From assembly GCF_009741925.1 (NCBI RefSeq), contig NZ_WPCC01000012.1:1-64000 (forward strand): a stretch of 64,000 nucleotides of DNA, written 5' to 3'. The translations under genes and the position numbers were made by a program. This document shows, in pieces, positions 1-64,000 of the stretch; position 1 is the stretch's first letter, and each line of letters opens with the position of its first letter. The stretch is from Natronomonas sp. CBA1123 (GTDB lineage: Archaea > Halobacteriota > Halobacteria > Halobacteriales > Haloarculaceae). The notes under the pieces were generated by a model that was given only the letters and a program-made list of their open reading frames with translations, was not told where the DNA came from and made no database searches.

Positions 1-1265
1 GACGACCATCGGGTAGGCACGGTCGGCGCGTTCCTGTTCGTCGTCGTCTGCGTCGTCGGTGGCGCCGTAGTAGACCGCGCTCGAAGCGGTCGAACTCGTC
101 GACGAGTCGGTCGATGTCGCCGACGCTGAAGTCCCGCTGTTTCTTCGGGCAGCGCGCCGATGACGACCGGGCCGAGAAAGCCACCGATTTCGCCGACGGC
201 GAAGACGACGCCGACCGCGGTGCCGGTCAGTTTCGCGCCGATACCTTCCAACTCGACCGGCACCGCACGGATGAGCGGCGAGAGCCCGCCCATCCCGAGT
301 CCGATGGCGACGACCGGCGCGACGAGCAACAGGACGGCCGCGGGTTCGGCGAGCAGGCCGACGACCCCGAAACAGGCGAGGACGGCACAGGCGACCAACG
401 TCGCCCGCCTGCGACCGAAGCGCTCTGCGAGCGCCGGAATCGTCAACACGCCGACGACCTGTCCGACGACGAGCGTGCTGGCGATGGTGCCCGCGAGGTC
501 CGCCGAGACTCCCCGCGTTTCGAGTATCGTCACCAGCCACCCCTGTATCCCGTGGAGGACGAACAGGTACATCGTCCCCAAGAGGACGAGCAACCGGAGG
601 TCGCGGTGGCTGAGGACGGCCCGAACGTCGTCGACCAGCGAGGCGAGCGTGAGGTCGCCGTCGACCTCGGTTTCGTGGACCCCAGCGGGAACGTACCACG
701 CCGCGATAGCCCACACCGCAGCGACGGCGAGTGTGGCGATGCCGCTGTACAGGAACAGCGGCCGCCAACCGCCCAGCGCCGGGCCGATGACGGGGCGGCC
801 GAACGCGAAGACGGTCGCACTCCCGACGTAGGAGCCGACGAGATACACCGACGCCGCCCGCCCCACGCGGTCGGCGGGATACAACTCCGAGGCGAGTTTG
901 GGCAACCCGAAGGTGAGTCCCGTCGCGCCGACGCCGAGCAGCAGCGTCAGCGCCAGCATCGACGGGAATTCGGGGGCAAAGGACCGAGTCAACTGCCCGA
1001 GGCCGGCGAGTGCGATGCCCAAGCCGACGCCCACCCGCGCGCCGAGTCGGTCGACGAGCAGACCGCTCGCGAGACCGAGCGGGATGTAGGTCAGCGGCAC
1101 CGCCCCCGCCAGCACGCCCGCCTGCGTCCCGGTCAATCCGAGGTCGTCGATGACGGGCTGGAGGTAGGCGGGCAGCGAAAACCAGACGAACAGCAGCGCC
1201 CCGTAGCCGAGGCCACCGAGTACCAACAGCGCGGCGTTCTCGACGCGAGTCGGTGGCCGTGTCAT
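1..1265 (-). CDS. MFS transporter, 3' end disrupted and running off the window
   Basis: Major facilitator superfamily permease of the CynX/NimT-like type, in the cytoplasmic membrane; substrate unknown. It starts at ATG 1265 with MTRPPTRVENAALLVLG and shows about eleven hydrophobic helices, including the conserved loop GLASGLLVDRLGARVG between helices 2 and 3 and a second-half loop ALAERFGRRRATL. The last recognisable helix ends with GFLGPVVIGAL near 153. Beyond that the MFS frame turns arginine-rich without a stop, while neighbouring frames carry ordinary acidic haloarchaeal protein (KKQRDFSVGDIDRLVDEF, then VYYGATDDADDDEQERA). Helix 12 is missing, so the gene is frame-disrupted, fused or mis-assembled at this edge. 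Confidence 0.75.
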   Translation of the reverse strand, partial: MTRPPTRVENAALLVLGGLGYGALLFVWFSLPAYLQPVIDDLGLTGTQAGVLAGAVPLTYIPLGLASGLLVDRLGARVGVGLGIALAGLGQLTRSFAPEFPSMLALTLLLGVGATGLTFGLPKLASELYPADRVGRAASVYLVGSYVGSATVFAFGRPVIGPALGGWRPLFLYSGIATLAVAAVWAIAAWYVPAGVHETEVDGDLTLASLVDDVRAVLSHRDLRLLVLLGTMYLFVLHGIQGWLVTILETRGVSADLAGTIASTLVVGQVVGVLTIPALAERFGRRRATLVACAVLACFGVVGLLAEPAAVLLLVAPVVAIGLGMGGLSPLIRAVPVELEGIGAKLTGTAVGVVFAVGEIGGFLGPVVIGALPEETAGLQRRRHRPTRRRVRPLRARSTTAPPTTQTTTNRNAPTVPTRWS

Positions 1266-1344
1266 TGTCGGGGGTTCGAACAGCACCCCGATAGTCCCTG
1301 CTGAATCCGTCCGCGACAGAGGTTCAATCCATGAGGCGAGGAGA

Positions 1345-1371
1345 CCAAATTTATGTCAGGCAACAATTTGG
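1345..1371. promoter_or_regulatory. 7+7 bp inverted repeat over the promoter of the 1378 gene
   Basis: CCAAATT (1345-1351) and AATTTGG (1365-1371) are perfect inverted copies separated by 13 bases. The AT-rich left arm (AAATTTAT) sits about 25-30 bases before the GTG at 1378, where an archaeal TATA box of a leaderless transcript is expected. A repressor site overlapping the TATA element is the simplest reading; no adjacent regulator gene is present. Confidence 0.35.
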
Positions 1372-1377
1372 AGAGAT

Positions 1378-1911
1378 GTGACAGTTGCCAGCGGCAATCG
1401 GAGTGTGCGGACAATGGCGACCGTCTGGTTCGTCGCCCTCCTCGGCTGGAGTGTCTTCGTCTCCGGCATCACCTTCGGTCCGTTGTTCGGCGAGTGGCCG
1501 GACTGGGCACGGTTCGTCGCCGTCCAAGCGCTTTCGTTCCCCGTGTTCCTCCCAGCGTTTCAGTTCACGTACGCTGAGCGTCAGCCGCGACTCGTCGCGC
1601 TGTTCGCCGTCCCGTCGGCGGTCGCTATGGCTGGACGGCTCGCGTCTATCACTTGGTCACGGCTGTCGGCAGAATTATTTGTTGACCTGCTCCCGTTTGC
1701 CGCCCTTTTCGCGGGCGCGTTCGCACTCTCGTGGTGCGTCCTCGGATACGCAGTCGGCACCGCACTACAATGGCAACGGGCCGGTAGGCCAGTCCCCAAG
1801 CGAACGCTGGCTCGCGCCTGTATGATAGTCGTGTTTCCGTCGGTGTTCGTCTTCATCTCACAGGTGTTGTACTGGTCGATTTTCGTAATCGGACTGGGTG
1901 ATTCGCTGTGA
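1378..1911 (+). CDS. Membrane protein of unknown function
   Basis: Unrecognised integral membrane protein of 177 residues. About five hydrophobic segments are visible: VWFVALLGWSVFVSGITF, the segment around AVQALSFPVFLPAF, LVALFAVPSAVAMAG, LLPFAALFAGAFALSWCVLG and CMIVVFPSVFVFISQVLY. GTG 1378 is chosen because an AT-rich box lies about 27 bases upstream, as for a leaderless transcript; ATG 1414 is an alternative that trims 12 residues. Its TGA overlaps the GTG of the next gene by four bases (GTGA), so the two are co-translated and probably work together. Confidence 0.7.
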   Translation: MTVASGNRSVRTMATVWFVALLGWSVFVSGITFGPLFGEWPDWARFVAVQALSFPVFLPAFQFTYAERQPRLVALFAVPSAVAMAGRLASITWSRLSAELFVDLLPFAALFAGAFALSWCVLGYAVGTALQWQRAGRPVPKRTLARACMIVVFPSVFVFISQVLYWSIFVIGLGDSL

Positions 1912-2465
1912 GCGACACGTCACCCTCCGCCGGAGTTTCGCCGGATGTGGCCGCCGCCGTACTGTTGGTGACGACGCTTTTCGTCTCGGTGGCTATCGTT
2001 GGCGGGCTGTGGAGTCTCGGTACCGGCACCCAGCCGGGCGACAGCGTGCCGAACGTGAACTGGGAACCCGAACAGGCGACGACGAATCTCACCGTTGACG
2101 GCGAGCGAATCGAAGTGAAACGAGTGACGTTCCGCCACATGGGCGGCGACACCGTCGATGCCGATAGACTGCGACTCTACGTCTATCGGAACGATACCGA
2201 GCCGGAAGCCGGAATCGGCCCAGGCGCCAGCGTCGCCCGCTTCGATAGCGAGGCGGTGACGAAAGGGGACGCCGTTTCGGTGGTCGGCGGAGCAACCGTT
2301 GACGAAAACGAGACGTTGGGTGGCTTCGCCATCGAATCCGTCGGTGGCGAACGCCGACTCACCAACGAGAACAGCGTGGTCGAACTCCGAACGGGCGATG
2401 CCGTCCGGCTCGTCTGGAGTGACGGCAAGCAGTCGGCGACGCTCTACATCGAAGAGGTCGAGTGA
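1908..2465 (+). CDS. Secreted or anchored pilin-like protein
   Basis: A 185-residue protein with one N-terminal hydrophobic helix (about residues 13-37, AVLLVTTLFVSVAIVGGLW) preceded by a short hydrophilic stretch containing GVSP. This resembles haloarchaeal type IV pilin-like proteins, which start with xGVSPVIxxxLM. The rest is an acidic, beta-rich extracellular domain (NLTVDGERIEV..., VVELRTGDAVRLVWSDG). It starts with GTG, overlapping the upstream membrane protein gene by four bases. No pilus assembly ATPase or platform gene is nearby, so a pilus role is unproven. Confidence 0.6.
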   Translation: MSDTSPSAGVSPDVAAAVLLVTTLFVSVAIVGGLWSLGTGTQPGDSVPNVNWEPEQATTNLTVDGERIEVKRVTFRHMGGDTVDADRLRLYVYRNDTEPEAGIGPGASVARFDSEAVTKGDAVSVVGGATVDENETLGGFAIESVGGERRLTNENSVVELRTGDAVRLVWSDGKQSATLYIEEVE

Positions 2466-2471
2466 GGACGT

Positions 2472-3197
2472 TCAGAATTCGACTATCTCTCCGTCTTCGG
2501 GTATCGTCACGCCCTCGACGGCCGCTCGCAGGTCGGCCCGCGTGACCAAGCAGTGGTTGATAGCGTCCATGTGGTCGGCGATAACGGGCACGTCGTCGTC
2601 GACGGCCGCCCGGACCGACGCAACGTCGTCTTCGTCCATCGTGATGGGTTCGCCCTCGACGAACCGGGCCCCGCCGGCGTTGACGACGACGGCGTCGAAG
2701 TCGTAGGCATCGATGGTTTCGGCGACGGCGTCGTACCAGACGGTGTCGCCGGCGAGATACAGCGACTCCGCGCCCTCGAAGACGACGCCGAGGACGGGCG
2801 CCATCTTCTCTGCCAACTCGCCGTGGCCGTGGCGGGCCGGCGTCGGTTCGAGTATCACGTCGCCGAACGAGTGGTGGATATCGAGCGGTCGGACGTCCTC
2901 GAAGCCCTCCTCGCGGAACTCGTCGGCCTCCTCGGGATGGCAGAACAGCGGTATCTCGCGGTCGAGGAACTCCCGGGCGGCGTCGTCGAAGTGGTCGCGG
3001 TGACGGTGGGTGACGACGACCGCGTCGTGTGTGAGGTCGACGTCCGGGCGTTCGACGAGCGGGTTCTCGCGGTCGTTGGGCGTGTTCGGAATCGGCGGGA
3101 TGTCGCCCGGTTCGCCGAGCATCGGGTCGACGAGGAACGTCGTCTCCCCCAACGTGACGAGCAACGTGGCGTGGCGGACGAGTTGAACGGTAGGCAT
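2472..3197 (-). CDS. MBL-fold metal-dependent hydrolase (UlaG-like)
   Basis: Metallo-beta-lactamase fold hydrolase of 241 residues in the cytosol; substrate unknown. The signature THRHRDHFD (about residues 63-71) supplies the HxHxDH metal ligands, and later ligands are ARHGHG, LAGDTVW and ADHMDAINH. The short N-terminus (MPTVQLVRHATLLVTLG) goes straight into the fold, as in the UlaG/L-ascorbate-6-phosphate lactonase-like group. It is convergent with the pilin-like gene, with six bases between stops, and stands alone, so context gives no substrate. Confidence 0.85.
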   Translation of the reverse strand: MPTVQLVRHATLLVTLGETTFLVDPMLGEPGDIPPIPNTPNDRENPLVERPDVDLTHDAVVVTHRHRDHFDDAAREFLDREIPLFCHPEEADEFREEGFEDVRPLDIHHSFGDVILEPTPARHGHGELAEKMAPVLGVVFEGAESLYLAGDTVWYDAVAETIDAYDFDAVVVNAGGARFVEGEPITMDEDDVASVRAAVDDDVPVIADHMDAINHCLVTRADLRAAVEGVTIPEDGEIVEF

Positions 3198-3379
3198 ACC
3201 GTCACCAGTACCGAGGGCGCCCTAACTATTGGTGTGCCGGCAGGCCTCGAATCGGCCGATACGCCGCCTGTGATTTTCCGGGTTAAATTATAAACGCGTT
3301 TGGCCATCCCCGTTCTACGATGAATGGTTTAGATAAATAGCCGAAAGCGTTAACATTTGCTAACAGTTGTTCACTAGTT

Positions 3380-4834
3380 ATGAACAGCGACCGCCGGCGT
3401 ATCGCGTCCGGCACACCGGGCCTGGACGAGGTGCTTAGAGGCGGGTTTATCCACGGACAGACCGGCATCATCAACGGCGGGCCGGGCACCGGGAAGACGA
3501 TTCTCGCGTTGCAGTTTCTCACCGCGGCCGACGGGCCGAGCCTCTACATCGGCTTCGAGGAGCGGGAGGCCGACATCAGACGGAACGCCGAACAGCTCGG
3601 CATCGACCTCTCGGGAGTGACGATACTCGACCTCAGCGCCGGTGGCGAGCGGTTCTTCTCCGAGGACTCCTACAGCGTGTTCCCGGCCGAGGAGGTCGAA
3701 GGCGAGGACCTACTGGAGCGCATCGCGGCGGCCATCGACGAGGAGGAGCCGGAGCGACTCGTCGTCGACCCGCTGTCGGAGTTGCGGTCGCTGCTGCCCG
3801 ACGAGTACCAGTTCCGGCGCAACATCTCCTCGCTCATCAACGAACTCAAAGAGCGGGAGACGACGACGCTGTGTACGACCCAACCGATGGAGGGGAGCGC
3901 CGAACAAGACCTCAAGTTCCTCGGCGATTTGACCATCGAAATCCAACGGACGGTCGACCACCGCACGCTGGAGGTGACGAAGTTCCGTGGCTCGGGGTCC
4001 GCAGACGGCCGTCACACCTATTGCATCCGGTCGGGAGCGGGCGCCCGCGTGTATCCGAAGCTCATCCCCGGGGACCACCAACGCGAGCGGTCGCGCGACC
4101 AACTGTCGGCCGGCATCGGGGAACTCGACGACCTCCTCGGCGGCGGCATCGAACAGGGTTCGGTCACCGTCGTCTCCGGCCCCTCGGGTGCCGGCAAGAC
4201 CACGCTGGGGTCGCTGTTTCTTGAGGCCGCCGGCGAGCGCGGCGAGGACAGCGTCGGCTATCTCTTCGAGGAGTTGAAATCGGACTACCTGTATCGGTCC
4301 GGAGAAATCGACATCGGCGTCGAACCGCTCGTCGACGACGGTGTCGTCAGAATCGAGGAAATCGAGTCGCTGACCCAAAGCCCCGACGAGTTCGCACACC
4401 ACATCCGGACGGCCGTCGAAGAGGAGGGCGTCGAAGTCGTCATGATAGACGGCATCACCGGCTACCGACTCGGTCTCCGTGGCGAGGACTCACAGGCCGA
4501 ACTCACCCGCGAACTCCACGCCCTGTGTCGCTACCTCAAGCGAATGGGTGTCACCGTCATCCTCGTCGAGGAAGTCGAGAACATCACCGGTGACCTCTCG
4601 GCGACCGACGAGCAAATCAGCTATCTCGCCGACAACATCCTGTTTCTCCGGTATCTGGAAACCAACGGCGAGATTCGGAAGACGGTCGGCGTGTTGAAAA
4701 AGCGCTTCGGCGACTTCGAGCAGTCGCTGCGGGAGTTCGAGATAACCGACTCCGGCGTCGAGGTCGGGCCGAAACTGACTGGGATGCGGGGTATTCTGAC
4801 CGGCATTCCCGAGCCAGCTGACGAGTCCGGCTGA
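3380..4834 (+). CDS. KaiC-like tandem RecA ATPase
   Basis: A 484-residue protein of the KaiC/RadA-like family with two RecA-type domains in tandem. Walker A motifs are GGPGTGKT (about 33-40) and GPSGAGKT (about 266-273); Walker B-like strands are RLVVDPLSEL and VVMIDGITGY. The C-terminal half continues with LRYLETNGEIRKTVGVLKKRFGDFE, typical of haloarchaeal KaiC-like proteins (HTR-like ATPases). A spaced TAACA direct repeat and an AT-rich box (about 3331-3340) precede ATG 3380. The stop TGA shares one base with the ATG of the LOV histidine kinase, so the pair is one operon. True circadian function is not implied: no KaiA or KaiB is present. Confidence 0.88.
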   Translation: MNSDRRRIASGTPGLDEVLRGGFIHGQTGIINGGPGTGKTILALQFLTAADGPSLYIGFEEREADIRRNAEQLGIDLSGVTILDLSAGGERFFSEDSYSVFPAEEVEGEDLLERIAAAIDEEEPERLVVDPLSELRSLLPDEYQFRRNISSLINELKERETTTLCTTQPMEGSAEQDLKFLGDLTIEIQRTVDHRTLEVTKFRGSGSADGRHTYCIRSGAGARVYPKLIPGDHQRERSRDQLSAGIGELDDLLGGGIEQGSVTVVSGPSGAGKTTLGSLFLEAAGERGEDSVGYLFEELKSDYLYRSGEIDIGVEPLVDDGVVRIEEIESLTQSPDEFAHHIRTAVEEEGVEVVMIDGITGYRLGLRGEDSQAELTRELHALCRYLKRMGVTVILVEEVENITGDLSATDEQISYLADNILFLRYLETNGEIRKTVGVLKKRFGDFEQSLREFEITDSGVEVGPKLTGMRGILTGIPEPADESG

Positions 4835-6687
4835 TGGACCCGCTGGATGGCCCCTCGCCGAAGTTGTATCCGAGGCCCGATAGCGACGACAGTGGCGACG
4901 GGATTTCCAATAGTACACCACAAATCGCTCTCGGAGTCACCCAGCAACGGGACAGGGAGTTGTTGGAGTCGCTCCTCTCGACGTTCGAGGTGACCGACCT
5001 CGCCGACCCCGTTCCAGAGCGGACCGACCTGTGTATCGTCGGTACTGATGCTCTGGCTGCGTTCCGCGGGGCGCTACGGGAGTGGAAAACACGGGAGCGG
5101 CCGGCCACGGCACCGGTGTTGCTGCTGACGACCGACTCGGCCGAGGACGCGTGGCGTCGCCACGAGGAGTCCGTCGGCGAGTTACTCGATGGCATCCAGC
5201 CGATTCCGGCGCCGAGACGGGCGATTCGCTCCCGCGTCGACGGACTGTTGGCGACGCGCCGACACTCGTTGATGTCGCGGCAGCGCCAGCGGGAACTCGA
5301 ACTGTACAAGCGAGCGATAGACAGCGCCGGCGTCGGCATCAGCATCGCCGATGCCGACAGAGACGATTTGCCGCTCGTCTACGTCAACGACGGGTTTCTC
5401 GATATGACGGGGTACGACCGAGAGGAGGTCATCGGTCGGAACTGTCGGTTCCTGCAGGGCGAGGACACGGACGAGGCGACTGTCGACGAGATACGGTCGG
5501 CGCTGGCCGACGAGCGGCCGGTGTCCGTCGAGATACGCAACTATCGGAAGTCGGGGCGGCCGTTCTGGAACGCCCTCGACATCATGCCGGTACGTGACGA
5601 CGACGGCGAGGTGACGCACTTCCTCGGGTTCCAGCGGGACATCACCGAACGAAAGCGTCGGGAGCGACTGCTCGAACAGTACGGGCGGATATTCGAGGCC
5701 GTCGAGGACCCGATTCTGATTTTGGACGAGCGGAATCGCATCGTCGAGACGAACCCGGCGGCCGACGACGCCTTCGGCACCGGGACATCGATTCCCGAGG
5801 GTACGCAAGCCGAACACCTCTTCGAGGGCGAACAGGCCGCGCAGTTCCGGGCGACGGCGTTGGCGGTTCGCTGGACCGGCAACTCCCGGACGGTCGAAGT
5901 AACGACCGACCCCGAGGGCGATGAGACGGTGTTTCAGTTCCGTTTCCAGCGACTGGAGGCGACGGAAGACTACAGCGAGCGAATCATCGCCGTCAGCCGC
6001 GATATCACGCGAATCCGGAAGTACCAGAACCGCCTGTCGGTGCTCGACAGAGTCCTCCGACACAACATCCGCAACAAACTGAACGTCGTCACGGGACTGG
6101 CGGAACTCCTCGAAAATAGCGGCGACGAGGAGGTGGCGGCGATAGCGGAGGACATCGATACGGCGGCGTCGGACCTGTTGGGGATTGCCGACTCCGCCCG
6201 CGCCTTCAACCGGAGTATCGACCCCGCCGAACCGCGGACGCAGGAACTCGACCTCTCGGCGTTCGTCCGCGAAGTGGGTGCGGAACTCCGCGAGAGTCAC
6301 TCCGACACCGACATCGACATCTCGGTTCCCGAGGCCGCCCCGGCCGTCTGCCCAGCGACGATTCGACTCTGTCTGAAACACGTCGTCGAAAACGCAATCG
6401 AGCATACGACTGCCCCCGACCCCCGAGTGGAAATCGAGGTCGAGGACACCGACGAGTGGGTCGACCTCCGCGTCAGCGACCACGGCCCCGGGTTCTCCGA
6501 GCGCGAGCGGCGGGCGCTGACCAGCGGCGCGGAACGCCCACTGGAGCACCTTCAGGGTGTCACACTCTGGCTCGTTCGGTGGGCCGTCATAAACGCGGGC
6601 GGCCGACTCGACATCCGCGACCGTCCCGAAGGCGGGGCGACCGTCGTCATCCGGCTTCCGCCGGCCGAGCGTCCCGCTACCGTGTAG
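4834..6687 (+). CDS. LOV-PAS sensor histidine kinase (putative blue-light receptor)
   Basis: A 617-residue soluble sensor kinase. Residues 30-145 form a receiver-like N-terminal region (DLCIVGTDAL, APVLLLTT). Residues about 155-272 are a LOV domain with the whole flavin signature: GRNCRFLQ (201-208, photo-adduct Cys204), NYRKSGRPFWNAL, and FLGFQRDIT with the signalling glutamine. A second PAS follows (about 275-390), then an H-box LRHNIRNKLN (His410) and an ATPase domain with ENAIEHTTA and SDHGPGFSE. No transmembrane helix is seen. Co-transcribed with the KaiC-like gene, with overlapping stop and start. A LOV domain binds FMN and senses blue light in all characterised families; the output partner is unknown. 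Confidence 0.9.
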   Translation: MDPLDGPSPKLYPRPDSDDSGDGISNSTPQIALGVTQQRDRELLESLLSTFEVTDLADPVPERTDLCIVGTDALAAFRGALREWKTRERPATAPVLLLTTDSAEDAWRRHEESVGELLDGIQPIPAPRRAIRSRVDGLLATRRHSLMSRQRQRELELYKRAIDSAGVGISIADADRDDLPLVYVNDGFLDMTGYDREEVIGRNCRFLQGEDTDEATVDEIRSALADERPVSVEIRNYRKSGRPFWNALDIMPVRDDDGEVTHFLGFQRDITERKRRERLLEQYGRIFEAVEDPILILDERNRIVETNPAADDAFGTGTSIPEGTQAEHLFEGEQAAQFRATALAVRWTGNSRTVEVTTDPEGDETVFQFRFQRLEATEDYSERIIAVSRDITRIRKYQNRLSVLDRVLRHNIRNKLNVVTGLAELLENSGDEEVAAIAEDIDTAASDLLGIADSARAFNRSIDPAEPRTQELDLSAFVREVGAELRESHSDTDIDISVPEAAPAVCPATIRLCLKHVVENAIEHTTAPDPRVEIEVEDTDEWVDLRVSDHGPGFSERERRALTSGAERPLEHLQGVTLWLVRWAVINAGGRLDIRDRPEGGATVVIRLPPAERPATV

Positions 6688-6745
6688 GGTAAACTCCCGT
6701 TCCGTGAAGCAAGATTTACCCCGCGGTGACCGATACGGGGGAGTG

Positions 6746-8296
6746 ATGACGAATCTGCTTGCAGATATCGAACAGCGCGCCGCGGAGATGCCCGACGCCA
6801 CGGCCATCGGCTTCCGTGGACAGGAGTTCAGCTACGGCGAGTTCTGGACACAGACCGGCCGATTCGCCAAAGCCCTCGCGGACTCGGGCGTCGAACCCGG
6901 CGACCGCGTCGGCGTCTATCTACCGAACCTCCCGCAGTACGTAATCGCCTTCCACGGGATTCTCCGGGCCGGCGGCATCGTCGTCCCGATGAATCCACAG
7001 TACAAGTCCCGCGAAATCAGCCACCTGCTGGGCGACAGCGGCGCGACGGCCGTCGTCGCGCTCGCTGACCTCGTCCCGCAGGTTCAGGAGGTACAGGACG
7101 ACACCGATGTTCACACCATCGTCAGCGTCGGCGGCGACGCCGACGGTGCAATCGAGTTCGAGGACTTCCTCGCCGACGAGGAACTCGACGTCGTCGACCG
7201 CGACGACGACGACGTGGCGTGTCAGCCGTACACCTCCGGGACGACCGGCACCCCGAAGGGCGTCCTTCTGACTCACCGGAACCTCGCCTTCGAGGCGCGT
7301 GCCTCCCCGAAGATTCACGACGGCATCTACGACGACGACAAGATGCTCGGCGTCCTCCCGCTGTTCCACATCTACGGGATGACGGTGACGATGCTGGCGA
7401 CGCTGTACGAGGGCGGCAGCTACTGGCCGATGGCCGAGTGGGACGCCGAGGCGGCGCTGGAACTCGTCGAGTCGGAGGGCATCACGCTGTTCCACGGCGT
7501 CCCCGCGATGTTCAACGACCTCGTGAACCACCCCGCGGCCGAGGAGCACGACCTCGCGTCGGTCCGGTTCGCCAACGCCGGCGGTTCCAGTCTCCCGCTG
7601 GAGGTCATGCGACAGTTCGAGGAGACGTTCGAACCCGACCTCATGGAGGGGTACGGCCTCACCGAGACGGCGCCGGTCACCCACGCCAACCGACCCGACG
7701 ACCGCCGCCCCGGCTCCATCGGCAAGCCGCTGCCGGGCGTCGAATCGAAGGTCGTCGACCACGACTTCGAGGAGGTCGACCCCGTCGAGCGCGGCCCCGT
7801 CGACGACGAGACGGCACTCGACGACGTGGTCGGCGAAATCGTCGTCTCCGGCCCGAACGTGATGAAGGAGTACTACAACCGACCCGGGGCCAACGAGGAG
7901 GCGTTCACCCATGAAAACGGCACCCGCTGGTTCCACACCGGCGACCTCGGCTACTACGACGAGGACGGCTTCTTCTTCATCGTCGACCGCGAGAAGCACA
8001 TGATAGTCACGGGCGGGTACAACGTCTACCCCCGCGAAGTCGAGGAGTTGCTGTTCGAACACCCCGATATCGCAGACGCGGCCGTCGTCGGCGTCCCCGA
8101 CGAGCGCCGTGGTGAGACGGTCACCGCCTTCGTCGTCAAGCGACCCGACGCCGAGGTGACCGCGGAGGAAATCAAGGAGTACGCCCTCGAGAACCTCGCG
8201 GCGTACAAACACCCACGGGAGGTCAACTTCGTCGACGAACTCCCGCGGACGACGACCGGAAAGGTCCAGAAGTTCGAGTTGGAGGACTTCGAGTAA
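6746..8296 (+). CDS. Long-chain fatty-acid--CoA ligase (AMP-forming)
   Basis: Acyl-adenylate-forming enzyme of 516 residues that activates a carboxylic acid, probably a fatty acid, with ATP and CoA in the cytosol. Visible motifs are the phosphate loop YTSGTTGTPKGVLLTH, GYGLTETAPVTH, the hinge TGDLGYYDEDGFFFIVDREKHMI, and the C-terminal catalytic lysine region TTTGKVQK. The start is ATG 6746, with a purine-rich GGGGGAG just before it; a GTG at 6704 would add 14 atypical residues. It is convergent with the TetR gene, leaving four bases between the two stops. Confidence 0.92.
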   Translation: MTNLLADIEQRAAEMPDATAIGFRGQEFSYGEFWTQTGRFAKALADSGVEPGDRVGVYLPNLPQYVIAFHGILRAGGIVVPMNPQYKSREISHLLGDSGATAVVALADLVPQVQEVQDDTDVHTIVSVGGDADGAIEFEDFLADEELDVVDRDDDDVACQPYTSGTTGTPKGVLLTHRNLAFEARASPKIHDGIYDDDKMLGVLPLFHIYGMTVTMLATLYEGGSYWPMAEWDAEAALELVESEGITLFHGVPAMFNDLVNHPAAEEHDLASVRFANAGGSSLPLEVMRQFEETFEPDLMEGYGLTETAPVTHANRPDDRRPGSIGKPLPGVESKVVDHDFEEVDPVERGPVDDETALDDVVGEIVVSGPNVMKEYYNRPGANEEAFTHENGTRWFHTGDLGYYDEDGFFFIVDREKHMIVTGGYNVYPREVEELLFEHPDIADAAVVGVPDERRGETVTAFVVKRPDAEVTAEEIKEYALENLAAYKHPREVNFVDELPRTTTGKVQKFELEDFE

Positions 8297-8299
8297 GGT

Positions 8300-8905
8300 T
8301 CAGTCCCCGTCCGGCCGATACAGGCGCGCTTCGAGACACGCGATGACCTCCTCGCGAACGGCTTCGAGCCACTCGTCGTCGTCGGACGTCGTGGTTCGGA
8401 CGAGTGCGCCGGCCAAGACGGTCTGTAGCGTCGCGGCGACGGCCTCCGGGTCGATATCGCGGAACTCCCCGGCTTCGATGCCGGCCTCGACGAGTTCGGT
8501 GAGACGGGCCTGAAACAGGCGGTCGCTCCGGGTGAAGTACTCCCGATACCGGTCGTCGTGGGCCGCCTGCGCCCGGAGTTCGACGAGCGCACGCATGAAT
8601 CGGAACTGTTCGTCGGGCAGTTCGCTTACGAGGAACACCGAAAGCGGCTCTTCGAGTCTGACCCGCGGGTCCTCGGATTCCGCCTCGACGAACGTCTCGT
8701 CGTAGCGCTCCAAGACGTACTCCAGACACGCCAACAGCAGTTCGTCCTTCCCGTCGTAGTGGTGATACACCAGCGACGTGCTCTTCTCGAAGTGGTCGCC
8801 GATTTTCTCGATGGTCAGGTCGCTGTAGCCGTGTCGACACAGCGCCTCGTAGGCCGCAGCCAGAATCTCCTCGCGCGTCGACGAGGCGTCCTCGAAGAAC
8901 TCCAT
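8300..8905 (-). CDS. TetR/AcrR family transcriptional regulator
   Basis: A 201-residue repressor. The N-terminal helix-turn-helix is clear: STREEILAAAYEALCRHGYSDLTIEKI followed by FEKSTSLVYHHYDGKDELL. The C-terminal two thirds is helical, with a probable ligand pocket. ATG 8905 (MEFFEDASSTREE) gives the usual short TetR N-terminus; an upstream start at 9013 would add 36 arginine-rich residues that do not fit. The divergent exporter genes begin 230 bases away, and a perfect 9+9 palindrome at 8998-9017 lies between them, so this protein probably controls itself and the exporter unit. Confidence 0.9.
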   Translation of the reverse strand: MEFFEDASSTREEILAAAYEALCRHGYSDLTIEKIGDHFEKSTSLVYHHYDGKDELLLACLEYVLERYDETFVEAESEDPRVRLEEPLSVFLVSELPDEQFRFMRALVELRAQAAHDDRYREYFTRSDRLFQARLTELVEAGIEAGEFRDIDPEAVAATLQTVLAGALVRTTTSDDDEWLEAVREEVIACLEARLYRPDGD

Positions 8906-8997
8906 CAGTGCAACCCCGTAGCGGCCGCCGCGACAAGTATCGAGTGGCCGTCGGGGGAGCGGCCGACGGTCGTCGCCGACGGGCGAGGCGAGTCGAA

Positions 8998-9017
8998 TTG
9001 ATTGAACATTCAATCAA
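8998..9017. promoter_or_regulatory. Candidate TetR operator (9+9 bp palindrome)
   Basis: TTGATTGAA (8998-9006), spacer CA, TTCAATCAA (9009-9017): a perfect inverted repeat between the divergent TetR gene and the CARDB/RND exporter genes. It is the most AT-rich stretch in a GC-rich intergenic region and has the size expected for a TetR dimer site. Confidence 0.7.
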
Positions 9018-9137
9018 AACGGCTATTGGCCCGGCGCATAACCGTGCCGGTAATGCCAGCGAGTGCCGTCCGCCCCCGCCGACGCCCCTCCACGTGTCGC
9101 GCTGCCGACGAATCGACCGCCGACAGAGGTCCGAACC

Positions 9138-10739
9138 GTGGTTCGTAGGTCCCTGGTGGCGGTCGCCGTCGCCGCCCTGTTCGTCTGTCTGACCGTTTCG
9201 GCCGGTGCCGTCGTCGGCCAACAGACCCAGCGCGATTTCACGCGCGGCGAACCGGATATCTCCGTGTACGCCCCCGACGCCGAGGTCACGCCGGGGAGCG
9301 ACACGCGAATCGACATCCAACTCCAGAACAGCGGCGACCTCGACACTGGGCCACGTAGCGAGGAAGTGCTCACCGCGCGGGCGGTGTCCGTCGCGGCCGA
9401 CGGCGAGGGGCCCCTCGACGTTCGGACCGGGCGAACCGCAGTCGGCTCTATCCCGGATGGCTCCCTCACGACGACGCCGTTTCGAGTCGTCGTTCCCGAA
9501 GGGACCGACCCCGGCACCTACGAGTTGGACGTGAAGGTGCGGTACTCCTACGTTGAACAAACCTCCTCGATGTCCGACCCGCAGCGGGAAACCGAGACGG
9601 AGCGTCAGACCGTCGACGTACGGGTCGTCTCCGAACCGCGGTTCGCCATCACGGACGTCGACACCGACGTCCAGCCCGGCACCGCCGGCGACGCGGACGT
9701 CACCATCGAAAACGTCGGCTCCGAGCGAGCCAACGCGACGCGGGTGACGCTCCGCGGAAGCGGCGGCGTGACGCTCGGCACCGGCGAAGCCCGCTCGTTC
9801 GTCGGCGACCTCGCACCCGACGACTCCGCCACCGTGACCGTCGAGGCGGCCGTCGCCGAGGGCGTCGCGACCGGCGCCAAGCCAATCGAGGCGACCGTCG
9901 AGTACACCAACACCGACGGCGCCGAGGCCCAATCTGACCCGGTCGTCGGCCACCTCGACCCGCTCTCCGAGCAGTCCTTCGACATCGAGGGGCTCGAAGA
10001 GACGCTGTCGGTCGGCTACGCCGGCAACATCACCGGGACGCTCCGCAACGAGGGTCCGCGGCCGGTCTCCGACGGCGTGTTGGTCATCGAACCGGCGAGC
10101 GATTCGCTGTTCGTCGAGGAGGGCCGATACGCCCTGCCCGAACTCGACAGCGGCGAGGCAGCCGAGTTCGCCTTCCCAACCGAGGTGAGCGGGCAGGCGT
10201 TGGCCGGCCCGAGACAGGTCCGGTTCAGCGTCGAGTACGCAAACGAGGGCGAGTCGACGGTTACCGCCGGGCCCATCTCCGAGCGGGTCGTCGTCGACGA
10301 ACGCCGCGGAGAGTTCTCGGTCACGGCCGAGAACGCCACCGTCGAGGCAGGCGGGTCGAGTGACCTCGTCGTCACGATAACGAACGAGCGCCCGGAGACG
10401 CTCTCGAACATCGACGCCCGACTGTACGCCGACAGCCCGCTGTCGACGTCGAGCGACGAGGCGTTCATCTCCGAGTTGGAGCCCGGCGAGTCCGGCGAGT
10501 TGCGGTTCTCGCTTGCGGCGACCGGCGGCGCGATGGCGAAGACCTACCCCGTCGAACTCGACTTCCAGTACGACGACCGCCGCGGCGAGAGCACGCTCTC
10601 CGACACCTACCAGCAGGCGGTCACCGTCGAGGAACCCGAAACGACCGACGAGGGACCGCCCGTCGTCCCCATCGCCATCGGCGTCGTGGCCGTCGTCGCC
10701 GTCGTCGGTGCGGGACTCTGGTGGCGGCGCCGGAACTGA
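9138..10739 (+). CDS. Secreted, membrane-anchored CARDB-like (COG1361) protein
   Basis: A 533-residue exported protein: signal peptide VVRRSLVAVAVAALFVCLTVSAGAV, several tandem beta-sandwich (CARDB/NEW3-like) repeats, and a C-terminal anchor VPIAIGVVAVVAVVGAGLWW ending RRRN. Repeats are marked by recurring phrases such as VTPGSDTRIDIQLQNSGDL, VQPGTAGDADVTIENVG, GYAGNITGTLRNEG and VEAGGSSDLVVTITNE. GTG 9138 places the signal peptide at the start; GTG 9063 would add 25 residues. It ends three bases before the RND transporter gene. Such pairs are common in haloarchaea, and the protein may be a periplasmic partner of the transporter. Confidence 0.8.
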   Translation: MVRRSLVAVAVAALFVCLTVSAGAVVGQQTQRDFTRGEPDISVYAPDAEVTPGSDTRIDIQLQNSGDLDTGPRSEEVLTARAVSVAADGEGPLDVRTGRTAVGSIPDGSLTTTPFRVVVPEGTDPGTYELDVKVRYSYVEQTSSMSDPQRETETERQTVDVRVVSEPRFAITDVDTDVQPGTAGDADVTIENVGSERANATRVTLRGSGGVTLGTGEARSFVGDLAPDDSATVTVEAAVAEGVATGAKPIEATVEYTNTDGAEAQSDPVVGHLDPLSEQSFDIEGLEETLSVGYAGNITGTLRNEGPRPVSDGVLVIEPASDSLFVEEGRYALPELDSGEAAEFAFPTEVSGQALAGPRQVRFSVEYANEGESTVTAGPISERVVVDERRGEFSVTAENATVEAGGSSDLVVTITNERPETLSNIDARLYADSPLSTSSDEAFISELEPGESGELRFSLAATGGAMAKTYPVELDFQYDDRRGESTLSDTYQQAVTVEEPETTDEGPPVVPIAIGVVAVVAVVGAGLWWRRRN

Positions 10740-10742
10740 CCG

Positions 10743-13250
10743 ATGGTCGACGGCCCGGAGCCCCACGACACGGACCGCATCGACCCGCTGAGCAGTCGCA
10801 TCACCACCATCGTCTCCGAGCGACCGCTTCGGGTCGTTCTCGCCTTCGTCGTCCTGACGGGCGTCTTCGCCGCCGGATTGGGCGGCGGCGGTGAACAGCA
10901 GGCCGGCACCGACCAGTTCACCGAGAACCTCGAAGAGGCTGAAGCCCTCGAGGACATGCAGGAGAACTTCGACGGCGGAGCGCGGGCCTCCGGCGGCAGC
11001 AACGCCAACGTGTTCATCGAAGACGACCGGAACGTCCTCTCGAAGCCGAGCCTGCTTCGGATGTTGAAGACCCAACAGCGGCTCGAGAACCACGACAGAC
11101 TTCGGGTCACCTCGACGATGAGTCCGGCCTCGAACATCGCCCGACAGCTCGACCCCGAGGCGTCGACGCCCGAGGAGTGGCACCGTGCGGTCGAGCGGGC
11201 CTCACAACGACAGCTAGACGGTGCCATCCGGTCGGCCGCCGACGCGAACTCGCTTGGACCCGTGAGTACGGACTTCTCTTCGGGGTCGGCGTCGGCGTCA
11301 GTCGCACAGATTCTCGTCACCTATGACACGCCGCCGATGGCCGACGACGGCGACAACGCGCGCCTCCAGCAGCGAACCATCGACGTCGTCGACGGCGTCG
11401 AGGGGTACGACCACGGCGAGAACGCCATCGTCTTCGGCAACGCCATCATCAACGAGGAAGTCACCCAGCTGCTGAACGACACGGCCATCGTCGTCTTCCC
11501 GGCGGCGATACTGCTCATCACGTTCTTCCTCGTCGTCGCCTACCGGGACCCGGTCGACCTGGTTCTCGGGCTCGTCGCGCTCGTGATGACGCTCGTCTGG
11601 ACGTTCGGCTTCATGGGCTACGCCGGCATCCCGTTCTCGGACTCGCTGGTCACCGTCTTCCCGCTGTTGTTGGCGGTCGGCATCGACTTCGGCATCCACA
11701 TCATCAACCGGTATCGCGAGGAGCGCGGGCGCGGCACCGGCATCCGGGAGTCGATGGGTATCACGACGACGCAGTTGTCGGCGGCGTTCATCATCGTCAC
11801 CGGGACGACGGTCATCGGCTTCGCGGCGAACCTCACCAGTTCGCTGAGTCAACTGCGGGACTTCGGCATCGTCGCCTCCGTCGGGATGGTGTTCACTTTC
11901 GCCATCTTCGGCGTGTTCCTCCCCGCGGCGAAGGTCGGCCTCGACGGCCTTCGTGAGGGGACGCGGTTCCCGGAGTTCGGCAGTCGCCCACTCGGACGGG
12001 AGGGGTCGATACTCGGAGCCATCCTCCCGGTGGGTGTGACCGCCGCACGAATCGCTCCGGCGGTCGTCCTCGTCGCCGCACTCGTCCTCGGTGGGGTCGG
12101 CGGTGCCTACGGCACCGGCGTCGACACCGAGTTCTCACAGGAGGCGTTCTTTCCCGACGAGGACCGAATCGAGCAGTATCAAGCCCTCCCCGAACCGTTC
12201 GCGCCGTCGCAGTACACGTTCATGACCGTCCTCGAGTACCTCGAGGAGGACTTCGAGCAGGGGTTCATCGGCAGCGTCACGATATACGTCGAAGACAGGG
12301 CCGTCCGCTCGGACGTTGCACTGGAGGACATCGACCGGGCGGTGACCGACCCGCCGGACGCCTTCGTCCAGTCGAACCGACGGGCCGACGCGACGAGCAT
12401 CCTCGGGGTCATCGACTCCCGCGCCGAGGCCGACCCCGAGTTCGCCGCCTTGGTCAGACAGCACGACGCCGACGGTGACGGGGTTCCGGACCGCGACGTC
12501 GACCGCGTGTACGCGGAGTTACTCGATTCGCCGGCCGGCGACCGAGCGCGGAACTCCATCACCGAGGACCGAAGCGCCACCCGCATCGTCTATCAGGTCG
12601 ACGTCGACGCCGACCAGACCGAGGCGACGATGGCCGCCCAGCAGGTCGCCGAGGAGATGCGGATGGACGCCGTCCCGACCGGACAGTTGGTCGTCAATCA
12701 GGTCGTCATCGACCGCATCACCGAGTCCGCACTCCGGAGTCTCGTCGTCGCCTTCCTGCTCACCGCCGTCTTTCTGATGGTGTTCTACCGGTGGCTGGAG
12801 GGGCGGGCCGTCTACGGTCTCATCAACCTCGTTCCGGTGTTGGTGACCGTCGGGTTGCTCGCGGGGTCGATGCGGTACTTCGACGTGCCGTTGACGCCGT
12901 TCAACGCCCCCATCCTCTCGGTGTCCATCGGGTTGGGCGTCGACTACACCGTCCACTTCATGCACCGCTTCGTCGACGAGTTCGAGAACGGCCGGGACAT
13001 CCACGCCGCACTCCGCACCACCGCACAGGGAACGGGCGGCGCGCTCACCGGGAGCATGCTGACGACGGTGTGTGGCCTCGGCGTGCTGTACCTCGCGCTC
13101 ATCCCGCTCATCGCCGAGTTCGGCCTGCTGTTGGCGCTGGGCGTGTTCTACGCGTATCTGGCGTCGCTTCTGGTGTTGCCGTCGACCATCGTCGTCTGGC
13201 ACGCCGTCGAGACACGGGTCACACCGCGTCTTCGCGAGGCCGTCGCGTAA
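10743..13250 (+). CDS. RND superfamily (MMPL-type) transporter
   Basis: An 835-residue RND-type exporter with two halves, each holding one helix, a large extracellular domain and a bundle of about five helices (first bundle about residues 240-400; second from LRSLVVAFLLTAVFLMVFY onward). Family-typical intramembrane motifs are visible: VGIDFGIHIINRYREE in the first half and IGLGVDYTVHFMHRF in the second, both with the proton-relay Asp. Probable cargo is lipids, drugs or hydrophobic compounds, but nothing in the sequence shows which. It follows the CARDB-like gene by three bases and is likely controlled by the TetR operator upstream. Confidence 0.9.
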   Translation: MVDGPEPHDTDRIDPLSSRITTIVSERPLRVVLAFVVLTGVFAAGLGGGGEQQAGTDQFTENLEEAEALEDMQENFDGGARASGGSNANVFIEDDRNVLSKPSLLRMLKTQQRLENHDRLRVTSTMSPASNIARQLDPEASTPEEWHRAVERASQRQLDGAIRSAADANSLGPVSTDFSSGSASASVAQILVTYDTPPMADDGDNARLQQRTIDVVDGVEGYDHGENAIVFGNAIINEEVTQLLNDTAIVVFPAAILLITFFLVVAYRDPVDLVLGLVALVMTLVWTFGFMGYAGIPFSDSLVTVFPLLLAVGIDFGIHIINRYREERGRGTGIRESMGITTTQLSAAFIIVTGTTVIGFAANLTSSLSQLRDFGIVASVGMVFTFAIFGVFLPAAKVGLDGLREGTRFPEFGSRPLGREGSILGAILPVGVTAARIAPAVVLVAALVLGGVGGAYGTGVDTEFSQEAFFPDEDRIEQYQALPEPFAPSQYTFMTVLEYLEEDFEQGFIGSVTIYVEDRAVRSDVALEDIDRAVTDPPDAFVQSNRRADATSILGVIDSRAEADPEFAALVRQHDADGDGVPDRDVDRVYAELLDSPAGDRARNSITEDRSATRIVYQVDVDADQTEATMAAQQVAEEMRMDAVPTGQLVVNQVVIDRITESALRSLVVAFLLTAVFLMVFYRWLEGRAVYGLINLVPVLVTVGLLAGSMRYFDVPLTPFNAPILSVSIGLGVDYTVHFMHRFVDEFENGRDIHAALRTTAQGTGGALTGSMLTTVCGLGVLYLALIPLIAEFGLLLALGVFYAYLASLLVLPSTIVVWHAVETRVTPRLREAVA

Positions 13251-14690
13251 TCAGTCGGCAGGAGTTTCGGGCCGGTACTCCCGGCTGACGGCCTTCCATT
13301 TGCCCGTCGCAAAGCGGTAGTAGTTCAGCGCCGCCGGCACAGTCGTCTCGGCGATGAAGGCGAGATACAGCCCGTAGATGCCCAGCGACGTGGTCGCGCC
13401 GAGGTAGACGAGCGGAATCGAACAGCCGAACATCCCCAGCGCCTGACTGAAGAAGGCCCAGCGGGTGTCGCCTGCGGCATCGAGCGGGCCGGCGGCGCCC
13501 CCCGAGACCCCCTGCATGACGACGGCGACACAGGCCACGCGGACGAGGTCGACGGCGATGGGGACGGCGGGGACCGTCGGGTCGGCGACGAACAGCGTGA
13601 CGATAGGTTCGGTGGCGACGAAGACGACCGCCGCGAAGACGATGTAGACGGCCACCGAGTAGCGGATGATTTCACGGCCGTAGGCCTCGGCGGTCTCTTC
13701 GGCGCCGGTACCGAGTTCCTGGCCGACGAGACTGGAGGATGCGAGCCCGAAACCCCACCCGGGCGTGTTCATCAGTCCCCAGATGCGTCGGGCGATAACG
13801 AACGCCGACACCACGTCCTGGCCGAAGATGTCGAGGATGGCGAACATCGGGAATTCGGCGACGGTCCAGACGAGGTTCCGTCCCATCACTGGCAGACCGA
13901 TAGAGACCAAATCCGCGACCGTCGCGGGGTCGACGTACGTTCCGAGCGGGTCGATGGTGACCGGGAACGCACCGGCACCGGGAAAGCGCCCTGCCGTCAG
14001 CCCGATGGCGAAGGCGGCGGTGACGCCGACGTTCGAGAGGACGGTCCCGACTGCGGCGCCGACGACGCCCCACCCGAGGCCGAAGATGAGGGCGGCGTTG
14101 ATGACGATGTTGGCGACGGCGCCGCCACCGCGGAGCACCATCGCGGTGTAGGCGTCGTCGGAGCCGACGAGGACGCGACTGCCGACCAGATTGAGGCCGG
14201 CGAAGGGGACGCCCAACGCGACGACACGGAGGTACTCGCCGCCGAGGCGGACGGTTTCGGCGTCGCTGCTGAGCAGGCCGATGAGTTCCGCCGAGTACGT
14301 CCAGAAGACGGCGACGACCGGAAGGGAGACGGCGACGACGAGGAAGACGCTGGAGCGAACCGCGAGTCCGAGTTCCTCGTAGGCGTCGGCGCCGAACCGC
14401 TGGCTCACGAGGGCGATGGTCCCGCCGGCGACGCCCCCGCCGATGGAGAACGCCAGCCCCCAGAACGGCCCGGCGATACCGACGCCGGCGATGGCCCCGC
14501 CGCCGACGGCGACGCCGACCATCGCCACGTCGACGGCGTTCTTCGACATCCGCGCCAGCCCCGTGACGATGCGCGGCCACGCCAAATCGGCCGTCCGGCG
14601 TGCACGCTCCTCGCCGATGAGGCCGAAGCGGGCCAACAGCAACCCGACGGCCAGTATCGCCAGTCGGAACGGGTTCGGAACGCGGGACAA
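13251..14690 (-). CDS. MATE family efflux transporter
   Basis: A 479-residue multidrug and toxin extrusion transporter with about twelve helices in two pseudo-symmetrical halves. Recognisable parts are SKNAVDVAMVGVAVGGGAIAG (helix 1), FSIGGGVAGGTIALVSQRFGA (helices 2-3) and, in the second half, LVGQELGTGAEETAEAYGRE and ACVAVVMQGVSGGAAGPLDAAGDTRWAF. It starts with TTG 14690; no ATG or GTG in frame gives a complete first helix. A 7+7 palindrome lies only 12 bases upstream, so the gene is probably repressed by a TetR-type protein encoded elsewhere. Convergent with the RND gene, with adjacent stops. Confidence 0.9.
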   Translation of the reverse strand: MSRVPNPFRLAILAVGLLLARFGLIGEERARRTADLAWPRIVTGLARMSKNAVDVAMVGVAVGGGAIAGVGIAGPFWGLAFSIGGGVAGGTIALVSQRFGADAYEELGLAVRSSVFLVVAVSLPVVAVFWTYSAELIGLLSSDAETVRLGGEYLRVVALGVPFAGLNLVGSRVLVGSDDAYTAMVLRGGGAVANIVINAALIFGLGWGVVGAAVGTVLSNVGVTAAFAIGLTAGRFPGAGAFPVTIDPLGTYVDPATVADLVSIGLPVMGRNLVWTVAEFPMFAILDIFGQDVVSAFVIARRIWGLMNTPGWGFGLASSSLVGQELGTGAEETAEAYGREIIRYSVAVYIVFAAVVFVATEPIVTLFVADPTVPAVPIAVDLVRVACVAVVMQGVSGGAAGPLDAAGDTRWAFFSQALGMFGCSIPLVYLGATTSLGIYGLYLAFIAETTVPAALNYYRFATGKWKAVSREYRPETPAD

Positions 14691-14701
14691 CGTGTTTGTA
14701 C

Positions 14702-14717
14702 TGACTGGTCAGTCAGC
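14702..14717. promoter_or_regulatory. Candidate TetR-type operator upstream of the MATE gene
   Basis: CTGACTG (14702-14708), GT, CAGTCAG (14711-14717): a perfect inverted repeat just before the MATE start. Sequences of the TGACTGRYCAGTCA kind are typical of TetR-family sites. It differs from the TTGATTGAA palindrome of the TetR gene in this window, so a different regulator is expected. Confidence 0.55.
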
Positions 14718-14776
14718 CAAATGTCTTCGGAATCGAGTCGGGTCCCTCGCGTCGTGAGACGAACCGACCTGGCGAC

Positions 14777-15295
14777 CTACCGGTCCGAAAAGCGGTCGGT
14801 CAGCCCCGAGAGTCGTTCCTCGACGGCGCTGATTTCACCGCGACGACGGCGGTACTCCATCGTCAGGCGGTAGGCAGCGACGTAGGCGATGACGGTGAAG
14901 ATGACGGCGAGAATGACGTTCCCCGTCACCAGTCGGACGACCACCTCGGGGGCCGCCGACAGCGACACCTCTTGGACGGTCATGGATTCGACTGGGCCGA
15001 GCAGTTTCGAGCCGAGCCAGAAACTCGACCCGTAGACGCCCCACTTCGCGACGGGGTTGAGAACGAGGACGGAGGCGAACAGCGCGATGCGGGAGACGTT
15101 GGCGAAGAGATACGCGATGATGAAGAACATGAGGACGCCGGTTCCGAGCGTCGGCAGGGCGGTGATGAACACGCCGATTGCGAAACTGTAGGCGACCTGA
15201 TTGGGGGTGTGTTCCTCCGTGAGCGCGTCGTGGAGTTCCTCACGGACGCGCTGTACGTACTGCTGTAGTCGGCGCCGCAGTCCTCCCATTGCCAT
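14777..15295 (-). CDS. DUF2062 membrane protein
   Basis: A 172-residue membrane protein of the DUF2062 family. Characteristic features are an amphipathic N-terminus (LRRRLQQYVQRVREELHDAL), the motif TPNQVAYSFAIGVFITALPTLG, and three to four helices (VLMFFIIAYLFANVSRI, LVLNPVAKWGVY, ILAVIFTVIAYVAAY). The C-terminus is charged. Function is unknown; some family members sit near glycosyltransferases, but no such context exists here. ATG 15289 is an alternative start two residues downstream. Confidence 0.82.
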   Translation of the reverse strand: MAMGGLRRRLQQYVQRVREELHDALTEEHTPNQVAYSFAIGVFITALPTLGTGVLMFFIIAYLFANVSRIALFASVLVLNPVAKWGVYGSSFWLGSKLLGPVESMTVQEVSLSAAPEVVVRLVTGNVILAVIFTVIAYVAAYRLTMEYRRRRGEISAVEERLSGLTDRFSDR

Positions 15296-15351
15296 CTCCT
15301 TTCGGCTATATGGAAAAGAAGCTATCGACTACTTCGACCCTCGCACCCGTT

Positions 15352-15768
15352 CTAACTCGGCTCGATTTCGAGTCGCAGGCGGTAGGTCTCGCCGTCGCGG
15401 CGGGCGTCGACTGCGACCGGTTCGGTCCGCGCATCGAGGTCGACGCCGGCGTGGGATTCGAGGCGTTCGCCGACCGCACGGAGCCCCGACGAGGGCCCCG
15501 TCTCGTCGGCTTCCGGCGTCCACGCGACGCAGCGTTCGACGTACTCGCCGTCGATGGCGGCGTCGAGTACCGCGTTCGCGGCCGTCGACAGCCGCTCGGA
15601 GTCGAGGACGAGTGGCTCCGCGACGGTATCGGTCGGCGACAGCGTCAGCCGGACCGTCGCCCCCGAACAGCTCCGGCCGGGGGCGTCCAGACAGCCCGCG
15701 ACGCCGACTGCTGTTCCGAGTGCCGCCGCTTCGAGGAGCCCTCGGCGGGTCGGTGCCGTCGGTGCCAT
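15352..15768 (-). CDS. Tat-type lipoprotein of unknown function
   Basis: A 138-residue predicted lipoprotein. The start at ATG 15768 gives MAPTAPTRRGLLEAAALGTA followed by lipobox VAGC, a Tat/lipoprotein signal. The mature part carries one probable disulfide pair (CSG... and ERCVAWTP) and ends RLRLEIEPS. No family is recognised. A longer reading to 15867 would add residues that overlap the divergent gene's start. It is transcribed away from the membrane-protein gene at 15851. Confidence 0.65.
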   Translation of the reverse strand: MAPTAPTRRGLLEAAALGTAVGVAGCLDAPGRSCSGATVRLTLSPTDTVAEPLVLDSERLSTAANAVLDAAIDGEYVERCVAWTPEADETGPSSGLRAVGERLESHAGVDLDARTEPVAVDARRDGETYRLRLEIEPS

Positions 15769-15850
15769 GCCCGATGTCGTGGGGTCGGCTCGAAGTGCCT
15801 TGCGGTCGAGAGGACCAACACCTATGCATTCGGGGGTCGGACCGACGCGT

Positions 15851-16618
15851 ATGGACGCAGTGTACACCTTCGTCGGTGGCGGTGACCCGGCGACGACCGT
15901 CTTCGTCGCTCGACTGTTGGCCTACGGCGCCATCGGAATCGCGGCCGCGATACTACTCGGGTACCTCGTCACGTACGTTAAAGACGTGCTCGCCGAGGGG
16001 TTCGACTACGAATGGGGGTATCTCGCGGTCGGCATCGGCGCTGCCGTCGTCTACGGCGTCTCCGGTATCGCCGCCGAACTGACCGACCTCCCGTGGCTCG
16101 ATGCCTTCACCGAGGGCGCGGTGCTGTTTTTCATCCTCTTCGTCGCGTTGGGCATCCGCGCGATGTACCTCGCCGAGCGGACGGCCGACGGCGCGTCGCG
16201 ACTGCTCCCGACGTGGGTCGACCTCCTCGTCGTCGGCGTCTTCGTCGTCGCGTGGTGGGCCGGCTTCCTTCTCGAAGGCGAGTGGACGCGCCCGGTCGTC
16301 GCCGTCGGCTGGGTCGGCGCGTCGGTCTGGGCGGTTCTGTACGCCGTCCAGACCGTCCGCCGATACGAGGGCACGACGCTGTCGGCGCTGACCCGACATC
16401 TGCTTCCGAGCATCGTCTGTGTCGTCGCTATCGTGATGACTGACCTCCTCGCGAGCGTCGCGCCGCTGGATGCGGGTGCCGTCGACGCGCTGTGGCTCGT
16501 CGGCACCGTCCTCGTCGCGGCGTTCCTCTTCGACACCGCGGTCACCATTCGCCAGCAGGAAGGCGAAGTCGAGCGGATGTACGACCGGACGACGTGGCGC
16601 CAACAGTCCGTCGAATAG
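15851..16618 (+). CDS. Multi-pass membrane protein of unknown function
   Basis: A 255-residue integral membrane protein with about seven helices: VFVARLLAYGAIGIAAAILLGYLV, WGYLAVGIGAAVVYGVSG, FTEGAVLFFILFVALGI, WVDLLVVGVFVVAWWAG, VAVGWVGASVWAVLYAV, LLPSIVCVVAIVMTDLLAS and ALWLVGTVLVAAFLFDTAV. The C-terminus is a charged cytosolic tail (IRQQEGEVERMYDRTTW). ATG 15851 follows an open gap after the divergent lipoprotein. The even spread of helices without conserved charged residues gives no hint of substrate. Confidence 0.75.
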   Translation: MDAVYTFVGGGDPATTVFVARLLAYGAIGIAAAILLGYLVTYVKDVLAEGFDYEWGYLAVGIGAAVVYGVSGIAAELTDLPWLDAFTEGAVLFFILFVALGIRAMYLAERTADGASRLLPTWVDLLVVGVFVVAWWAGFLLEGEWTRPVVAVGWVGASVWAVLYAVQTVRRYEGTTLSALTRHLLPSIVCVVAIVMTDLLASVAPLDAGAVDALWLVGTVLVAAFLFDTAVTIRQQEGEVERMYDRTTWRQQSVE

Positions 16619-16683
16619 CACGCTCCGCTCCGCCGCACTACCGGAGCCGAAGGCACTTTTCGAGTCGGACCCGAACGCTTCGT

Positions 16684-17739
16684 ATGACCAATCAGACGCG
16701 TCGCCGTTTCCTCGCCGGAGCCGCCGGCGTGGCCGCGGGGCTGGCGGGTTGTTCGAGCGGCCGGCGAGCGCCGCCCGACCCGGTCACACCTTCGGGAGCC
16801 GAACCGGACCGCGACTCGCCGTACACCGCCGTCTACGACGCCACCATCGAATCCGTCGCCTTCGTCGGGACCGCCGGCGGTGGCGGCGGTTCGGGCTTCG
16901 TCTACGACGACTACGTCGTCACGAACCAACACGTCGTCGGCGACGCAGACCAAGTCGACGTTCGCTTCGAACGCGGCGACTGGCGTGAGGCCGGCGTCAC
17001 CGCGACGGACGTCTACGCCGACCTCGCCGTTCTGTCGACGGACATCCCCGACTACGCCCGGCCCCTCTCCTTTGTCGACAGCGTGCCGCCGGTCGGCACC
17101 GAGGTGCTCGCGTTGGGCAGCCCCTTCGGCCTCGAATCCTCCGTCTCGACGGGCATCATCAGCGGCAAGAACCGCGCGCTCGCGAGTCCGTCGGGCTTCT
17201 CGATTCCGAACACCGTCCAGACCGACGCCGGCCTCGACCCCGGCAACAGCGGTGGCCCCCTCGTCACGATGGACAACGAGGTGACCGGCATCGCCGTCGC
17301 CGGCGCGGGCACGAGCGTCGGCTTCGCGGTGTCGCCGCTGCTCGCCCGCCGCGTTCTGCCGGAGTTGATAGAAACGGGGACGTACAGCCACCCGTTCCTC
17401 GGAATCTCGCTGTTGCCCGTCACACCCATCATCGCCGAGGCGAACGACCTCCCCGAAACCCGCGGCATCTACGTCGTCGAGGTACTCGACTCCGGACCCA
17501 CAGACCAGACGCTTCGCGGCGCCGACGGCGAGACGACCGTCGACGGCCGAACCGTTCCGACCGGTGGGGACACGCTAATCGAACTCGCCGGCAACGCAAT
17601 CGACTCCAACGCCGACCTCGGGACGACGCTGGCGCTGGAGTTGTCGCCGGGCGACCGCGTCGACGCGACCGTCATCCGCGACGGGGAGCGAGTCGATATT
17701 CGCGTTCCTATCGGCTCGCGACCGCCGCCGGAGCAGTAA
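16684..17739 (+). CDS. HtrA/DegP-like serine protease, Tat lipoprotein
   Basis: A 351-residue S1C-family protease anchored outside the membrane. Signal: TRRRFLAGAAGVAAGLAGC (twin arginine plus lipobox). The catalytic triad is visible as His in VVTNQHVVGDAD, Asp in YADLAVLST and Ser in LDPGNSGGPLVT. A single C-terminal PDZ domain follows (FLGISLLPVTP..., GIYVVEVLDSGPTDQTLRGAD). A family function in quality control of exported proteins is expected. The first 60 residues after the lipobox are a short proline-rich linker. Confidence 0.9.
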   Translation: MTNQTRRRFLAGAAGVAAGLAGCSSGRRAPPDPVTPSGAEPDRDSPYTAVYDATIESVAFVGTAGGGGGSGFVYDDYVVTNQHVVGDADQVDVRFERGDWREAGVTATDVYADLAVLSTDIPDYARPLSFVDSVPPVGTEVLALGSPFGLESSVSTGIISGKNRALASPSGFSIPNTVQTDAGLDPGNSGGPLVTMDNEVTGIAVAGAGTSVGFAVSPLLARRVLPELIETGTYSHPFLGISLLPVTPIIAEANDLPETRGIYVVEVLDSGPTDQTLRGADGETTVDGRTVPTGGDTLIELAGNAIDSNADLGTTLALELSPGDRVDATVIRDGERVDIRVPIGSRPPPEQ

Positions 17740-17785
17740 GCCTCGTCGGCGGTACACCGATACGCCTGGCGACCGAGTAGCCGAT

Positions 17786-18670
17786 ATGGACCGACAACAG
17801 ACGGGGTTCGAAAGCGCCGGCAAGCGCTGTAGTGCCGAGTTGTACCTGCCCGATGCCGAGAACCCGCCGGTCGTCGTGATGGCCCACGGCTTCGGTGCCG
17901 AACGGTCGTTCCGACTGCCCGCCTTCGCCGAACGGTTCGCCGAAGACGGTCTCGCCACCTTCCTCTTCGATTACCGCGGGTTCGGCGACTCGGAGGGGAC
18001 CGAGCAACTGGTCGACCCGTTCCGGCATCGCGCCGACTGGCTCGCCGCGGTCGACCACGTCCGCGACCTCGAGTCGGTCGACGGCGACCGCGTTGCGCTG
18101 TGGGGGTCGTCGTTCAGCGGCGGCCACGTCATCGAGACAGCCGCCCGTCGCGAGGTCGACGCCGTCGCCGCACAGGTGCCGTTCGTCGACGGCCTCGCGA
18201 CCCTCCTCCATCTCGCGCGGAACTCGGGAATCGGCTACCCGCTCGAAGCGACGAAACACGGCCTCAAAGACGCCGTTCGTGGACTGTTCCGCCGGAGTCC
18301 CCACAGCGTCCCCATCGTCGGCGACACCGACGAGTTCGCGATGCTGAACACCCCCGGTGCGAAATCGGGGTACCTCGACATCGTCCCGGAAGACACCGAC
18401 TGGAAGAACGCCTGTCCAGCGCGAATCGCGCTTCAAGTGCCGATGTACCGGCCGATTTCGCGAGCCAGCGAGGTCGACTGTCCCGTCCTCCTCACCATCG
18501 CACGGGAGGACAACATCGTCCCACCGGCGGCCGCCGAGCGGTTGGCCGACCGTCTCGACCACGTCGAGGTGCTGCGCCTCGACTGTGGGCACTTCGGCCC
18601 CTACGACGGCCGCCCCTTCAAGCGCGCCGTCGAGACGCAGGGGGGCTTCCTCGACCGACATCTCTCGTAG
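17786..18670 (+). CDS. Alpha/beta hydrolase
   Basis: A 294-residue alpha/beta-fold hydrolase (dienelactone hydrolase/BAAT-like group), probably cytosolic. The oxyanion-hole HGFG sits in MAHGFGAERSF, the nucleophile elbow is GSSFSGGHV (Ser of GxSxG), the acid is in TIAREDNIVPP and the catalytic His in LDCGHFGPYDG. The end RPFKRAVETQGGFLDRHL is typical. It is monocistronic, 46 bases after the protease gene. Substrate unknown. Confidence 0.85.
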   Translation: MDRQQTGFESAGKRCSAELYLPDAENPPVVVMAHGFGAERSFRLPAFAERFAEDGLATFLFDYRGFGDSEGTEQLVDPFRHRADWLAAVDHVRDLESVDGDRVALWGSSFSGGHVIETAARREVDAVAAQVPFVDGLATLLHLARNSGIGYPLEATKHGLKDAVRGLFRRSPHSVPIVGDTDEFAMLNTPGAKSGYLDIVPEDTDWKNACPARIALQVPMYRPISRASEVDCPVLLTIAREDNIVPPAAAERLADRLDHVEVLRLDCGHFGPYDGRPFKRAVETQGGFLDRHLS

Positions 18671-18855
18671 ACGGGTCGGTCGACGCACCCGGACAGCACC
18701 GGGCGTATCGGCAACTGAGTCGAAAGGTGCCATCAAGTACCACACGCGTCTTTACTCCGCTACTGGCTGGAAAGCCAGCGTGCCCCCAACGGGTGCCCCC
18801 ACCCACCCAAGACGGGGACGGCCTGCCCGGCCCCCCTCGTCTTCCCACCTTGGTT
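18671..18855. terminator. Intergenic region between convergent genes with two hairpins
   Basis: This 185-base gap separates the 3' ends of the hydrolase and the PfkB kinase. It contains CTGGCT-GGAA-AGCCAG and a looser stem AGACG...CGTCT enclosing C-rich sequence, and the plus strand carries a run of cytosine tracts. A shared bidirectional terminator is the plain reading. No ORF with haloarchaeal codon bias is visible. Confidence 0.4.
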
Positions 18856-19836
18856 TTACGCCGCCAGCCACTGCTCAGGCTGTTCGGTCGCCAGCGACGC
18901 GATGTCATCAGCCGTCGCCGTCGTTCCGGTTGCAACGTAGTAACTCGCACAGCAGTTCCCGAGCGCCATCGCTGGTCCGATATCTCCGCCGGCGGCCAGA
19001 CCGTGGGCGAGGCCGGCGCTGAAGCGGTCGCCGCCACCGGTTCGGCGGACGGGGCCGTTCGGGTCGAAGTTCTCGACGACCGCGTCGTCGGTTCGGGTCG
19101 CGGCCGCGGCGGCGTCGGCTTCGTGTCTGACCACCGCGAACGCCCCCGTTTCGTCTCGAACCGCCCGAACGTCGTCCGCGACGGCCAGGGCGTCGGCAAT
19201 CGCCGTCAGTTCCCGACCGTTGACGCTGACGGCCACGTCGACGGCGTCGTCGAGCGTCCCGAGCGCCGCGAAACAATCGCGTATCTCGGCGGCCGGTGCG
19301 GTCGTCAAATCGCCGGGGTCGAAGACGAACACGCCGCCCTCGAGACGGTCGGCGAGTGCGGTCAGCGAGTCCGTCATCCCGTCGACGGAGGCCCAGTTCC
19401 CACAGACGTAGGCGTCGGCGTCGGGGACCGTCTCGAAGTCCTCGTGGCTCCAGTCGGCCACGTCGTCGCTAACCTCGGCGTAGGTGAGGTCGCCGTCGGA
19501 GAACTCGTGGATGGAGACGGTCGATGGGTCACCGAACGAGTGTGTTTCGAAGGGGAAGGCGAATCGGTCGTCGTCGAGACAGCCGTCGAGTCGCACGTCG
19601 TCGCCGAGGGCGTTGGCCTGTTGGGCGGCGTTGACGGCTTGCCCACCGGCCTCGATGGCGTGTGTGTCGATGTGAAACCCCTGTGGGCGACCCGCGACGA
19701 TAGCCTCGCGGAACGCCGCCTTCGAGAGCCACTGGCCGTCTTTCGCACGAACTCGCTGGAAGGTGTCGACGCTCCCGTCGGGGAACGCCGCCACACGGAC
19801 GGTGGACTCGACCAGCGAAGGTACGGCGTCGTACAT
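18856..19836 (-). CDS. PfkB-family sugar kinase
   Basis: A 326-residue ribokinase-fold kinase. The N-terminal substrate region has GGQAVNAAQQANALG and the C-terminal catalytic loop is GGGDRFSAGLAHG, where GDxFSAG carries the catalytic Asp. It phosphorylates a sugar or sugar-like alcohol using ATP; the specific sugar is not evident. ATG 19836 is chosen because the 457-residue reading upstream would run antisense through the UspA gene. Two internal stretches (DAAAAATRTDDAVVENFDPNG) are longer than in ribokinase. Confidence 0.85.
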   Translation of the reverse strand: MYDAVPSLVESTVRVAAFPDGSVDTFQRVRAKDGQWLSKAAFREAIVAGRPQGFHIDTHAIEAGGQAVNAAQQANALGDDVRLDGCLDDDRFAFPFETHSFGDPSTVSIHEFSDGDLTYAEVSDDVADWSHEDFETVPDADAYVCGNWASVDGMTDSLTALADRLEGGVFVFDPGDLTTAPAAEIRDCFAALGTLDDAVDVAVSVNGRELTAIADALAVADDVRAVRDETGAFAVVRHEADAAAAATRTDDAVVENFDPNGPVRRTGGGDRFSAGLAHGLAAGGDIGPAMALGNCCASYYVATGTTATADDIASLATEQPEQWLAA

Positions 19837-19905
19837 GGCGTGTGACTCGGGGGCGCCGTTGAAAGGCCTCCCGGGTTTATGTGTATCGGCCTGATAGCAC
19901 AGCAC

Positions 19906-20328
19906 ATGCACGTGCTCGTTCCCACGGACGGTTCCGACCCGGCGGAGGCGGCACTCGACCACGCCTTCGAGCGGTTCGCCGACGACGACATCACCGCGTT
20001 GTACGTCATGGACCCCGTGGAGGGCGCCACCGCGTGGGGACCGGCGACGGGCGAAGACTGGCTCGGCTCCGCCGAGAAGCGCGCCGAAACCGTCCTCGGG
20101 GAGGCCGTCGAACGCGGAGAGGAGATGGGCGTCGAAATCGAAACCGACTCCGTCGTCGGCCGACCCTCGCGGGCGATTATCGACTACGCCGAGGAACACG
20201 ACCTCGACCAGATAGTCATCGGCAGCCACGGTCGGGACGGCATCACACGGGTTCTGTTGGGGAGCGTCGCCGAGACGGTCATCCGTCGGTCGCCCGTCCC
20301 CGTCACCGTTGTCCGCGACCGCGAGTGA
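19906..20328 (+). CDS. Universal stress protein (UspA family)
   Basis: A 140-residue single-domain Usp. It starts MHVLVPTDGSDPAEAAL and ends with the nucleotide-binding motif GSHGRDGITRVLLGSVAETVIRRSPVPVTVV, matching the G2xG9xG(S/T) ATP-binding pattern. ATG 19906 is chosen over an ATG 27 bases upstream because the family begins at this methionine. Divergent from the PfkB gene with a 69-base gap. Confidence 0.92.
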   Translation: MHVLVPTDGSDPAEAALDHAFERFADDDITALYVMDPVEGATAWGPATGEDWLGSAEKRAETVLGEAVERGEEMGVEIETDSVVGRPSRAIIDYAEEHDLDQIVIGSHGRDGITRVLLGSVAETVIRRSPVPVTVVRDRE

Positions 20329-20435
20329 TTCCCGAACCGCTCGGCGATTACCTCATCGTCTACGCCTACGTCATCGGTCGAGCGCACACTGGCATCGTCT
20401 GAGCGTTTATATACTGAACCGACTCATGTCGGGGC

Positions 20436-21305
20436 ATGGGAATCTTCGCCAATCTCAAAACCGGCCTGACGCTGTCGCTCGACAGCCTCACTGTCCTCCG
20501 CGAGCACCCGAAACTGCTCGCGTTTCCGGCGATAAGCGGCGTCGCGACGACCGTCTTCTTCGTGTTCCTGTATTTCGGCGTGTTCGTCGCCGGCTTCCTC
20601 GGCGGCGGCATCGCCGAGTACGTCGCGCTGTTCGTACTGTACTTCGTGACGACGTTCACCGCCTCGCTTTTCACCGCCGCACTCGTCCACGCCGTCAACG
20701 ACGCGTTCCACGAGCGCGAGCCCTCGGTCCGTCGGTCGGTCGGCGCCGCCTGGCGAATGAAGGGAACCATCGCCGTGTGGTCGGCCATCGCCGCCGTCGT
20801 GAGCCTCCTCATCCGACAGCTAGAGGAGTCGAACAACCCCCTCTCCGGCATCGCCGCGGCGCTGTTCTCGCTCGGGTGGACGATTACGACGTTCTTCATC
20901 ATCCCGGTCATCGTCTTCGAGGACGTCGACGTGAAGTCGATGTTCTCCCGCAGCGCCGAGACCTTCGCCGACACGTGGGGTGAGACCCTCGGTGCCGGAC
21001 TCGGGTTGGGACTCATCCAACTGCTGTTGGCCATCGTCGCCGTCCTCGTCGCCGTCGTCTTCGGTGGTGTCATCGCCACCGTCTCTCCCGGTGCCGGCTT
21101 GCTCACGGGCGCCTTCGTCGTCGTCTTCGGACTGCTCGTGGCGTATCTCGTCGGCCAGACCATCCGCGGCATCGCCAAGACGGCGCTGTATCTCTACGCC
21201 CGAGAGGGAACCGTCCCCGAGGCGTTCACCGACTTCGACTTCGAGACGCTCGGCGGTCGGGCCGAACACAGGGCGACGCCGAAAGGCGAGCGCGTCGAGG
21301 GGTAG
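20436..21305 (+). CDS. DUF6159-like integral membrane protein
   Basis: A 289-residue membrane protein with about six helices, beginning GIFANLKTGLTLSLDSLTVLREHPKLLAFP, a family-typical amphipathic start. Other hallmarks are FTASLFTAALVHAVNDAF, WSAIAAVVSLLIRQLEE, FFIIPVIVFEDVDV and QTIRGIAKTALYLYAREGTVPEAF at the C-terminus. It resembles haloarchaeal DUF6159 proteins, whose function is unknown. Its 3' end is 42 bases from the second UspA gene, so the two may be co-transcribed. Confidence 0.75.
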   Translation: MGIFANLKTGLTLSLDSLTVLREHPKLLAFPAISGVATTVFFVFLYFGVFVAGFLGGGIAEYVALFVLYFVTTFTASLFTAALVHAVNDAFHEREPSVRRSVGAAWRMKGTIAVWSAIAAVVSLLIRQLEESNNPLSGIAAALFSLGWTITTFFIIPVIVFEDVDVKSMFSRSAETFADTWGETLGAGLGLGLIQLLLAIVAVLVAVVFGGVIATVSPGAGLLTGAFVVVFGLLVAYLVGQTIRGIAKTALYLYAREGTVPEAFTDFDFETLGGRAEHRATPKGERVEG

Positions 21306-21347
21306 GCCACTCGCGGATTTATCACCCGGGTCGCCGTATCCTCGCGT

Positions 21348-21773
21348 ATGTACGAGGACATTCTACTCGCCGCCGACGGCAGCGAGGACTCACAAGCGGC
21401 GACCGAACACGCACTGACGTTGGCGTCCGGGACGGGCGCGACGGTCCACGCCGTCTCGGTCGTCGAGACCCGAACCGCTTACGACAACGCCATCGTCGAC
21501 CCCGACGAGGTCAGGGAGAACCTCCGAACTGATGCCCGCGAGGCGCTCGAGGCGGTCGAACGGGCCGCCGAGGAAGCGGGCATCGACTGTGAGACGACCA
21601 TCGAGGAGGGGCCGCCGCCGGAGCGCATCCTGGAGGCCATCGCCCGAACCGGCGCCGACGTGGTCGTTCTCGGGGCGACGGGACGGTCGGCGTTCAAGCG
21701 ACTCGTGTTGGGGAGTACGACCGAGCGACTGCTCTCGGAGGCGCCGGTGCCGGTCGTCGTCGTCAGCGATTGA
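21348..21773 (+). CDS. Universal stress protein (UspA family)
   Basis: A 141-residue Usp domain starting MYEDILLAADGSEDSQAATEH, with C-terminal ATP-binding signature GATGRSAFKRLVLGSTTERLLSEAPVPVVVV. It is clearly a paralogue of the Usp at 19906 but only distantly similar (DGSEDSQAATEHA versus DGSDPAEAALDHA), and both keep the glycine-rich nucleotide motif. Confidence 0.92.
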   Translation: MYEDILLAADGSEDSQAATEHALTLASGTGATVHAVSVVETRTAYDNAIVDPDEVRENLRTDAREALEAVERAAEEAGIDCETTIEEGPPPERILEAIARTGADVVVLGATGRSAFKRLVLGSTTERLLSEAPVPVVVVSD

Positions 21774-21856
21774 GCGGGCGACACACGGCGACGGCGAAGC
21801 GCCCCGCCGTCCCGGACCGAAACCGATAAAACCGACACACGCCCACGTCCAATCGA

Positions 21857-21941
21857 GCCGAGGTAGCCTAGCCCGGCCAAGGCGGTTGCTTCGAGAGCAA
21901 CTGTCCGTCAGGACACGTGAGTTCAAATCTCACCCTCGGCG
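21857..21941 (+). tRNA. tRNA-Ser (anticodon CGA)
   Basis: A full cloverleaf can be drawn. The acceptor stem GCCGAGG pairs with CCTCGGC, and the discriminator is G, as in serine tRNAs. The anticodon stem GTTGC/GCAAC encloses loop TTCGAGA with anticodon CGA (reads UCG). A long variable arm (about TGTCCGTCAGGACAC) marks class II. The T arm contains GTTCAAAT. No intron is visible. The 3' CCA is not encoded. Confidence 0.96.
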
Positions 21942-22031
21942 TTTCTCGTTTCCCACCGCCCGACAGTGATTACTCCGTCCTCGACATCGACCAACACAAG
22001 AAAAATACGACTGCGCGGTGTGTACTCGGCA

Positions 22032-23825
22032 ATGGCCCTCTCCGATGTCCTCCTTTCCCCACTGGGATTAGCCGCCCTTCTCGTCGCCATCCCCATCGTG
22101 GTGTTGTACCTCATCCGCCCGGACCCCGAACGGGTGGAGTTGCCGACGTTCCGGTTTCTGGTCGCCGAGGAGCGCCAACAGGCGACCACTCCGCTGTTCG
22201 AACGGCTCTCCCGAAGCGTCCTGCTTCTGATACAGTTGCTTGCGATACTACTGTTGGCGACGGCGCTGGCGACGCCGTACGTACCCGTCTCCGAGCGTGA
22301 AACCGTCGAGGAGACAGTACTCGTCGTCGACACGAGCGCGAGCATGAAGACGGCCGACGGCGGGTCGACTCGCTTCGACCGTGCGGTCGCCGCCGCTCGT
22401 GAGGAGGCCACGAGCGCCACGTCGGTAATAACGACCGAGGGCGGCGGCCGCGTCCGCATCCAGCGCGGGACGCCGAGCGATGCCCGTGGACTCCTCGGGG
22501 ACCTCTCGCCGACGGACGCCCCGGGTGACCTCCGGGGCGCCATCTCGCAGGCGTCGTCGCTGGCCGGCGAGAACGCCCGCATCGTCGTCGTGAGCGACTT
22601 CGCCGGCGACTCCTGGGGCGATGCGGTGACGACCGCCCGCGCTCGTGACATCTCGGTCGACCTCAGGCAGTTCGACCGGGGCGGCGAGGACAACGTCGGC
22701 TTCGTCAACCGCCGGTTTTCGGGCTCGGAGGTGACGCTCTCCGTCCGGAACTTCGGCGACGACGCAGTCAGCAGGACCGTGACGCTCGGAGACCGCCGGG
22801 CGGAACTCCGCCTCGGCGGCGGCGACACCGAAACCGTGACCTTCCCCGTCCCGGCCGGCCGGACTCGCGCCGAGTTGTCCCCCGGCGACGACTTCGCGGT
22901 CGACGACAGCGTCTCGCTGGCCGCTCCCGAGGACCCGACCGTCGACGTGTTGGTGCTGACGAACGACGAGAACCGGTACCTGACGACGGCGCTGTCGGTC
23001 GTCGACTCGGTGGACGTGACCGTCGACCGTCCGCCGACGACCATCGACGACGGCTACGACGTCATCGTCTACAGTAACGTCAACCGGGAGTCGCTGTTGC
23101 CGGGGAACGTCGAGAGCGGCCGGGAACTTCTCGCCGACGGCGGCGGCGTCGCGGTGCAGGCACAGCGGGAGATGCCCGAACGGTACGGCGACCTCCAGTT
23201 GGTCGAGGCCTCGGGACTGCAGGCGGGGACGACGGTTCGGCGAACTGCCGACTCGGAGTTGACCCGCGGTATCGACTTCCAGCCGCCCGAGGAGTACCTC
23301 GCCGGCGACCTCCGGGAGGGTGAGTCGCTGGTCGAACTCCGCGACGGGTCGCCGCTCGTCGCCACCGCCGAGCGCGGTCCCGGGCGGCTGCTGTACTACG
23401 GCTACATTAAGGACGCATCGAGCTTCAAGTTCAACTACCAGTACCCGGTGTTCTGGAAGCGCGCCGCCTTTCACCTCGCGGGCCGGGAGCCGCTGCCGGC
23501 GCTGAACTACGCGACCGGCGAGACGGCGCGCTTCCAGGTCGACACCGTCTCGGGGCCGGACGGTCAGGTGTCCGGTCCGGCCGTCAGTCTGCAGCGTGCT
23601 GGCTTCTACGGCACCGCCAGCCGACAGGTCAGCGCGTCGCTGCTCGACGAAGCCGAGTCCGACATCGCCGTCGAACCGCTCGAAGACCGCTCTGGCCCCG
23701 TCGGCGAGCTCACGCGCGAAGAGCAGCGAACCGTTCCGCGTCCGCTCACCGAGTTCGTGGCGCTGGGCGCCCTCGCCGTGCTGTTGCTCGAAGTCGGCTA
23801 TCTCTACCGGCGGGGTGACCTCTGA
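22032..23825 (+). CDS. BatA-like VWA-domain membrane protein
   Basis: First gene of a six-gene overlapping operon. The 597-residue protein has a BatA/DUF4159-like N-terminus: MALSDVLLSPLGLAALLVAI (helix 1), RPDPERVELPTFRFL, then helix 2 (LLIQLLAILLLATALATPYV) and a von Willebrand A domain with MIDAS motif DTSAS (in LVVDTSASMK). A beta-rich middle region and a C-terminal helix (FVALGALAVLLLEVGYLYRR) complete it. The VWA faces outside between membrane anchors. ATG 22032 is preferred over 21966, which would overlap the tRNA end. The stop TGA overlaps the ATG of the next gene. Confidence 0.88.
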   Translation: MALSDVLLSPLGLAALLVAIPIVVLYLIRPDPERVELPTFRFLVAEERQQATTPLFERLSRSVLLLIQLLAILLLATALATPYVPVSERETVEETVLVVDTSASMKTADGGSTRFDRAVAAAREEATSATSVITTEGGGRVRIQRGTPSDARGLLGDLSPTDAPGDLRGAISQASSLAGENARIVVVSDFAGDSWGDAVTTARARDISVDLRQFDRGGEDNVGFVNRRFSGSEVTLSVRNFGDDAVSRTVTLGDRRAELRLGGGDTETVTFPVPAGRTRAELSPGDDFAVDDSVSLAAPEDPTVDVLVLTNDENRYLTTALSVVDSVDVTVDRPPTTIDDGYDVIVYSNVNRESLLPGNVESGRELLADGGGVAVQAQREMPERYGDLQLVEASGLQAGTTVRRTADSELTRGIDFQPPEEYLAGDLREGESLVELRDGSPLVATAERGPGRLLYYGYIKDASSFKFNYQYPVFWKRAAFHLAGREPLPALNYATGETARFQVDTVSGPDGQVSGPAVSLQRAGFYGTASRQVSASLLDEAESDIAVEPLEDRSGPVGELTREEQRTVPRPLTEFVALGALAVLLLEVGYLYRRGDL

Positions 23826-26192
23826 TGTCGGTGTCCTACACCATCGGCGAGGAGCTGACGGTCGGCCTCCAACAGCTGTGGCCGCTCGTGGCGCTGCCGA
23901 TAGCCGTCGCCGTGTTGGCGTATCTCGTCTTCCGGCGGGCGCCGGATTCGCGGTCGGCCTCGGCCCGGAGCCGCAGACTCCTCTTTGCCAGTCGCGTCCT
24001 CGTCGTCGTGTTGCTCGTCGGCGCGGCGATGGGGCCGTTTACCGTCCAGACACAGGAGACACCCGGCGAACCGAGCGTGACGCTGCTGACCGACGACTCC
24101 GACAGCATGGCGGTGTACGGCAACGTGACCGACGACCTCGTCGCCGACATCGAAGCGGCCGGCGTCCCGGTGACGCGAGCGACGGTCGGAAGCGGGACCG
24201 ACTCCCGCATCGGCGACGGCATCGCGGCGAACCTCAGGGAGAACGGTACGGTGGTCGTCCTCTCCGATGGGCAGGTGACCGAGGGGCGGCCGCTGTCGGT
24301 CGCCGCCGAGGAAGCCCGGCGGTTGAACGCGACGATTAACGCCGTCGAACTGCCGCCGCGTCGCACCGAGCGGGCGGTTTCGATGACCGGCCCCTCGACG
24401 ACCAGCGTCGGCATCCCCGCCGAGTTCACCGCCACCGTCGACGGCGTCGGTGCCGAATCACCCGTGGAGGTCGAGATGCGAATCGACGGCGAAGTCGTCG
24501 AGACGCGGACGGTCGCACCGGGCGAGTCGCTGTCGGTTTCGCACACCTTCGAGGAAATCGGTTCCCATCGCGTGACGGCGACCATCTCCGGCGACGACGT
24601 CTACGGCGAAAACGACGTCTTCTATCGGAGCGTTCGGGTCGTCGAGAAGCCGGACGTGCTGTACGTCTCCGGTGGCGGCTACCCCTTAGAGGGGTATCTG
24701 AACTCGCTGTACGACGTGACCAACGCCTCCTCCGTGCCGGACGACCTCGACGACTACGCGGCGGTCGTCGTCCAGGACACCCCGGCGAACCGCCTCGGCA
24801 ACGTCAGTTCGCTCCAGGAGTTCGTCATCAACGGTGGCGGACTCGCCGTCGTCGGCGGCGAGAACGCCTACGAGAACGGCGGCTACGACCAATCACCCAT
24901 CGCCTCGACGCTTCCGGTCCGCGTCGGGAACGCCACGGGCGGCACCGCCGACATCGTCCTGTTGGTGGATATCTCCGGCAGCGCCCGCGAGGGCCAGTCC
25001 ATCCAGAAGGCGGTCGCTCTGGACGTCCTCGACCAACTCAACGACGACAACCGCGTCGGCGTCGTCGCGTTCAGCCACGTCGTCTACCGCATCGCCGACC
25101 TCCAACCGCTGAGTACCTCCCGAGAGCGAACCGCCGACCGCATCCGCCGCCTGCAGAGCGTCGGCGGAACCGACATCGCGAACGGGCTTCGGGGGGGCGG
25201 ACGAACTGCTCGGCAATCGCGAGGGGACCATCATCCTCCTGAGCGACGGCCAGACGGAGTTCGGTCCCCCGACCGCAGTCGCAACCCAACTCGGCCGGGA
25301 GGGGACGCGGGTCATCTCCGTGGGAGCAGGTGAACGGGTCAACGAGCAGACGATGCGCCGCATCGCGGAGGCCTCCGGGGGGTCGTACTTCGCGGCCGAC
25401 GAGACGAACCGCCTGCGACTGCTGTTCGGCGGCACCTCACGGCGGTTCGAGGGCGAGAACCTCACCATCGTCACCCAGAACACGTTCATCACCTCGGGCG
25501 TGAAATTGACGGCGAACCCCGAGCGCGCGAACGCGGTCGCGGTCAAGCCCGGCGCCGATTACCAGGTCGCGACCGCCGACGGAACGCCCGCAATCGCCTC
25601 CTGGCGGTTCGGACTCGGGCGCGTCGTCTCGCTCACGGCCTACGACGAGGACGGCACGCTCGGCGGCCTGCTGGAACCGCCCGACTCCCTCGTCGTGACG
25701 AAGTCGGTCAACTACGCCATCGGCGACCCGGCGCGGACGCGGACCGGCGTCACGGCCGTCGCCGACGCCCGGGTTGGCCGACCGACCGAGTTCACCTACC
25801 GCGGGGATTCCCGACCCGACGCCGAGGGCGTCACCCTCCGGCAGGTGAGCGAGGAGCAGTACCGTGGCGAGTTCACGCCCCAAGAGCCGGGGTTCGGCGA
25901 ACTGCTCGACGCCGAGTACGCCGCCAACTACCCCGTCGAGTACGGCAGTTTCGGTCGGAGTCCCGAACTCCCCGCCGCAGTCGAAACAACCGGCGGACGG
26001 ACGTACGACCTCGACGATGGGAGCCGAATCGCCGCTCAGGCCAAACAGCAGTCGACCCGGGTTCGGACCGTCGAGGAGACGTGGGACTGGCTTGCGGTGC
26101 TCGCGGCGCTGCTCGTCTTCGTCACGGAGGTCGTCGCCCGACGTGTTCAAGTGTATCGCGGCCGCAGTTCACTGGAGAGTGGTCTCCCGTGA
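23825..26192 (+). CDS. Second VWA-domain membrane protein (frameshifted at 25191-25197)
   Basis: A protein of about 788 residues, if one extra G is removed. The N-terminus has two helices, then a beta-rich domain and, from about 24950, a VWA domain with MIDAS DISGSAREGQS. At a run of seven Gs (25191-25197) the frame fails just after GGTDIANGLR. Deleting one G continues as GADELLGNREGTIILLSDGQ and on through a glutamine-amidotransferase-like C-terminal part to a final helix (WLAVLAALLVFVTEVVARRV). The two frames meet without loss, so this is one gene. It overlaps its neighbours by 1 and 4 bases. Confidence 0.85.
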
Positions 26193-26809
26193 GTTCGCTG
26201 GGCCGTAGCATCAACCTCGGATTGGTCCTCCTCATCGTGTTGGCGCTGGCCGGCACCGCCGGAGCGACGGTGCTGTACCAGAACGCCACCGGCGAGCTAC
26301 AGGACCGAAACGAGAACCTCCAGGAGGATAACGAAGAACTCCGAACCGAACTGAACGAGACGGAAACCGAGTATCGACAGACACAGGCACGCGTCGACGA
26401 ACTCGAATCGCAACTGAACACTCGGAATCAAGACGTCGACCAAGTGGCCACCCAACTCGAGGAGACCCAACAGCAACTGAACGCGACCGAAGACGAACTC
26501 GCCCGGACCAGACAGTCCCTCCGGGAGTCCCAAGACCAAGTCGTAGAGTTGCGGACCGAGTTGGGCGACGTTCGAGCGGAGTTGGAAGACGTTCGGGATA
26601 CCGTCGCGGACCTGGAAGACAGAAACGACGAGCTAGAAACCAGAAACCAGGAGCTTGAGGACGATGTCCAAAATCTGGAAAACGATATCCAAGACCTAGA
26701 AGACAGAAACGACGACCTCGAAACCAGAAACCAAGAGCTCGAGAGTGACATTCAAGAACTCTGTAATAAGGAGAAAAACGCCAACGAAACCGTCTGTGAG
26801 GGGTACTGA
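26189..26809 (+). CDS. Membrane-anchored coiled-coil protein
   Basis: A 206-residue protein starting at GTG 26189, which overlaps the previous stop by four bases. One N-terminal helix (SINLGLVLLIVLALAGTAGA) is followed by an almost unbroken coiled coil of heptads rich in N, Q, E and D (about residues 30-195). The end contains near-identical segments DLEDRNDELETRNQELEDD and DLEDRNDDLETRNQELESD, 28 residues apart, encoded by lower-GC DNA than the rest. The tail is CNKEKNANETVCEGY, with two cysteines. It presumably scaffolds or spaces the VWA proteins of the operon; this is inferred from position only. Confidence 0.72.
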   Translation: MSSLGRSINLGLVLLIVLALAGTAGATVLYQNATGELQDRNENLQEDNEELRTELNETETEYRQTQARVDELESQLNTRNQDVDQVATQLEETQQQLNATEDELARTRQSLRESQDQVVELRTELGDVRAELEDVRDTVADLEDRNDELETRNQELEDDVQNLENDIQDLEDRNDDLETRNQELESDIQELCNKEKNANETVCEGY

Positions 26810-27735
26810 TGACGGACGAAGAAAGCGAAACGGAAACCGGCGCAGAAGTGGCCGACGACCGGCCCCGCGAGCGAATGGCCGCGGCACTCAACGAGATACG
26901 CCGCGAGGGGCTGAAAGCCGCAACCATCTACGCGGCCGTCGACGCGACGCTCGTCTTCCTCGCGGTGAATCTGCTCGTAATCGTCGTCGAGCCAGCAGCG
27001 ATACCTGACGCGGTCACCGTCCCGTCGTCGGTGACCGACGCCGTCGGGGGCCTCGTCGGCCAATCGCTCGGGACGGTCGACGTTCCGGTGTCGGCGCTCA
27101 TCGCGACGGCCCTCGCGGTGGTCGTTTTCGGCGCGGAGTTGTGGCTTCGGAGTCGCCGCCCGCTCGTCGAGCGATTCGAGGCTGCGAACCCATCGGTCGC
27201 CGAGGCGCTGCGAACCGCCCGCGACACGGTCGCCCGCGACAGCGACTCGCGGATGGCCGCCCGGTTGTACGAAGACGTCCTCGAACGGCTGCGAGACACA
27301 TCGAGCGTCGCGTTGCTCGACGTGCGACGAATCGCCGTTACAGTTATCGTCGTCGTGGCGCTGAGTCTCGCGACCGTCCAGTTGGCCGCCGTCGACCTCG
27401 GTGGAGGGGAAGGCGTGGGCCCGGACGACGGCACCGACGCAGGCGAGGATACCCCGAACCCCTACACCGGGCTGAAGGACGGCGACGCCGTCTTGGGCGA
27501 CCCCGAAGACGTCGACGCGGGCGACGACGAGTTGGACGCCCAAATCGACTCCAGCGGCGGCAGTGAGGACGTAGACGACACCCAGCAGTTCCCGTCCGAC
27601 AGCGTCGACCGCGGGTCTGGCGGGTCGAACAGCGCCGACGGACAACAGGCCGGCTACGCCGAGCCGGAGCAACTGGAGGACGCGGAGCTCATCCGCGAGT
27701 ACAACCTCCGCATCCGCGACGAGGAGAACACATGA
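26809..27735 (+). CDS. Membrane protein of the MoxR operon (unknown family)
   Basis: A 308-residue protein with three helices (AAVDATLVFLAVNLLVIVV, VSALIATALAVVVFGAELWL and VRRIAVTVIVVVALSLATVQLAAV) around a cytosolic helical region (ERFEAANPSVAEALRTARDTVARDSDSRMAARLYEDVLERL). The C-terminal 110 residues are acidic, glycine/serine-rich, low-complexity extracellular sequence. ATG 26809 shares a base with the previous stop, and the end overlaps the MoxR ATG by four bases. It occupies the slot often held by DUF4129 or similar proteins in MoxR-VWA clusters. Confidence 0.7.
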   Translation: MTDEESETETGAEVADDRPRERMAAALNEIRREGLKAATIYAAVDATLVFLAVNLLVIVVEPAAIPDAVTVPSSVTDAVGGLVGQSLGTVDVPVSALIATALAVVVFGAELWLRSRRPLVERFEAANPSVAEALRTARDTVARDSDSRMAARLYEDVLERLRDTSSVALLDVRRIAVTVIVVVALSLATVQLAAVDLGGGEGVGPDDGTDAGEDTPNPYTGLKDGDAVLGDPEDVDAGDDELDAQIDSSGGSEDVDDTQQFPSDSVDRGSGGSNSADGQQAGYAEPEQLEDAELIREYNLRIRDEENT

Positions 27736-28673
27736 GTACGGACCACGACATCGACCGACTACAGGAGAAGCTAGCGACCGCCCGCGAGGAAATCGGCAAG
27801 CGAATCGTCGGCCAACACGAGGTGCTCGAGGGGTTACTCGTCTGCATCCTCGCCGACGGCAACGCCTTGCTCGAATCGAACCCCGGACTCGGGAAGACGA
27901 CGATGGTGCGGACCATTGCCGAGGTGACCGACCTCCAGTTCTCACGGGTGCAGAACACGCCCGACTTGATGCCCTCCGACATCACGGGGACGGAAATCAT
28001 CCGCGAGACGGAGACGGGCCGGGAGTTCGTCTTCGAGAAGGGCCCAATCTTCGCCAACGTGGTGTTGGCCGACGAAATCAACCGCGCGACGCCGAAGACC
28101 CAAGCCGCACTGCTCGAAGCGATGCAGGAGAAACAGGTGACTGCGGCGGGGGAGACCTACCAACTCCCGAAACCGTTCTTCGTCCTCGCGACGCAGAACC
28201 CCATCGACCAGTCCGGGACCTATCCGCTTCCGGAGGCCCAGACCGACCGCTTCATGCTGAAACTGTTGCTCGATTACCCCGAGTACGACGAGGAGCAGGA
28301 AATCGTCGACATGTTCACCGGCGACCGCCCGCAGGTGCCGGTCGACCAGGCGCTCACGCGGGCGGAGATTCAGGAGATTCAGCAACTCGTCAGGGAGGTG
28401 CCCATCGCCGACGACCTCCGGGACCGGGCGATTCAGTTGGTCCGTCGGACCCGTGAGGCCGAGGAAATCGAGTTCGGCGCCAGCCCACGGGCGAGTATGG
28501 CGCTGGTGTTGACCGCGAAGGCGCGGGCGTTCCTCCAGGGCCGGACACACGTCGCAAGCGAGGACATCGAGGCGCTGGCGCCGGCGGTCCTCCGGCACCG
28601 AATCATCCTCGATTTCCGCACCGAGCGCGAGGGCCGGACGGCCGACGATGTCATCGAATCGCTCATAGAGTGA
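27732..28673 (+). CDS. MoxR-family AAA+ ATPase
   Basis: A 313-residue AAA+ chaperone ATPase. Visible: Walker A-like [15 protein letters not shown], Walker [26 protein letters not shown], sensor 1 [24 protein letters not shown], and sensor 2 region [10 protein letters not shown]. MoxR ATPases work with VWA proteins to insert cofactors or remodel complexes; the two VWA genes upstream are natural partners. The start ATG 27732 overlaps the previous gene by four bases. Confidence 0.93.
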
Positions 28674-28710
28674 CGATGTCCGAGAACACGTCCGCTGGGG
28701 GTGACCGGCC

Positions 28711-29577
28711 GTGACCATCGACCCGTCGTTTCTCGACGGCCTCGGTCGGTTCCGGGCGGCGCTGAACCGCCAGACGACCGAACTCCGGCAGGGAGACCAA
28801 CAGTCCCCACGGGTCGGAGAGGGGTTGACCTTCAGCGACTACCGGCGCTACTCGCCGGGCGACGACACGCGACTCATCGACTGGAAACTGTACGCTCGAA
28901 CTGACGAGTACTTCATCAAACAGTTCGAAGAGGAGCGCAGTCTCACGGTCCACCTGCTCGTCGACGCCAGCGGGTCGATGGACTACGGCGACGGCGACGC
29001 CCACAAGTTCGACTACGCCGCCAAACTCGGGTTGGGATTCGCGTATCTCACCGCCGAGGAGAACAACGAGTTCCAGTTCTCGACGTTTCGGGAGTCGGCC
29101 GACCGACTCGACACCGGCCGGTCGAACCGAGGGGAGGTGCTCGCGCTCATCGAGCAGTTGAACGGCATCACCCCGTCGGGCGAGGTGGATTTCGAGGCCG
29201 CCCTCCTGGAGTACGCCGAGCGAATCCGGTCGCGGTCGCTCGTCGTCGTCCTCAGCGACTGTCTCGCCGACCCGGAACCCATCGAAGCCGGCGTCGCCTC
29301 GCTCGTCCGCAACGACATCGACGTGTTGCTCGTTCGCGTCGTCGCCCCCGAAGAGCGCGACCCCGGCGTCGTCGGGGACGCACTGTTCGCCGACCCGGAG
29401 GGCGAGGAGACCCGGCGGTCGTACTTCAGCGGCTCGCTCGCCGACGCCTACCGGAGCCGACTCGACGCACACGTCGACAGCGTCTCGAACCGCGTGACCG
29501 CACTCGGCGCCGACCACGTCCTCGTCGACACCGGCGCGGACTACTTCGATTCCTTCGGGAGCGTCTGGCTCGGCTGA
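28711..29577 (+). CDS. DUF58 (VWA-like) protein of the MoxR operon
   Basis: A 288-residue DUF58 protein. The signature [49 protein letters not shown] region (quoted only in part in databases) is visible as [17 protein letters not shown], followed by [15 protein letters not shown], a MIDAS-like motif. No transmembrane helix is present, so it is the cytosolic member. GTG 28711 overlaps the stop of a 12-codon upstream ORF (28676-28714). It always travels with MoxR, and probably bridges the ATPase to the membrane VWA proteins. Confidence 0.9.
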
Positions 29578-29639
29578 CACACCGACGCACACGTGGCAAA
29601 TATCGCCACGTTCATGCTCGGTTCACACGGCCTTCCGAT

Positions 29640-30101
29640 ATGGAAATCATCGAGAACAGCCTCGGTGTCGACATCGGGGCCTTCCTCGCGCGACCGCTGT
29701 TCGGCCACCTCGCGACGCAAGCCCCCGAAGGCCCCCGCGAATCGCCCGTCTGGTACCTCTGGGAGGACGACGCGGCGTGGATTCTGGGCGACGCCGCGAC
29801 CGACACCTTCCCGGCCCGCATCGAGGAGACACCCGCGTGTTCGCTCGGCGTCGTCGACTTCGACGCCGAACGCGGCCTCGTCCAGCACGTTGGGATGCGG
29901 GGGCAGGGAACCGTCGAACCGTTCGACCGGGAGTTGGCCGAGCGACTGCTCGCCCGCTATCTCGGCCCGGATTCGACGGATTGGGACCCCCGGTTTTCGG
30001 GGTACGTCGCCGACCCGACGGAGACAGCCCTGTTGGTGCGCATCGAACCGAAAACCGTCGTCGCCCGCGACCAGTCGTACGCGCCCGCTCCGGTCCGTTA
30101 G
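29640..30101 (+). CDS. Pyridoxamine 5'-phosphate oxidase-like FMN-binding protein
   Basis: A 153-residue split-barrel flavoprotein of the PNPOx-like superfamily. Key stretch: LARPLFGHLATQAPEGPRESPVWYLWEDDAAWILG, with the family's core beta strands and the P-V-W-Y-L-W flavin-contact region. The function in vivo is unknown, and it may bind FMN or F420. It ends by overlapping the stop of the convergent small membrane gene by four bases. Confidence 0.72.
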   Translation: MEIIENSLGVDIGAFLARPLFGHLATQAPEGPRESPVWYLWEDDAAWILGDAATDTFPARIEETPACSLGVVDFDAERGLVQHVGMRGQGTVEPFDRELAERLLARYLGPDSTDWDPRFSGYVADPTETALLVRIEPKTVVARDQSYAPAPVR

Positions 30102-30346
30102 ACGCCGCCGCCGTAGTCACTCTCGCCGGTGCGGTCCTCGGCGAACCCGCCGCGAATGGCTATCCAGCCGATGACGGAGACGAACAGAATCGGCGGCATG
30201 AGCAGAAATCCCCACAGGGGGTCCAGTCCCCACTGGAGGAGGAGCACCAGATTACCGACCCCCAACGCGACGAACGGGATGGTGATGAGTGCGGCGACTT
30301 TCCGACCCTTCTTGAACCCGCCGCCGTCGGTCCCCTCGTCGTCCAT
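30098..30346 (-). CDS. Small two-helix membrane protein
   Basis: An 82-residue protein with a charged N-terminus (MDDEGTDGGGFKKGRK) and two helices (AALITIPFVALGVGNLVLLLQ and LWGFLLMPPILFVSVIGWIAI), ending GESDYGGGV. No family is recognised. It is convergent with the PNPOx-like gene, overlapping by four bases, and its upstream side holds a hairpin region. Confidence 0.65.
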   Translation of the reverse strand: MDDEGTDGGGFKKGRKVAALITIPFVALGVGNLVLLLQWGLDPLWGFLLMPPILFVSVIGWIAIRGGFAEDRTGESDYGGGV

Positions 30347-30517
30347 ATTCGCCGTTAGGTCTCCGCCGAGAAAAGCACCTCGCTCTGTCGACCAACCAGA
30401 TATTATCTCTTACAGGGAAAGTGTAATTAATGGGTAGAACCAATAAATGAACGGTGCCGGGCACCGTCGACTCCCCCCACCCACCCCCCACCGGCACCGC
30501 CCTGCCGCCGTATCCCT
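30347..30517. other. Intergenic region with a perfect 8+8 hairpin
   Basis: This holds the promoter area of the small membrane protein gene (AT-rich stretch 30397-30450, including TAATTAATGGG) and, at 30451-30467, ACGGTGCC-G-GGCACCGT, a perfect inverted repeat. The hairpin lies 51 bases past the stop of the secreted-protein gene on the minus strand, so it could be its terminator. The C-tract-rich part (30470-30500) has no coding bias. Confidence 0.4.
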
Positions 30518-30988
30518 TTACAGGAGGCCGAGCGCCGACCCGACCTCGTAGCCGAGTTTCGCCGTCTCGACAGTGACGGTGTTCGTGATGCCGACGCCCT
30601 CGACGGTCACGTCGTCGGACTCGTAGGCGTCGACGGCAGCCGCGCCCGTGTCCTCGGCCTCGGCGATGTCACGGATAGTCGCCTCGTCGGTCGTGACCCG
30701 AATCGTCGGGTCGTCTTCGCCCTCTTCGAAGGAGACGACTTCGGCGTTCTCGTTGGTGACCGCGGTGTAGGTCACCGTGCCGTTGTCTCCTTCGACGGTC
30801 ATCGCGACCCGCTCGTCGGCGAAGCGGTCCGCGATGACATCGGGTGCGTCGCCGATGTTGTCGTTGTACGCCTGAGCGACCGACTGGGCGTCACCCTCGG
30901 CGGATTGGGCGGCGACCGCCGCGGGTGCCGCGACCAATCCGAAAAGCAGGACGACCGAGAGTACGACCGCTTTCGGTGCGATTCGCAT
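30518..30988 (-). CDS. Secreted protein of unknown function
   Basis: A 156-residue protein with a clear Sec-type signal peptide (MRIAPKAVVLSVVLLFGLVA, cut after AAVAAQS). The mature part is acidic, with three related beta-rich segments (MTVEGDNGTVTYTAVTNENAE, TIRVTTDEATIRDI, DDVTVEGVGITNTVTVETAK). It is not a known enzyme. It resembles small haloarchaeal secreted proteins found only in the class. Confidence 0.68.
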   Translation of the reverse strand: MRIAPKAVVLSVVLLFGLVAAPAAVAAQSAEGDAQSVAQAYNDNIGDAPDVIADRFADERVAMTVEGDNGTVTYTAVTNENAEVVSFEEGEDDPTIRVTTDEATIRDIAEAEDTGAAAVDAYESDDVTVEGVGITNTVTVETAKLGYEVGSALGLL

Positions 30989-31060
30989 ACCCGCTAGAAA
31001 CGGTGTCCGATGTAAGTGTTTTCTGGCCGTTATGTTGCTCGATTTGGGCGATTCGACCGC

Positions 31061-31849
31061 TCACTCGCCGCGGAACTCCGGTTCCCGTTCCTCGATTCGG
31101 GCTTCGAACCCCTCGCGGTAGTCGCGGGTGTCGTCGAGTTCACGGCCGAGCGCGCGCTCCAGTTCCAGCCCCTGCTGCAGCGGGGTTTCGAGGGCCGCGT
31201 TGAGCGCCTCCTTGGCGTTCCGAAGCCCCAACGGTGCGTTCTCACAGAGGTCGTCCGCGAAGGCTTTCGCGCGTTCGTCGACGGATTCGTCGTCACACAC
31301 CTCGTGGACCAATCCACAGTCCAGCGCCTCCTCGGGGTCGATGAACTCGCCAGTGAGGACGAGTTCCTTCGCCTTCGAGAGTCCCACGAGCCGAGGGAGG
31401 CGCTGGGTCGCACCGCCGTGGGGGAACGTCCCCAGTTTCACCTCGATGACGCCGTAGGTGGCGTCAGAGCCGAGGATTCGGAAATCACAGGGGAGTGTCA
31501 ACTCGAAGGCGCCGGCGGGGGCGGCCCGTTTGATGCCCGCGACGACCGGTTGTCGCGCCGTCTCGATGGCGTCGAGCAGTTCGGGGAACACCTCACGGTT
31601 GATGTTCGAGTCCTCCTCGACGCGGTCCCGCATCATGTGGAGGTCCATCCCCGCACAGAACACCGGCCCCTCGCCGAGCAGCGTGATGGCACGTACGCCC
31701 TCGCGGGCGCTGGCCTGCTCGAAGGCACTCGTCAAATCACCCATCAGAGCCTCGTTCATCGCGTTTCGTTTCTCCGGTCGCGCGAGACGGATATCCGCGC
31801 GGTGGCCCTCCACGTCGAGCGTCGCCAATCCGGTGCCGATGGATTCCAT
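31061..31849 (-). CDS. Enoyl-CoA hydratase/isomerase family protein
   Basis: A 262-residue crotonase-fold enzyme. The N-terminal EKRNAMNEAL and oxyanion-hole segments VFCAGMDLHMM and IKRAAPAGAFELTLPCDFRILG are all recognisable, as is the later LPRLVGLSKAKELVLTGEFIDPEEALDCGLV. It probably acts in beta-oxidation or a related CoA pathway. The usual glycine-rich GGGLEL is changed to AGAFEL here, which may shift specificity. It stands alone. Confidence 0.88.
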   Translation of the reverse strand: MESIGTGLATLDVEGHRADIRLARPEKRNAMNEALMGDLTSAFEQASAREGVRAITLLGEGPVFCAGMDLHMMRDRVEEDSNINREVFPELLDAIETARQPVVAGIKRAAPAGAFELTLPCDFRILGSDATYGVIEVKLGTFPHGGATQRLPRLVGLSKAKELVLTGEFIDPEEALDCGLVHEVCDDESVDERAKAFADDLCENAPLGLRNAKEALNAALETPLQQGLELERALGRELDDTRDYREGFEARIEEREPEFRGE

Positions 31850-31905
31850 ACCCGCGACACCGCGGGAACGGGGTTAAAACTGAGGGGGAACGCTAAAGGA
31901 GTGCG

Positions 31906-32151
31906 TCACTCGCCCGATGCGATACCCGACACCGCCTCACCGAGGTCCGAGATACCGCCGCTCAGGAAGTCGTTCACCGACCCGAGGATGTCACCGACGA
32001 AGTCGGGGACCGGTCCGGGTAGGTCGCTCGGCGGGCCACGCTCGCCCGCGTCGCTGGCGTTGTCGTCGGGCTGTGCAGCCACGCCACCCACGGCACCGGC
32101 GAGCAGCGCACTCGTCGCCAGCACCGCAAGCAGTATCGATTTGGCTCTCAT
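31906..32151 (-). CDS. Small secreted protein
   Basis: An 81-residue protein with signal peptide MRAKSILLAVLATSALLAG (cut after VAAQ). The mature chain (about 55 residues) is acidic with PPSDLPGPVPDF, then FLSGGISDLGEAVSGIAS. No known family. A palindrome (32174-32187) lies 23 bases upstream of the ATG. Confidence 0.6.
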   Translation of the reverse strand: MRAKSILLAVLATSALLAGAVGGVAAQPDDNASDAGERGPPSDLPGPVPDFVGDILGSVNDFLSGGISDLGEAVSGIASGE

Positions 32152-32173
32152 TGCATGCTTTCGTACCTGCCGT

Positions 32174-32187
32174 CGGTACTTGTACCG
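32174..32187. promoter_or_regulatory. Palindrome upstream of a small secreted-protein gene
   Basis: CGGTAC-TT-GTACCG, a perfect 6+6 inverted repeat about 23 bases before the ATG at 32151, is a possible operator. Its short length leaves room for chance. Confidence 0.25.
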
Positions 32188-32212
32188 TCACGACCGTTTC
32201 GAGCCGTTTAGT

Positions 32213-32263
32213 CCGTTCAGGCCCCAGACAGCCGATTTTCGTCGGAATAAACGATCTGAACGG
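32213..32263 (-). terminator. Candidate terminator hairpin after the 32275 gene
   Basis: CCGTTCAG (32213-32220) pairs perfectly with CTGAACGG (32256-32263), with an inner CCGA/TCGG stem closed by a T-rich loop. It lies 12 bases past the stop of the minus-strand gene that ends at 32275. Confidence 0.35.
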
Positions 32264-32274
32264 TTGGCGCTATT

Positions 32275-32559
32275 TCACAACTCCGAGAGCGCCCGCTGTT
32301 CGCCCGGCAGTTCCGTCTCGTTGCCCCGCAAGTGGCTAGCGCGGGCCAGCAGGTAACCATCCGCGGGACCCAAATCGCGAGGGTGGGCGTCCTGTACCCA
32401 CAGCGTCCGCCCCTGGGGACTCACCTCGCGGGCCCACTCGCGGGCCAGCGCCTTCGAGTCGAAGGTGCGAAAGCGGCCCTCCTCGGCGACCCACTGGCCC
32501 ACCGCCGAACTCACCCGGCGTGCGGAGGGCTTCAGCGCGACGACGTAGGGGTCGCTCAT
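32275..32559 (-). CDS. Small basic protein of unknown function
   Basis: A 94-residue protein starting MSDPYVVALKPSARRVSSAV, unusually basic for this proteome. It has a compact centre (GRFRTFDSKALAREWAREVSP, LWVQDAHPRDLGPADGYLLA) that suggests a small alpha/beta fold, possibly DUF2188-like. ATG 32559 is chosen; the longer reading adds 22 poorly conserved residues that overlap the promoter of the divergent nuclease gene. Confidence 0.6.
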   Translation of the reverse strand: MSDPYVVALKPSARRVSSAVGQWVAEEGRFRTFDSKALAREWAREVSPQGRTLWVQDAHPRDLGPADGYLLARASHLRGNETELPGEQRALSEL

Positions 32560-32618
32560 ACCACCCCTCCACGTTGGGACGCGAAAAGTTTTGGTCCTGC
32601 TTACGAGACTGTTATACG

Positions 32619-33056
32619 ATGACACACGAGGCGACCGTCGACGGCCTCGGCATCAGCGTCGACGACGGCGGCGAGGAGGGTGCACCGGTGGTTCTCCTGC
32701 GCGCTCGCGGGGAGACGCTACCGATATTCATCAGTGCCGACCAGGCCAAATCCATCTCTCACGCCCTCGAAGGCCGGCCGTTCGAGCGACCGCTCACCCA
32801 CGACCTCTTCGTCGAGATGCTCACGGAGTTCGGCGGCGCCATCGACCGCGTCCGCATCGACGGCCTCGCCGAACACACCTTCCTCGCGAAGATCGACGCC
32901 GAACGCTACGTCAACGGCGAACGAACCGACGTGACCTTCGACGCCCGCCCGAGCGACGCCATCGCCATCGCGCTGCGCGTCGACTGCCCTGTCTTCGTCT
33001 CCGAGGACGTCCTCGATAAGGCGGGGCGGCCCCCGGAGGAGTTCGAAGTCGAGTGA
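32619..33056 (+). CDS. Bifunctional nuclease family protein (DUF151)
   Basis: A 145-residue protein with the DUF151 core: VVLLRARGETLPIFISADQAKSIS, LTHDLFVEMLTEFGGAIDRVRID, FDARPSDAIAIALRVDCPVFVSEDVLD. Family members have been described as nucleases acting on DNA and RNA in plants and bacteria; no function is proven in archaea. Its stop is directly followed by the stop of the convergent VOC gene. Confidence 0.85.
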   Translation: MTHEATVDGLGISVDDGGEEGAPVVLLRARGETLPIFISADQAKSISHALEGRPFERPLTHDLFVEMLTEFGGAIDRVRIDGLAEHTFLAKIDAERYVNGERTDVTFDARPSDAIAIALRVDCPVFVSEDVLDKAGRPPEEFEVE

Positions 33057-33479
33057 TTACAGGGCGGTCGGGTCGAAGCGCTCGTTGACGCCCTCCCACG
33101 CGCCCTCGTGGTCGGCGCGCGTGTCGATGTAGGCCTCGACGCCGTTTCCGGAGGGGTCCTCGAAGTACAGCGCCTTGGAGATGCCGTGGTCGACCGGGGA
33201 CACCGCGATGCCGCGCTCTTGGAGGGACTCGTAGAGCGCCCGCAGCGCCGTCCCGTCGTCGAGTTCGAAGGCGGTATGATATAGTCCGACGCCCGAGGAC
33301 GGGTTGGGAGCGTCCTCGCCGACCCCCTGTAGCGCGAGGTCGTGGTGGTGCTCGCCGAACGTGAGAAAGGCGTACCGGCCGACACGTTCCTCGACAGCGA
33401 GGTCGAAACAGTCGCTGTAGAAGCCGACTGCTCGCTCGACGTCGCGGACCTTCAGGTGGACGTGACCGAGATGGGTCAT
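33057..33479 (-). CDS. Glyoxalase/VOC superfamily protein
   Basis: A 140-residue vicinal-oxygen-chelate protein. The start MTHLGHVHLKVRDVERAVGFYSDCFDL and the metal-ligand pattern (His in HVHLKV, His in LYHTAFELDDG, Glu in GVEAYIDTR) are clear. Because it forms only one beta-alpha-beta-beta-beta pair set, it probably dimerises. Likely roles are dioxygenase- or glyoxalase-like; the substrate is unknown. Confidence 0.85.
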   Translation of the reverse strand: MTHLGHVHLKVRDVERAVGFYSDCFDLAVEERVGRYAFLTFGEHHHDLALQGVGEDAPNPSSGVGLYHTAFELDDGTALRALYESLQERGIAVSPVDHGISKALYFEDPSGNGVEAYIDTRADHEGAWEGVNERFDPTAL

Positions 33480-33517
33480 ACCGTACGTTCGGGACAGCCG
33501 GAAATAAGCCCGACGCG

Positions 33518-34057
33518 CTACTCTCCGTCCTGCTCCTCGCCGTAGCGCTCGGCGGCGGATTCGAAGCCGAACTCCGCCTGCTCCTTCGAGCGTCGACCCT
33601 CGGCTTCCGCGATGGCTTCGGGGTCCGGCGAGGCGTCGTCGTCGATGCGCGCCCACGAGTCGTGAATCTTCGCGTGACACCACCGACAGAGAAACACCGT
33701 GATTTCGTGTGCAGCGTCCTTGCGGTCGTCCTCACGGTACTCGAGGTGGTGTTCCTCCAGTAACGGCCGCTCGTCGTCGTGGGCGAGTCGGCGCTCTTCG
33801 AGCCCACACCGGAGACACTCCCGCGAGCGCTGGCGGGCCCGGAAATGTGGGCAGTCGCCCCACCCCCAATCACCGTCCGGGTCTGCCGCCGGACACCGAA
33901 GGTCGTCTTCGTGACGCTCGCGGGCGAACTCGGGGTCGTTGTGGCCGTGTTCGGCGGCGTATCGACAGCGGCCGTCGTCGGTGAGGAAGTCACAGCGCTC
34001 GACGACGGCGTAGGGGTCGTCGACGCCGACCGAGGTGCCCTTCGGCGTCTTCTCCAT
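33518..34057 (-). CDS. HNH-type zinc protein (DUF7097-like)
   Basis: A 179-residue haloarchaeal protein with two Cys clusters. The N-terminal half has CDFLTDDGRCRYAAEHGH and CPAADPDG...CPHF, then CLRCGLEERR. The C-terminal part is HNH-nuclease-like: LLEEHHLEYREDD followed by FLCRWCHAKIHDSWA, with His/His and C-x-x-C-H-x-x-x-H. ATG 34057 is the first methionine (MEKTPKGTSVGVDDPYAVVE). It may be a nuclease or a zinc-structured DNA-binding protein; activity is not shown. Confidence 0.72.
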   Translation of the reverse strand: MEKTPKGTSVGVDDPYAVVERCDFLTDDGRCRYAAEHGHNDPEFARERHEDDLRCPAADPDGDWGWGDCPHFRARQRSRECLRCGLEERRLAHDDERPLLEEHHLEYREDDRKDAAHEITVFLCRWCHAKIHDSWARIDDDASPDPEAIAEAEGRRSKEQAEFGFESAAERYGEEQDGE

Positions 34058-34228
34058 ATCGGTCGTGGGGCGTCTTCGGGGTTGAATCCTCCGCCCGCGC
34101 CCGAGTGGTCCGCACCGGGCGACACGCCTCGACCGCCGGCCGGTCGTCGGCGCGCCGTCGTTGAATACCGTCGACGTTCGTGAAACGTACCAGACCGGCT
34201 TACTTGCTCGAAGCGCTATCGAGATACA

Positions 34229-34792
34229 ATGGACGTTGGACCCACAGTAACCCGTCGCGAAGTCACGAAGAGTGCCGCTGCCGTTACGGTCGCTGCGCTG
34301 GCCGGCTGCACGGGCGAGGAGACGCCCGACCCCGTGGACATCGAGTCGGGCGACGAATGCGACGAGTGCGGAATGGTGATCACCGACCATCCCGGCCCGG
34401 TCGGGGAGACGTATTTCGAGGAGAACTCGCCGGCGGACGGCGACGAACCGGCGCAGTTCTGTAGTGCCTCCTGTGCGTATCGATACACCATCGACCGCGA
34501 AAACGAGGGCTGGAGTACCGTCGCGATGTTCCTCACGGATTACTCGTCGGTCGACTACGAGGTGTCCGGGTCGGAGGCGAAGCTCATCTCGGCGCACTTC
34601 GAGGCCGCGGCGTTCGCGGCGACGGATGCACTCGAAGTCGTCGTCGACAGCGACGTCGAGGGGGCGATGGGGTCGTCACTGATTCCCTTCTCGGAGACGG
34701 ACGACGCCGAAGCCTTCGCCGACGAGTACGGCGGCCAGCGGATGGCCGCCACCGATGTCACGGACGAGACCCTCGCCGGTATCGGCCGGTAA
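34229..34792 (+). CDS. nosL: NosL lipoprotein (copper chaperone type)
   Basis: A 187-residue Tat-type lipoprotein: TRREVTKSAAAVTVAALAGC gives the twin arginine and lipobox. The hallmark ECDECGMVITDHPGPVGETYF is the NosL copper-binding N-terminal motif. The C-terminal part holds SDVEGAMGSSLIPFSETDDAEAFADEYGG, the conserved MGxxxIPF-AxxFAxxyGG segment. In denitrifiers NosL delivers Cu(I) to nitrous oxide reductase. The nosD, nosF and nosY homologues lie on the opposite strand, convergent; no nosZ is present here. Confidence 0.9.
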   Translation: MDVGPTVTRREVTKSAAAVTVAALAGCTGEETPDPVDIESGDECDECGMVITDHPGPVGETYFEENSPADGDEPAQFCSASCAYRYTIDRENEGWSTVAMFLTDYSSVDYEVSGSEAKLISAHFEAAAFAATDALEVVVDSDVEGAMGSSLIPFSETDDAEAFADEYGGQRMAATDVTDETLAGIGR

Positions 34793-34815
34793 GCGTCGGC
34801 GACGCGGAGGCGACC

Positions 34816-35688
34816 TCAGTTCTCGGTCGTCGGCAGTCGGTTCCGTAGCCACGCCTTCCAGGTCGCGACGAACTGCGGGTTCCACGACCGGGCAGCCAAC
34901 GCGATGCCCGTCGTGAGGAGTCCGACAGCCAACCAGCCGGCGAGTCCGACGACGTTCAACGCGGGATTGGCGAATCCCGAATCTGCCGTCGCCACGCCGA
35001 TGACCGTCTCGAACACCAGTCCACGGTAGGCGCTGTTCGGACTGACCGCCATCAGCGAGGCGAGGTCGACCGTCGTCCCCGGACCGCCGAGGCGGGACAG
35101 GACCAACAGGTCACCCCCGGCGACGACGCCGAGGAAGACCAACAGTGCGAGAGCGAGTGCGGTCCGACTCCGTCGTGCGAGGGCTGCGACAGCGAGTGCG
35201 AGCGACAGCACGACGACGCCGAAGACGACCGTCAGCGTTGCGAATCGGACGAAGAGGGCTGGCGAATCGACCCCGCTGTGGGTCACGAACACGGCGGATT
35301 CGACGCCCGGTGTAACCGCTACGAGGACAGCGACCGTCGCGAGCGGGACGCCGAGAATCACGACCAACGCGATGGCCCGCCCGACGAACACGCCGACGGT
35401 GAGCAGCACCGTCGACACCGGGTAGGTCCGGAGTATCGACAGGTCGTCGTTTTCGCCGGTGAACGCCCGGTAGCCGAGGACGACCGAGACGGTCGGAACG
35501 AGCAGTTCCAGCGGTAACAGGAGGTCGACGGCGGTCGGCACGTATCCGCCCTGCAGGGCATCGCTCCCGGTGACGATTCCCGAGAGGATGACCGCGAGAC
35601 CGACCGTGAGCGCGAGATACGACCGCGTCCGGACGATGGTGTCGAGTTCACGCCGCGCGATGGCGACGAACGCCGCTGCTCGGCTCAT
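34816..35688 (-). CDS. nosY: ABC transporter permease, NosY-like
   Basis: A 290-residue permease with about six helices. It opens AFVAIARRELDTIVRTRSYLALTVG and has the central motif LELLVPTVSVVLGYRAFTGENDDLSILRTYPVSTVLLTVGVFVGRAIAL, typical of NosY and related ABC-2 permeases. The ATG overlaps the end of the ATPase gene (nosF) by four bases. Together with NosF and NosD it forms the accessory transporter of nitrous oxide reductase maturation, thought to move sulfur or copper-related material. Confidence 0.82.
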   Translation of the reverse strand: MSRAAAFVAIARRELDTIVRTRSYLALTVGLAVILSGIVTGSDALQGGYVPTAVDLLLPLELLVPTVSVVLGYRAFTGENDDLSILRTYPVSTVLLTVGVFVGRAIALVVILGVPLATVAVLVAVTPGVESAVFVTHSGVDSPALFVRFATLTVVFGVVVLSLALAVAALARRSRTALALALLVFLGVVAGGDLLVLSRLGGPGTTVDLASLMAVSPNSAYRGLVFETVIGVATADSGFANPALNVVGLAGWLAVGLLTTGIALAARSWNPQFVATWKAWLRNRLPTTEN

Positions 35689-36422
35689 GTCTCCCCCACG
35701 ACCGTCACCCGACGTGAGCTATCGGAGAGTGTCATCAGCGCCTCCCGCAGCGTCGGTGCGTCGGCTTGCTGACGAAGCGCCCTCGGTGACCCCCGCTCGA
35801 CGATTTCGCCGGAGGCGATTACGGCCACGTCGTCGGCGTACTCCTCGACGAGGTCGATTTCGTGTGAGCTGACGAGGACGGTCGCACCGCGTTCGGCCAT
35901 CGCCGCGACCGTTTCGAAGACGTGCGTACTCATCATCGGGTCCAGACCACTCGCCGGTTCGTCGAGGACGACGAGCGGTGGGTCTCCGACGGTCGCCTGT
36001 GCGACGGCGAGTAGCTGGCGCATCCCGCCGGAGAGTGCTTCGACTCGTCGGTCGGCCGCGTCTTCGAGGCCGACGCGTTCGAGCAACTCGGTCGGTTCGG
36101 CGCCGTCGACGAACGACCCGTAGAACGCGAGCGTCTCCTCGGCGGTGAAGCCGGACCGGAACGTCGCGTCCTGTGGCAGGTAGCCGATGGGGCGGGGAAC
36201 CGAGGGACCCTGGTACGTGACCGACCCGACACCGACGTCGGGCCGGACGTCGCCGACGACCGTCCGGATGAGCGTCGTCTTGCCGGAGCCGTTGGGGCCG
36301 ACGACGGCGATGACCTTCCCCTCCGGAATCGACAGGGACAACTCGGATAGGACCTCGACGGGCCCGAAGGAAACCGAGACGTCGTCGACTTCGAGAATCG
36401 GCCGGTCGGTCACGCCGGACAC
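35685..36422 (-). CDS. nosF: ABC transporter ATP-binding protein, NosF-like
   Basis: A 245-residue ATPase with Walker A VGPNGSGKTTL, Q-loop IGYLPQDATF, signature ALSGGMRQLLAVAQA and Walker B PPLVVLDEPASGLDP, then the switch His in LVSSHEIDLVEEYADDVAVI. It starts ATG 36422, overlapping the end of nosD by 13 bases, and its end overlaps nosY by four bases. The order D-F-Y matches known nos accessory clusters. Confidence 0.9.
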   Translation of the reverse strand: MSGVTDRPILEVDDVSVSFGPVEVLSELSLSIPEGKVIAVVGPNGSGKTTLIRTVVGDVRPDVGVGSVTYQGPSVPRPIGYLPQDATFRSGFTAEETLAFYGSFVDGAEPTELLERVGLEDAADRRVEALSGGMRQLLAVAQATVGDPPLVVLDEPASGLDPMMSTHVFETVAAMAERGATVLVSSHEIDLVEEYADDVAVIASGEIVERGSPRALRQQADAPTLREALMTLSDSSRRVTVVGET

Positions 36423-38317
36423 CCCAGTTCGTCGGTCGGTGCGGTTCCGTTCGCGAGCGCTCGGCCACGTTCGAGGCGCGTTTCGTTTACGGGGGTAGAA
36501 CGCGGATGGGCATCGACGACGGTGGCTGGTCGCATCCCTGGCGCGGTGGTGCGTAACTCGCGGATGCCGCGAACGACCGGCGAGGCGGCGAGCGTCCGCG
36601 CGGCCGGGTCTCGGTGGAGTCGACCGTCGACGGAGTCGCTCGGGACGAACTCCCTGTCGGTGTCCACTTCGGCACCCCAGTAGTTCCCGGCGCCGTCGTG
36701 GCTCCAGATTCGAAGCGGCCCCGTCCCCACGTTGACGGGCCGGTGGTTGTCGACGATATCGTTTCCGACCACCCGACTCGTCGGGATAATCGAGGCCGAA
36801 CGGAAGCCGACATCGTTTCCGACGACGGTGTTTCTCGTGTACAGCGAATTGCGTGCGTTCGTCGAGATTCCCTGTCGGGTTCCGACCACGGTGTTCTCGC
36901 CCACGTAACTGTCGGACCCGCTGGGGACGATGCCCTGCCCCGACTCGATGACCGTGTTGCCGCTGATTGCGGTGCCGGTTGGACTGGTCATGACGACGAC
37001 GCCGGCGTACTGTTGGCCCGTAGCACAGTTGTCGGCGAACAACCCGTCGGAGGTGTACATGAAATGTCCCCCGTAGCGACCGCCGACGAAGCGGTTCTCT
37101 CGCACCGTGATGCCCGGCGAGCGGTGCATGTACACGCCGTCACGGCCGTCGACGAACGTCGAATTCTGGAGGACGATTGGCGACCGAATCGTCGTCACGC
37201 CCATGAATCCGTCTTCCCACGTCTCCGCACCACTGACGGAGACGGTGTCGACCACCGTTTCCTCGCTGTTCCGGACGGTGATTCCCGCGGTTCGCGTCGC
37301 GATGTCGGTCCGGAAGACGAGGACGCGGTCGGCATCGTCGACGACGATGCCCGAGTCGGCGTAGCCGTACGCCTCGACGGTGTGGGAATCCCACCCCTCG
37401 ACGGAGACGTTCTCTTTCTCCTGTTCGCCGCCAACACCGGTGATGGAGAGCCCCGTAATTGCGGCATCGGAGGCCCGGACGGTGAGGACCGAGCCGTTGC
37501 CGGTGCCAGCAATCGTCGCGTTGTCGCCACGGAGCGTCACCGACTTGTCGACGACGATTGGCCCCTCGTAGGTGCCCGGCGGGAGCAGAACGGTCGTGTT
37601 CGGCGGCGCGGCCTCGATGGCCGCCTCTACCGTGGGTTCGTTGGCACCGACCACGACGGACGTCTCGCGTTCGAGAAGGCGGTGCCGTTCGGCGACCGTC
37701 GTGTCCGCTCGGTCGTGGTGGGCGTCGATGCGGCTTCGAGCGGTCGTTCCGTTTCCGGCCGGCGCCTCGAAGCGGGTCCGGTCGCTCCACTCGACGACTT
37801 GGCCGCCGTATTCGTCGGCGAACGCCGATGCATCCGCTTCCCGTTCGAACGGGACCGTCACCGTGGTGTCGGCGATGGTCGCGTTCGACCCGACGACGTA
37901 TGCGACATCCTCGGCGGGGAGCCACGTGTTCGTCCGGTCGCCGACGAGCAGTCCCGCGTCGTCGACTTCGACATCGGCGGGTGCCACTTCCACGTAGACG
38001 ACACGCGGATAGCCGAACTGCTGGTGAATCAGTGGGTCGTCGACCGCTTCCGCCGCTTGACCGAGTCCCCGGTAGCCGACGACGTAGGGATACTGAGAGT
38101 AACTCACTTGGACCCGTGGAATGACCCGCTCCCCAATCGATTGTCGCTCCTCCAACGACAATCCCACTTTGACGGTGTCGTCGAAATCGACCGGCGGCGG
38201 TCGCGCCCCGCCAGGGGCGACGACGAACGACCCGGCAGCGAGGACCACCAGCAATCCGAGGCCGATTCCAACGAATCGATTGCTCTTCACACCGGATTCT
38301 CCGTGACTTGTAGACAT
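36410..38317 (-). CDS. nosD: NosD-like copper-binding beta-helix protein with an N-terminal NosL-like segment
   Basis: A 635-residue exported protein. After an N-terminal signal anchor (FVGIGLGLLVVLAAGSFVVA), residues about 60-180 contain a NosL-like block: VAYVVGSNATIAD...VPFEREADASAFADEYGGQVVEWSD. From about 215 on it is a NosD/carbohydrate-binding-type right-handed beta-helix, with repeats such as VVDKSVTLRGDNATIAGTG, GISTNARNSLYTRNTVVGN and HRSPGITVRENRFVGG. The C-terminal tail ends TDELGCPA. NosD works with NosF and NosY in the maturation of nitrous oxide reductase; no NosZ is encoded here. Confidence 0.85.
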   Translation of the reverse strand: MSTSHGESGVKSNRFVGIGLGLLVVLAAGSFVVAPGGARPPPVDFDDTVKVGLSLEERQSIGERVIPRVQVSYSQYPYVVGYRGLGQAAEAVDDPLIHQQFGYPRVVYVEVAPADVEVDDAGLLVGDRTNTWLPAEDVAYVVGSNATIADTTVTVPFEREADASAFADEYGGQVVEWSDRTRFEAPAGNGTTARSRIDAHHDRADTTVAERHRLLERETSVVVGANEPTVEAAIEAAPPNTTVLLPPGTYEGPIVVDKSVTLRGDNATIAGTGNGSVLTVRASDAAITGLSITGVGGEQEKENVSVEGWDSHTVEAYGYADSGIVVDDADRVLVFRTDIATRTAGITVRNSEETVVDTVSVSGAETWEDGFMGVTTIRSPIVLQNSTFVDGRDGVYMHRSPGITVRENRFVGGRYGGHFMYTSDGLFADNCATGQQYAGVVVMTSPTGTAISGNTVIESGQGIVPSGSDSYVGENTVVGTRQGISTNARNSLYTRNTVVGNDVGFRSASIIPTSRVVGNDIVDNHRPVNVGTGPLRIWSHDGAGNYWGAEVDTDREFVPSDSVDGRLHRDPAARTLAASPVVRGIRELRTTAPGMRPATVVDAHPRSTPVNETRLERGRALANGTAPTDELGCPA

Positions 38318-38413
38318 ATGCTGTCTGGTGTAACCGTCTAGTCGCGAGGGCCGTCGCAGTCGTCGCCGGGGGCCGGCAAAGGTCTAACACGGTCGCTGCC
38401 GAAACTGACGGAC

Positions 38414-38818
38414 ATGAAACAGTCCTCCTTCCGCTATCTCGGGGCCTTCGACCTCGTGATAGTGGCCGCCTTCCTCGCGGCCTTCGGCGTCGGCGCGCTC
38501 GGGTCGACGCCAATCGCCCTGATGGTGCTCGCGGGCGTCACCGCCCTGCTCGCGGGAAGTCTCGCAGAGCTATCCCTCGGCCCGATCACTATCTCGTGGC
38601 GAGGGTTTGCGGCCGCCACCTATCTGCTGTTCGCGGCACTGTTGCCCGCCACCTACCTTCCCCACGTCGTTGCCGGCACTGCGACGACGAGCGAAACCGC
38701 GCTGTTCGCCGTCTCCTGTGTCAGCGCAGCGGTGTTCGTCTTCATGGGATTCGACATCGCTCGCGGCGGGAAGCACTTCGAGGTCCGGGCGAACGTCGAA
38801 CGCGTCGTCGGTCGCTGA
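38414..38818 (+). CDS. Small membrane protein of unknown function
   Basis: A 134-residue protein with four helices (FDLVIVAAFLAAFGVGALG, ALMVLAGVTALLAGSLAEL, WRGFAAATYLLFAALLPATYL and ALFAVSCVSAAVFVFMGFDIA) and a short charged C-terminus GGKHFEVRANVERVVGR. The centre GPITISWRGF is a short loop. No family is recognised. Divergent from nosD with a gap of about 95 bases; it precedes the DUF192 gene by about 60 bases. Confidence 0.65.
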   Translation: MKQSSFRYLGAFDLVIVAAFLAAFGVGALGSTPIALMVLAGVTALLAGSLAELSLGPITISWRGFAAATYLLFAALLPATYLPHVVAGTATTSETALFAVSCVSAAVFVFMGFDIARGGKHFEVRANVERVVGR

Positions 38819-38879
38819 CCCGGCGTCGAATCGCGAAACCGGGCGTGACTTTTTATCGGGGGCCGACGCAGCCGACGCC

Positions 38880-39230
38880 GTGCGCGTCGTCCACGAAACC
38901 GACAAGACCAAACGGGTCCTCGCAACCGATGTCGATGTAGCCGACGGCCTCCTCTCGCAGGGACTCGGGTTGATGTTCCGGCGGTCCATACCGGACGACT
39001 ACGCGCTCGTGTTTCCGTTCGGGCGGACCACCAAACGCGGCCTCCACATGCTGTGTGTCCCCTTCGACATCGATGCCGTCTGGGTCGTCGAGGAAGAGGT
39101 ACGGGCAGTAAAGCGGCTCTCGGCGTGGACGGGCCGCGGTCGGGCCGCAGCCGATACCGTCGTCGAGTTGCCGGCCGGTGCGGCCGACGGCGTCGAAGCG
39201 GGCGATACCATCCGCGTTGAGGGCTTGTAA
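38880..39230 (+). CDS. DUF192 family protein
   Basis: A 116-residue DUF192 protein starting at GTG 38880 (RVVHETDKTKRVLATDVDVAD). Hallmarks are the SQGLGLMFRRSIPDDYALVFPF stretch (xGLMFRxxxxxDxAMLF) and the later MLCVPFDIDAVWVVEEEVRAVKRLSAW, with the DVVFL-like core, and the ending VVELPAGAADGVEAGDTI. Function unknown; many DUF192 proteins are exported but this one has no signal peptide. Confidence 0.82.
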   Translation: MRVVHETDKTKRVLATDVDVADGLLSQGLGLMFRRSIPDDYALVFPFGRTTKRGLHMLCVPFDIDAVWVVEEEVRAVKRLSAWTGRGRAAADTVVELPAGAADGVEAGDTIRVEGL

Positions 39231-39310
39231 GCGGGGTTTCGTCGGTCGCCCGAAATCGTGCGCGAACCCGCAACTTAATCAACCCCGACGCCAATGTGTC
39301 TCCTGTACCC

Positions 39311-39388
39311 ATGCCGAACACCGATACGGCAGAGGATAGAGTAAGTCGCCACGCGGCGGCTGGTCGAGAAATTCGACCGCTTATCTAA
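39311..39388 (+). CDS. Possible 25-residue leader peptide ahead of leuA
   Basis: A short ORF with ATG at 39311 and TAA at 39386-39388, ending 16 bases before the GTG of the LeuA-type gene. Its product is MPNTDTAEDRVSRHAAAGRE followed by IRPLI. It has only one Leu, so a classical leucine attenuator is not supported. An upstream ORF of regulatory function is possible because no other gene explains the 174-base gap. Translation is unproven. Confidence 0.3.
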   Translation: MPNTDTAEDRVSRHAAAGREIRPLI

Positions 39389-39404
39389 CACAGAGGATTC
39401 TACC

Positions 39405-40940
<1,536 letters not shown>

Positions 40941-41283
40941 CACCCACTTTTTGCACGAGAACACGGGTCGCGCGCCGTTCGGCGCGCGACACCGGTTGCG
41001 TGGCGGCTTCGCCGCCACGTAATAAGGTTGCGGGCCAGCGGCCCGCAACCCACTCGGCAAAAACTTGGGGAAAATATGCGCGACTCGCTCCTGTCGCGCG
41101 GCTTCGCCGCGCGGTAGTCGCTCGTCGCTACGGCGATTCGGTGCCCTCCGGGCACCTCATCGCCGCGAACCGCTCGGCGCTTCGCGCCTCGCGGATACTG
41201 ATTTTTACCGCCCCGACCATGTCCGAGCGACGATAGCACGCCTTTCAGACCCTTTTTACGCGCCGACGCGATACGCACACTCA
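40941..41283. other. Intergenic array of six perfect hairpins
   Basis: This 343-base gap has no credible ORF but six perfect inverted repeats: 40967-40990 (10 bp arms, GTTC loop), 40999-41019 (9 bp, TTC), 41026-41050 (11 bp, AGC), 41095-41113 (8 bp, TTC), 41140-41156 (7 bp, TCC) and 41176-41188 (5 bp, TTC). Several have the stable C-UUCG-G form. A T-tract (CCACTTTTTGC) right after leuA and the AT-rich boxes before guaAa frame it. It could be a terminator cluster, a repeat element or a structured RNA. Confidence 0.6.
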
Positions 41284-41838
41284 ATGACGCGAATCGTCGT
41301 GGTCGACAACCACGGGCAGTTCACCCACCTCGAACACCGCGCGCTCCGCGACCTTGGCATCGATACCGAAATCGTTGACAACGAGACGCCACCCGAAGAC
41401 GTAGACGCCGACGGCATCGTCCTCTCCGGCGGCCCCTCGATGGACCGCATCGGCCACTCCACCGACTACCTCGGCGGCGACGTACCGGTGCTCGGCATCT
41501 GTCTCGGGATGCAGTTGATAGCCGACGAGTTGGGCGGCCGCGTCGAATCCGGCGAATACGGCGGCTACGCCGACGTGACCGTCGAGATTACCGACGACGA
41601 CGACCCCCTCGTCGGGTCGCTCGCACCCGAAACACGGGTGTGGGCCAGTCACGCCGACGAGGTGAAAGAAGTGCCCGAGGGATTCGTCCGCACCGCGAAA
41701 AGCGATGTCTGCGGCGTCGAGGCGATGAGCGACACCGACCGGAACCTCTACGGTGTCCAGTGGCACCCCGAAGTCGCCCACACCGAACGCGGCGAAGAGG
41801 TGTTCGAGAACTTCATCGCGGTCTGTGAGTCGGCGTAG
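41284..41838 (+). CDS. guaAa: GMP synthase subunit A (glutamine amidotransferase)
   Basis: A 184-residue class I glutamine amidotransferase. It provides ammonia for the amination of XMP to GMP. The catalytic Cys sits in LGICLGMQLIADELGG, and the His-Glu pair in VQWHPEVAHTERGEEVF. Archaea split GMP synthase into two genes; the partner synthetase subunit (GuaAb) is not in this window. ATG 41284 gives the normal archaeal N-terminus MTRIVVVDNHGQF. Confidence 0.93.
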   Translation: MTRIVVVDNHGQFTHLEHRALRDLGIDTEIVDNETPPEDVDADGIVLSGGPSMDRIGHSTDYLGGDVPVLGICLGMQLIADELGGRVESGEYGGYADVTVEITDDDDPLVGSLAPETRVWASHADEVKEVPEGFVRTAKSDVCGVEAMSDTDRNLYGVQWHPEVAHTERGEEVFENFIAVCESA

Positions 41839-41883
41839 TCACCTCCGAGCGTTTTAACCGCGCTGCGACCCCCTGTCGGGATA

Positions 41884-43752
41884 ATGACACGGACGCAGGG
41901 CGATTTGGCCTCGCTGTCGCGGTTCGTCTTCCGCGCGCCCGACTGGTCGGCCAGCCTCTTTCTCTCCCTGCTCGTCGCGGCCGTCGCCGGATTGGCCGCC
42001 TTCGATTCGCAGTTCGCCCTCAACGACGCCTATCAGGGGATGGTGTACATCGGCGTGCCGACGGTCGTCGCCGCCTTCACGACCCCGTGGGTCGACCGCC
42101 GACTCGGCGGGCGGTTGACCTACAACCGCTCGGCGCTGCTCGCACTCGCCTGTGAGGTGCTCGTCGTCGTCATCGTGGTCCTCGCGGCGCTCGTGGCGGT
42201 CGTCGCCGGCTTCGGACAGGCGTTCATCGTCGATGCGCTCATCATGGCGCTCGGCGTCGTCTTCGGCGTCCGGTTGTTCGTCGTCATGGCCGTCTCCCGA
42301 CGGTCGCTTCTCGTCGCCACCGTTCCCGCGAGCATCCAGACGCTCGTCGCCGCCGTCCTCGTGTTCGTCTACAGCGGCGCCGCGCGCTATCTCGACGTTG
42401 GCGGCCCGCTCGTGGACACCTACCTCGCCCGCTCGGCGGTCGCGCCGCCGGAACTGCTCGTCGTTCGACCGGCCGACTTCGCCGTCCTCGGCGCGATTTG
42501 TGTGGTGTACGCCCTCGCAGTCCAGCTCTTCTTGATTACCATCGACCGGCCGTGGCGGCGCAACCTCGGCGTGTCCGTGTTGGACTTCGTCGGCGGCTTC
42601 ATCGGCCACATCGCCGAGGGCTCCCGGGAGTTGGAGGAGTTCTTCGGCCAGTTGGGCGAGGACGCCGTCGTCCCCGTTACCGTCCTCGGAGTTCGACGCG
42701 CCGACGGCACCGAGAAGGCCCGGTTCGTTCTGCCGATGATACACCCGGGACCGATGGGCGAAATCGGTGGCGGCAACCTCCCCGAGCGCGTCGCCCGCTC
42801 GACCGACGGCCTCGCCTTCCCGCCGCACGCCACCGCCGGCCACGATTTCAACCTCGTCACCGAACGGGAGGTCGACACCCTCCTCGAGGCCGCCGAGACG
42901 GCCCACGACCGTATCGACTACGCCAGCGAGGCCACACCCGGACTCCGCGAGCAGGAAGGGGACTCGAAACTGCTCGGACAGGCAATCGGCGAGGACGCCC
43001 TCGTCGTCGGTACTCACGCCCCGGCGTTCGCCGACGACGTGGACTTCTCCGTCGGCCTCTCGACGGCCGCCGAGGCCCGCGTCTCGGGGATTCGAAACGT
43101 CATGCTCGTCGACGCCCACAACTGCAACGACGGCCTCGCTGGCGATGACCTCGGCCACGTCGTCCCCGGGTCGAGGCGCTCCTTCGACATGATGGAAGCG
43201 GCGGGCCGGCTCGGCGAGCGTCTCTCGAACGCCGAGCGCCGACCCCTCAGCGTCGGCGTCGCGTGGGACGAAACCGACTGGGAGCCGAAAGACGGCATCG
43301 GACCGCTCGGCGTCCGCGTGGCTGTCTTCGAGGTCGGCAACGGCGACGACCGAACGCGGACCGCCTACGTCCTCGTCGACGGCAACAACATGGAACCCGG
43401 CCTACGCGAGGAACTGCTCGCGGCGGTCGAGGCCGACACTGCGGAGGTGATGACGACGGACACACACATCGTCAACACGATGGAAGCGGACAATCAGGTC
43501 GGCGGCGCCATCGACACTGACGACCTCGTTTCCCTCGTCGAGGACCTCGTTTCGGAGGCCGTCGACGACTGCGAACCCGTCGAGGCGGGGATGGCCGTCG
43601 AACACGCCGAGGTGACGGTGTTCGGCAACGACCGCACCGAGACACTCGCTTCAACGGCCAACGCGATGATACAGATGGGCGGGGCGCTGCTGCTTGCGGT
43701 ACTCGGCGGGTCGATGGCGGTGAGTCTCCTGGTGTTCCTGCTGGCCGGCTAA
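41884..43752 (+). CDS. DUF2070 family membrane protein
   Basis: A 622-residue archaeal protein. Residues about 20-220 form roughly six helices; the remainder is a large soluble domain with the family-typical conserved stretches FVLPMIHPGPMGEIGGGNLP, LVVGTHAPAFADDV and NVMLVDAHNCNDGLAGDDLGH. One helix closes the C-terminus (ALLLAVLGGSMAVSLLVFLLAG). DUF2070 is found across archaea; no function is established. The conserved His/Asp residues suggest a metal-binding or hydrolytic soluble domain. Confidence 0.88.
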   Translation: MTRTQGDLASLSRFVFRAPDWSASLFLSLLVAAVAGLAAFDSQFALNDAYQGMVYIGVPTVVAAFTTPWVDRRLGGRLTYNRSALLALACEVLVVVIVVLAALVAVVAGFGQAFIVDALIMALGVVFGVRLFVVMAVSRRSLLVATVPASIQTLVAAVLVFVYSGAARYLDVGGPLVDTYLARSAVAPPELLVVRPADFAVLGAICVVYALAVQLFLITIDRPWRRNLGVSVLDFVGGFIGHIAEGSRELEEFFGQLGEDAVVPVTVLGVRRADGTEKARFVLPMIHPGPMGEIGGGNLPERVARSTDGLAFPPHATAGHDFNLVTEREVDTLLEAAETAHDRIDYASEATPGLREQEGDSKLLGQAIGEDALVVGTHAPAFADDVDFSVGLSTAAEARVSGIRNVMLVDAHNCNDGLAGDDLGHVVPGSRRSFDMMEAAGRLGERLSNAERRPLSVGVAWDETDWEPKDGIGPLGVRVAVFEVGNGDDRTRTAYVLVDGNNMEPGLREELLAAVEADTAEVMTTDTHIVNTMEADNQVGGAIDTDDLVSLVEDLVSEAVDDCEPVEAGMAVEHAEVTVFGNDRTETLASTANAMIQMGGALLLAVLGGSMAVSLLVFLLAG

Positions 43753-44276
43753 CGCGTCTCGTCGATGAGGTCGTCGGCCGCCTCCCGGAGTTCACCGGTC
43801 ATGTGGAGCCCGTGAGCGTCGAGCCGGCGCACGAGCGCCTTCGCTTCGTCGGCGGTGAGTTCGCCCTCGGCCACGTTTCGCACGACGACGCCGATTGTTC
43901 CGGTGACCGTCGCGCCCAATCCGTCCGCAACCGTCCGGACGCGCTTGTCGTCGGAAACGACCGCTATCGGCTCGTCCCGGTCGGTCTTCGAGAGGACGGC
44001 AGCGACGATTTCGGTGTCGCCGTTGTGTTCGGGTTCACCGAGTACGGTTCGGGCACGCTTCCCTGTAGCGGCGTCTATCCCGTCGGGGACGACATCGTGG
44101 CCGCCGTCTTCGAGCGTCTCGATGAACCGTCGGAGGTTCTCCGCGGCCGGCTGGGACGTCACCTCCGTCCGAACCCGTTCGGGGACGACGAGACGACCGT
44201 CGAAAACGGTGAGTCGGTCCAGTTCCCCGACCGTTCCGAGCGCGATGAGCGTGCTCGCGTCCACGTAGATGTGCAT
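43749..44276 (-). CDS. PIN-domain toxin (VapC-like)
   Basis: A 175-residue PIN ribonuclease-like protein. The start MHIYVDASTLIALGTVGELD shows the first acidic residue and the family's core strand. The later acids lie in HNGDTEIVAAVLSKTDRDE and AVVSDDKRVRTVADGLG. The ATG at 44276 directly follows the stop of the UPF0175 gene, so the pair is one operon. VapC-type PIN toxins cut tRNA or rRNA; whether this one is active is unknown. Confidence 0.85.
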   Translation of the reverse strand: MHIYVDASTLIALGTVGELDRLTVFDGRLVVPERVRTEVTSQPAAENLRRFIETLEDGGHDVVPDGIDAATGKRARTVLGEPEHNGDTEIVAAVLSKTDRDEPIAVVSDDKRVRTVADGLGATVTGTIGVVVRNVAEGELTADEAKALVRRLDAHGLHMTGELREAADDLIDETR

Positions 44277-44579
44277 CTACAGGTCCCGCGCCGCGTCAGC
44301 GTCCGCTTCGAGGTCGGACGGCGTCAACTGCGACGTGAGGTTTCGCTCTCTGGCGATTTCCAGCCACTCGGCGAGACTCACACCGGCGAGGCGCGCCGCC
44401 TCGTTGACCGACACCTCCCCGGACTGGTACTGCTCGACCGCCACGCGAATCCGGAGTTCCGTCAACCCCTCACGGAGTGCCTTCCGAATCGTGGTGCTTC
44501 TGTCCTCTTCCAACAGCGCTGCGACCTCCTCTATCGCCTCTTTTTCGTCGTCGGGGACTCGGGCGCTTATCGAGGGCAT
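44277..44579 (-). CDS. UPF0175 family antitoxin
   Basis: A 100-residue protein starting MPSISARVPDDEKEAIEEVA, with a short ribbon-helix-helix-like N-terminus. The UPF0175 core follows (VEQYQSGEVSVNEAARLAGVSLAEWLEIARE, a helix-turn-helix). ATG 44579 is the usual start; an ATG two residues earlier (44585) also fits. Paired with the PIN toxin gene downstream. A 5+5 palindrome covers the start region and may be an autoregulatory site. Confidence 0.82.
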   Translation of the reverse strand: MPSISARVPDDEKEAIEEVAALLEEDRSTTIRKALREGLTELRIRVAVEQYQSGEVSVNEAARLAGVSLAEWLEIARERNLTSQLTPSDLEADADAARDL

Positions 44580-44592
44580 GTACACAATGTAC
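44580..44592. promoter_or_regulatory. Palindrome at the toxin-antitoxin start
   Basis: GTACA-CAA-TGTAC, a perfect 5+5 inverted repeat, touches the start of the antitoxin gene and lies in a distinctly AT-rich strip (44580-44612). Type II antitoxins normally bind such sites to repress their own operon. Confidence 0.4.
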
Positions 44593-44673
44593 TACACTGT
44601 TATACAAAACGCTGTTGCCGCGACGGATAGCGCCGCCGCTGAATACGTAGCGACCGCAAAACCCGAAGAGAGG

Positions 44674-44931
44674 TTAGGCGTCCTCGAACAGTTCGTCGAC
44701 GGCCGCCTCTGCGGCCTCGATGGCCTCCTGCACCACGTCTTCGGGGTCGGGGTCCTCGGGCGCGTTGAGGTACACGTCGACTTCGAGGACGCCGTCCTCG
44801 AACCGCACGGTCACGTCGAGGTCGGTTACCGCCGATTGCTTGTACCGCGAGAGGACGACCCCCTCGGCGGCGTCGGAGGCGGCTTCGACGACCTCCTCGT
44901 CGCTCGGCTCGCCGCTCGATTCGTCGGTCAC
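44674..44931 (-). CDS. DUF3194 family protein
   Basis: An 85-residue protein typical of archaeal DUF3194, whose gene often follows prefoldin beta. The start is GTG 44931 (TDESSGEPSDEEVVEAASDA). It contains the conserved core LDVTVRFEDGVLEVDVYLNAPED followed by a C-terminal helix (PEDVVQEAIEAAEAAVDELFEDA). Four bases separate it from the prefoldin stop. Function unknown. Confidence 0.8.
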   Translation of the reverse strand: MTDESSGEPSDEEVVEAASDAAEGVVLSRYKQSAVTDLDVTVRFEDGVLEVDVYLNAPEDPDPEDVVQEAIEAAEAAVDELFEDA

Positions 44932-44935
44932 GTCG

Positions 44936-45331
44936 TTACGCGCCGCCGGCGCCCGGGCCACCGGGGCCCATCGGGCCGCCGCCTGCGCCGCCCTGCAGCA
45001 TCTGCTGGAGTTCCTCTTGGAGGGACTCGAACTGCTCTTGGACGCGGTCCTCCTGCTTCTGGAGAGTCTGGGTGCGGACTTCGAGGCTGTCGACCTTCTC
45101 CTCGAGGTCCTCGTAGGCCTCGTCGTAGCCCGTCTCGACGAGCAGTTCGCCGACCTCTCGGTACATCTTCGTGTCACCCTCGATGTCGTCGAGGGTCTCC
45201 AGCGCCGTCTTCGACTCCTGCAGTTGCGTTTCGGCCTGCTGTTTCTGCTGTGCGACCTGCTGTGCGGTCTCCTGAAGGTCCTGGAGCTCCTCGATTTTCT
45301 CCTGTGCCTCAGGCGGTAGATTACCCTGCAT
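44936..45331 (-). CDS. pfdB: Prefoldin subunit beta
   Basis: A 131-residue archaeal prefoldin beta. It forms a coiled-coil hairpin: [20 protein letters not shown] then [15 protein letters not shown], a short beta turn ([20 protein letters not shown]), and a second helix ([28 protein letters not shown]). The gly-met-pro-rich tail ends [13 protein letters not shown], usual for haloarchaea. It acts with prefoldin alpha to hold unfolded chains for the thermosome. Confidence 0.93.
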
Positions 45332-45385
45332 ACACCGACCGTCGGGATGAATACTGAAAAAGCCACGCTTTCGGTTTTCGCGCGT

Positions 45386-45628
45386 TCAACGACCGGCCTT
45401 CATACTCCGCTCGGCTACCTCGACGAGCGTTGCCCAGGTGTTCAATCCGGCTCGCAGCGCGACGAGGTCGTCGGCGTCGATGTCGATGCGGAGTCGGCTG
45501 CCGTCCCGACTGACGGCGGCGGTCGTGCGGTCGCCCTCGATTTCGCCGATTTCCTGGCCGACGCTGTCGGCGATTAGCGCGGCCGCTTCGGGCGTGTCGT
45601 AGTCGAAAACCAGTTCCGCGTCGTGCAC
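45386..45628 (-). CDS. pcc1: KEOPS complex subunit Pcc1
   Basis: An 80-residue protein with the Pcc1 fold: MHDAELVFDYDTPEAAALIADSV, then IEGDRTTAAVSRDGSRLRIDIDADDLVALRAGLNTW. It dimerises to bridge KEOPS (t6A tRNA modification) complexes. It lies six bases after the RpoP gene, as in many archaea. ATG 45628 gives the family-standard length. Confidence 0.85.
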   Translation of the reverse strand: MHDAELVFDYDTPEAAALIADSVGQEIGEIEGDRTTAAVSRDGSRLRIDIDADDLVALRAGLNTWATLVEVAERSMKAGR

Positions 45629-45634
45629 GGCCGC

Positions 45635-45769
45635 TTACTGTACGTCGACTTCTTTGATGTCGCGGCTCCGCTCCTTCAGCAGGACGCGGTGGCCGCAGTA
45701 CGGACAGCGGACGCCGCCGTACTCGTCGAGTTCGACGTCGCGTTTACAGCGGGAGCACTTGTAGCTCAT
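45635..45769 (-). CDS. rpoP: DNA-directed RNA polymerase subunit P
   Basis: A 44-residue zinc-ribbon subunit, [20 protein letters not shown] and on. Two C-x-x-C motifs (CSRC, CPYC) form the zinc site; the C-terminal [17 protein letters not shown] is typical. It is below the usual ORF cutoff length. The start is at ATG 45769, just after the L37Ae stop, and both belong to one operon with pcc1. Confidence 0.95.
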
Positions 45770-45773
45770 GAGC

Positions 45774-46037
45774 CTACTCCTCGTCTTCGCCGAGCGCCGC
45801 GCGGATGGAGCGGCGGACGGTCTTGCCGGCGGGGGTCTGCGGTTTGTAGGCGCCGCCAGTGAACTTCTCGCCGGTCTCCTCGTTCACCCAGATGCCCGTC
45901 CCGACGCGTTTGACGTCGTCGCCGTCGACCTGTGAGTTCTCCATCTCGCCTTCGATGTCGGCGACGCGGCGCCGTGCGACGCGCCCGTAGCGGGCGCCGA
46001 AGCGGCCGGCGCTCCCGGTCGTACCCTTCTTGGCCAT
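45774..46037 (-). CDS. rpl37ae: 50S ribosomal protein L37Ae, cysteine-free
   Basis: An 87-residue ribosomal protein with the normal N-terminus [20 protein letters not shown] and C-terminus [21 protein letters not shown]. The zinc ribbon expected between them (in other haloarchaea about C-x2-C ... C-x2-C) is absent: the region reads [19 protein letters not shown] and then [12 protein letters not shown] with no cysteine at all. ATG 46037 is clear. The gene heads the L37Ae-rpoP-pcc1-prefoldin run. Confidence 0.9.
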
Positions 46038-46128
46038 AGTATCATACTGTCCACCCAGCGAACGGATAAGTCTCACGTTTCGCGGTAGCCGGCGACAGCG
46101 GTTTTTACGTCCGTCCCCGAAATCGAGT

Positions 46129-46446
46129 ATGGGAGAAACCGAGACGGCCGACCGCCTCGTGGTGTCGTATCCGGCCGACCTCAGCGAGTGGGGCCGATTC
46201 CAGGTCGAGAAGCCGTCGTTCCGTGCGTACTTACGGAAGACCAACGACCGCGTCGCAGTGGGCGACGTTCTCGAGGAGTTCGTCGGCGTCGGCTGCTGTG
46301 GCAGCAACCTCGACGTGCCGCTCCGCATCGAGGCCGTCGAGGGCGGTTCGGTGGTCGGCGAGGACACCGACATCGAATACGAAGTCCGTGAGGCCTGCGA
46401 CATCGAGGGCGGCTGGCTCGTCCAGAGCGAGGCCGGACCGAGTTAA
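46129..46446 (+). CDS. Small conserved-looking haloarchaeal protein
   Basis: A 105-residue protein starting [20 protein letters not shown]. It has a central segment [21 protein letters not shown] and a notable vicinal cysteine pair ([16 protein letters not shown]) plus a third Cys ([11 protein letters not shown]), unusual in this low-cysteine proteome. This suggests a metal- or thiol-dependent function, but no family is recognised. Convergent with the DUF2103 gene (4-base overlap). Confidence 0.7.
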
Positions 46447-47165
46447 TCCTTCAGTTCGGCTTCGACGAGGGCGTCGTTGAGGTCGGCCCGAACGTACTCG
46501 CCGGTCTCGCGCTCGCTCGCGGTCGTGACGACGCGGTTCTCCTGGACGCTGGAGCCGTCACGGATGAGGAGTCGGACGTTGCCGGTGTCGTCGGCGCGGG
46601 TCGCCTTCGCACGGACGCCGGTCCGCGAGCCCGACCCGCCTGCATCGATGGGACCGGGAATAATCTTCTTGACGTGCGGGTGACCCGCGACGGTATCGAT
46701 TACCTTCCGTCCGTCGCGGCCGCCGATGAGCGTCGAGTGGCTGCCGCCGAGTTTCTCCTCGGTGGAGGCCTCGACGACCTCTAGGCTCGGTTCGCCGCGC
46801 TTGCGCCGGACGGCCTCGATTGGGTCGTCGTCGGCGACGCGATAGAAGGGGTAGTGAACTTCGCTGCGAACCGCCCGGACGACTTCGCGGTCGCCGGTGG
46901 CGTACACCTCCTCGGGGCGCTTGCGCCGTATCTCGTCGGCGATGCGACCCGCGTAGTTGCGGAGTTCCGTCGGCGCCCACCGCTGGTCGTTTTCGGGGCG
47001 CGTCGTGACGGTTCGCTGGGAGACGATGTCGTCGTCCAACAGCGCGGTGACGGTCGCACGCTCGCGTTCGCAGTCGATGACGACGGTGTCGGCGTTCTCG
47101 CTCCGGCAGACAAGACAGTAGTCGCCGGGGCGTTCCAGCGGCGTTCCACAGCACCGACACTCCAT
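46443..47165 (-). CDS. DUF2103 family protein with N-terminal zinc ribbon
   Basis: A 240-residue archaeal DUF2103 protein. The N-terminus MECRCCGTPLERPGDYCLVC gives C-x2-C and C-x2-C zinc ligands. The central part is RTVTTRPENDQRWAPTELRNYAGRI. The C-terminal half (DGRKVIDTVAGHPHVKKIIPGPIDAGGSG, VRLLIRDGSSVQENRVVTTA) resembles a nucleic-acid binding domain. Function unknown. Confidence 0.82.
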   Translation of the reverse strand: MECRCCGTPLERPGDYCLVCRSENADTVVIDCERERATVTALLDDDIVSQRTVTTRPENDQRWAPTELRNYAGRIADEIRRKRPEEVYATGDREVVRAVRSEVHYPFYRVADDDPIEAVRRKRGEPSLEVVEASTEEKLGGSHSTLIGGRDGRKVIDTVAGHPHVKKIIPGPIDAGGSGSRTGVRAKATRADDTGNVRLLIRDGSSVQENRVVTTASERETGEYVRADLNDALVEAELKD

Positions 47166-47215
47166 GTGGGACGGAAGGCAACGAACGCCGATAAGCGGGG
47201 CGGTTCGGAACTCCC

Positions 47216-48295
47216 TCAGGCCCGCGGCAGTTCGACCGTGACGACGGTCCCGCGGGGGTCGTTGTCGGCGATGTGTACCTCGCCGCCGTAGTTCGTCACC
47301 AGCGTGTGGACGAGATACAGGCCGAGGCCGTCGCCGGCGACGCCGGTCGCCATGTCGTCTTTCTCGGTGAAGGACTGCCGAATCTCCTCGGGGATTCCGG
47401 GGCCGTCGTCTTCGACCCGCAGGACCGTCGGGTCGCCGGTCTCGACGGTGACGCGGACCGACGGTTCACCGTCGTGGTGTTCGACGGCGTTCGAGAGGAG
47501 GTTGTCGAGGACCGACCGGAGGAAGTCGTCGGCCCGGACGGTCGCCGAGTCGGCCTCGAGTTCGAAACTCGCGTTCGGATACGTCTCGCGGGCGTCGGCG
47601 ACGGCACGGTCGGCCACGTCGGCGATGTCGACCGGTTTCGCCTCCGGCTCTCCGGACAGCGACTGGACGAGCGTCTGGACGTTCTCGACGAGCGTGACGA
47701 TGCGCTCGCTCTGTCGCTCGATGACTTCGATGTGTTCCGAGGAGACGTCCTCCTCGCGGAGTTCGTCCGTGTAACCGTTGATGATGGTCATTCCGTTGAG
47801 GACGTGGTGACGCAACAGGTGATTGAGGAACGCCATCCCCTCCCGCTGGGCGCGCTCGCGTTCGGCGAGTTCGGCGTTCTGTTTCGCCCGAGCGCGGTTG
47901 ACACCGGTGACGACGCCGAAGAGGATGCCGAGGTTCGCACCCAACAACAGCGTCCCCCGGGCGGCCATGAACTCTCCAGCGATGAGGGATTCGGCGCTGG
48001 CCCACGCCGCGAGCGCTCCGAGCGCGAGGATGCTACCGAACATCCAGCGTGCGACGGTCCACTCTCGGGTGGGGGCCTTTCGCACCGCATACAGCATGAC
48101 GCCGACCGCCACCACCGGCAGGCCGACGTTGATGAAGAGCGTCGAGCCGGACTCGAGGACGCTTCCCGGCATCCCGGATGCGAGGACGTGCCACCCCCCG
48201 AAGAGCGACAGACACAGCCCGATGGCGACCACGACCCACGACCCCTCGATGTCACGTACGGGGACGTTCGGTCGGTTGATGGGCCGATTCGACAT
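47216..48295 (-). CDS. Membrane sensor histidine kinase
   Basis: A 359-residue kinase. Residues about 18-130 hold four helices (GSWVVVAIGLCLSLFGGWHVL, FINVGLPVVAVGVMLYAV, MFGSILALGALAAWASAES and GTLLLGANLGILFGVVTGV) with no large extracellular loop. The H-box NHLLRHHVLNGMTIINGY carries the phospho-accepting His. The ATPase domain shows SVLDNLLSNAVEHHDGEPSV, VEDDGPGIP and GDGLGLYLV. It is an orphan: no response regulator gene adjoins it. Confidence 0.9.
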   Translation of the reverse strand: MSNRPINRPNVPVRDIEGSWVVVAIGLCLSLFGGWHVLASGMPGSVLESGSTLFINVGLPVVAVGVMLYAVRKAPTREWTVARWMFGSILALGALAAWASAESLIAGEFMAARGTLLLGANLGILFGVVTGVNRARAKQNAELAERERAQREGMAFLNHLLRHHVLNGMTIINGYTDELREEDVSSEHIEVIERQSERIVTLVENVQTLVQSLSGEPEAKPVDIADVADRAVADARETYPNASFELEADSATVRADDFLRSVLDNLLSNAVEHHDGEPSVRVTVETGDPTVLRVEDDGPGIPEEIRQSFTEKDDMATGVAGDGLGLYLVHTLVTNYGGEVHIADNDPRGTVVTVELPRA

Positions 48296-48378
48296 ACGGT
48301 TCACATAATCCCCCTCCCACTTGACTCCCTCGCTCGGCCCACTGTTCGTTTGGGCGCCGCTAAGCACGAATCTGCCTC

Positions 48379-49707
48379 TCAGGCGAGGTCCTCGGGGTCG
48401 GTCTTCAGGAACTCCCGGGCCACCGCCGTCGCGTAGCTTCCCTTCGGTAGCGAGAACCGAAGCGTCAGCGGGTCGGTGTCGACGTCGAGCGTCGTCTCGA
48501 CGCGAATCGCCCGACGAGTGCCCGAGGAATCGAACTCCCCGGGCAACGAGAAGTCCGCGGGTTCGATGCCGATGTCCTCGAAGACCGACCGGGCGATTGC
48601 CGCCGGTTCGCCGCTTCCGAACTCCGTTTCGGTGCCGAGAAGCGGCGCGGTGACGAACGCGCGGCCGCGCTCGCAGTGTCGCCGCACCGTCTCGACGCGG
48701 CGCTCGTCGACGAGTTGTGTCCGTCCGGGGTCCGGCAGTCCGTCGTCGTCGGAGAAACACACCACGTCGCCGGTAACCGGGCGTCCGAACGGCAGCCCTC
48801 GACGCAGGCGCTCCGAACAGATGCGGTTGAACGCATAGGACTGGGCTGCATTGACGAACATCCGCTGGAGGTTCGTCGGCAGGCGTTCGAGGGCCTCCCG
48901 GTAGTCCACTGGCGCGTCGGCGCCTTCGGCCAGCCGTGCGGCGATGGCGCGTTCGAAGCGGAGTCGCCTCGGAAGTCTGTCCAGCGCCGCCTCCCAATCG
49001 CGTGTCTCGCCGACGTACTCCCGCGCCTCCTGTGTCGATTCGGGTTCGCGGTCGCCGGCCTCACAGACGTACCGGACCGCGGCGGACTCCCAGTCGCCGC
49101 GGACGATGTCGAGGCCGACCCGGTGGGTGATGGGGCGTTTCGACCCGAAGCGCTGTTGGCCGAAGACGTTCGGGACGGCGACCGACTCGGCGTCGTCCTC
49201 GCCGTCTGCCGCAAAGGCTCGCAGTTCCGCGGCGATTGCCTCGGCGTTCTTCGGTCGCTCGGCGTCCCGCACGACGAGTTCGAACTCGTTGCCCACGAGG
49301 TCGCCGAACAGTACGGGTCGGCCGGCCCGTCCCAACACTTCGATGTCGACGCCGTCGAACGTCGGCAAATCGTTCCCCTCGGGCCGTTTCACCGAAAACA
49401 GCTGGGTCGTGACCGCGTGTTTGTCCTTCGTACCGGCCCACGACACCCGCTCGCGGCTGATTCCGAGTTCGTTCGACAGCGCCGAGGCGAAGTCGTTGGT
49501 GTCCCAGCCCCGAAGCGTCGCCCGGAAGACGAGATGTGGGTACGACCCCGTTTCGGCGTCGAGCGGGTGGACATCCGCGCCGAAGGCCTCCCGCTCTCGT
49601 ACGCGGAAGTCCTCGGGGCGGTCACGGAGGTGGCCGCCGACGCCGTCGGCCTCGGAGACGTAGTATGCGATGCCGACGGTGGCCTCTATCGGATGGGACT
49701 CGCGCAT
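48379..49707 (-). CDS. truD: tRNA pseudouridine(13) synthase TruD
   Basis: A 442-residue TruD that makes pseudouridine 13 in tRNA. The catalytic motif is [19 protein letters not shown] with the essential Asp in GTKDK. Also visible are [20 protein letters not shown] and [16 protein letters not shown], typical of the family insert. ATG 49707 ([13 protein letters not shown]) is chosen over an ATG eight codons earlier that is less conserved. Confidence 0.93.
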
Positions 49708-49758
49708 ACTCGGCCCTGCGGCCGCGTTCACAAAGCGTCGTTGTTTCCGTCGCGACCG

Positions 49759-49902
49759 CTACAACCGCTCGAAGAACTCCGCGACGAGTTCGCCGGTATC
49801 GGCGACGATGCCCGCCCACGCCTCGTCGTCCGGGGCAATTCCGACGGAGCGGCCGGTGACGAAGTTACTGTGTCGTCTGCGAGCAGAAGGGTTCGCGTCG
49901 GG
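49759..49902 (-). other. Possible remnant of a truncated gene
   Basis: This 48-codon stretch, directly after the stop of the DUF5789 gene and in the same frame, has strong haloarchaeal codon bias. It reads NFVTGRSVGIAPDDEAWAGI then VADTGELVAEFFERL and stop. No ATG, GTG or TTG start is present. It looks like the 3' end of a larger lost gene, or an unrecognised downstream piece. The rest of the gap to truD holds no feature. Confidence 0.3.
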
Positions 49903-50289
49903 CTACTCCTCTTCGGAGAACTCGAAGCCGCCGTCTTCCTCGTCGGGGTCCGCGTCGGCGTCGGCGTCGGGGTCCGTCCCCGCGTCGCTGCCGCCGTCGG
50001 CGGTCGGAATCGGCCCGGTTCCGATGACATCGCGGACGGCCGTCTCGAAGGACTGTCGGGTGTCGAAGTACACCTCGTCGCTCTCGGCGAGTATCTCGCC
50101 CAACTCGCGGGGACCGTCGGGCGTCCGGATGGTCGTCTCCCCCTCGCGTCGGTCGACTTCGCTCTTCTCGATGGCGTAGTGGAGCCGGGAGGCCACCCGC
50201 GCGAGCGGTGCGCCCTCGACGCTGTCACCCTCGCCGAGTTCGACCGCCGGTTCGGCTTCCTCGGCCTCCTCGTCGCCGTTGTCGCTCAT
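49903..50289 (-). CDS. DUF5789-like haloarchaeal protein
   Basis: A 128-residue acidic protein. The core (VEGAPLARVASRLHYAIEKS, then EGETTIRTPDGPRELGEILAE) is like DUF5789, a small haloarchaeal domain of unknown function. The C-terminal 35 residues are D/E-rich and low in complexity (DPDADADADPDEEDGGFE). ATG 50289 is chosen; the upstream extension to 50457 overlaps the divergent gene's promoter. Confidence 0.75.
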   Translation of the reverse strand: MSDNGDEEAEEAEPAVELGEGDSVEGAPLARVASRLHYAIEKSEVDRREGETTIRTPDGPRELGEILAESDEVYFDTRQSFETAVRDVIGTGPIPTADGGSDAGTDPDADADADPDEEDGGFEFSEEE

Positions 50290-50372
50290 ACCCCGGTCTT
50301 CGCGGGTTCCCGTCGTAATCCTTACGAAGCGTTCCCGGAAGGGATTCATTCGCTCGGTGCTGGGGTCCGAGC

Positions 50373-50850
50373 ATGTACCGCTGGGGTCACGTCGGTGCGG
50401 CGCTGTTGGCGTACGCGCCCCTCGGAGCCGTACTGACGGTACGCGGCGACCCCACACTCGCCGCCGTCGGCTTCGCCGTCGCCATCGCCACCGCGACGCT
50501 GCCCGACGCGGACGAACTGCTTCCCATCGACCACCGCGGGCCGACCCACACGGTCTGGTTCCTCCTCGTGTGTTCGGCAGTCGGCGTCGCCGTCGGCGTC
50601 GCTGTCGGGAGCGGCTTCGGTCGAACGCTCGCGTTCGGGGTCGTCCTCGGAACTGCGGTCGCGGTTTCGCTCGGTTCGCACCTGCTGGCCGACAGCATCA
50701 CGCCGATGGGCGTCCGCCCGTTCGCTCCGCTGTCAGGGTGGCACCACAGTTTCGACCTCACGCCGGCGGCGAACCCCCCGAGCGAACGCGGCGCTGCTGT
50801 CTGCGGGCAGCGCCGTCGCGCTTCTCTCGCAGGCCTTCCTCGTCCTGTGA
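50373..50850 (+). CDS. Metal-dependent hydrolase, YdjM/DUF457-like (frameshifted at 50774-50779)
   Basis: A membrane protein of the LexA-binding/YdjM-like family of predicted metal-dependent hydrolases, with about four helices. The His/Asp motifs are RWGHVGAALLAYAP, TLPDADELLPIDHRGPTHTVWFLL and LGSHLLADSITPMGVRPFAPLSGW. In a run of six Cs (50774-50779) an extra C shifts the frame. With one C removed the end reads ANPRANAALLSAGSAVALLS followed by QAFLVL and a stop at 50848-50850, a natural last helix. As given, the frame instead runs to 50891 with an arginine-rich tail. Confidence 0.75.
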
Positions 50851-50889
50851 GCGCCCTGCTACCGAGAACGCCGCCGACCACAACGGCTT

Positions 50890-51851
<962 letters not shown>

Positions 51852-51854
51852 GGG

Positions 51855-52613
51855 ATGGTCGACCGGGTCACACTGTATCGCGCCCCGACGACGGAAGCCG
51901 ACGCCGACACAATCGCGGCGTGGCTCGAGGAGCGAATCGACGCCGACGTGACCGTCGAGGACCGCCTGCTCGGCGACGCGGCCGGGGAGGAACTGGCCCG
52001 CGAGTTCGCGGCCGCGCGAGTCCTCTCGCCGTACGACCGCGAGACGGGCACCGACATGCTCGGCATCGTCCGGTACGAACAGCGCGCCCTCGAACACCCC
52101 GAGCGCGCCGGCGGCGTCATCTACGACGGGCTGGCGATACAGGACGCCCTCCGGAAGCGACTGCCCGGGGAAGGTGGTCTCGACCACCTCCACGTCCCCC
52201 TTCTCGACCGTGTTCTCGGGACGTGGGGCGACCACGACGGCCGCTGGCACAAGCGCGTGGCCGTCCTCGGACAGCCGGCCGTGCTCTCGGTGCCGGGACT
52301 GTACGAGGCGCCCGCGAAACCCGAGGCCTACTACGAGGCCAAACAGAAACACGCCCTCGTTTCCGGGGATACACCGCCGCGGGAGGTACTCGAAAACGAG
52401 GTCGACGGCGAGTTTCTCGTCGCCGACGACCCCCGGACGACCGACGTGCTGAAAGGGTACGTGCTGGCGGCGTACCACTACCTCGAAACCGGCGAGGCGT
52501 TCTGTGCCGACCCCGACTGCCGCCTGTACGACGCCCACCGCCAGCCTGCCCTCCTCAACGCCCAACTGCGCGGGTCCGCCTTCTGTGAGGGCCACGCCGA
52601 ACAGTACGGCTGA
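51855..52613 (+). CDS. DUF6775-like protein, possible metallopeptidase
   Basis: A 252-residue cytosolic protein following thi4 by three bases. N-terminal MVDRVTLYRAPTTEADADTI and the central LDHLHVPLLDRVLGTWGDHDGRWHKRVAVLGQPAVLSVPGLYEAPAKP are like DUF6775 proteins, tentatively called metallopeptidases. A conserved CADPDCRLYDAHRQ and a last CEGHAEQY give four Cys/His residues that could bind a metal. Function unproven; co-transcription with thi4 is likely. Confidence 0.7.
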   Translation: MVDRVTLYRAPTTEADADTIAAWLEERIDADVTVEDRLLGDAAGEELAREFAAARVLSPYDRETGTDMLGIVRYEQRALEHPERAGGVIYDGLAIQDALRKRLPGEGGLDHLHVPLLDRVLGTWGDHDGRWHKRVAVLGQPAVLSVPGLYEAPAKPEAYYEAKQKHALVSGDTPPREVLENEVDGEFLVADDPRTTDVLKGYVLAAYHYLETGEAFCADPDCRLYDAHRQPALLNAQLRGSAFCEGHAEQYG

Positions 52614-52681
52614 CTCGTCGGTCTCGGCCGTTCGTCGTTCGAACCAAAACCCGCTTTGGCATCGGGTCACTAAACCGACCA

Positions 52682-53959
52682 ATGACCCAGCGCTACGCGC
52701 CGACACGCCGGCACTTCCTGAAGGCCGCCGTCGCCGTTGGCGGCACGGCGGGCCTCTCTGCGTGTCTGGATTTCGCCGGCGAGGTGCCGGTTCCGGCCGG
52801 CGTCGAAGACCCCTCGACGCTTCCGCGCCGCCAACACGCCTGGAACGACGTTCTGGAGACCGACGAACACGGCAACCACGCCCTGCCGAAACACCACATT
52901 TTCCTGTATGTCAACCTCGACGTGGACGGTGAACCGACCGATTCGGACCGCCAGCAGGTCGCCGACGCCCTTTCGGTGCTCGACCGCGCCTACGAGCGCT
53001 CGCCCGCAGGGCTGATTTTCTCCGTCGGCTACTCGCCGTCGTACTTCCAGCGCTACGGGTCCGCCCCGGAGGGCGTCGACCTCCCCCAACCGCGGGCGCT
53101 GTCGGACTTCGAACAACCCGATTTCGACACCCAGGACGTCCACATCCATCTCGCCTCCGACCGCGCCGACGTGGTGATGGAGGCCGACGAGGCGCTGTTC
53201 GGCGACCGCGAGACAGCCAACGGCGTCGACGCCGTGGCGTTCCCCGGCACGGTCGACTCCCGCCGGACAGGCTTTATCGAACCCGGCATGCCCGCCGAGA
53301 AACAGGACGAAGTCGACGGGATTCCCGAGGGGACGCAGGTGCCAGAGGCGTCGAAGCTGTTCATGGGGTTCAACGCCGGCTTCGCCGGCAATCAGGCCTC
53401 CGAGGCGTTCATCACCATCGACGACGGCCCCTTCGAGGGCGGCACGACGAAACACGTCTCCCGGCTCCACCAGCGACTCGACCGCTGGTACGGCGACAAC
53501 GACCACGACAGCATGGTGAAGAAACTGTTCGGGACCCACCAGGTCGGCGACGTCGAGGGCGTCGGCAACAACGTCGGCGACCACAGCGGCGTCGTCGCCG
53601 AGGACCTCGAAGCGCTCGTCGAACAGGCGAGGGAACACGGTGCCGTCGGCCACGCCCAGAAGATGGCCCGCGCCAACCGCGACGAGGAGGGCAACGTCCT
53701 GACGCTGCGACGCCACGTCGAATCGACCGACGACGGCGTGGCAAGTCTCCACTTCCCGAGTCTCCAACGGGGTATCTCGACGTTCGAGGCGGTTCGGGAG
53801 GCGATGAACGGCGCCGACATCACCAAAGAGACGCCGGCCATCCGCCAGCGCGTCAACAACGGGATTCTCCGATACATCTTCGTCAAGCGCCGGGGGAACT
53901 TCCTCGTCCCGCCACGGGAGTTGCGAGCGCTGCCGACTCCCGACGGCGAGGCGCCGTAG
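52682..53959 (+). CDS. Tat-exported Dyp-peroxidase-like protein
   Basis: A 425-residue protein with a Tat signal (TRRHFLKAAVAVGGTAGLSAC). Its layout, two ferredoxin-like halves with a HIFLYVNLDVDG core, VHIHLASDRADVV and a C-terminal FEAVREAMNG, resembles the haloarchaeal DUF7405/Dyp-type peroxidase group. The FAGNQASEAFITIDDGPFEGG stretch holds the place of the Dyp GxxDG heme motif but lacks its exact form, so heme binding is uncertain. Confidence 0.72.
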   Translation: MTQRYAPTRRHFLKAAVAVGGTAGLSACLDFAGEVPVPAGVEDPSTLPRRQHAWNDVLETDEHGNHALPKHHIFLYVNLDVDGEPTDSDRQQVADALSVLDRAYERSPAGLIFSVGYSPSYFQRYGSAPEGVDLPQPRALSDFEQPDFDTQDVHIHLASDRADVVMEADEALFGDRETANGVDAVAFPGTVDSRRTGFIEPGMPAEKQDEVDGIPEGTQVPEASKLFMGFNAGFAGNQASEAFITIDDGPFEGGTTKHVSRLHQRLDRWYGDNDHDSMVKKLFGTHQVGDVEGVGNNVGDHSGVVAEDLEALVEQAREHGAVGHAQKMARANRDEEGNVLTLRRHVESTDDGVASLHFPSLQRGISTFEAVREAMNGADITKETPAIRQRVNNGILRYIFVKRRGNFLVPPRELRALPTPDGEAP

Positions 53960-53962
53960 CCG

Positions 53963-54314
53963 CTACAGCGCCGTCTCCCGACCCATCGCGCGCCGTATTC
54001 TGACGCCGACAGCGGCGCCGAGGCCCCCCGACCGCTGCGTGAATCGGCACCACGAGCAGCGCGACCAACACCGTCTGCACCCCGAGGAACAGAACCGAGA
54101 GGTCACCGCCGAGAACCGTCTGGACCGCTCCGATAGCGACGAACCCGAGGAAAGCCACAATCCCCCCGTAGGCGCCCGCCCGGGCACCCGACCCGACGTG
54201 GCCGGACTCACGGGATAACAGGCCGGCGACGATTCCGCCCGGCAGCGCCGCGAACAGCACCGCCGCGACGAGGTCTCGCCCGAGGAGGAAACTGCCGAGA
54301 ACCACCCCCACCAC
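53963..54314 (-). CDS. Small membrane protein (frameshifted at 54024-54029)
   Basis: About 117 residues with three to four helices (VVLGSFLLGRDLVAAVLFAALPGG, AYGGIVAFLGFVAIGAVQTVL, SVLFLGVQTVLVALLVVPIHA). At a run of six (CCCCCC, 54024-54029) the frame breaks; with one base removed the end becomes GLGAAVGVRIRRAMGRETAL and a stop at 53963, a natural amphipathic end. The N-terminus also looks shifted: MERRVLVGG from 54358 fits better one base away. Related to DUF5518-like haloarchaeal membrane proteins. Confidence 0.6.
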
Positions 54315-54404
54315 CGCGAAAGCGTCGTGAGCCCACCCACGAGAACCCGTCGTTCCATACCGTCTCGTCGCCCGATTGGGGGAAAACGGTGCCGACTCGA
54401 CGCG

Positions 54405-55065
54405 CTAGCGGACTCGTCCCGACAGCAGTCCGACGAACCCGGCCGCGAACGTCTCGTAGCGGCGGTCGTCGGTGCGTGCGGCAAGCGCCGCCCGGGAGGC
54501 CTCGACGCGACGCGACAGCGGCCCGTCGAACTGACCGAACGGTGCACGGAGTACGTCACCGGGCGTCGACCCCGGCGCACCCGCCGCGACGAACGCTCTG
54601 AACAACGGATTCAGCGGCCGGGCGAGGGGGGTCCCGGTCGCCGTCGCGTCCATCAACGCGACCCGCCCACCCGACCCGACGAGGTCACACCAATCGTCGA
54701 CGACAGCGGCCGGGTCTTCGAAGAGTCCACAAACGAAGGTGCCGAGAACCGCGTCCGCGTCGGCGACTGGCGGCCGCGTCGCATCGGCTTGAACGACGGA
54801 GGCGTTGTCTATATCCACAACGCCTTCCCGAGCGCGATTCAAGAGCGGTCCGGTGATGTCGACACCCACAACAGCCCCCTCCGGGCCGACCCGCTCGGCG
54901 AGATACGGGAGGTTCACCCCGGTTCCACAGCCCATCTCGACGACCGTATCGCCGCTATCAGCGGCTGCTTCGGCCGCGGCACGCCGCCAGCGAGCGACGC
55001 CGGGGGGCGGTCGCGATTCGGTCGTACAGCGCGGCCCAGCGGCCGTAGAACTCGGTGACGCCCAT
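54405..55065 (-). CDS. SAM-dependent methyltransferase (frameshifted at 55002-55007)
   Basis: A methyltransferase of about 219 residues, if one base is removed from the G6 run 55002-55007. Start [20 protein letters not shown], then in the corrected frame PGVARWRRAAAEAAADSGDTV leads into motif I EMGCGTGVNLPYLAE. Later motifs are VVGVDITGPLL, VVQADATRPPVADADAVLGTF and LVGSGGRVALMDAT. It overlaps the ATG/TGA with ThiR by one base. Substrate unknown. Confidence 0.82.
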
Positions 55066-55961
55066 CAGACGAGGTCGCGAACCGTCCCGACGACGACGCC
55101 AGCATCTGCTCCGAGGAGGTAAACGACGGGTTCGATACCGAAGCCGCCGGTCTGATACAACACGTCGGGTTGGGGGTTGGATTCCAGCGCCTCGGCGATG
55201 GCCGACTCGACGTCTGCTTCGGCGTCGAACTCGACGGTTTCGTACCCCGCCGCATCGAGTTTCGCGACGACGTCCTCGTCGTAGCGGACGTTCAGCGCCG
55301 CACGAGCGTCGCTGCCGGCCGCCCTGGCCGCGAGCAGGACCGACGCCACGTGTTCGGAGACGCCGAACTCCGGGTCGCCGGGAACCGTCGCCTGTCCCTT
55401 GATGTCGAGGATGCGACCCGGGATGGCGGCCACGTCGTCGATGCCGTCGGCGTCCGGGAGCGCCTCGACGAGGTTCGACCCGACCGCCGGGATGAGTGCG
55501 GCGAAGCCGCTCGTGTTCTCCAGCGTTCGGACGCCGCGTCGGACCGACGACAGCACCCGCTCTGTCGTCCGCAAATCGCCTTCGGGGTCGTGGATGTCGA
55601 GGGGGCCCTCGTGGTCCGAAAGCGGCGGGAACGCCGCCTCGTGGAGGTTCGCCAGCAAATCGCCGCGTTCGAGTTTTCGAATCAGGATTTCGGCCTCGAC
55701 AAGTGCCTGCACGCGGCTCATGTCGCCGGTTTCGAGCCCGTCGGCCAGCCGTTCGACCGTCTCCCGGACCCGCTCGTCGTCGGCGACGGCGTCGTTGATG
55801 TCCACGTCGCCGTGGGCGTACTTCGAGACGGCGCTTTGGCTGATGCCGAGCAGTTCCGCGACCTCGCTTTGGGTGAGGCCGCGCTCGCGGAGTTCCCCCG
55901 CCAGCATCGACCGAAACGTCGGGAGGAACTCCTCGACGACGACCTCTTCGATGAACTTCAT
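55065..55961 (-). CDS. thiR: Thiamine regulator ThiR (HTH + ThiN-like domain)
   Basis: A 298-residue protein. The N-terminal helix-turn-helix is plain: [20 protein letters not shown] then [11 protein letters not shown]. The C-terminal part (about 120-298) is a ThiN-like domain without an enzymatic partner: [61 protein letters not shown]. This architecture matches the archaeal thiamine-phosphate-responsive repressor ThiR. It overlaps dcd by four bases and the methyltransferase by one. The window's own thi4 is a likely target. Confidence 0.85.
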
Positions 55962-56551
55962 CGCTTCTGGTCGCCTCCGAACTCCTCGTCGGATTGGATT
56001 CGGGAGGCCTGCGGTCCTTTCTGTCCCTGATACTTCGAGCCGCGCTCGGCACCGTAGGGGCGTTCGGCGGGGTTCTTCAGTTCGGTGAACGTCAACTGGG
56101 AGATGCGCATCTCCGGCGTGAGGGCGACGGGGGCGGTGCCGAGGTTCGATAGCTCTAGGGTGATTTGGCCCTCGTAGCCGGGGTCACAGAGGCCGGCTGT
56201 GGCGTGGACCACGACCGCCAGACGGCCGAGCGAGGACCGACCTTCGACGTGGGCGATGAGGTCCGGCGGAATCTCGACGCGCTCCTTGGTCGTCCCGAGG
56301 ACGAAATCGCCGGGGTGGAGAATGAAATCATCGCCCTCCTCGACGTAGGTCTCGTCGACGTACTCGTCGACCTCCTGTTCGCTGTTCGGGTGGATACACG
56401 GGATGTTCGTCCGCTGGAATTCGAGGAACTCCCGGCCGAGGCGGAGGTCGATGCTGGCGGGTTGAATCTGCAGCTCGGGGTCGTCGAGGGGTTCGACGAC
56501 CAACTCGCCGTCGGTGAGGCGGCGACGGATGTCGCCGTCGGAGAGTATCAT
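55958..56551 (-). CDS. dcd: dCTP deaminase
   Basis: A 197-residue nucleotide deaminase that turns dCTP into dUTP. It has [36 protein letters not shown], the catalytic stretch [18 protein letters not shown] and [19 protein letters not shown] 56551 ([12 protein letters not shown]) is the universal start; the ORF's 12 extra residues are not conserved. It overlaps thiR by four bases. Confidence 0.93.
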
Positions 56552-56596
56552 GCCCGGAGACGGGAGCCTCAGGGGCTTAAAGGTCAACGATGCTGG

Positions 56597-56722
56597 CTAG
56601 CCGAACAAGACCATGAGAAGCGAGAGGCCGACGGCTACGCCTGCTGCGAGCGTCGCGCGGTCGCTCGGCAGGTCGTAGGCGCCGAGCAGTCCCTCACGCC
56701 AGACGTAGCCCTTCCGTGACAT
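56597..56722 (-). pseudogene. 3' remainder of a Yip1-family gene cut off by the IS element
   Basis: A 41-codon piece reading MSRKGYVWREGLLGAYDLPS, then a single helix TLAAGVAVGLSLLMVLFG. This is what the last helix of the Yip1-like protein at 58342-58734 would look like. Its ATG-TCA lies at the end of the TnpB element (RE ends GGATGTCAC), so the start codon was supplied by the transposon. Whether it is translated is unknown. Confidence 0.6.
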
Positions 56723-56770
56723 CCTCCGCGCCGTGAACGGCGCGGCTTCCCACGCATGGGGAATACCAGC
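56717..56770 (-). ncRNA. Probable 3' part of the TnpB guide RNA (omega/reRNA)
   Basis: The segment between the tnpB stop and the right end holds two hairpins on the coding strand (CCC-ATGCGT-GGG and the 9-bp CCGCGCCGT/ACGGCGCGG stem), ending at GGATGTCAC. In related elements the guide RNA scaffold overlaps the tnpB 3' end and the guide begins just past the right end; here that would be GGAAGGGCTACGTCTGGCGT. Position and structure fit, but transcription is unproven. Confidence 0.4.
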
Positions 56771-58041
56771 TAAGTGCGGCTATCGCTGGTAGAGGGTTCC
56801 GACCCGTGGAACGCCGAGAGAGTCATTTGCGAGTGTTTCTCGCTCGTCTCTCGGTGGGTCGTGGTGCTGTCACAGGCACTCCCATCCCGAGGCGAGTCAT
56901 TGCCTGCCGGTTTCAGCGGCACGCTCTCTCCCCACGGGTCAGCCCGTTGTGCAACGTTGATTGCGCCGTTTATATCGCCCTGAAACTCCGTGATGTGGCA
57001 CTCGTCGTTGGTACACCGGAACGTGGCTTGTGCGGCTCTGTTTCCGATATGACCGCAAGCGTGGCACGTCTGGCTGGTGTACTCCGGTCGGACGTACTCG
57101 ACCGGGATACCAGCCTCTCGTGCTTTGTCCTCGACGCGGTTCTGTAACCGAGCGAACGCCCACGCATGGAGTCGCCGGTTCATGTACGAACCGTAGTCCA
57201 ATTCTTCACGGATGTACGTCAGATTCTCCATTACCAGAACCGGCTTCTCGAATTGCCGGGCGTACTCGACGGCCTGCCGGGATGCCTTCTCGACAATATC
57301 GGTGAGTGCGTTCTGGTAGTGGTCGAATCGCTCGTCCATCCGCCACTCGGCGGCGTCACGCTCTTGGAGTCGTTTCAGAGTCGTGTGCATCTCTTTGCGA
57401 AGATGCTTCGCACGGCTCCCGTCACACACGAACGGGCCAGTTGGTGAACCGTCCTTGAGGGCACAGCCCGTTATCAGGGCGGTTTCACCAATGTCCAGAC
57501 CGATGTGCGTCACGTCGTCGCCGGCTGTCGCGTAGTCGGGGGCTTCGACCGGAAATTCGACAGTGACGTGTAGCGTCCACGATGTGCGATTCTGTTGCAG
57601 CCGGAGTTGTCCCGCCGAAGCGTCCCCGTCTACGAGGTCGTGCCACAGTCCCTCTTGTTCGGGGTTGATACGAAGCGGTATCCAGAAATTCGTTCCCCGA
57701 CCGGGTTGGGGTGCCCACCACGTAAACTCGTATTCTCGTGCCGGAGAGTGGTCAAGCTCGGCGGCTTGGTTGGTGAGCCGAACCGGGTGGTCGTCGTCCA
57801 ACTCCTGTGCGTTGTAGGTGTCGTGAAGTTGTGGAACGTAGTTGCACAGGGCCGCTTTCGCCTGATACGGCAGGTCGTAGGGCGTCACCACGTCACTGGT
57901 TGCGCTCATCGTGTCGCACCCGGCGTCGAACGCCTCGTGTAGTCCCTCGCGGTAGGTTTCGAGCAGGTCACAGAGTTTCCGCTCCTTGTGTGCTGTCGGC
58001 GGCGCGAGAGTCGCTTCGAGCGTCTTAGTAGTCGTTTCCAT
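56770..58041 (-). CDS. tnpB: TnpB (RNA-guided nuclease of the IS605 family)
   Basis: A 423-residue TnpB, intact in sequence. RuvC-like catalytic acids: Asp in THIGLDIGETALI, Glu in PVLVMENLTYIREELD, and Asp in EFQGDINGAINVAQRA. The zinc ribbon is CHACGHIGNRAAQATFRCTN followed by DEC. The N-terminal half has the usual TnpB/OrfB helix-turn-helix region. The C-terminal 60 residues are low-complexity and vary in the family. It reads minus, starting ATG 58041, and overlaps the small upstream ORF by 17 bases. Confidence 0.92.
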   Translation of the reverse strand: METTTKTLEATLAPPTAHKERKLCDLLETYREGLHEAFDAGCDTMSATSDVVTPYDLPYQAKAALCNYVPQLHDTYNAQELDDDHPVRLTNQAAELDHSPAREYEFTWWAPQPGRGTNFWIPLRINPEQEGLWHDLVDGDASAGQLRLQQNRTSWTLHVTVEFPVEAPDYATAGDDVTHIGLDIGETALITGCALKDGSPTGPFVCDGSRAKHLRKEMHTTLKRLQERDAAEWRMDERFDHYQNALTDIVEKASRQAVEYARQFEKPVLVMENLTYIREELDYGSYMNRRLHAWAFARLQNRVEDKAREAGIPVEYVRPEYTSQTCHACGHIGNRAAQATFRCTNDECHITEFQGDINGAINVAQRADPWGESVPLKPAGNDSPRDGSACDSTTTHRETSEKHSQMTLSAFHGSEPSTSDSRT

Positions 58042-58168
58042 CCGTCTCTAACCCTTGTTCGATTAACTCGCGGTAAGCACGCGGATGGCGAATGCCATTC
58101 TCACGAGCGTACTCTTTGACCCGCTCGTGCAGGTCGCCACCGCGCTCCATATCAATCTCCGTTCGCAC
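58025..58168 (-). CDS. Small ORF in the TnpB element
   Basis: A 47-residue ORF beginning with GTG 58168 (RTEIDMERGGDLHERVKEYA) and ending RELIEQGLETDGNDY. It is a single helical region like a short ribbon-helix-helix or a helix-turn-helix fragment. An internal ATG (58150) is an alternative start. Its frame overlaps the start of tnpB by 17 bases. Such small proteins often precede TnpB in haloarchaeal elements; function unknown. Confidence 0.6.
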   Translation of the reverse strand: MRTEIDMERGGDLHERVKEYARENGIRHPRAYRELIEQGLETDGNDY

Positions 58169-58275
58169 AAGAATTTGTACGTTTTTACTCCACTAAATAC
58201 TTACGTTGGGTATTCAGTCAGGCAACAGTCACGGAGATTGTGGCACGGAGCTTACGCGATTCACTCCCGCCCTGC

Positions 58276-58734
58276 TCAGTCCTCGGTTCCGACGCTCTGT
58301 CGGAACCCTCGTCCTTCGCGGGAAGGGCGGGATTCTCTCCCTGTTAGAAGATAGGCCCGCACGAAGCCGATGATAGTCGCGGGAATCTCGAGAAGCGCCG
58401 CGAGGCCGACCACTCCGAAGGTTCCGCTGTAGGTCGCCTCGGTGGCGTCCCCACGGACGAGGAGGTAGACGACGCCCGCGAGGATGGCCCAACTGACGAG
58501 CATGACGAACGGGAGGACGACGAGAACCGTCCCGAACACCCGCCGGAACGCGCGCCGTCCCTCGGGCGGGAGGTCGACGACCGCGAGTTGCATCACCGCC
58601 CACAGGCCACCAGCGGTGATGACAGCCACCAACACGATGGCGCCGAGGGCGGGAAACGTGAGTGATTCCGGGCGGCGCGATTCGAAGAACTCTCTGGGGG
58701 ACACGAGCAGGTCCCGGAGGGCATAGAGAGCCAT
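58276..58734 (-). pseudogene. 5' part of a Yip1-family membrane protein, truncated by the IS element
   Basis: It begins [20 protein letters not shown], typical of haloarchaeal Yip1-domain proteins, and has three helices (FPALGAIVLVAVITAGGLWAV, FGTVLVVLPFVMLVSWAILAG, FGVVGLAALLEIPATIIGFV). At AYLLTGRESRPSREGRGFRQ the frame has crossed into the left end of the TnpB element and stops at TGA 58276. The last 20 or so residues are therefore transposon-derived. The natural final helix is at 56597-56722. Confidence 0.8.
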
Positions 58735-58826
58735 CGGAGTCGGGTTTCCGACGAACGAACATAAAATCAGCCACCGCCACGCTCGCCAACCACCCGGTTT
58801 TTGTCCCTCTCCGCCCGAGCGACAGT

Positions 58827-59165
58827 ATGAAACAGGCCATCGTCGCGCGTACCGACCTCGGGATGGGCAAGGGGAAACTCGCCGCACAGGTCGCCCACGC
58901 CTCGCTGCAAGCCTACGAGTCCGCGGGACCGGACGCCCAACGGGAGTGGAAATCCGGCGGCCAGAAGAAAGTCGTCCTGAAGGGGTCTGGCGAATCGCAA
59001 CTGCAGGAACTCGCCGAGGCCGCCCGCCGGGAGGGCCTGCCCTACGCGCTGATTCGTGACGCCGGCCACACCCAACTGGAGCCGGGAACGCTAACGGCGC
59101 TGGCGGTCGGTCCCGGTTCGGAGAACATCGTCGACAAGGTGACAGGCGACCTCTCGCTGTACTAG
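58827..59165 (+). CDS. pth2: Peptidyl-tRNA hydrolase Pth2
   Basis: A 112-residue archaeal/eukaryotic-type peptidyl-tRNA hydrolase. Markers are the start [30 protein letters not shown], the [11 protein letters not shown] active-site stretch and [13 protein letters not shown] 58827 sits right after an intergenic gap with the divergent Yip1 gene. The end overlaps the convergent old-yellow-enzyme gene by four bases. Confidence 0.93.
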
Positions 59166-60238
59166 AACCCCCGCGTGTACTGTCGCGGAACCGGCGCGTC
59201 GTAGCCCAGTTTCTCGGCAGCGTGGACCGCGAAGTAGGGGTCTTTGAGATGTTCACGCCCGACGACGGCGAGGTCGGCACGGCCGTTGCGGATGAGGGCG
59301 TCGGCGCCCTCCGGCGTGGTGATTTTCCCGACGGCACCGACCGGGACGCCGCCTTCGGCGACACGTTCGGCGTAGGGTACCTGATAATGCGCGCCGGTAT
59401 CGGGGACCTGCTGGTCGGGGTGGATGCCGCCCGCGCTCACGTCGATGAGGTCGACGCCGAGGCGTTCGAGGTCCCGCGCCAGTCGTGCTGAATCCCCGAC
59501 GCTCCAGGAATCACGGTCCGGCAGCCAGTCGGTCGCCGAGATGCGAACGAAGACGGGCATCCCCTCCGGGACGGTGTTCCGGACGGCGGTGACGACTTCC
59601 CGCAGCAGTCGGGTTCGGTCCTCGAAGTCCCCGCCGTAGGCGTCGTCGCGGGTGTTCGTCACCGGCGAGAGGAACTCGTGCAGTAGGTAGCCGTGGGCAG
59701 CGTGGACTTCGACGATGTCGAAGCCGGCTTCGACAGAGCGGGCCGCAGCATCGGCGAAGGCGTCGACGATACGAGCGATGCCGTCGGTGTCGAGGCGTTC
59801 GGTCGCAAGCGGTTCGTCGTCGGCGTAGGGCCAGGGGTCGGCGGTCGGGCCGACCGGCGTCCACCCGCGGTCGCCGTGGACGGGACCGTGGCCGTCGCTC
59901 GGACGGTTCGTCGAGGCCTTCCGGCCGGCGTGGGCCAACTGGATGGCGGAGACGGCGCCCTGTGATTCGATGAACTCCGTCACCGGTTGTAGCGCCTCGG
60001 CGTGGTTGTCCGACCAGATGCCGAGGTCCTTCGGCGAGATGCGACCCCGCGGCGTGACGGCAGTCGCCTCGCTCATCACGATGCCCGCGCCGCCGGAGGC
60101 GCGACTGCCGAGGTGGACGAGATGCCAGTCGGTCGCCAGTCCGTCCTCCTCCTCACAGGAGTACTGACACATCGGCGACACCATCACCCGATTTCGAGCC
60201 GTCACGTCGCGGCTCTCGAAGGGAGTAAACAGGTTCAT
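59162..60238 (-). CDS. NADH:flavin oxidoreductase (old yellow enzyme family)
   Basis: A 358-residue FMN-dependent ene-reductase, YqjM-type. Visible: [17 protein letters not shown] (conserved Cys), [36 protein letters not shown] and the phosphate-binding [28 protein letters not shown]. The C-terminal [10 protein letters not shown] is also family-typical. Reduces activated C=C bonds; natural substrate unknown. Confidence 0.92.
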
Positions 60239-60313
60239 AGACGGCGTTCGTGGCCGCGCGAAAAGACGCTTTGTGTAGCGGTACGGAATCGGGATTTCAG
60301 GCGTGTCGACACG

Positions 60314-60445
60314 TCAGTCGCCGAACACGCGCCGGAAGACGCCCCGCTCTCGCAGCGCCATATAGAGGTACGCACACGGGAAGGCGAGAAAGACCACCGA
60401 CAGCAGGACGACGAACAGCACCGGGCCGGCCAACAGGTCGCTCAT
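60314..60445 (-). CDS. Very small single-helix membrane protein
   Basis: A 43-residue protein: MSDLLAGPVLFVVLLSVVFL and AFPCAYLYMALRERGVFRRVF. One helix and a basic C-terminus. It begins 27 bases past the nreA stop, on the same strand, with the expected codon bias, so it is probably a real small gene. No family is known. Confidence 0.6.
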   Translation of the reverse strand: MSDLLAGPVLFVVLLSVVFLAFPCAYLYMALRERGVFRRVFGD

Positions 60446-60471
60446 GTTCGGGTGACGGGAGCGGCGAGTAT

Positions 60472-61750
60472 TCAGTCCGTCGCTCCGCCGCCGAACGCCG
60501 AGAGGTCCGCCTGGATGCCGGCGGCCATCGTCGACTTCCGGCGGAGGTCGGTCAGCGAGACGGGGAGTTGGGGGACGAGCTGGCGGACGGCGCTGTGGAA
60601 CGTCTCGGCGACGGCCGGTTTGGAATCGAAGGCGTTCCGCACCGACTCGCGAATCTGCCAGACGCCGACCGGCGCCCAGTACTCGTTTGTGGCGTGGCGG
60701 ACGACGAACACCTTCGCCTGTCGGTCGCGTTCGGCCAACTCCTCGAGGACGCCCAATCGGGACGCGTAGTACGCTCCCGAGGTCTCGTCGACGTAGTCGG
60801 TACGACCCTCGTAGCCCTCGCGGTCGGCGGCCATGTACAGTTGCCCCTCCGGGTCGGGGTTCCAGATTGAGCCCGGCGCCTTCAGTTCGAGCAACTCGAA
60901 CTCCCACTCGCCGGGAGTGGCGATAATCCAGTAGTCGTTGCCGACGTAGCTGTTGTGCCAGACGAGCGTCTCGTCGATGCTGGAGGCGTTGCGAATCGTC
61001 CCGCGGAGGTACTTCCCGACGGTGTCGTCGACGGCCGTAATCGACCACCGCGTCGGGACGAGCCGCCTGTTTTCGCCCTGCCCGAGCGCGCCGACCGATA
61101 GCACGTTGTTGATGTCGTAGACGTCGAAGCCGCGCCGGTAGAGGTAGGTCATCGCGCCCTCGGCGCGCCAGTCGTCGTCCGAGAGCGTCTTCTCGACGGC
61201 ACGGGGGGACGTGGGGGTTCTCCGTCAGCGTCGCCGAATCCGCCGACGCCCGCGGGCCGCGTGGCGCGGCGATGTCCTCCAGCGAGCCGTCGAGGTCGAA
61301 CCCCGGCGATTCGTCGAGTCCCAACTCCACGTCGACCGGGCGGTCGGCGATGGCGACCTCGCGTTGGGTGCCGACGAAGCCGTCCCACACGTCGCTCACG
61401 TCGACGTTCGAGCGCCGTGTGGAGTTGAGCAGGCCAGTCCGCTTCTGGAAGACGTCCTCGATGGAGTAGCCCTGTCGGTACCACTCGCCGGTGGTGACGT
61501 AGGACTCGGCGTCGGACTCGTCGCCGACGGGCGCGAGAAGTCCGGCCGAAACGCGGGGGTACGACGACCGGCCGACGAAGACGGAGGGCGCGGTCGACCC
61601 GACCATCGTATCGCCCGACAGCGTCTCGTCGAAGCGCGTCCGGGCGTCGTCGAGGTGGTCGGTGATGGCGTAGGACTTCTCCTCGGCGAGTTTCCGCAGC
61701 TCGACGGACTCCTCCCGGTCGAGTCCGTCAACGTACTCGTCGAGGCGCAT
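60472..61750 (-). CDS. nreA: DNA repair protein NreA (frameshifted at 61203-61208)
   Basis: An NreA-like protein of about 425 residues, if one base is removed. The first half (MRLDEYVDGLDREESVELRKLAEEK..., VGSTAPSVFVGRSSYPRVSAG) is in one frame up to ATLTENPHV at 61203-61208 (GGGGGG on the plus strand). Removing one base continues PRAVEKTLSDDDWRAEGAMTY and on to the end QADLSAFGGGATD. That end matches a PCNA-interacting PIP box (Q-x-x-L-x-x-F). NreA acts with PCNA in repair of DNA damage in haloarchaea. Confidence 0.85.
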
Positions 61751-61806
61751 ACTCGGCGTTGGGTCGGCGAGGGTAAAGACCGTTCGGGGACGGGTCGGCC
61801 GGCTCG

Positions 61807-63093
61807 TCAATACAGACAGTGACCGCCAACATCGACGGAGCAGGCATCGAGACCGAACACCAAGCCATTGGACGCGTTCAGGAACAGTCGCTCCGCCGAC
61901 GCCGCGAGCATCCCGCGTATCCCAGCATTCGTTGACAGTCCGATGAAGCCGATTCGGTCACCAGTCTCGGGGTCTAAGCAGAGAACACCAGCGTCTCGGT
62001 CACCGCCGAGGTCGGCACCGACGTAGAGTGCGTTGTCAGTCACAACCGGGCGACCGACCGAGACTGATTCAGCTTCGGAGTACCGCCAACGCTCTTCGCC
62101 GCTCTCTCCGTCTCGGCAGACAACATCGTGTAACTGCTCCCGGCAGTAGATGTTGCCGTTCGCGGCGGCGATTTCACGGTTGAGCCGCTCTCCCGGACCT
62201 TCCCTGAACCACAGTTCATCTCCCGTTTTAGCGTCTACTCCGACGATACCCGACTCGGCTCCGAAGTGCAGTGAAGCGAACAATCGTCCGTCCACGACCG
62301 TTGGGGGGCCGTATACGGGGGCGTTCCGGCGCCACTCCACGTCCCCGGCTGTCGCATTTATTGCGACGACCCCTTGGTCAAGAATAGAGACGTACACAAG
62401 TTCGTCAGCGAACGCTGCAGAGAACGTCCACCCTTGGTCTGCATCACTGGGAACCTCGTACCGCCACAATACGTCCCCAGAGTCGTCGTCGATTGCTAAG
62501 AGTCCCTCCACGCCATCGGTCGCCTCAGTGACACTCGCCGTCGGCGCATACACCACGCCGTCGACGACAACCGGGTGTCCTGCCCGTTGATTCGTCCTAT
62601 TTGGCGACCCGTCGATACTGCAGTACCAGCGCTCCTCACCGTCGGGTTCGTAGCTATACACGCCGTCGAACGAAAGTACGTACACCGCACCGTCCGAAGC
62701 CACGATAGAGTCGCGGTACAGCGTTTCACTCAATCGGTCGCCGCGATACGTCGAGACGGGGATGTCACGAATCATCTCGCCCGTCGCTGCGTCAAGAACT
62801 CTGATGCCGACTTCAGCGGGTGAACCCGCACCTCGCCCGCTCCCGTAGCCGAGATACAGGTTCCCGTCGGCGACAGCGGGCGTTGAATGGTAGCCACCGT
62901 CTGGAATTTCCGTTCGCCACGCTTCCCCGAGCGTTGCTCCCGGACCGTCCCAGTGTGTTACGTCGCTGGTGTTACCATCATCGTAGCCGGTTCGGGGCCA
63001 GTTCCCGGAGACGGAACCGGCATCGGAACACCCGGCGAGACCGACGAAGCCGCCCGCGATGAGACTACCGAGATATGCGCGTCGGGAGGGCAT
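61807..63093 (-). CDS. PQQ-like beta-propeller lipoprotein
   Basis: A 428-residue exported protein with a Tat lipoprotein signal (SRRAYLGSLIAGGFVGLAGC). The mature part has seven-to-eight WD/PQQ-like blades with repeated motifs such as LYLGYGSGRGAG, VYVLSFDGVYSYEPDGEERWY, GDVLWRYEVPSDAD and TGDELWFREG, resembling BamB/quinoprotein dehydrogenase fold proteins. No PQQ-contact residues can be assigned, so it is likely a structural or binding propeller. Confidence 0.85.
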   Translation of the reverse strand: MPSRRAYLGSLIAGGFVGLAGCSDAGSVSGNWPRTGYDDGNTSDVTHWDGPGATLGEAWRTEIPDGGYHSTPAVADGNLYLGYGSGRGAGSPAEVGIRVLDAATGEMIRDIPVSTYRGDRLSETLYRDSIVASDGAVYVLSFDGVYSYEPDGEERWYCSIDGSPNRTNQRAGHPVVVDGVVYAPTASVTEATDGVEGLLAIDDDSGDVLWRYEVPSDADQGWTFSAAFADELVYVSILDQGVVAINATAGDVEWRRNAPVYGPPTVVDGRLFASLHFGAESGIVGVDAKTGDELWFREGPGERLNREIAAANGNIYCREQLHDVVCRDGESGEERWRYSEAESVSVGRPVVTDNALYVGADLGGDRDAGVLCLDPETGDRIGFIGLSTNAGIRGMLAASAERLFLNASNGLVFGLDACSVDVGGHCLY

Positions 63094-63171
63094 ATTTTCA
63101 CAGATAAGACGAAGCGTAAAATGCTTTCTACCGATGCGTTGGGAGTGCGTGAGAGTGGATTGTCAGACTGA

Positions 63172-64000
63172 TTAACTGTGAATCCCCATCGCTTCGATTT
63201 GCTCCTGATACCGGTTCCGGATGGTGACTTCGGTCACCTGTGCCACGTCGGCGACTTCGCGTTGGGTCTTCTTTTCGTTACACAACAGCGAAGCGGCGTA
63301 GATGGCGGCGGCGGCGTAGCCGGTCGGCGATTTTCCGGAGAGGAGGCCCTTCTCGGCAGTCTTCTCGATGATGTCGTGGGCCTTGTTTTGGACTTCCTCG
63401 CTCAACTCCAACTCCGAGCAGAAGCGGGGGACGTACTTCTTGGGGTCGACGGGTTCCATCTCGAGGCCGAGTTCCTGTGAGATATAGCGGTAGGTGCGGC
63501 CGATTTCCTTGCGTTCGACGCGGGAAACCTCGCTGATTTCCTCCAGCGAGCGCGGGATGCCCTCCTTGCGGCAGGCGGCGTACAGCGCGGCCGTCGAGAC
63601 GCCCTCGATGGAGCGGCCGCGGATGAGGTCGTCGTCGAGTGCGCGCCGATAGATGACGGAGGCGACTTCCCGAACGGAACGGGGGACGCCCAGTGCCGAC
63701 GCCATGCGGTCGACTTCCGACAGCGCGAACTGGAGGTTGCGCTCGCCGGCGTCCTTGGTTCGGATGCGCTCCTGCCACTTCCGGAGGCGGTGCATCTGGG
63801 AGCGTTTCTTCGAGGAAATCGAGCGGCCGTAGGCGTCTTTGTCCTTCCAGTCGATGGTGGTGGTCAACCCCTTGTCGTGCATCGTCTGGGTCGTCGGTGC
63901 GCCGACACGGGATTTCTCCTGTCGCTCGGAGTGGTTGAACGCCCGCCACTCCGGGCCGGGGTCGATGTGGTCTTCCTCAACGACAAGCCCACAGTCGTCA
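63172..64000 (-). CDS. tfb: Transcription initiation factor IIB (TFB), N-terminus outside the window
   Basis: A TFB that recruits RNA polymerase to TBP-bound promoters. Within the window: the end of the N-terminal zinc ribbon ([18 protein letters not shown]), the B-finger/linker region and both cyclin folds, [20 protein letters not shown] and [27 protein letters not shown]. The C-terminal recognition helix [20 protein letters not shown] is intact. The start lies past the right edge. Haloarchaea carry several TFBs; which paralogue this is cannot be told. Confidence 0.92.

Follow-up and report, generated by a model that had tools for sequence, protein, structure and literature searches.

The constant partner of the tandem KaiC-like ATPases of haloarchaea is a pseudo-receiver domain and not a LOV photosensor, which is one swappable sensor among the kinases that accompany KaiC. 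A pseudo-receiver gene adjoins 121 of 124 haloarchaeal tandem KaiC genes; a LOV domain with the photoactive cysteine (Cys-LOV) is found in 47 of the 124 pairs, the rest carrying other PAS domains or nothing. The pair described here lies in the window, by which we mean the whole stretch of 64,000 nucleotides that was analysed from Natronomonas sp. CBA1123 (contig NZ_WPCC01000012.1, positions 1 to 64,000), and it consists of a KaiC-like ATPase (P0001) and a histidine kinase (P0002) with the following features.

3328..3340, + strand: candidate archaeal promoter element TTTAGATAAATAG, read from sequence alone
3380..4834, + strand: tandem KaiC-like ATPase P0001, 484 aa
4834..6687, + strand: LOV-PAS-histidine kinase P0002, 617 aa, with N-terminal pseudo-receiver
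4909..5277, + strand: pseudo-receiver (receiver-fold) domain, aa 26-148 of P0002
5278..5679, + strand: LOV domain, aa 149-282 of P0002
5680..6018, + strand: second PAS domain, aa 283-395 of P0002
6019..6684, + strand: DHp (H410) and HATPase_c kinase core, aa 396-617 of P0002

A recheck of the sequence bore out the coordinates, frames and motifs that a first-pass annotation had given for both genes, together with the second PAS domain and H-box kinase core of P0002 and the overlap at the gene junction, where the KaiC stop codon and the kinase start codon share a single base (TGATG; TGA 4832-4834, ATG 4834-4836). The sole candidate promoter seen for the pair, TTTAGATAAATAG, is located about 40 bases 5′ of the KaiC ATG, and the two genes are probably co-transcribed.

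The description of P0001 as a tandem-RecA KaiC-like protein stands: Pfam family PF06745 matches it in two stretches (E 1e-67), corresponding to two KaiC domains, and the protein aligns end to end with solved KaiC structures. Both halves are intact and have the full set of tandem-domain KaiC family features, with Walker A motifs (GKT at 38-40 and 272-274), the Walker A lysines and Walker B aspartates (K39, D130 and K273, D357) and the catalytic glutamate pairs (E60/E61 and E297/E298). Cyanobacterial T426 and S431 have their counterparts in T409 and S414; S414-Y415 occupies the site of S431-T432, giving Ser-Tyr in place of the dual Ser-Thr phosphosite, and these positions are Ser in 123 of 124 relatives and Tyr in 109 of 124, respectively. 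P0001 ends where the KaiA-binding tail would start and has no such C-terminal tail; the cyanobacterial residue numbers and the tail assignment draw on background on KaiC as well as on the structure alignment. Its scores lie below the cut-offs of both the clock-KaiC equivalog TIGR02655 (159.7 bits versus 546.25) and PRK09302.1 (256.3 versus 408). Searches with a positive control in Synechococcus detected no KaiA, and no KaiB over the cut-off, in any of the genomes of 60 relatives, in keeping with the earlier proposal of a system that has neither protein. One segment of KaiC, Y98-E107, is strongly conserved in the family and aligns with what we take to be the KaiB/SasA docking-loop region of cyanobacterial KaiC, which makes it a candidate docking site for the partner.

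The N-terminus of the kinase carries a domain that went without mention in the first-pass annotation. Residues 26-148 of P0002 match no Pfam family, and a KaiB domain has no Pfam match in P0002 either; modelled alone with 46 relatives, the same residues reach a pLDDT of 95.8, and comparison of this model with receiver domains yields a VIA Z of about 14 over 105-118 residues. At the phospho-Asp site, 111 of 121 family members have Asp and P0002 has glycine (G70); where receivers carry their Lys, before the conserved Pro125, the family has other residues (I124 in P0002). Judged from the model, residues 26-148 are a pseudo-receiver rather than a receiver by the definition in PMC12632262, because the family is devoid of the receiver Lys and P0002 lacks the phospho-Asp as well. 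The receiver fold rules out for P0002 a KaiB-like N-terminal domain, as had partly been proposed for the corresponding module of Ramlibacter. In cyanobacteria, SasA, CikA and KaiA resemble P0002 in being kinases and pseudo-receivers that work with KaiC. However, SasA has an N-terminal KaiB-like thioredoxin-fold domain where P0002 has a receiver fold, and CikA follows the order phytochrome-type GAF, kinase, C-terminal pseudo-receiver, whereas the pseudo-receiver of P0002 is N-terminal and PAS/LOV replaces GAF; moreover, all three belong to the KaiABC oscillator, and KaiA and KaiB are absent beside the P0001/P0002 system. Both KaiA and CikA act on the cyanobacterial Kai system through their pseudo-receivers, and no functional study of any archaeal pseudo-receiver has been published according to a 2025 review (PMC12632262).

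The search with P0001 covered 60 relatives and then 292 genomes of the class Halobacteria, and the surroundings of 124 distinct tandem KaiC genes were examined. At 92 of the 124 loci a pseudo-receiver and kinase lie downstream of KaiC (33 of the 92 with Cys-LOV), at 15 loci the pseudo-receiver kinase is divergent from KaiC yet adjacent (14 with Cys-LOV), and 14 loci have a KaiC-adjacent pseudo-receiver gene without a recognised kinase core. The first-pass annotation would have given up its proposal had the pair been confined to this strain; conservation in many genomes, far beyond chance, rules out a strain oddity. Small genes of 122-147 aa that encode only a pseudo-receiver, with no kinase in the same gene, follow tandem KaiC at L070, L135, L156, L180 and L193.

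Of the 292 genomes, all searched with the KaiC query and with a pseudo-receiver profile, 186 contained both, two KaiC only, nine the pseudo-receiver only and 95 neither, which leaves 11 genomes discordant (Fisher p about 2e-63, kinship ignored). Since the profile was built from KaiC neighbours and is biased to that subfamily, the informative part of this result is that strong profile hits are missing from KaiC-free genomes, including several of the window's own genus; among 21 near relatives, the nine that have a tandem KaiC all give strong hits and the other 12 give none. Four of the nine genomes with a pseudo-receiver but no KaiC were inspected: two have KaiC fragments adjacent, one is cut by a contig edge and one has no KaiC. 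Pseudo-receiver genes are kept beside a fragmentary KaiC at L123 (G002), L211 and L212, and at L123 the Cys-LOV is still intact. A second pseudo-receiver kinase away from any tandem KaiC is encoded in the window's own genome (L207:1355-3001, G000:C4) and in G009 (L208:5778-7286), in both cases near an 818-aa protein. The pairing extends to bacteria. Among the matches listed by a contig profile search with the KaiC alignment, which took in at least 16 relatives, those from Anaerolineae and cyanobacteria have a pseudo-receiver kinase within about 1.7 kb downstream, and one from Halothiobacillus has a pseudo-receiver gene there in which no kinase core is recognised; none of these has LOV.

Distances between KaiC proteins correlate with those between their pseudo-receivers (rho 0.33, and 0.25 among deep pairs, with no value as high in 300 permutations; kinship ignored), but barely with those between the kinase cores (0.13 and 0.01). 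The Cys-LOV label requires 10 changes on the KaiC tree, and LOV has therefore been gained or lost repeatedly; P0001 falls within a clade of 24 KaiCs (SH-aLRT 98) of which 23 have Cys-LOV partners. In the 60 relatives the exact LOV motif is present in 12 of 36 KaiC-adjacent kinases versus 68 of about 1594 other HATPase genes (33% versus 4.3%, p 4e-8), an enrichment of about 8-fold over a kinase background that takes LOV motifs as lying in kinases and for loci that, being related, are non-independent. The photoreceptor had at first been thought hard-wired to the ATPase; LOV itself as the conserved KaiC partner is ruled out by its presence in a minority of pairs, and the part that is conserved is the N-terminal pseudo-receiver.

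The LOV domain of P0002 itself is complete, as the first reading had it. The motif GRNCRFLQ contains the photoactive Cys204 (codon 5443-5445), and every flavin contact that was checked is present (N203, C204, R205, Q208, N236, N246 and Q267), N236 and N246 being the Asn residues of NYR..FWN and Q267 the glutamine; P0002 thus combines the GxNCRFLQ cysteine and N/N/Q contacts of LOV photoreceptors with a PAS fold. Its closest matches are YtvA and other blue-light receptors; in the alignment with YtvA, 63 of 121 columns are identical, and the model fits LOV structures with an rmsd of 1.1-1.5 Å. Neither equivalog cut-off is reached (BluLightHisKinLov, 154.7 versus 450; YtvA, 171.5 versus 250). The AlphaFold model of the whole protein has a mean pLDDT of 76.9, and the nearest architectures in the PDB are the LOV/PAS kinases NifL, Brucella LOV-HK and YF1, with NifL as the top Foldseek match. 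On these grounds P0002 is probably a blue-light-sensing kinase, and we infer that it binds FMN and is controlled by light. In nine more downstream partners a proline replaces the photoactive cysteine (GxNPRxLQ; L131, L132, L133, L138, L158, L161, L167, L169 and L181), in KaiC clades near that of P0001; the LOV flavin contacts are kept, one with N246 changed, and judging by their residues these LOV-like domains are possibly redox or adduct-free flavin sensors. One divergent partner has histidine at this position.

The kinase core of P0002 retains H410 (H-box), N520 (N-box) and D549, G551 and G553 of the G1 DxGxG motif. Its G2 box reads G575-V-T577 and not GxG; the second glycine is kept in 99 of 107 aligned partner kinases and is replaced by Thr577 in P0002, close orthologues having GVT, GLS or GLT and most other partner kinases GxG. 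Two relatives of P0002 (L126:6365-8158 and L127:3877-5640) have lost the N-box Asn and have altered G1 residues, and from these changes may possibly be pseudokinases. Given Thr577 and these losses, the clade of P0002 may have little kinase activity or be able to do without it.

KaiC-kinase operons are not new as such. The co-transcribed pair Rta_04330/Rta_04340 of Ramlibacter tataouinensis and its relatives, described by De Luca et al. 2011 (PMC3164672), resemble P0001/P0002: kaiC precedes the gene of a kinase that has a conserved, receiver-like N-terminal module, and kaiA and kaiB are lacking; Ser-Tyr phosphosites also appear in that set, including the haloarchaeal rrnAC0131. The differences are that this pair is bacterial, that the accessible text mentions no LOV partner, and that the N-terminal module was likened there to KaiB/SasA as well as to a receiver, whereas the P0002 module is clearly receiver-fold. 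In Haloferax volcanii, cirC is likewise a haloarchaeal tandem KaiC adjoining a PAS histidine kinase; this neighbour is annotated as the oxygen sensor FixL and, in a comparison by description only, no LOV or receiver domain is described for it (PMC3941300). Brucella LOV-HK, the engineered YF1 and the archaeal LOV kinases of Lake Diamante (PMC12202551) share with P0002 the LOV-(PAS)-kinase order, the FMN contacts and the cysteine but, unlike P0002, are not reported beside KaiC; receiver, LOV and kinase architectures are known in archaea, and a LOV domain from a halophilic archaeon has been shown to photocycle at high salt (PMC12202551). Earlier work thus already covers KaiC alongside a PAS kinase, both in bacteria (PMC3164672) and as the cirC/fixL neighbours of Haloferax (PMC3941300), and receiver-LOV kinases of archaea (PMC12202551).

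In the literature searched, whose scope did not include a 2017 mBio paper that reportedly proposes KaiC-like ATPases as archaeal signalling hubs, we found no description of a KaiC-LOV kinase pair in haloarchaea, nor any account of archaeal tandem KaiC in which a pseudo-receiver is its constant partner. Few partners have been identified for the widespread archaeal KaiC homologues, and earlier reports that haloarchaeal kaiC homologues are expressed in a light-dependent manner named no photoreceptor. The KaiC/pseudo-receiver module, with LOV in a subset, is a concrete and purifiable candidate for light input to KaiC without KaiA or KaiB, and the pair suggests a function for an archaeal pseudo-receiver.

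On balance, we consider it probable that the two genes form a dedicated signalling complex. The N-terminal pseudo-receiver of a soluble histidine kinase would dock the KaiC-like double ring; blue light would form a Cys204-FMN adduct in the LOV domain, and the signal would run through the LOV-PAS linker helices into the DHp/HATPase core, where it would shift the kinase/phosphatase balance. The KaiC ring and the kinase would modulate each other via the pseudo-receiver, such that light and the nucleotide or phosphorylation state of KaiC would both be read out by the kinase, and the phosphoryl group would go to a response regulator encoded elsewhere, since the receiver of P0002 itself has no Asp. 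Two lines of argument suggest docking: KaiA and CikA with their pseudo-receivers, and SasA with its N-terminal domain, offer analogies, and the P0002-type pseudo-receiver strictly co-occurs and co-diverges with KaiC. We favour mutual control because KaiC and kinase both appear to keep intact catalytic motifs; docking, mutual modulation and an external target are what we infer for the pair. The first-pass annotation spoke of a light-to-ATPase unit and so presupposed which way the signal runs, a point on which the sequence is silent; a signal from KaiC to the kinase, as in SasA, is as likely. If output were the only role, KaiC would be the sensor or timer that drives the kinase, and LOV would merely gate the kinase, light never reaching KaiC. 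This has a real chance of being correct, short of even: the KaiC-bound kinase SasA is an output in cyanobacteria, De Luca et al. (PMC3164672) propose the same for kinases that adjoin KaiC and have a conserved N-terminal module, and the sensor part is freely swapped while KaiC and pseudo-receiver stay together. However, most pairs retain sensors and LOV is enriched, which fits an input role as well, and in some pairs the pseudo-receiver comes with no recognised kinase core, so that KaiC must have a kinase-independent partner role. The converse, the original reading, in which the LOV kinase and pseudo-receiver set the ATPase or autophosphorylation of KaiC by light and replace KaiA/KaiB, is rather unlikely. 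It accords with the absence of KaiA and KaiB, with the intact catalytic residues and S414 of KaiC and with the action of pseudo-receivers on the Kai system (PMC12632262), yet nearly all partners have kinase cores with intact H, N and G1 motifs, which a pure input module would not need.

That the genes are operon neighbours with shared expression and no complex, the LOV kinase signalling alone, is improbable: adjacency alone never proves interaction and haloarchaea have many LOV/PAS kinases, but the adjacency persists in the 15 divergent loci, and the pseudo-receiver co-occurs with KaiC genome-wide and diverges along with it. We hold it just as doubtful that the flavin domain of P0002 senses redox rather than light. 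The partners in which proline (nine pairs, in neighbouring KaiC clades) or histidine (one divergent pair) replaces the cysteine with most or all flavin contacts kept, and the top Foldseek match to NifL, a flavin redox sensor, would fit such a role; against it stand the photoactive cysteine in P0002 and 46 others and the closeness of the P0002 LOV to YtvA and other blue-light receptors. That the pair forms a true KaiABC-type circadian oscillator is very hard to credit. The homology to KaiC, the light dependence of cir gene expression in Haloferax (PMC3941300) and diurnal transcription in Halobacterium, as cited in PMC5496347, point that way, but the lack of KaiA and KaiB in the 60 relatives, Ser-Tyr for Ser-Thr, the missing tail and a score far under the clock-KaiC cut-off disfavour a clock. 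A long shot beyond the favoured signalling complex is a haloarchaeal KaiC-based hourglass set by blue light without KaiA/KaiB, in which the pseudo-receiver takes over KaiA/KaiB docking and the LOV kinase serves as both light input and output.

Around the pair, an AMP-binding acyl-CoA ligase gene (window 6746-8296, +) follows the kinase; it is also present in the three closest loci (L085-L087) and absent in the six next-closest, and may be part of the operon in the P0001/P0002 subclade. Upstream of KaiC and divergent from it lies a gene for a metallo-beta-lactamase-fold protein (window 2472-3197, -), which recurs in L085 and L086. The window contains a further HATPase kinase domain at 47219-47527 (-), within a 614-aa open frame.
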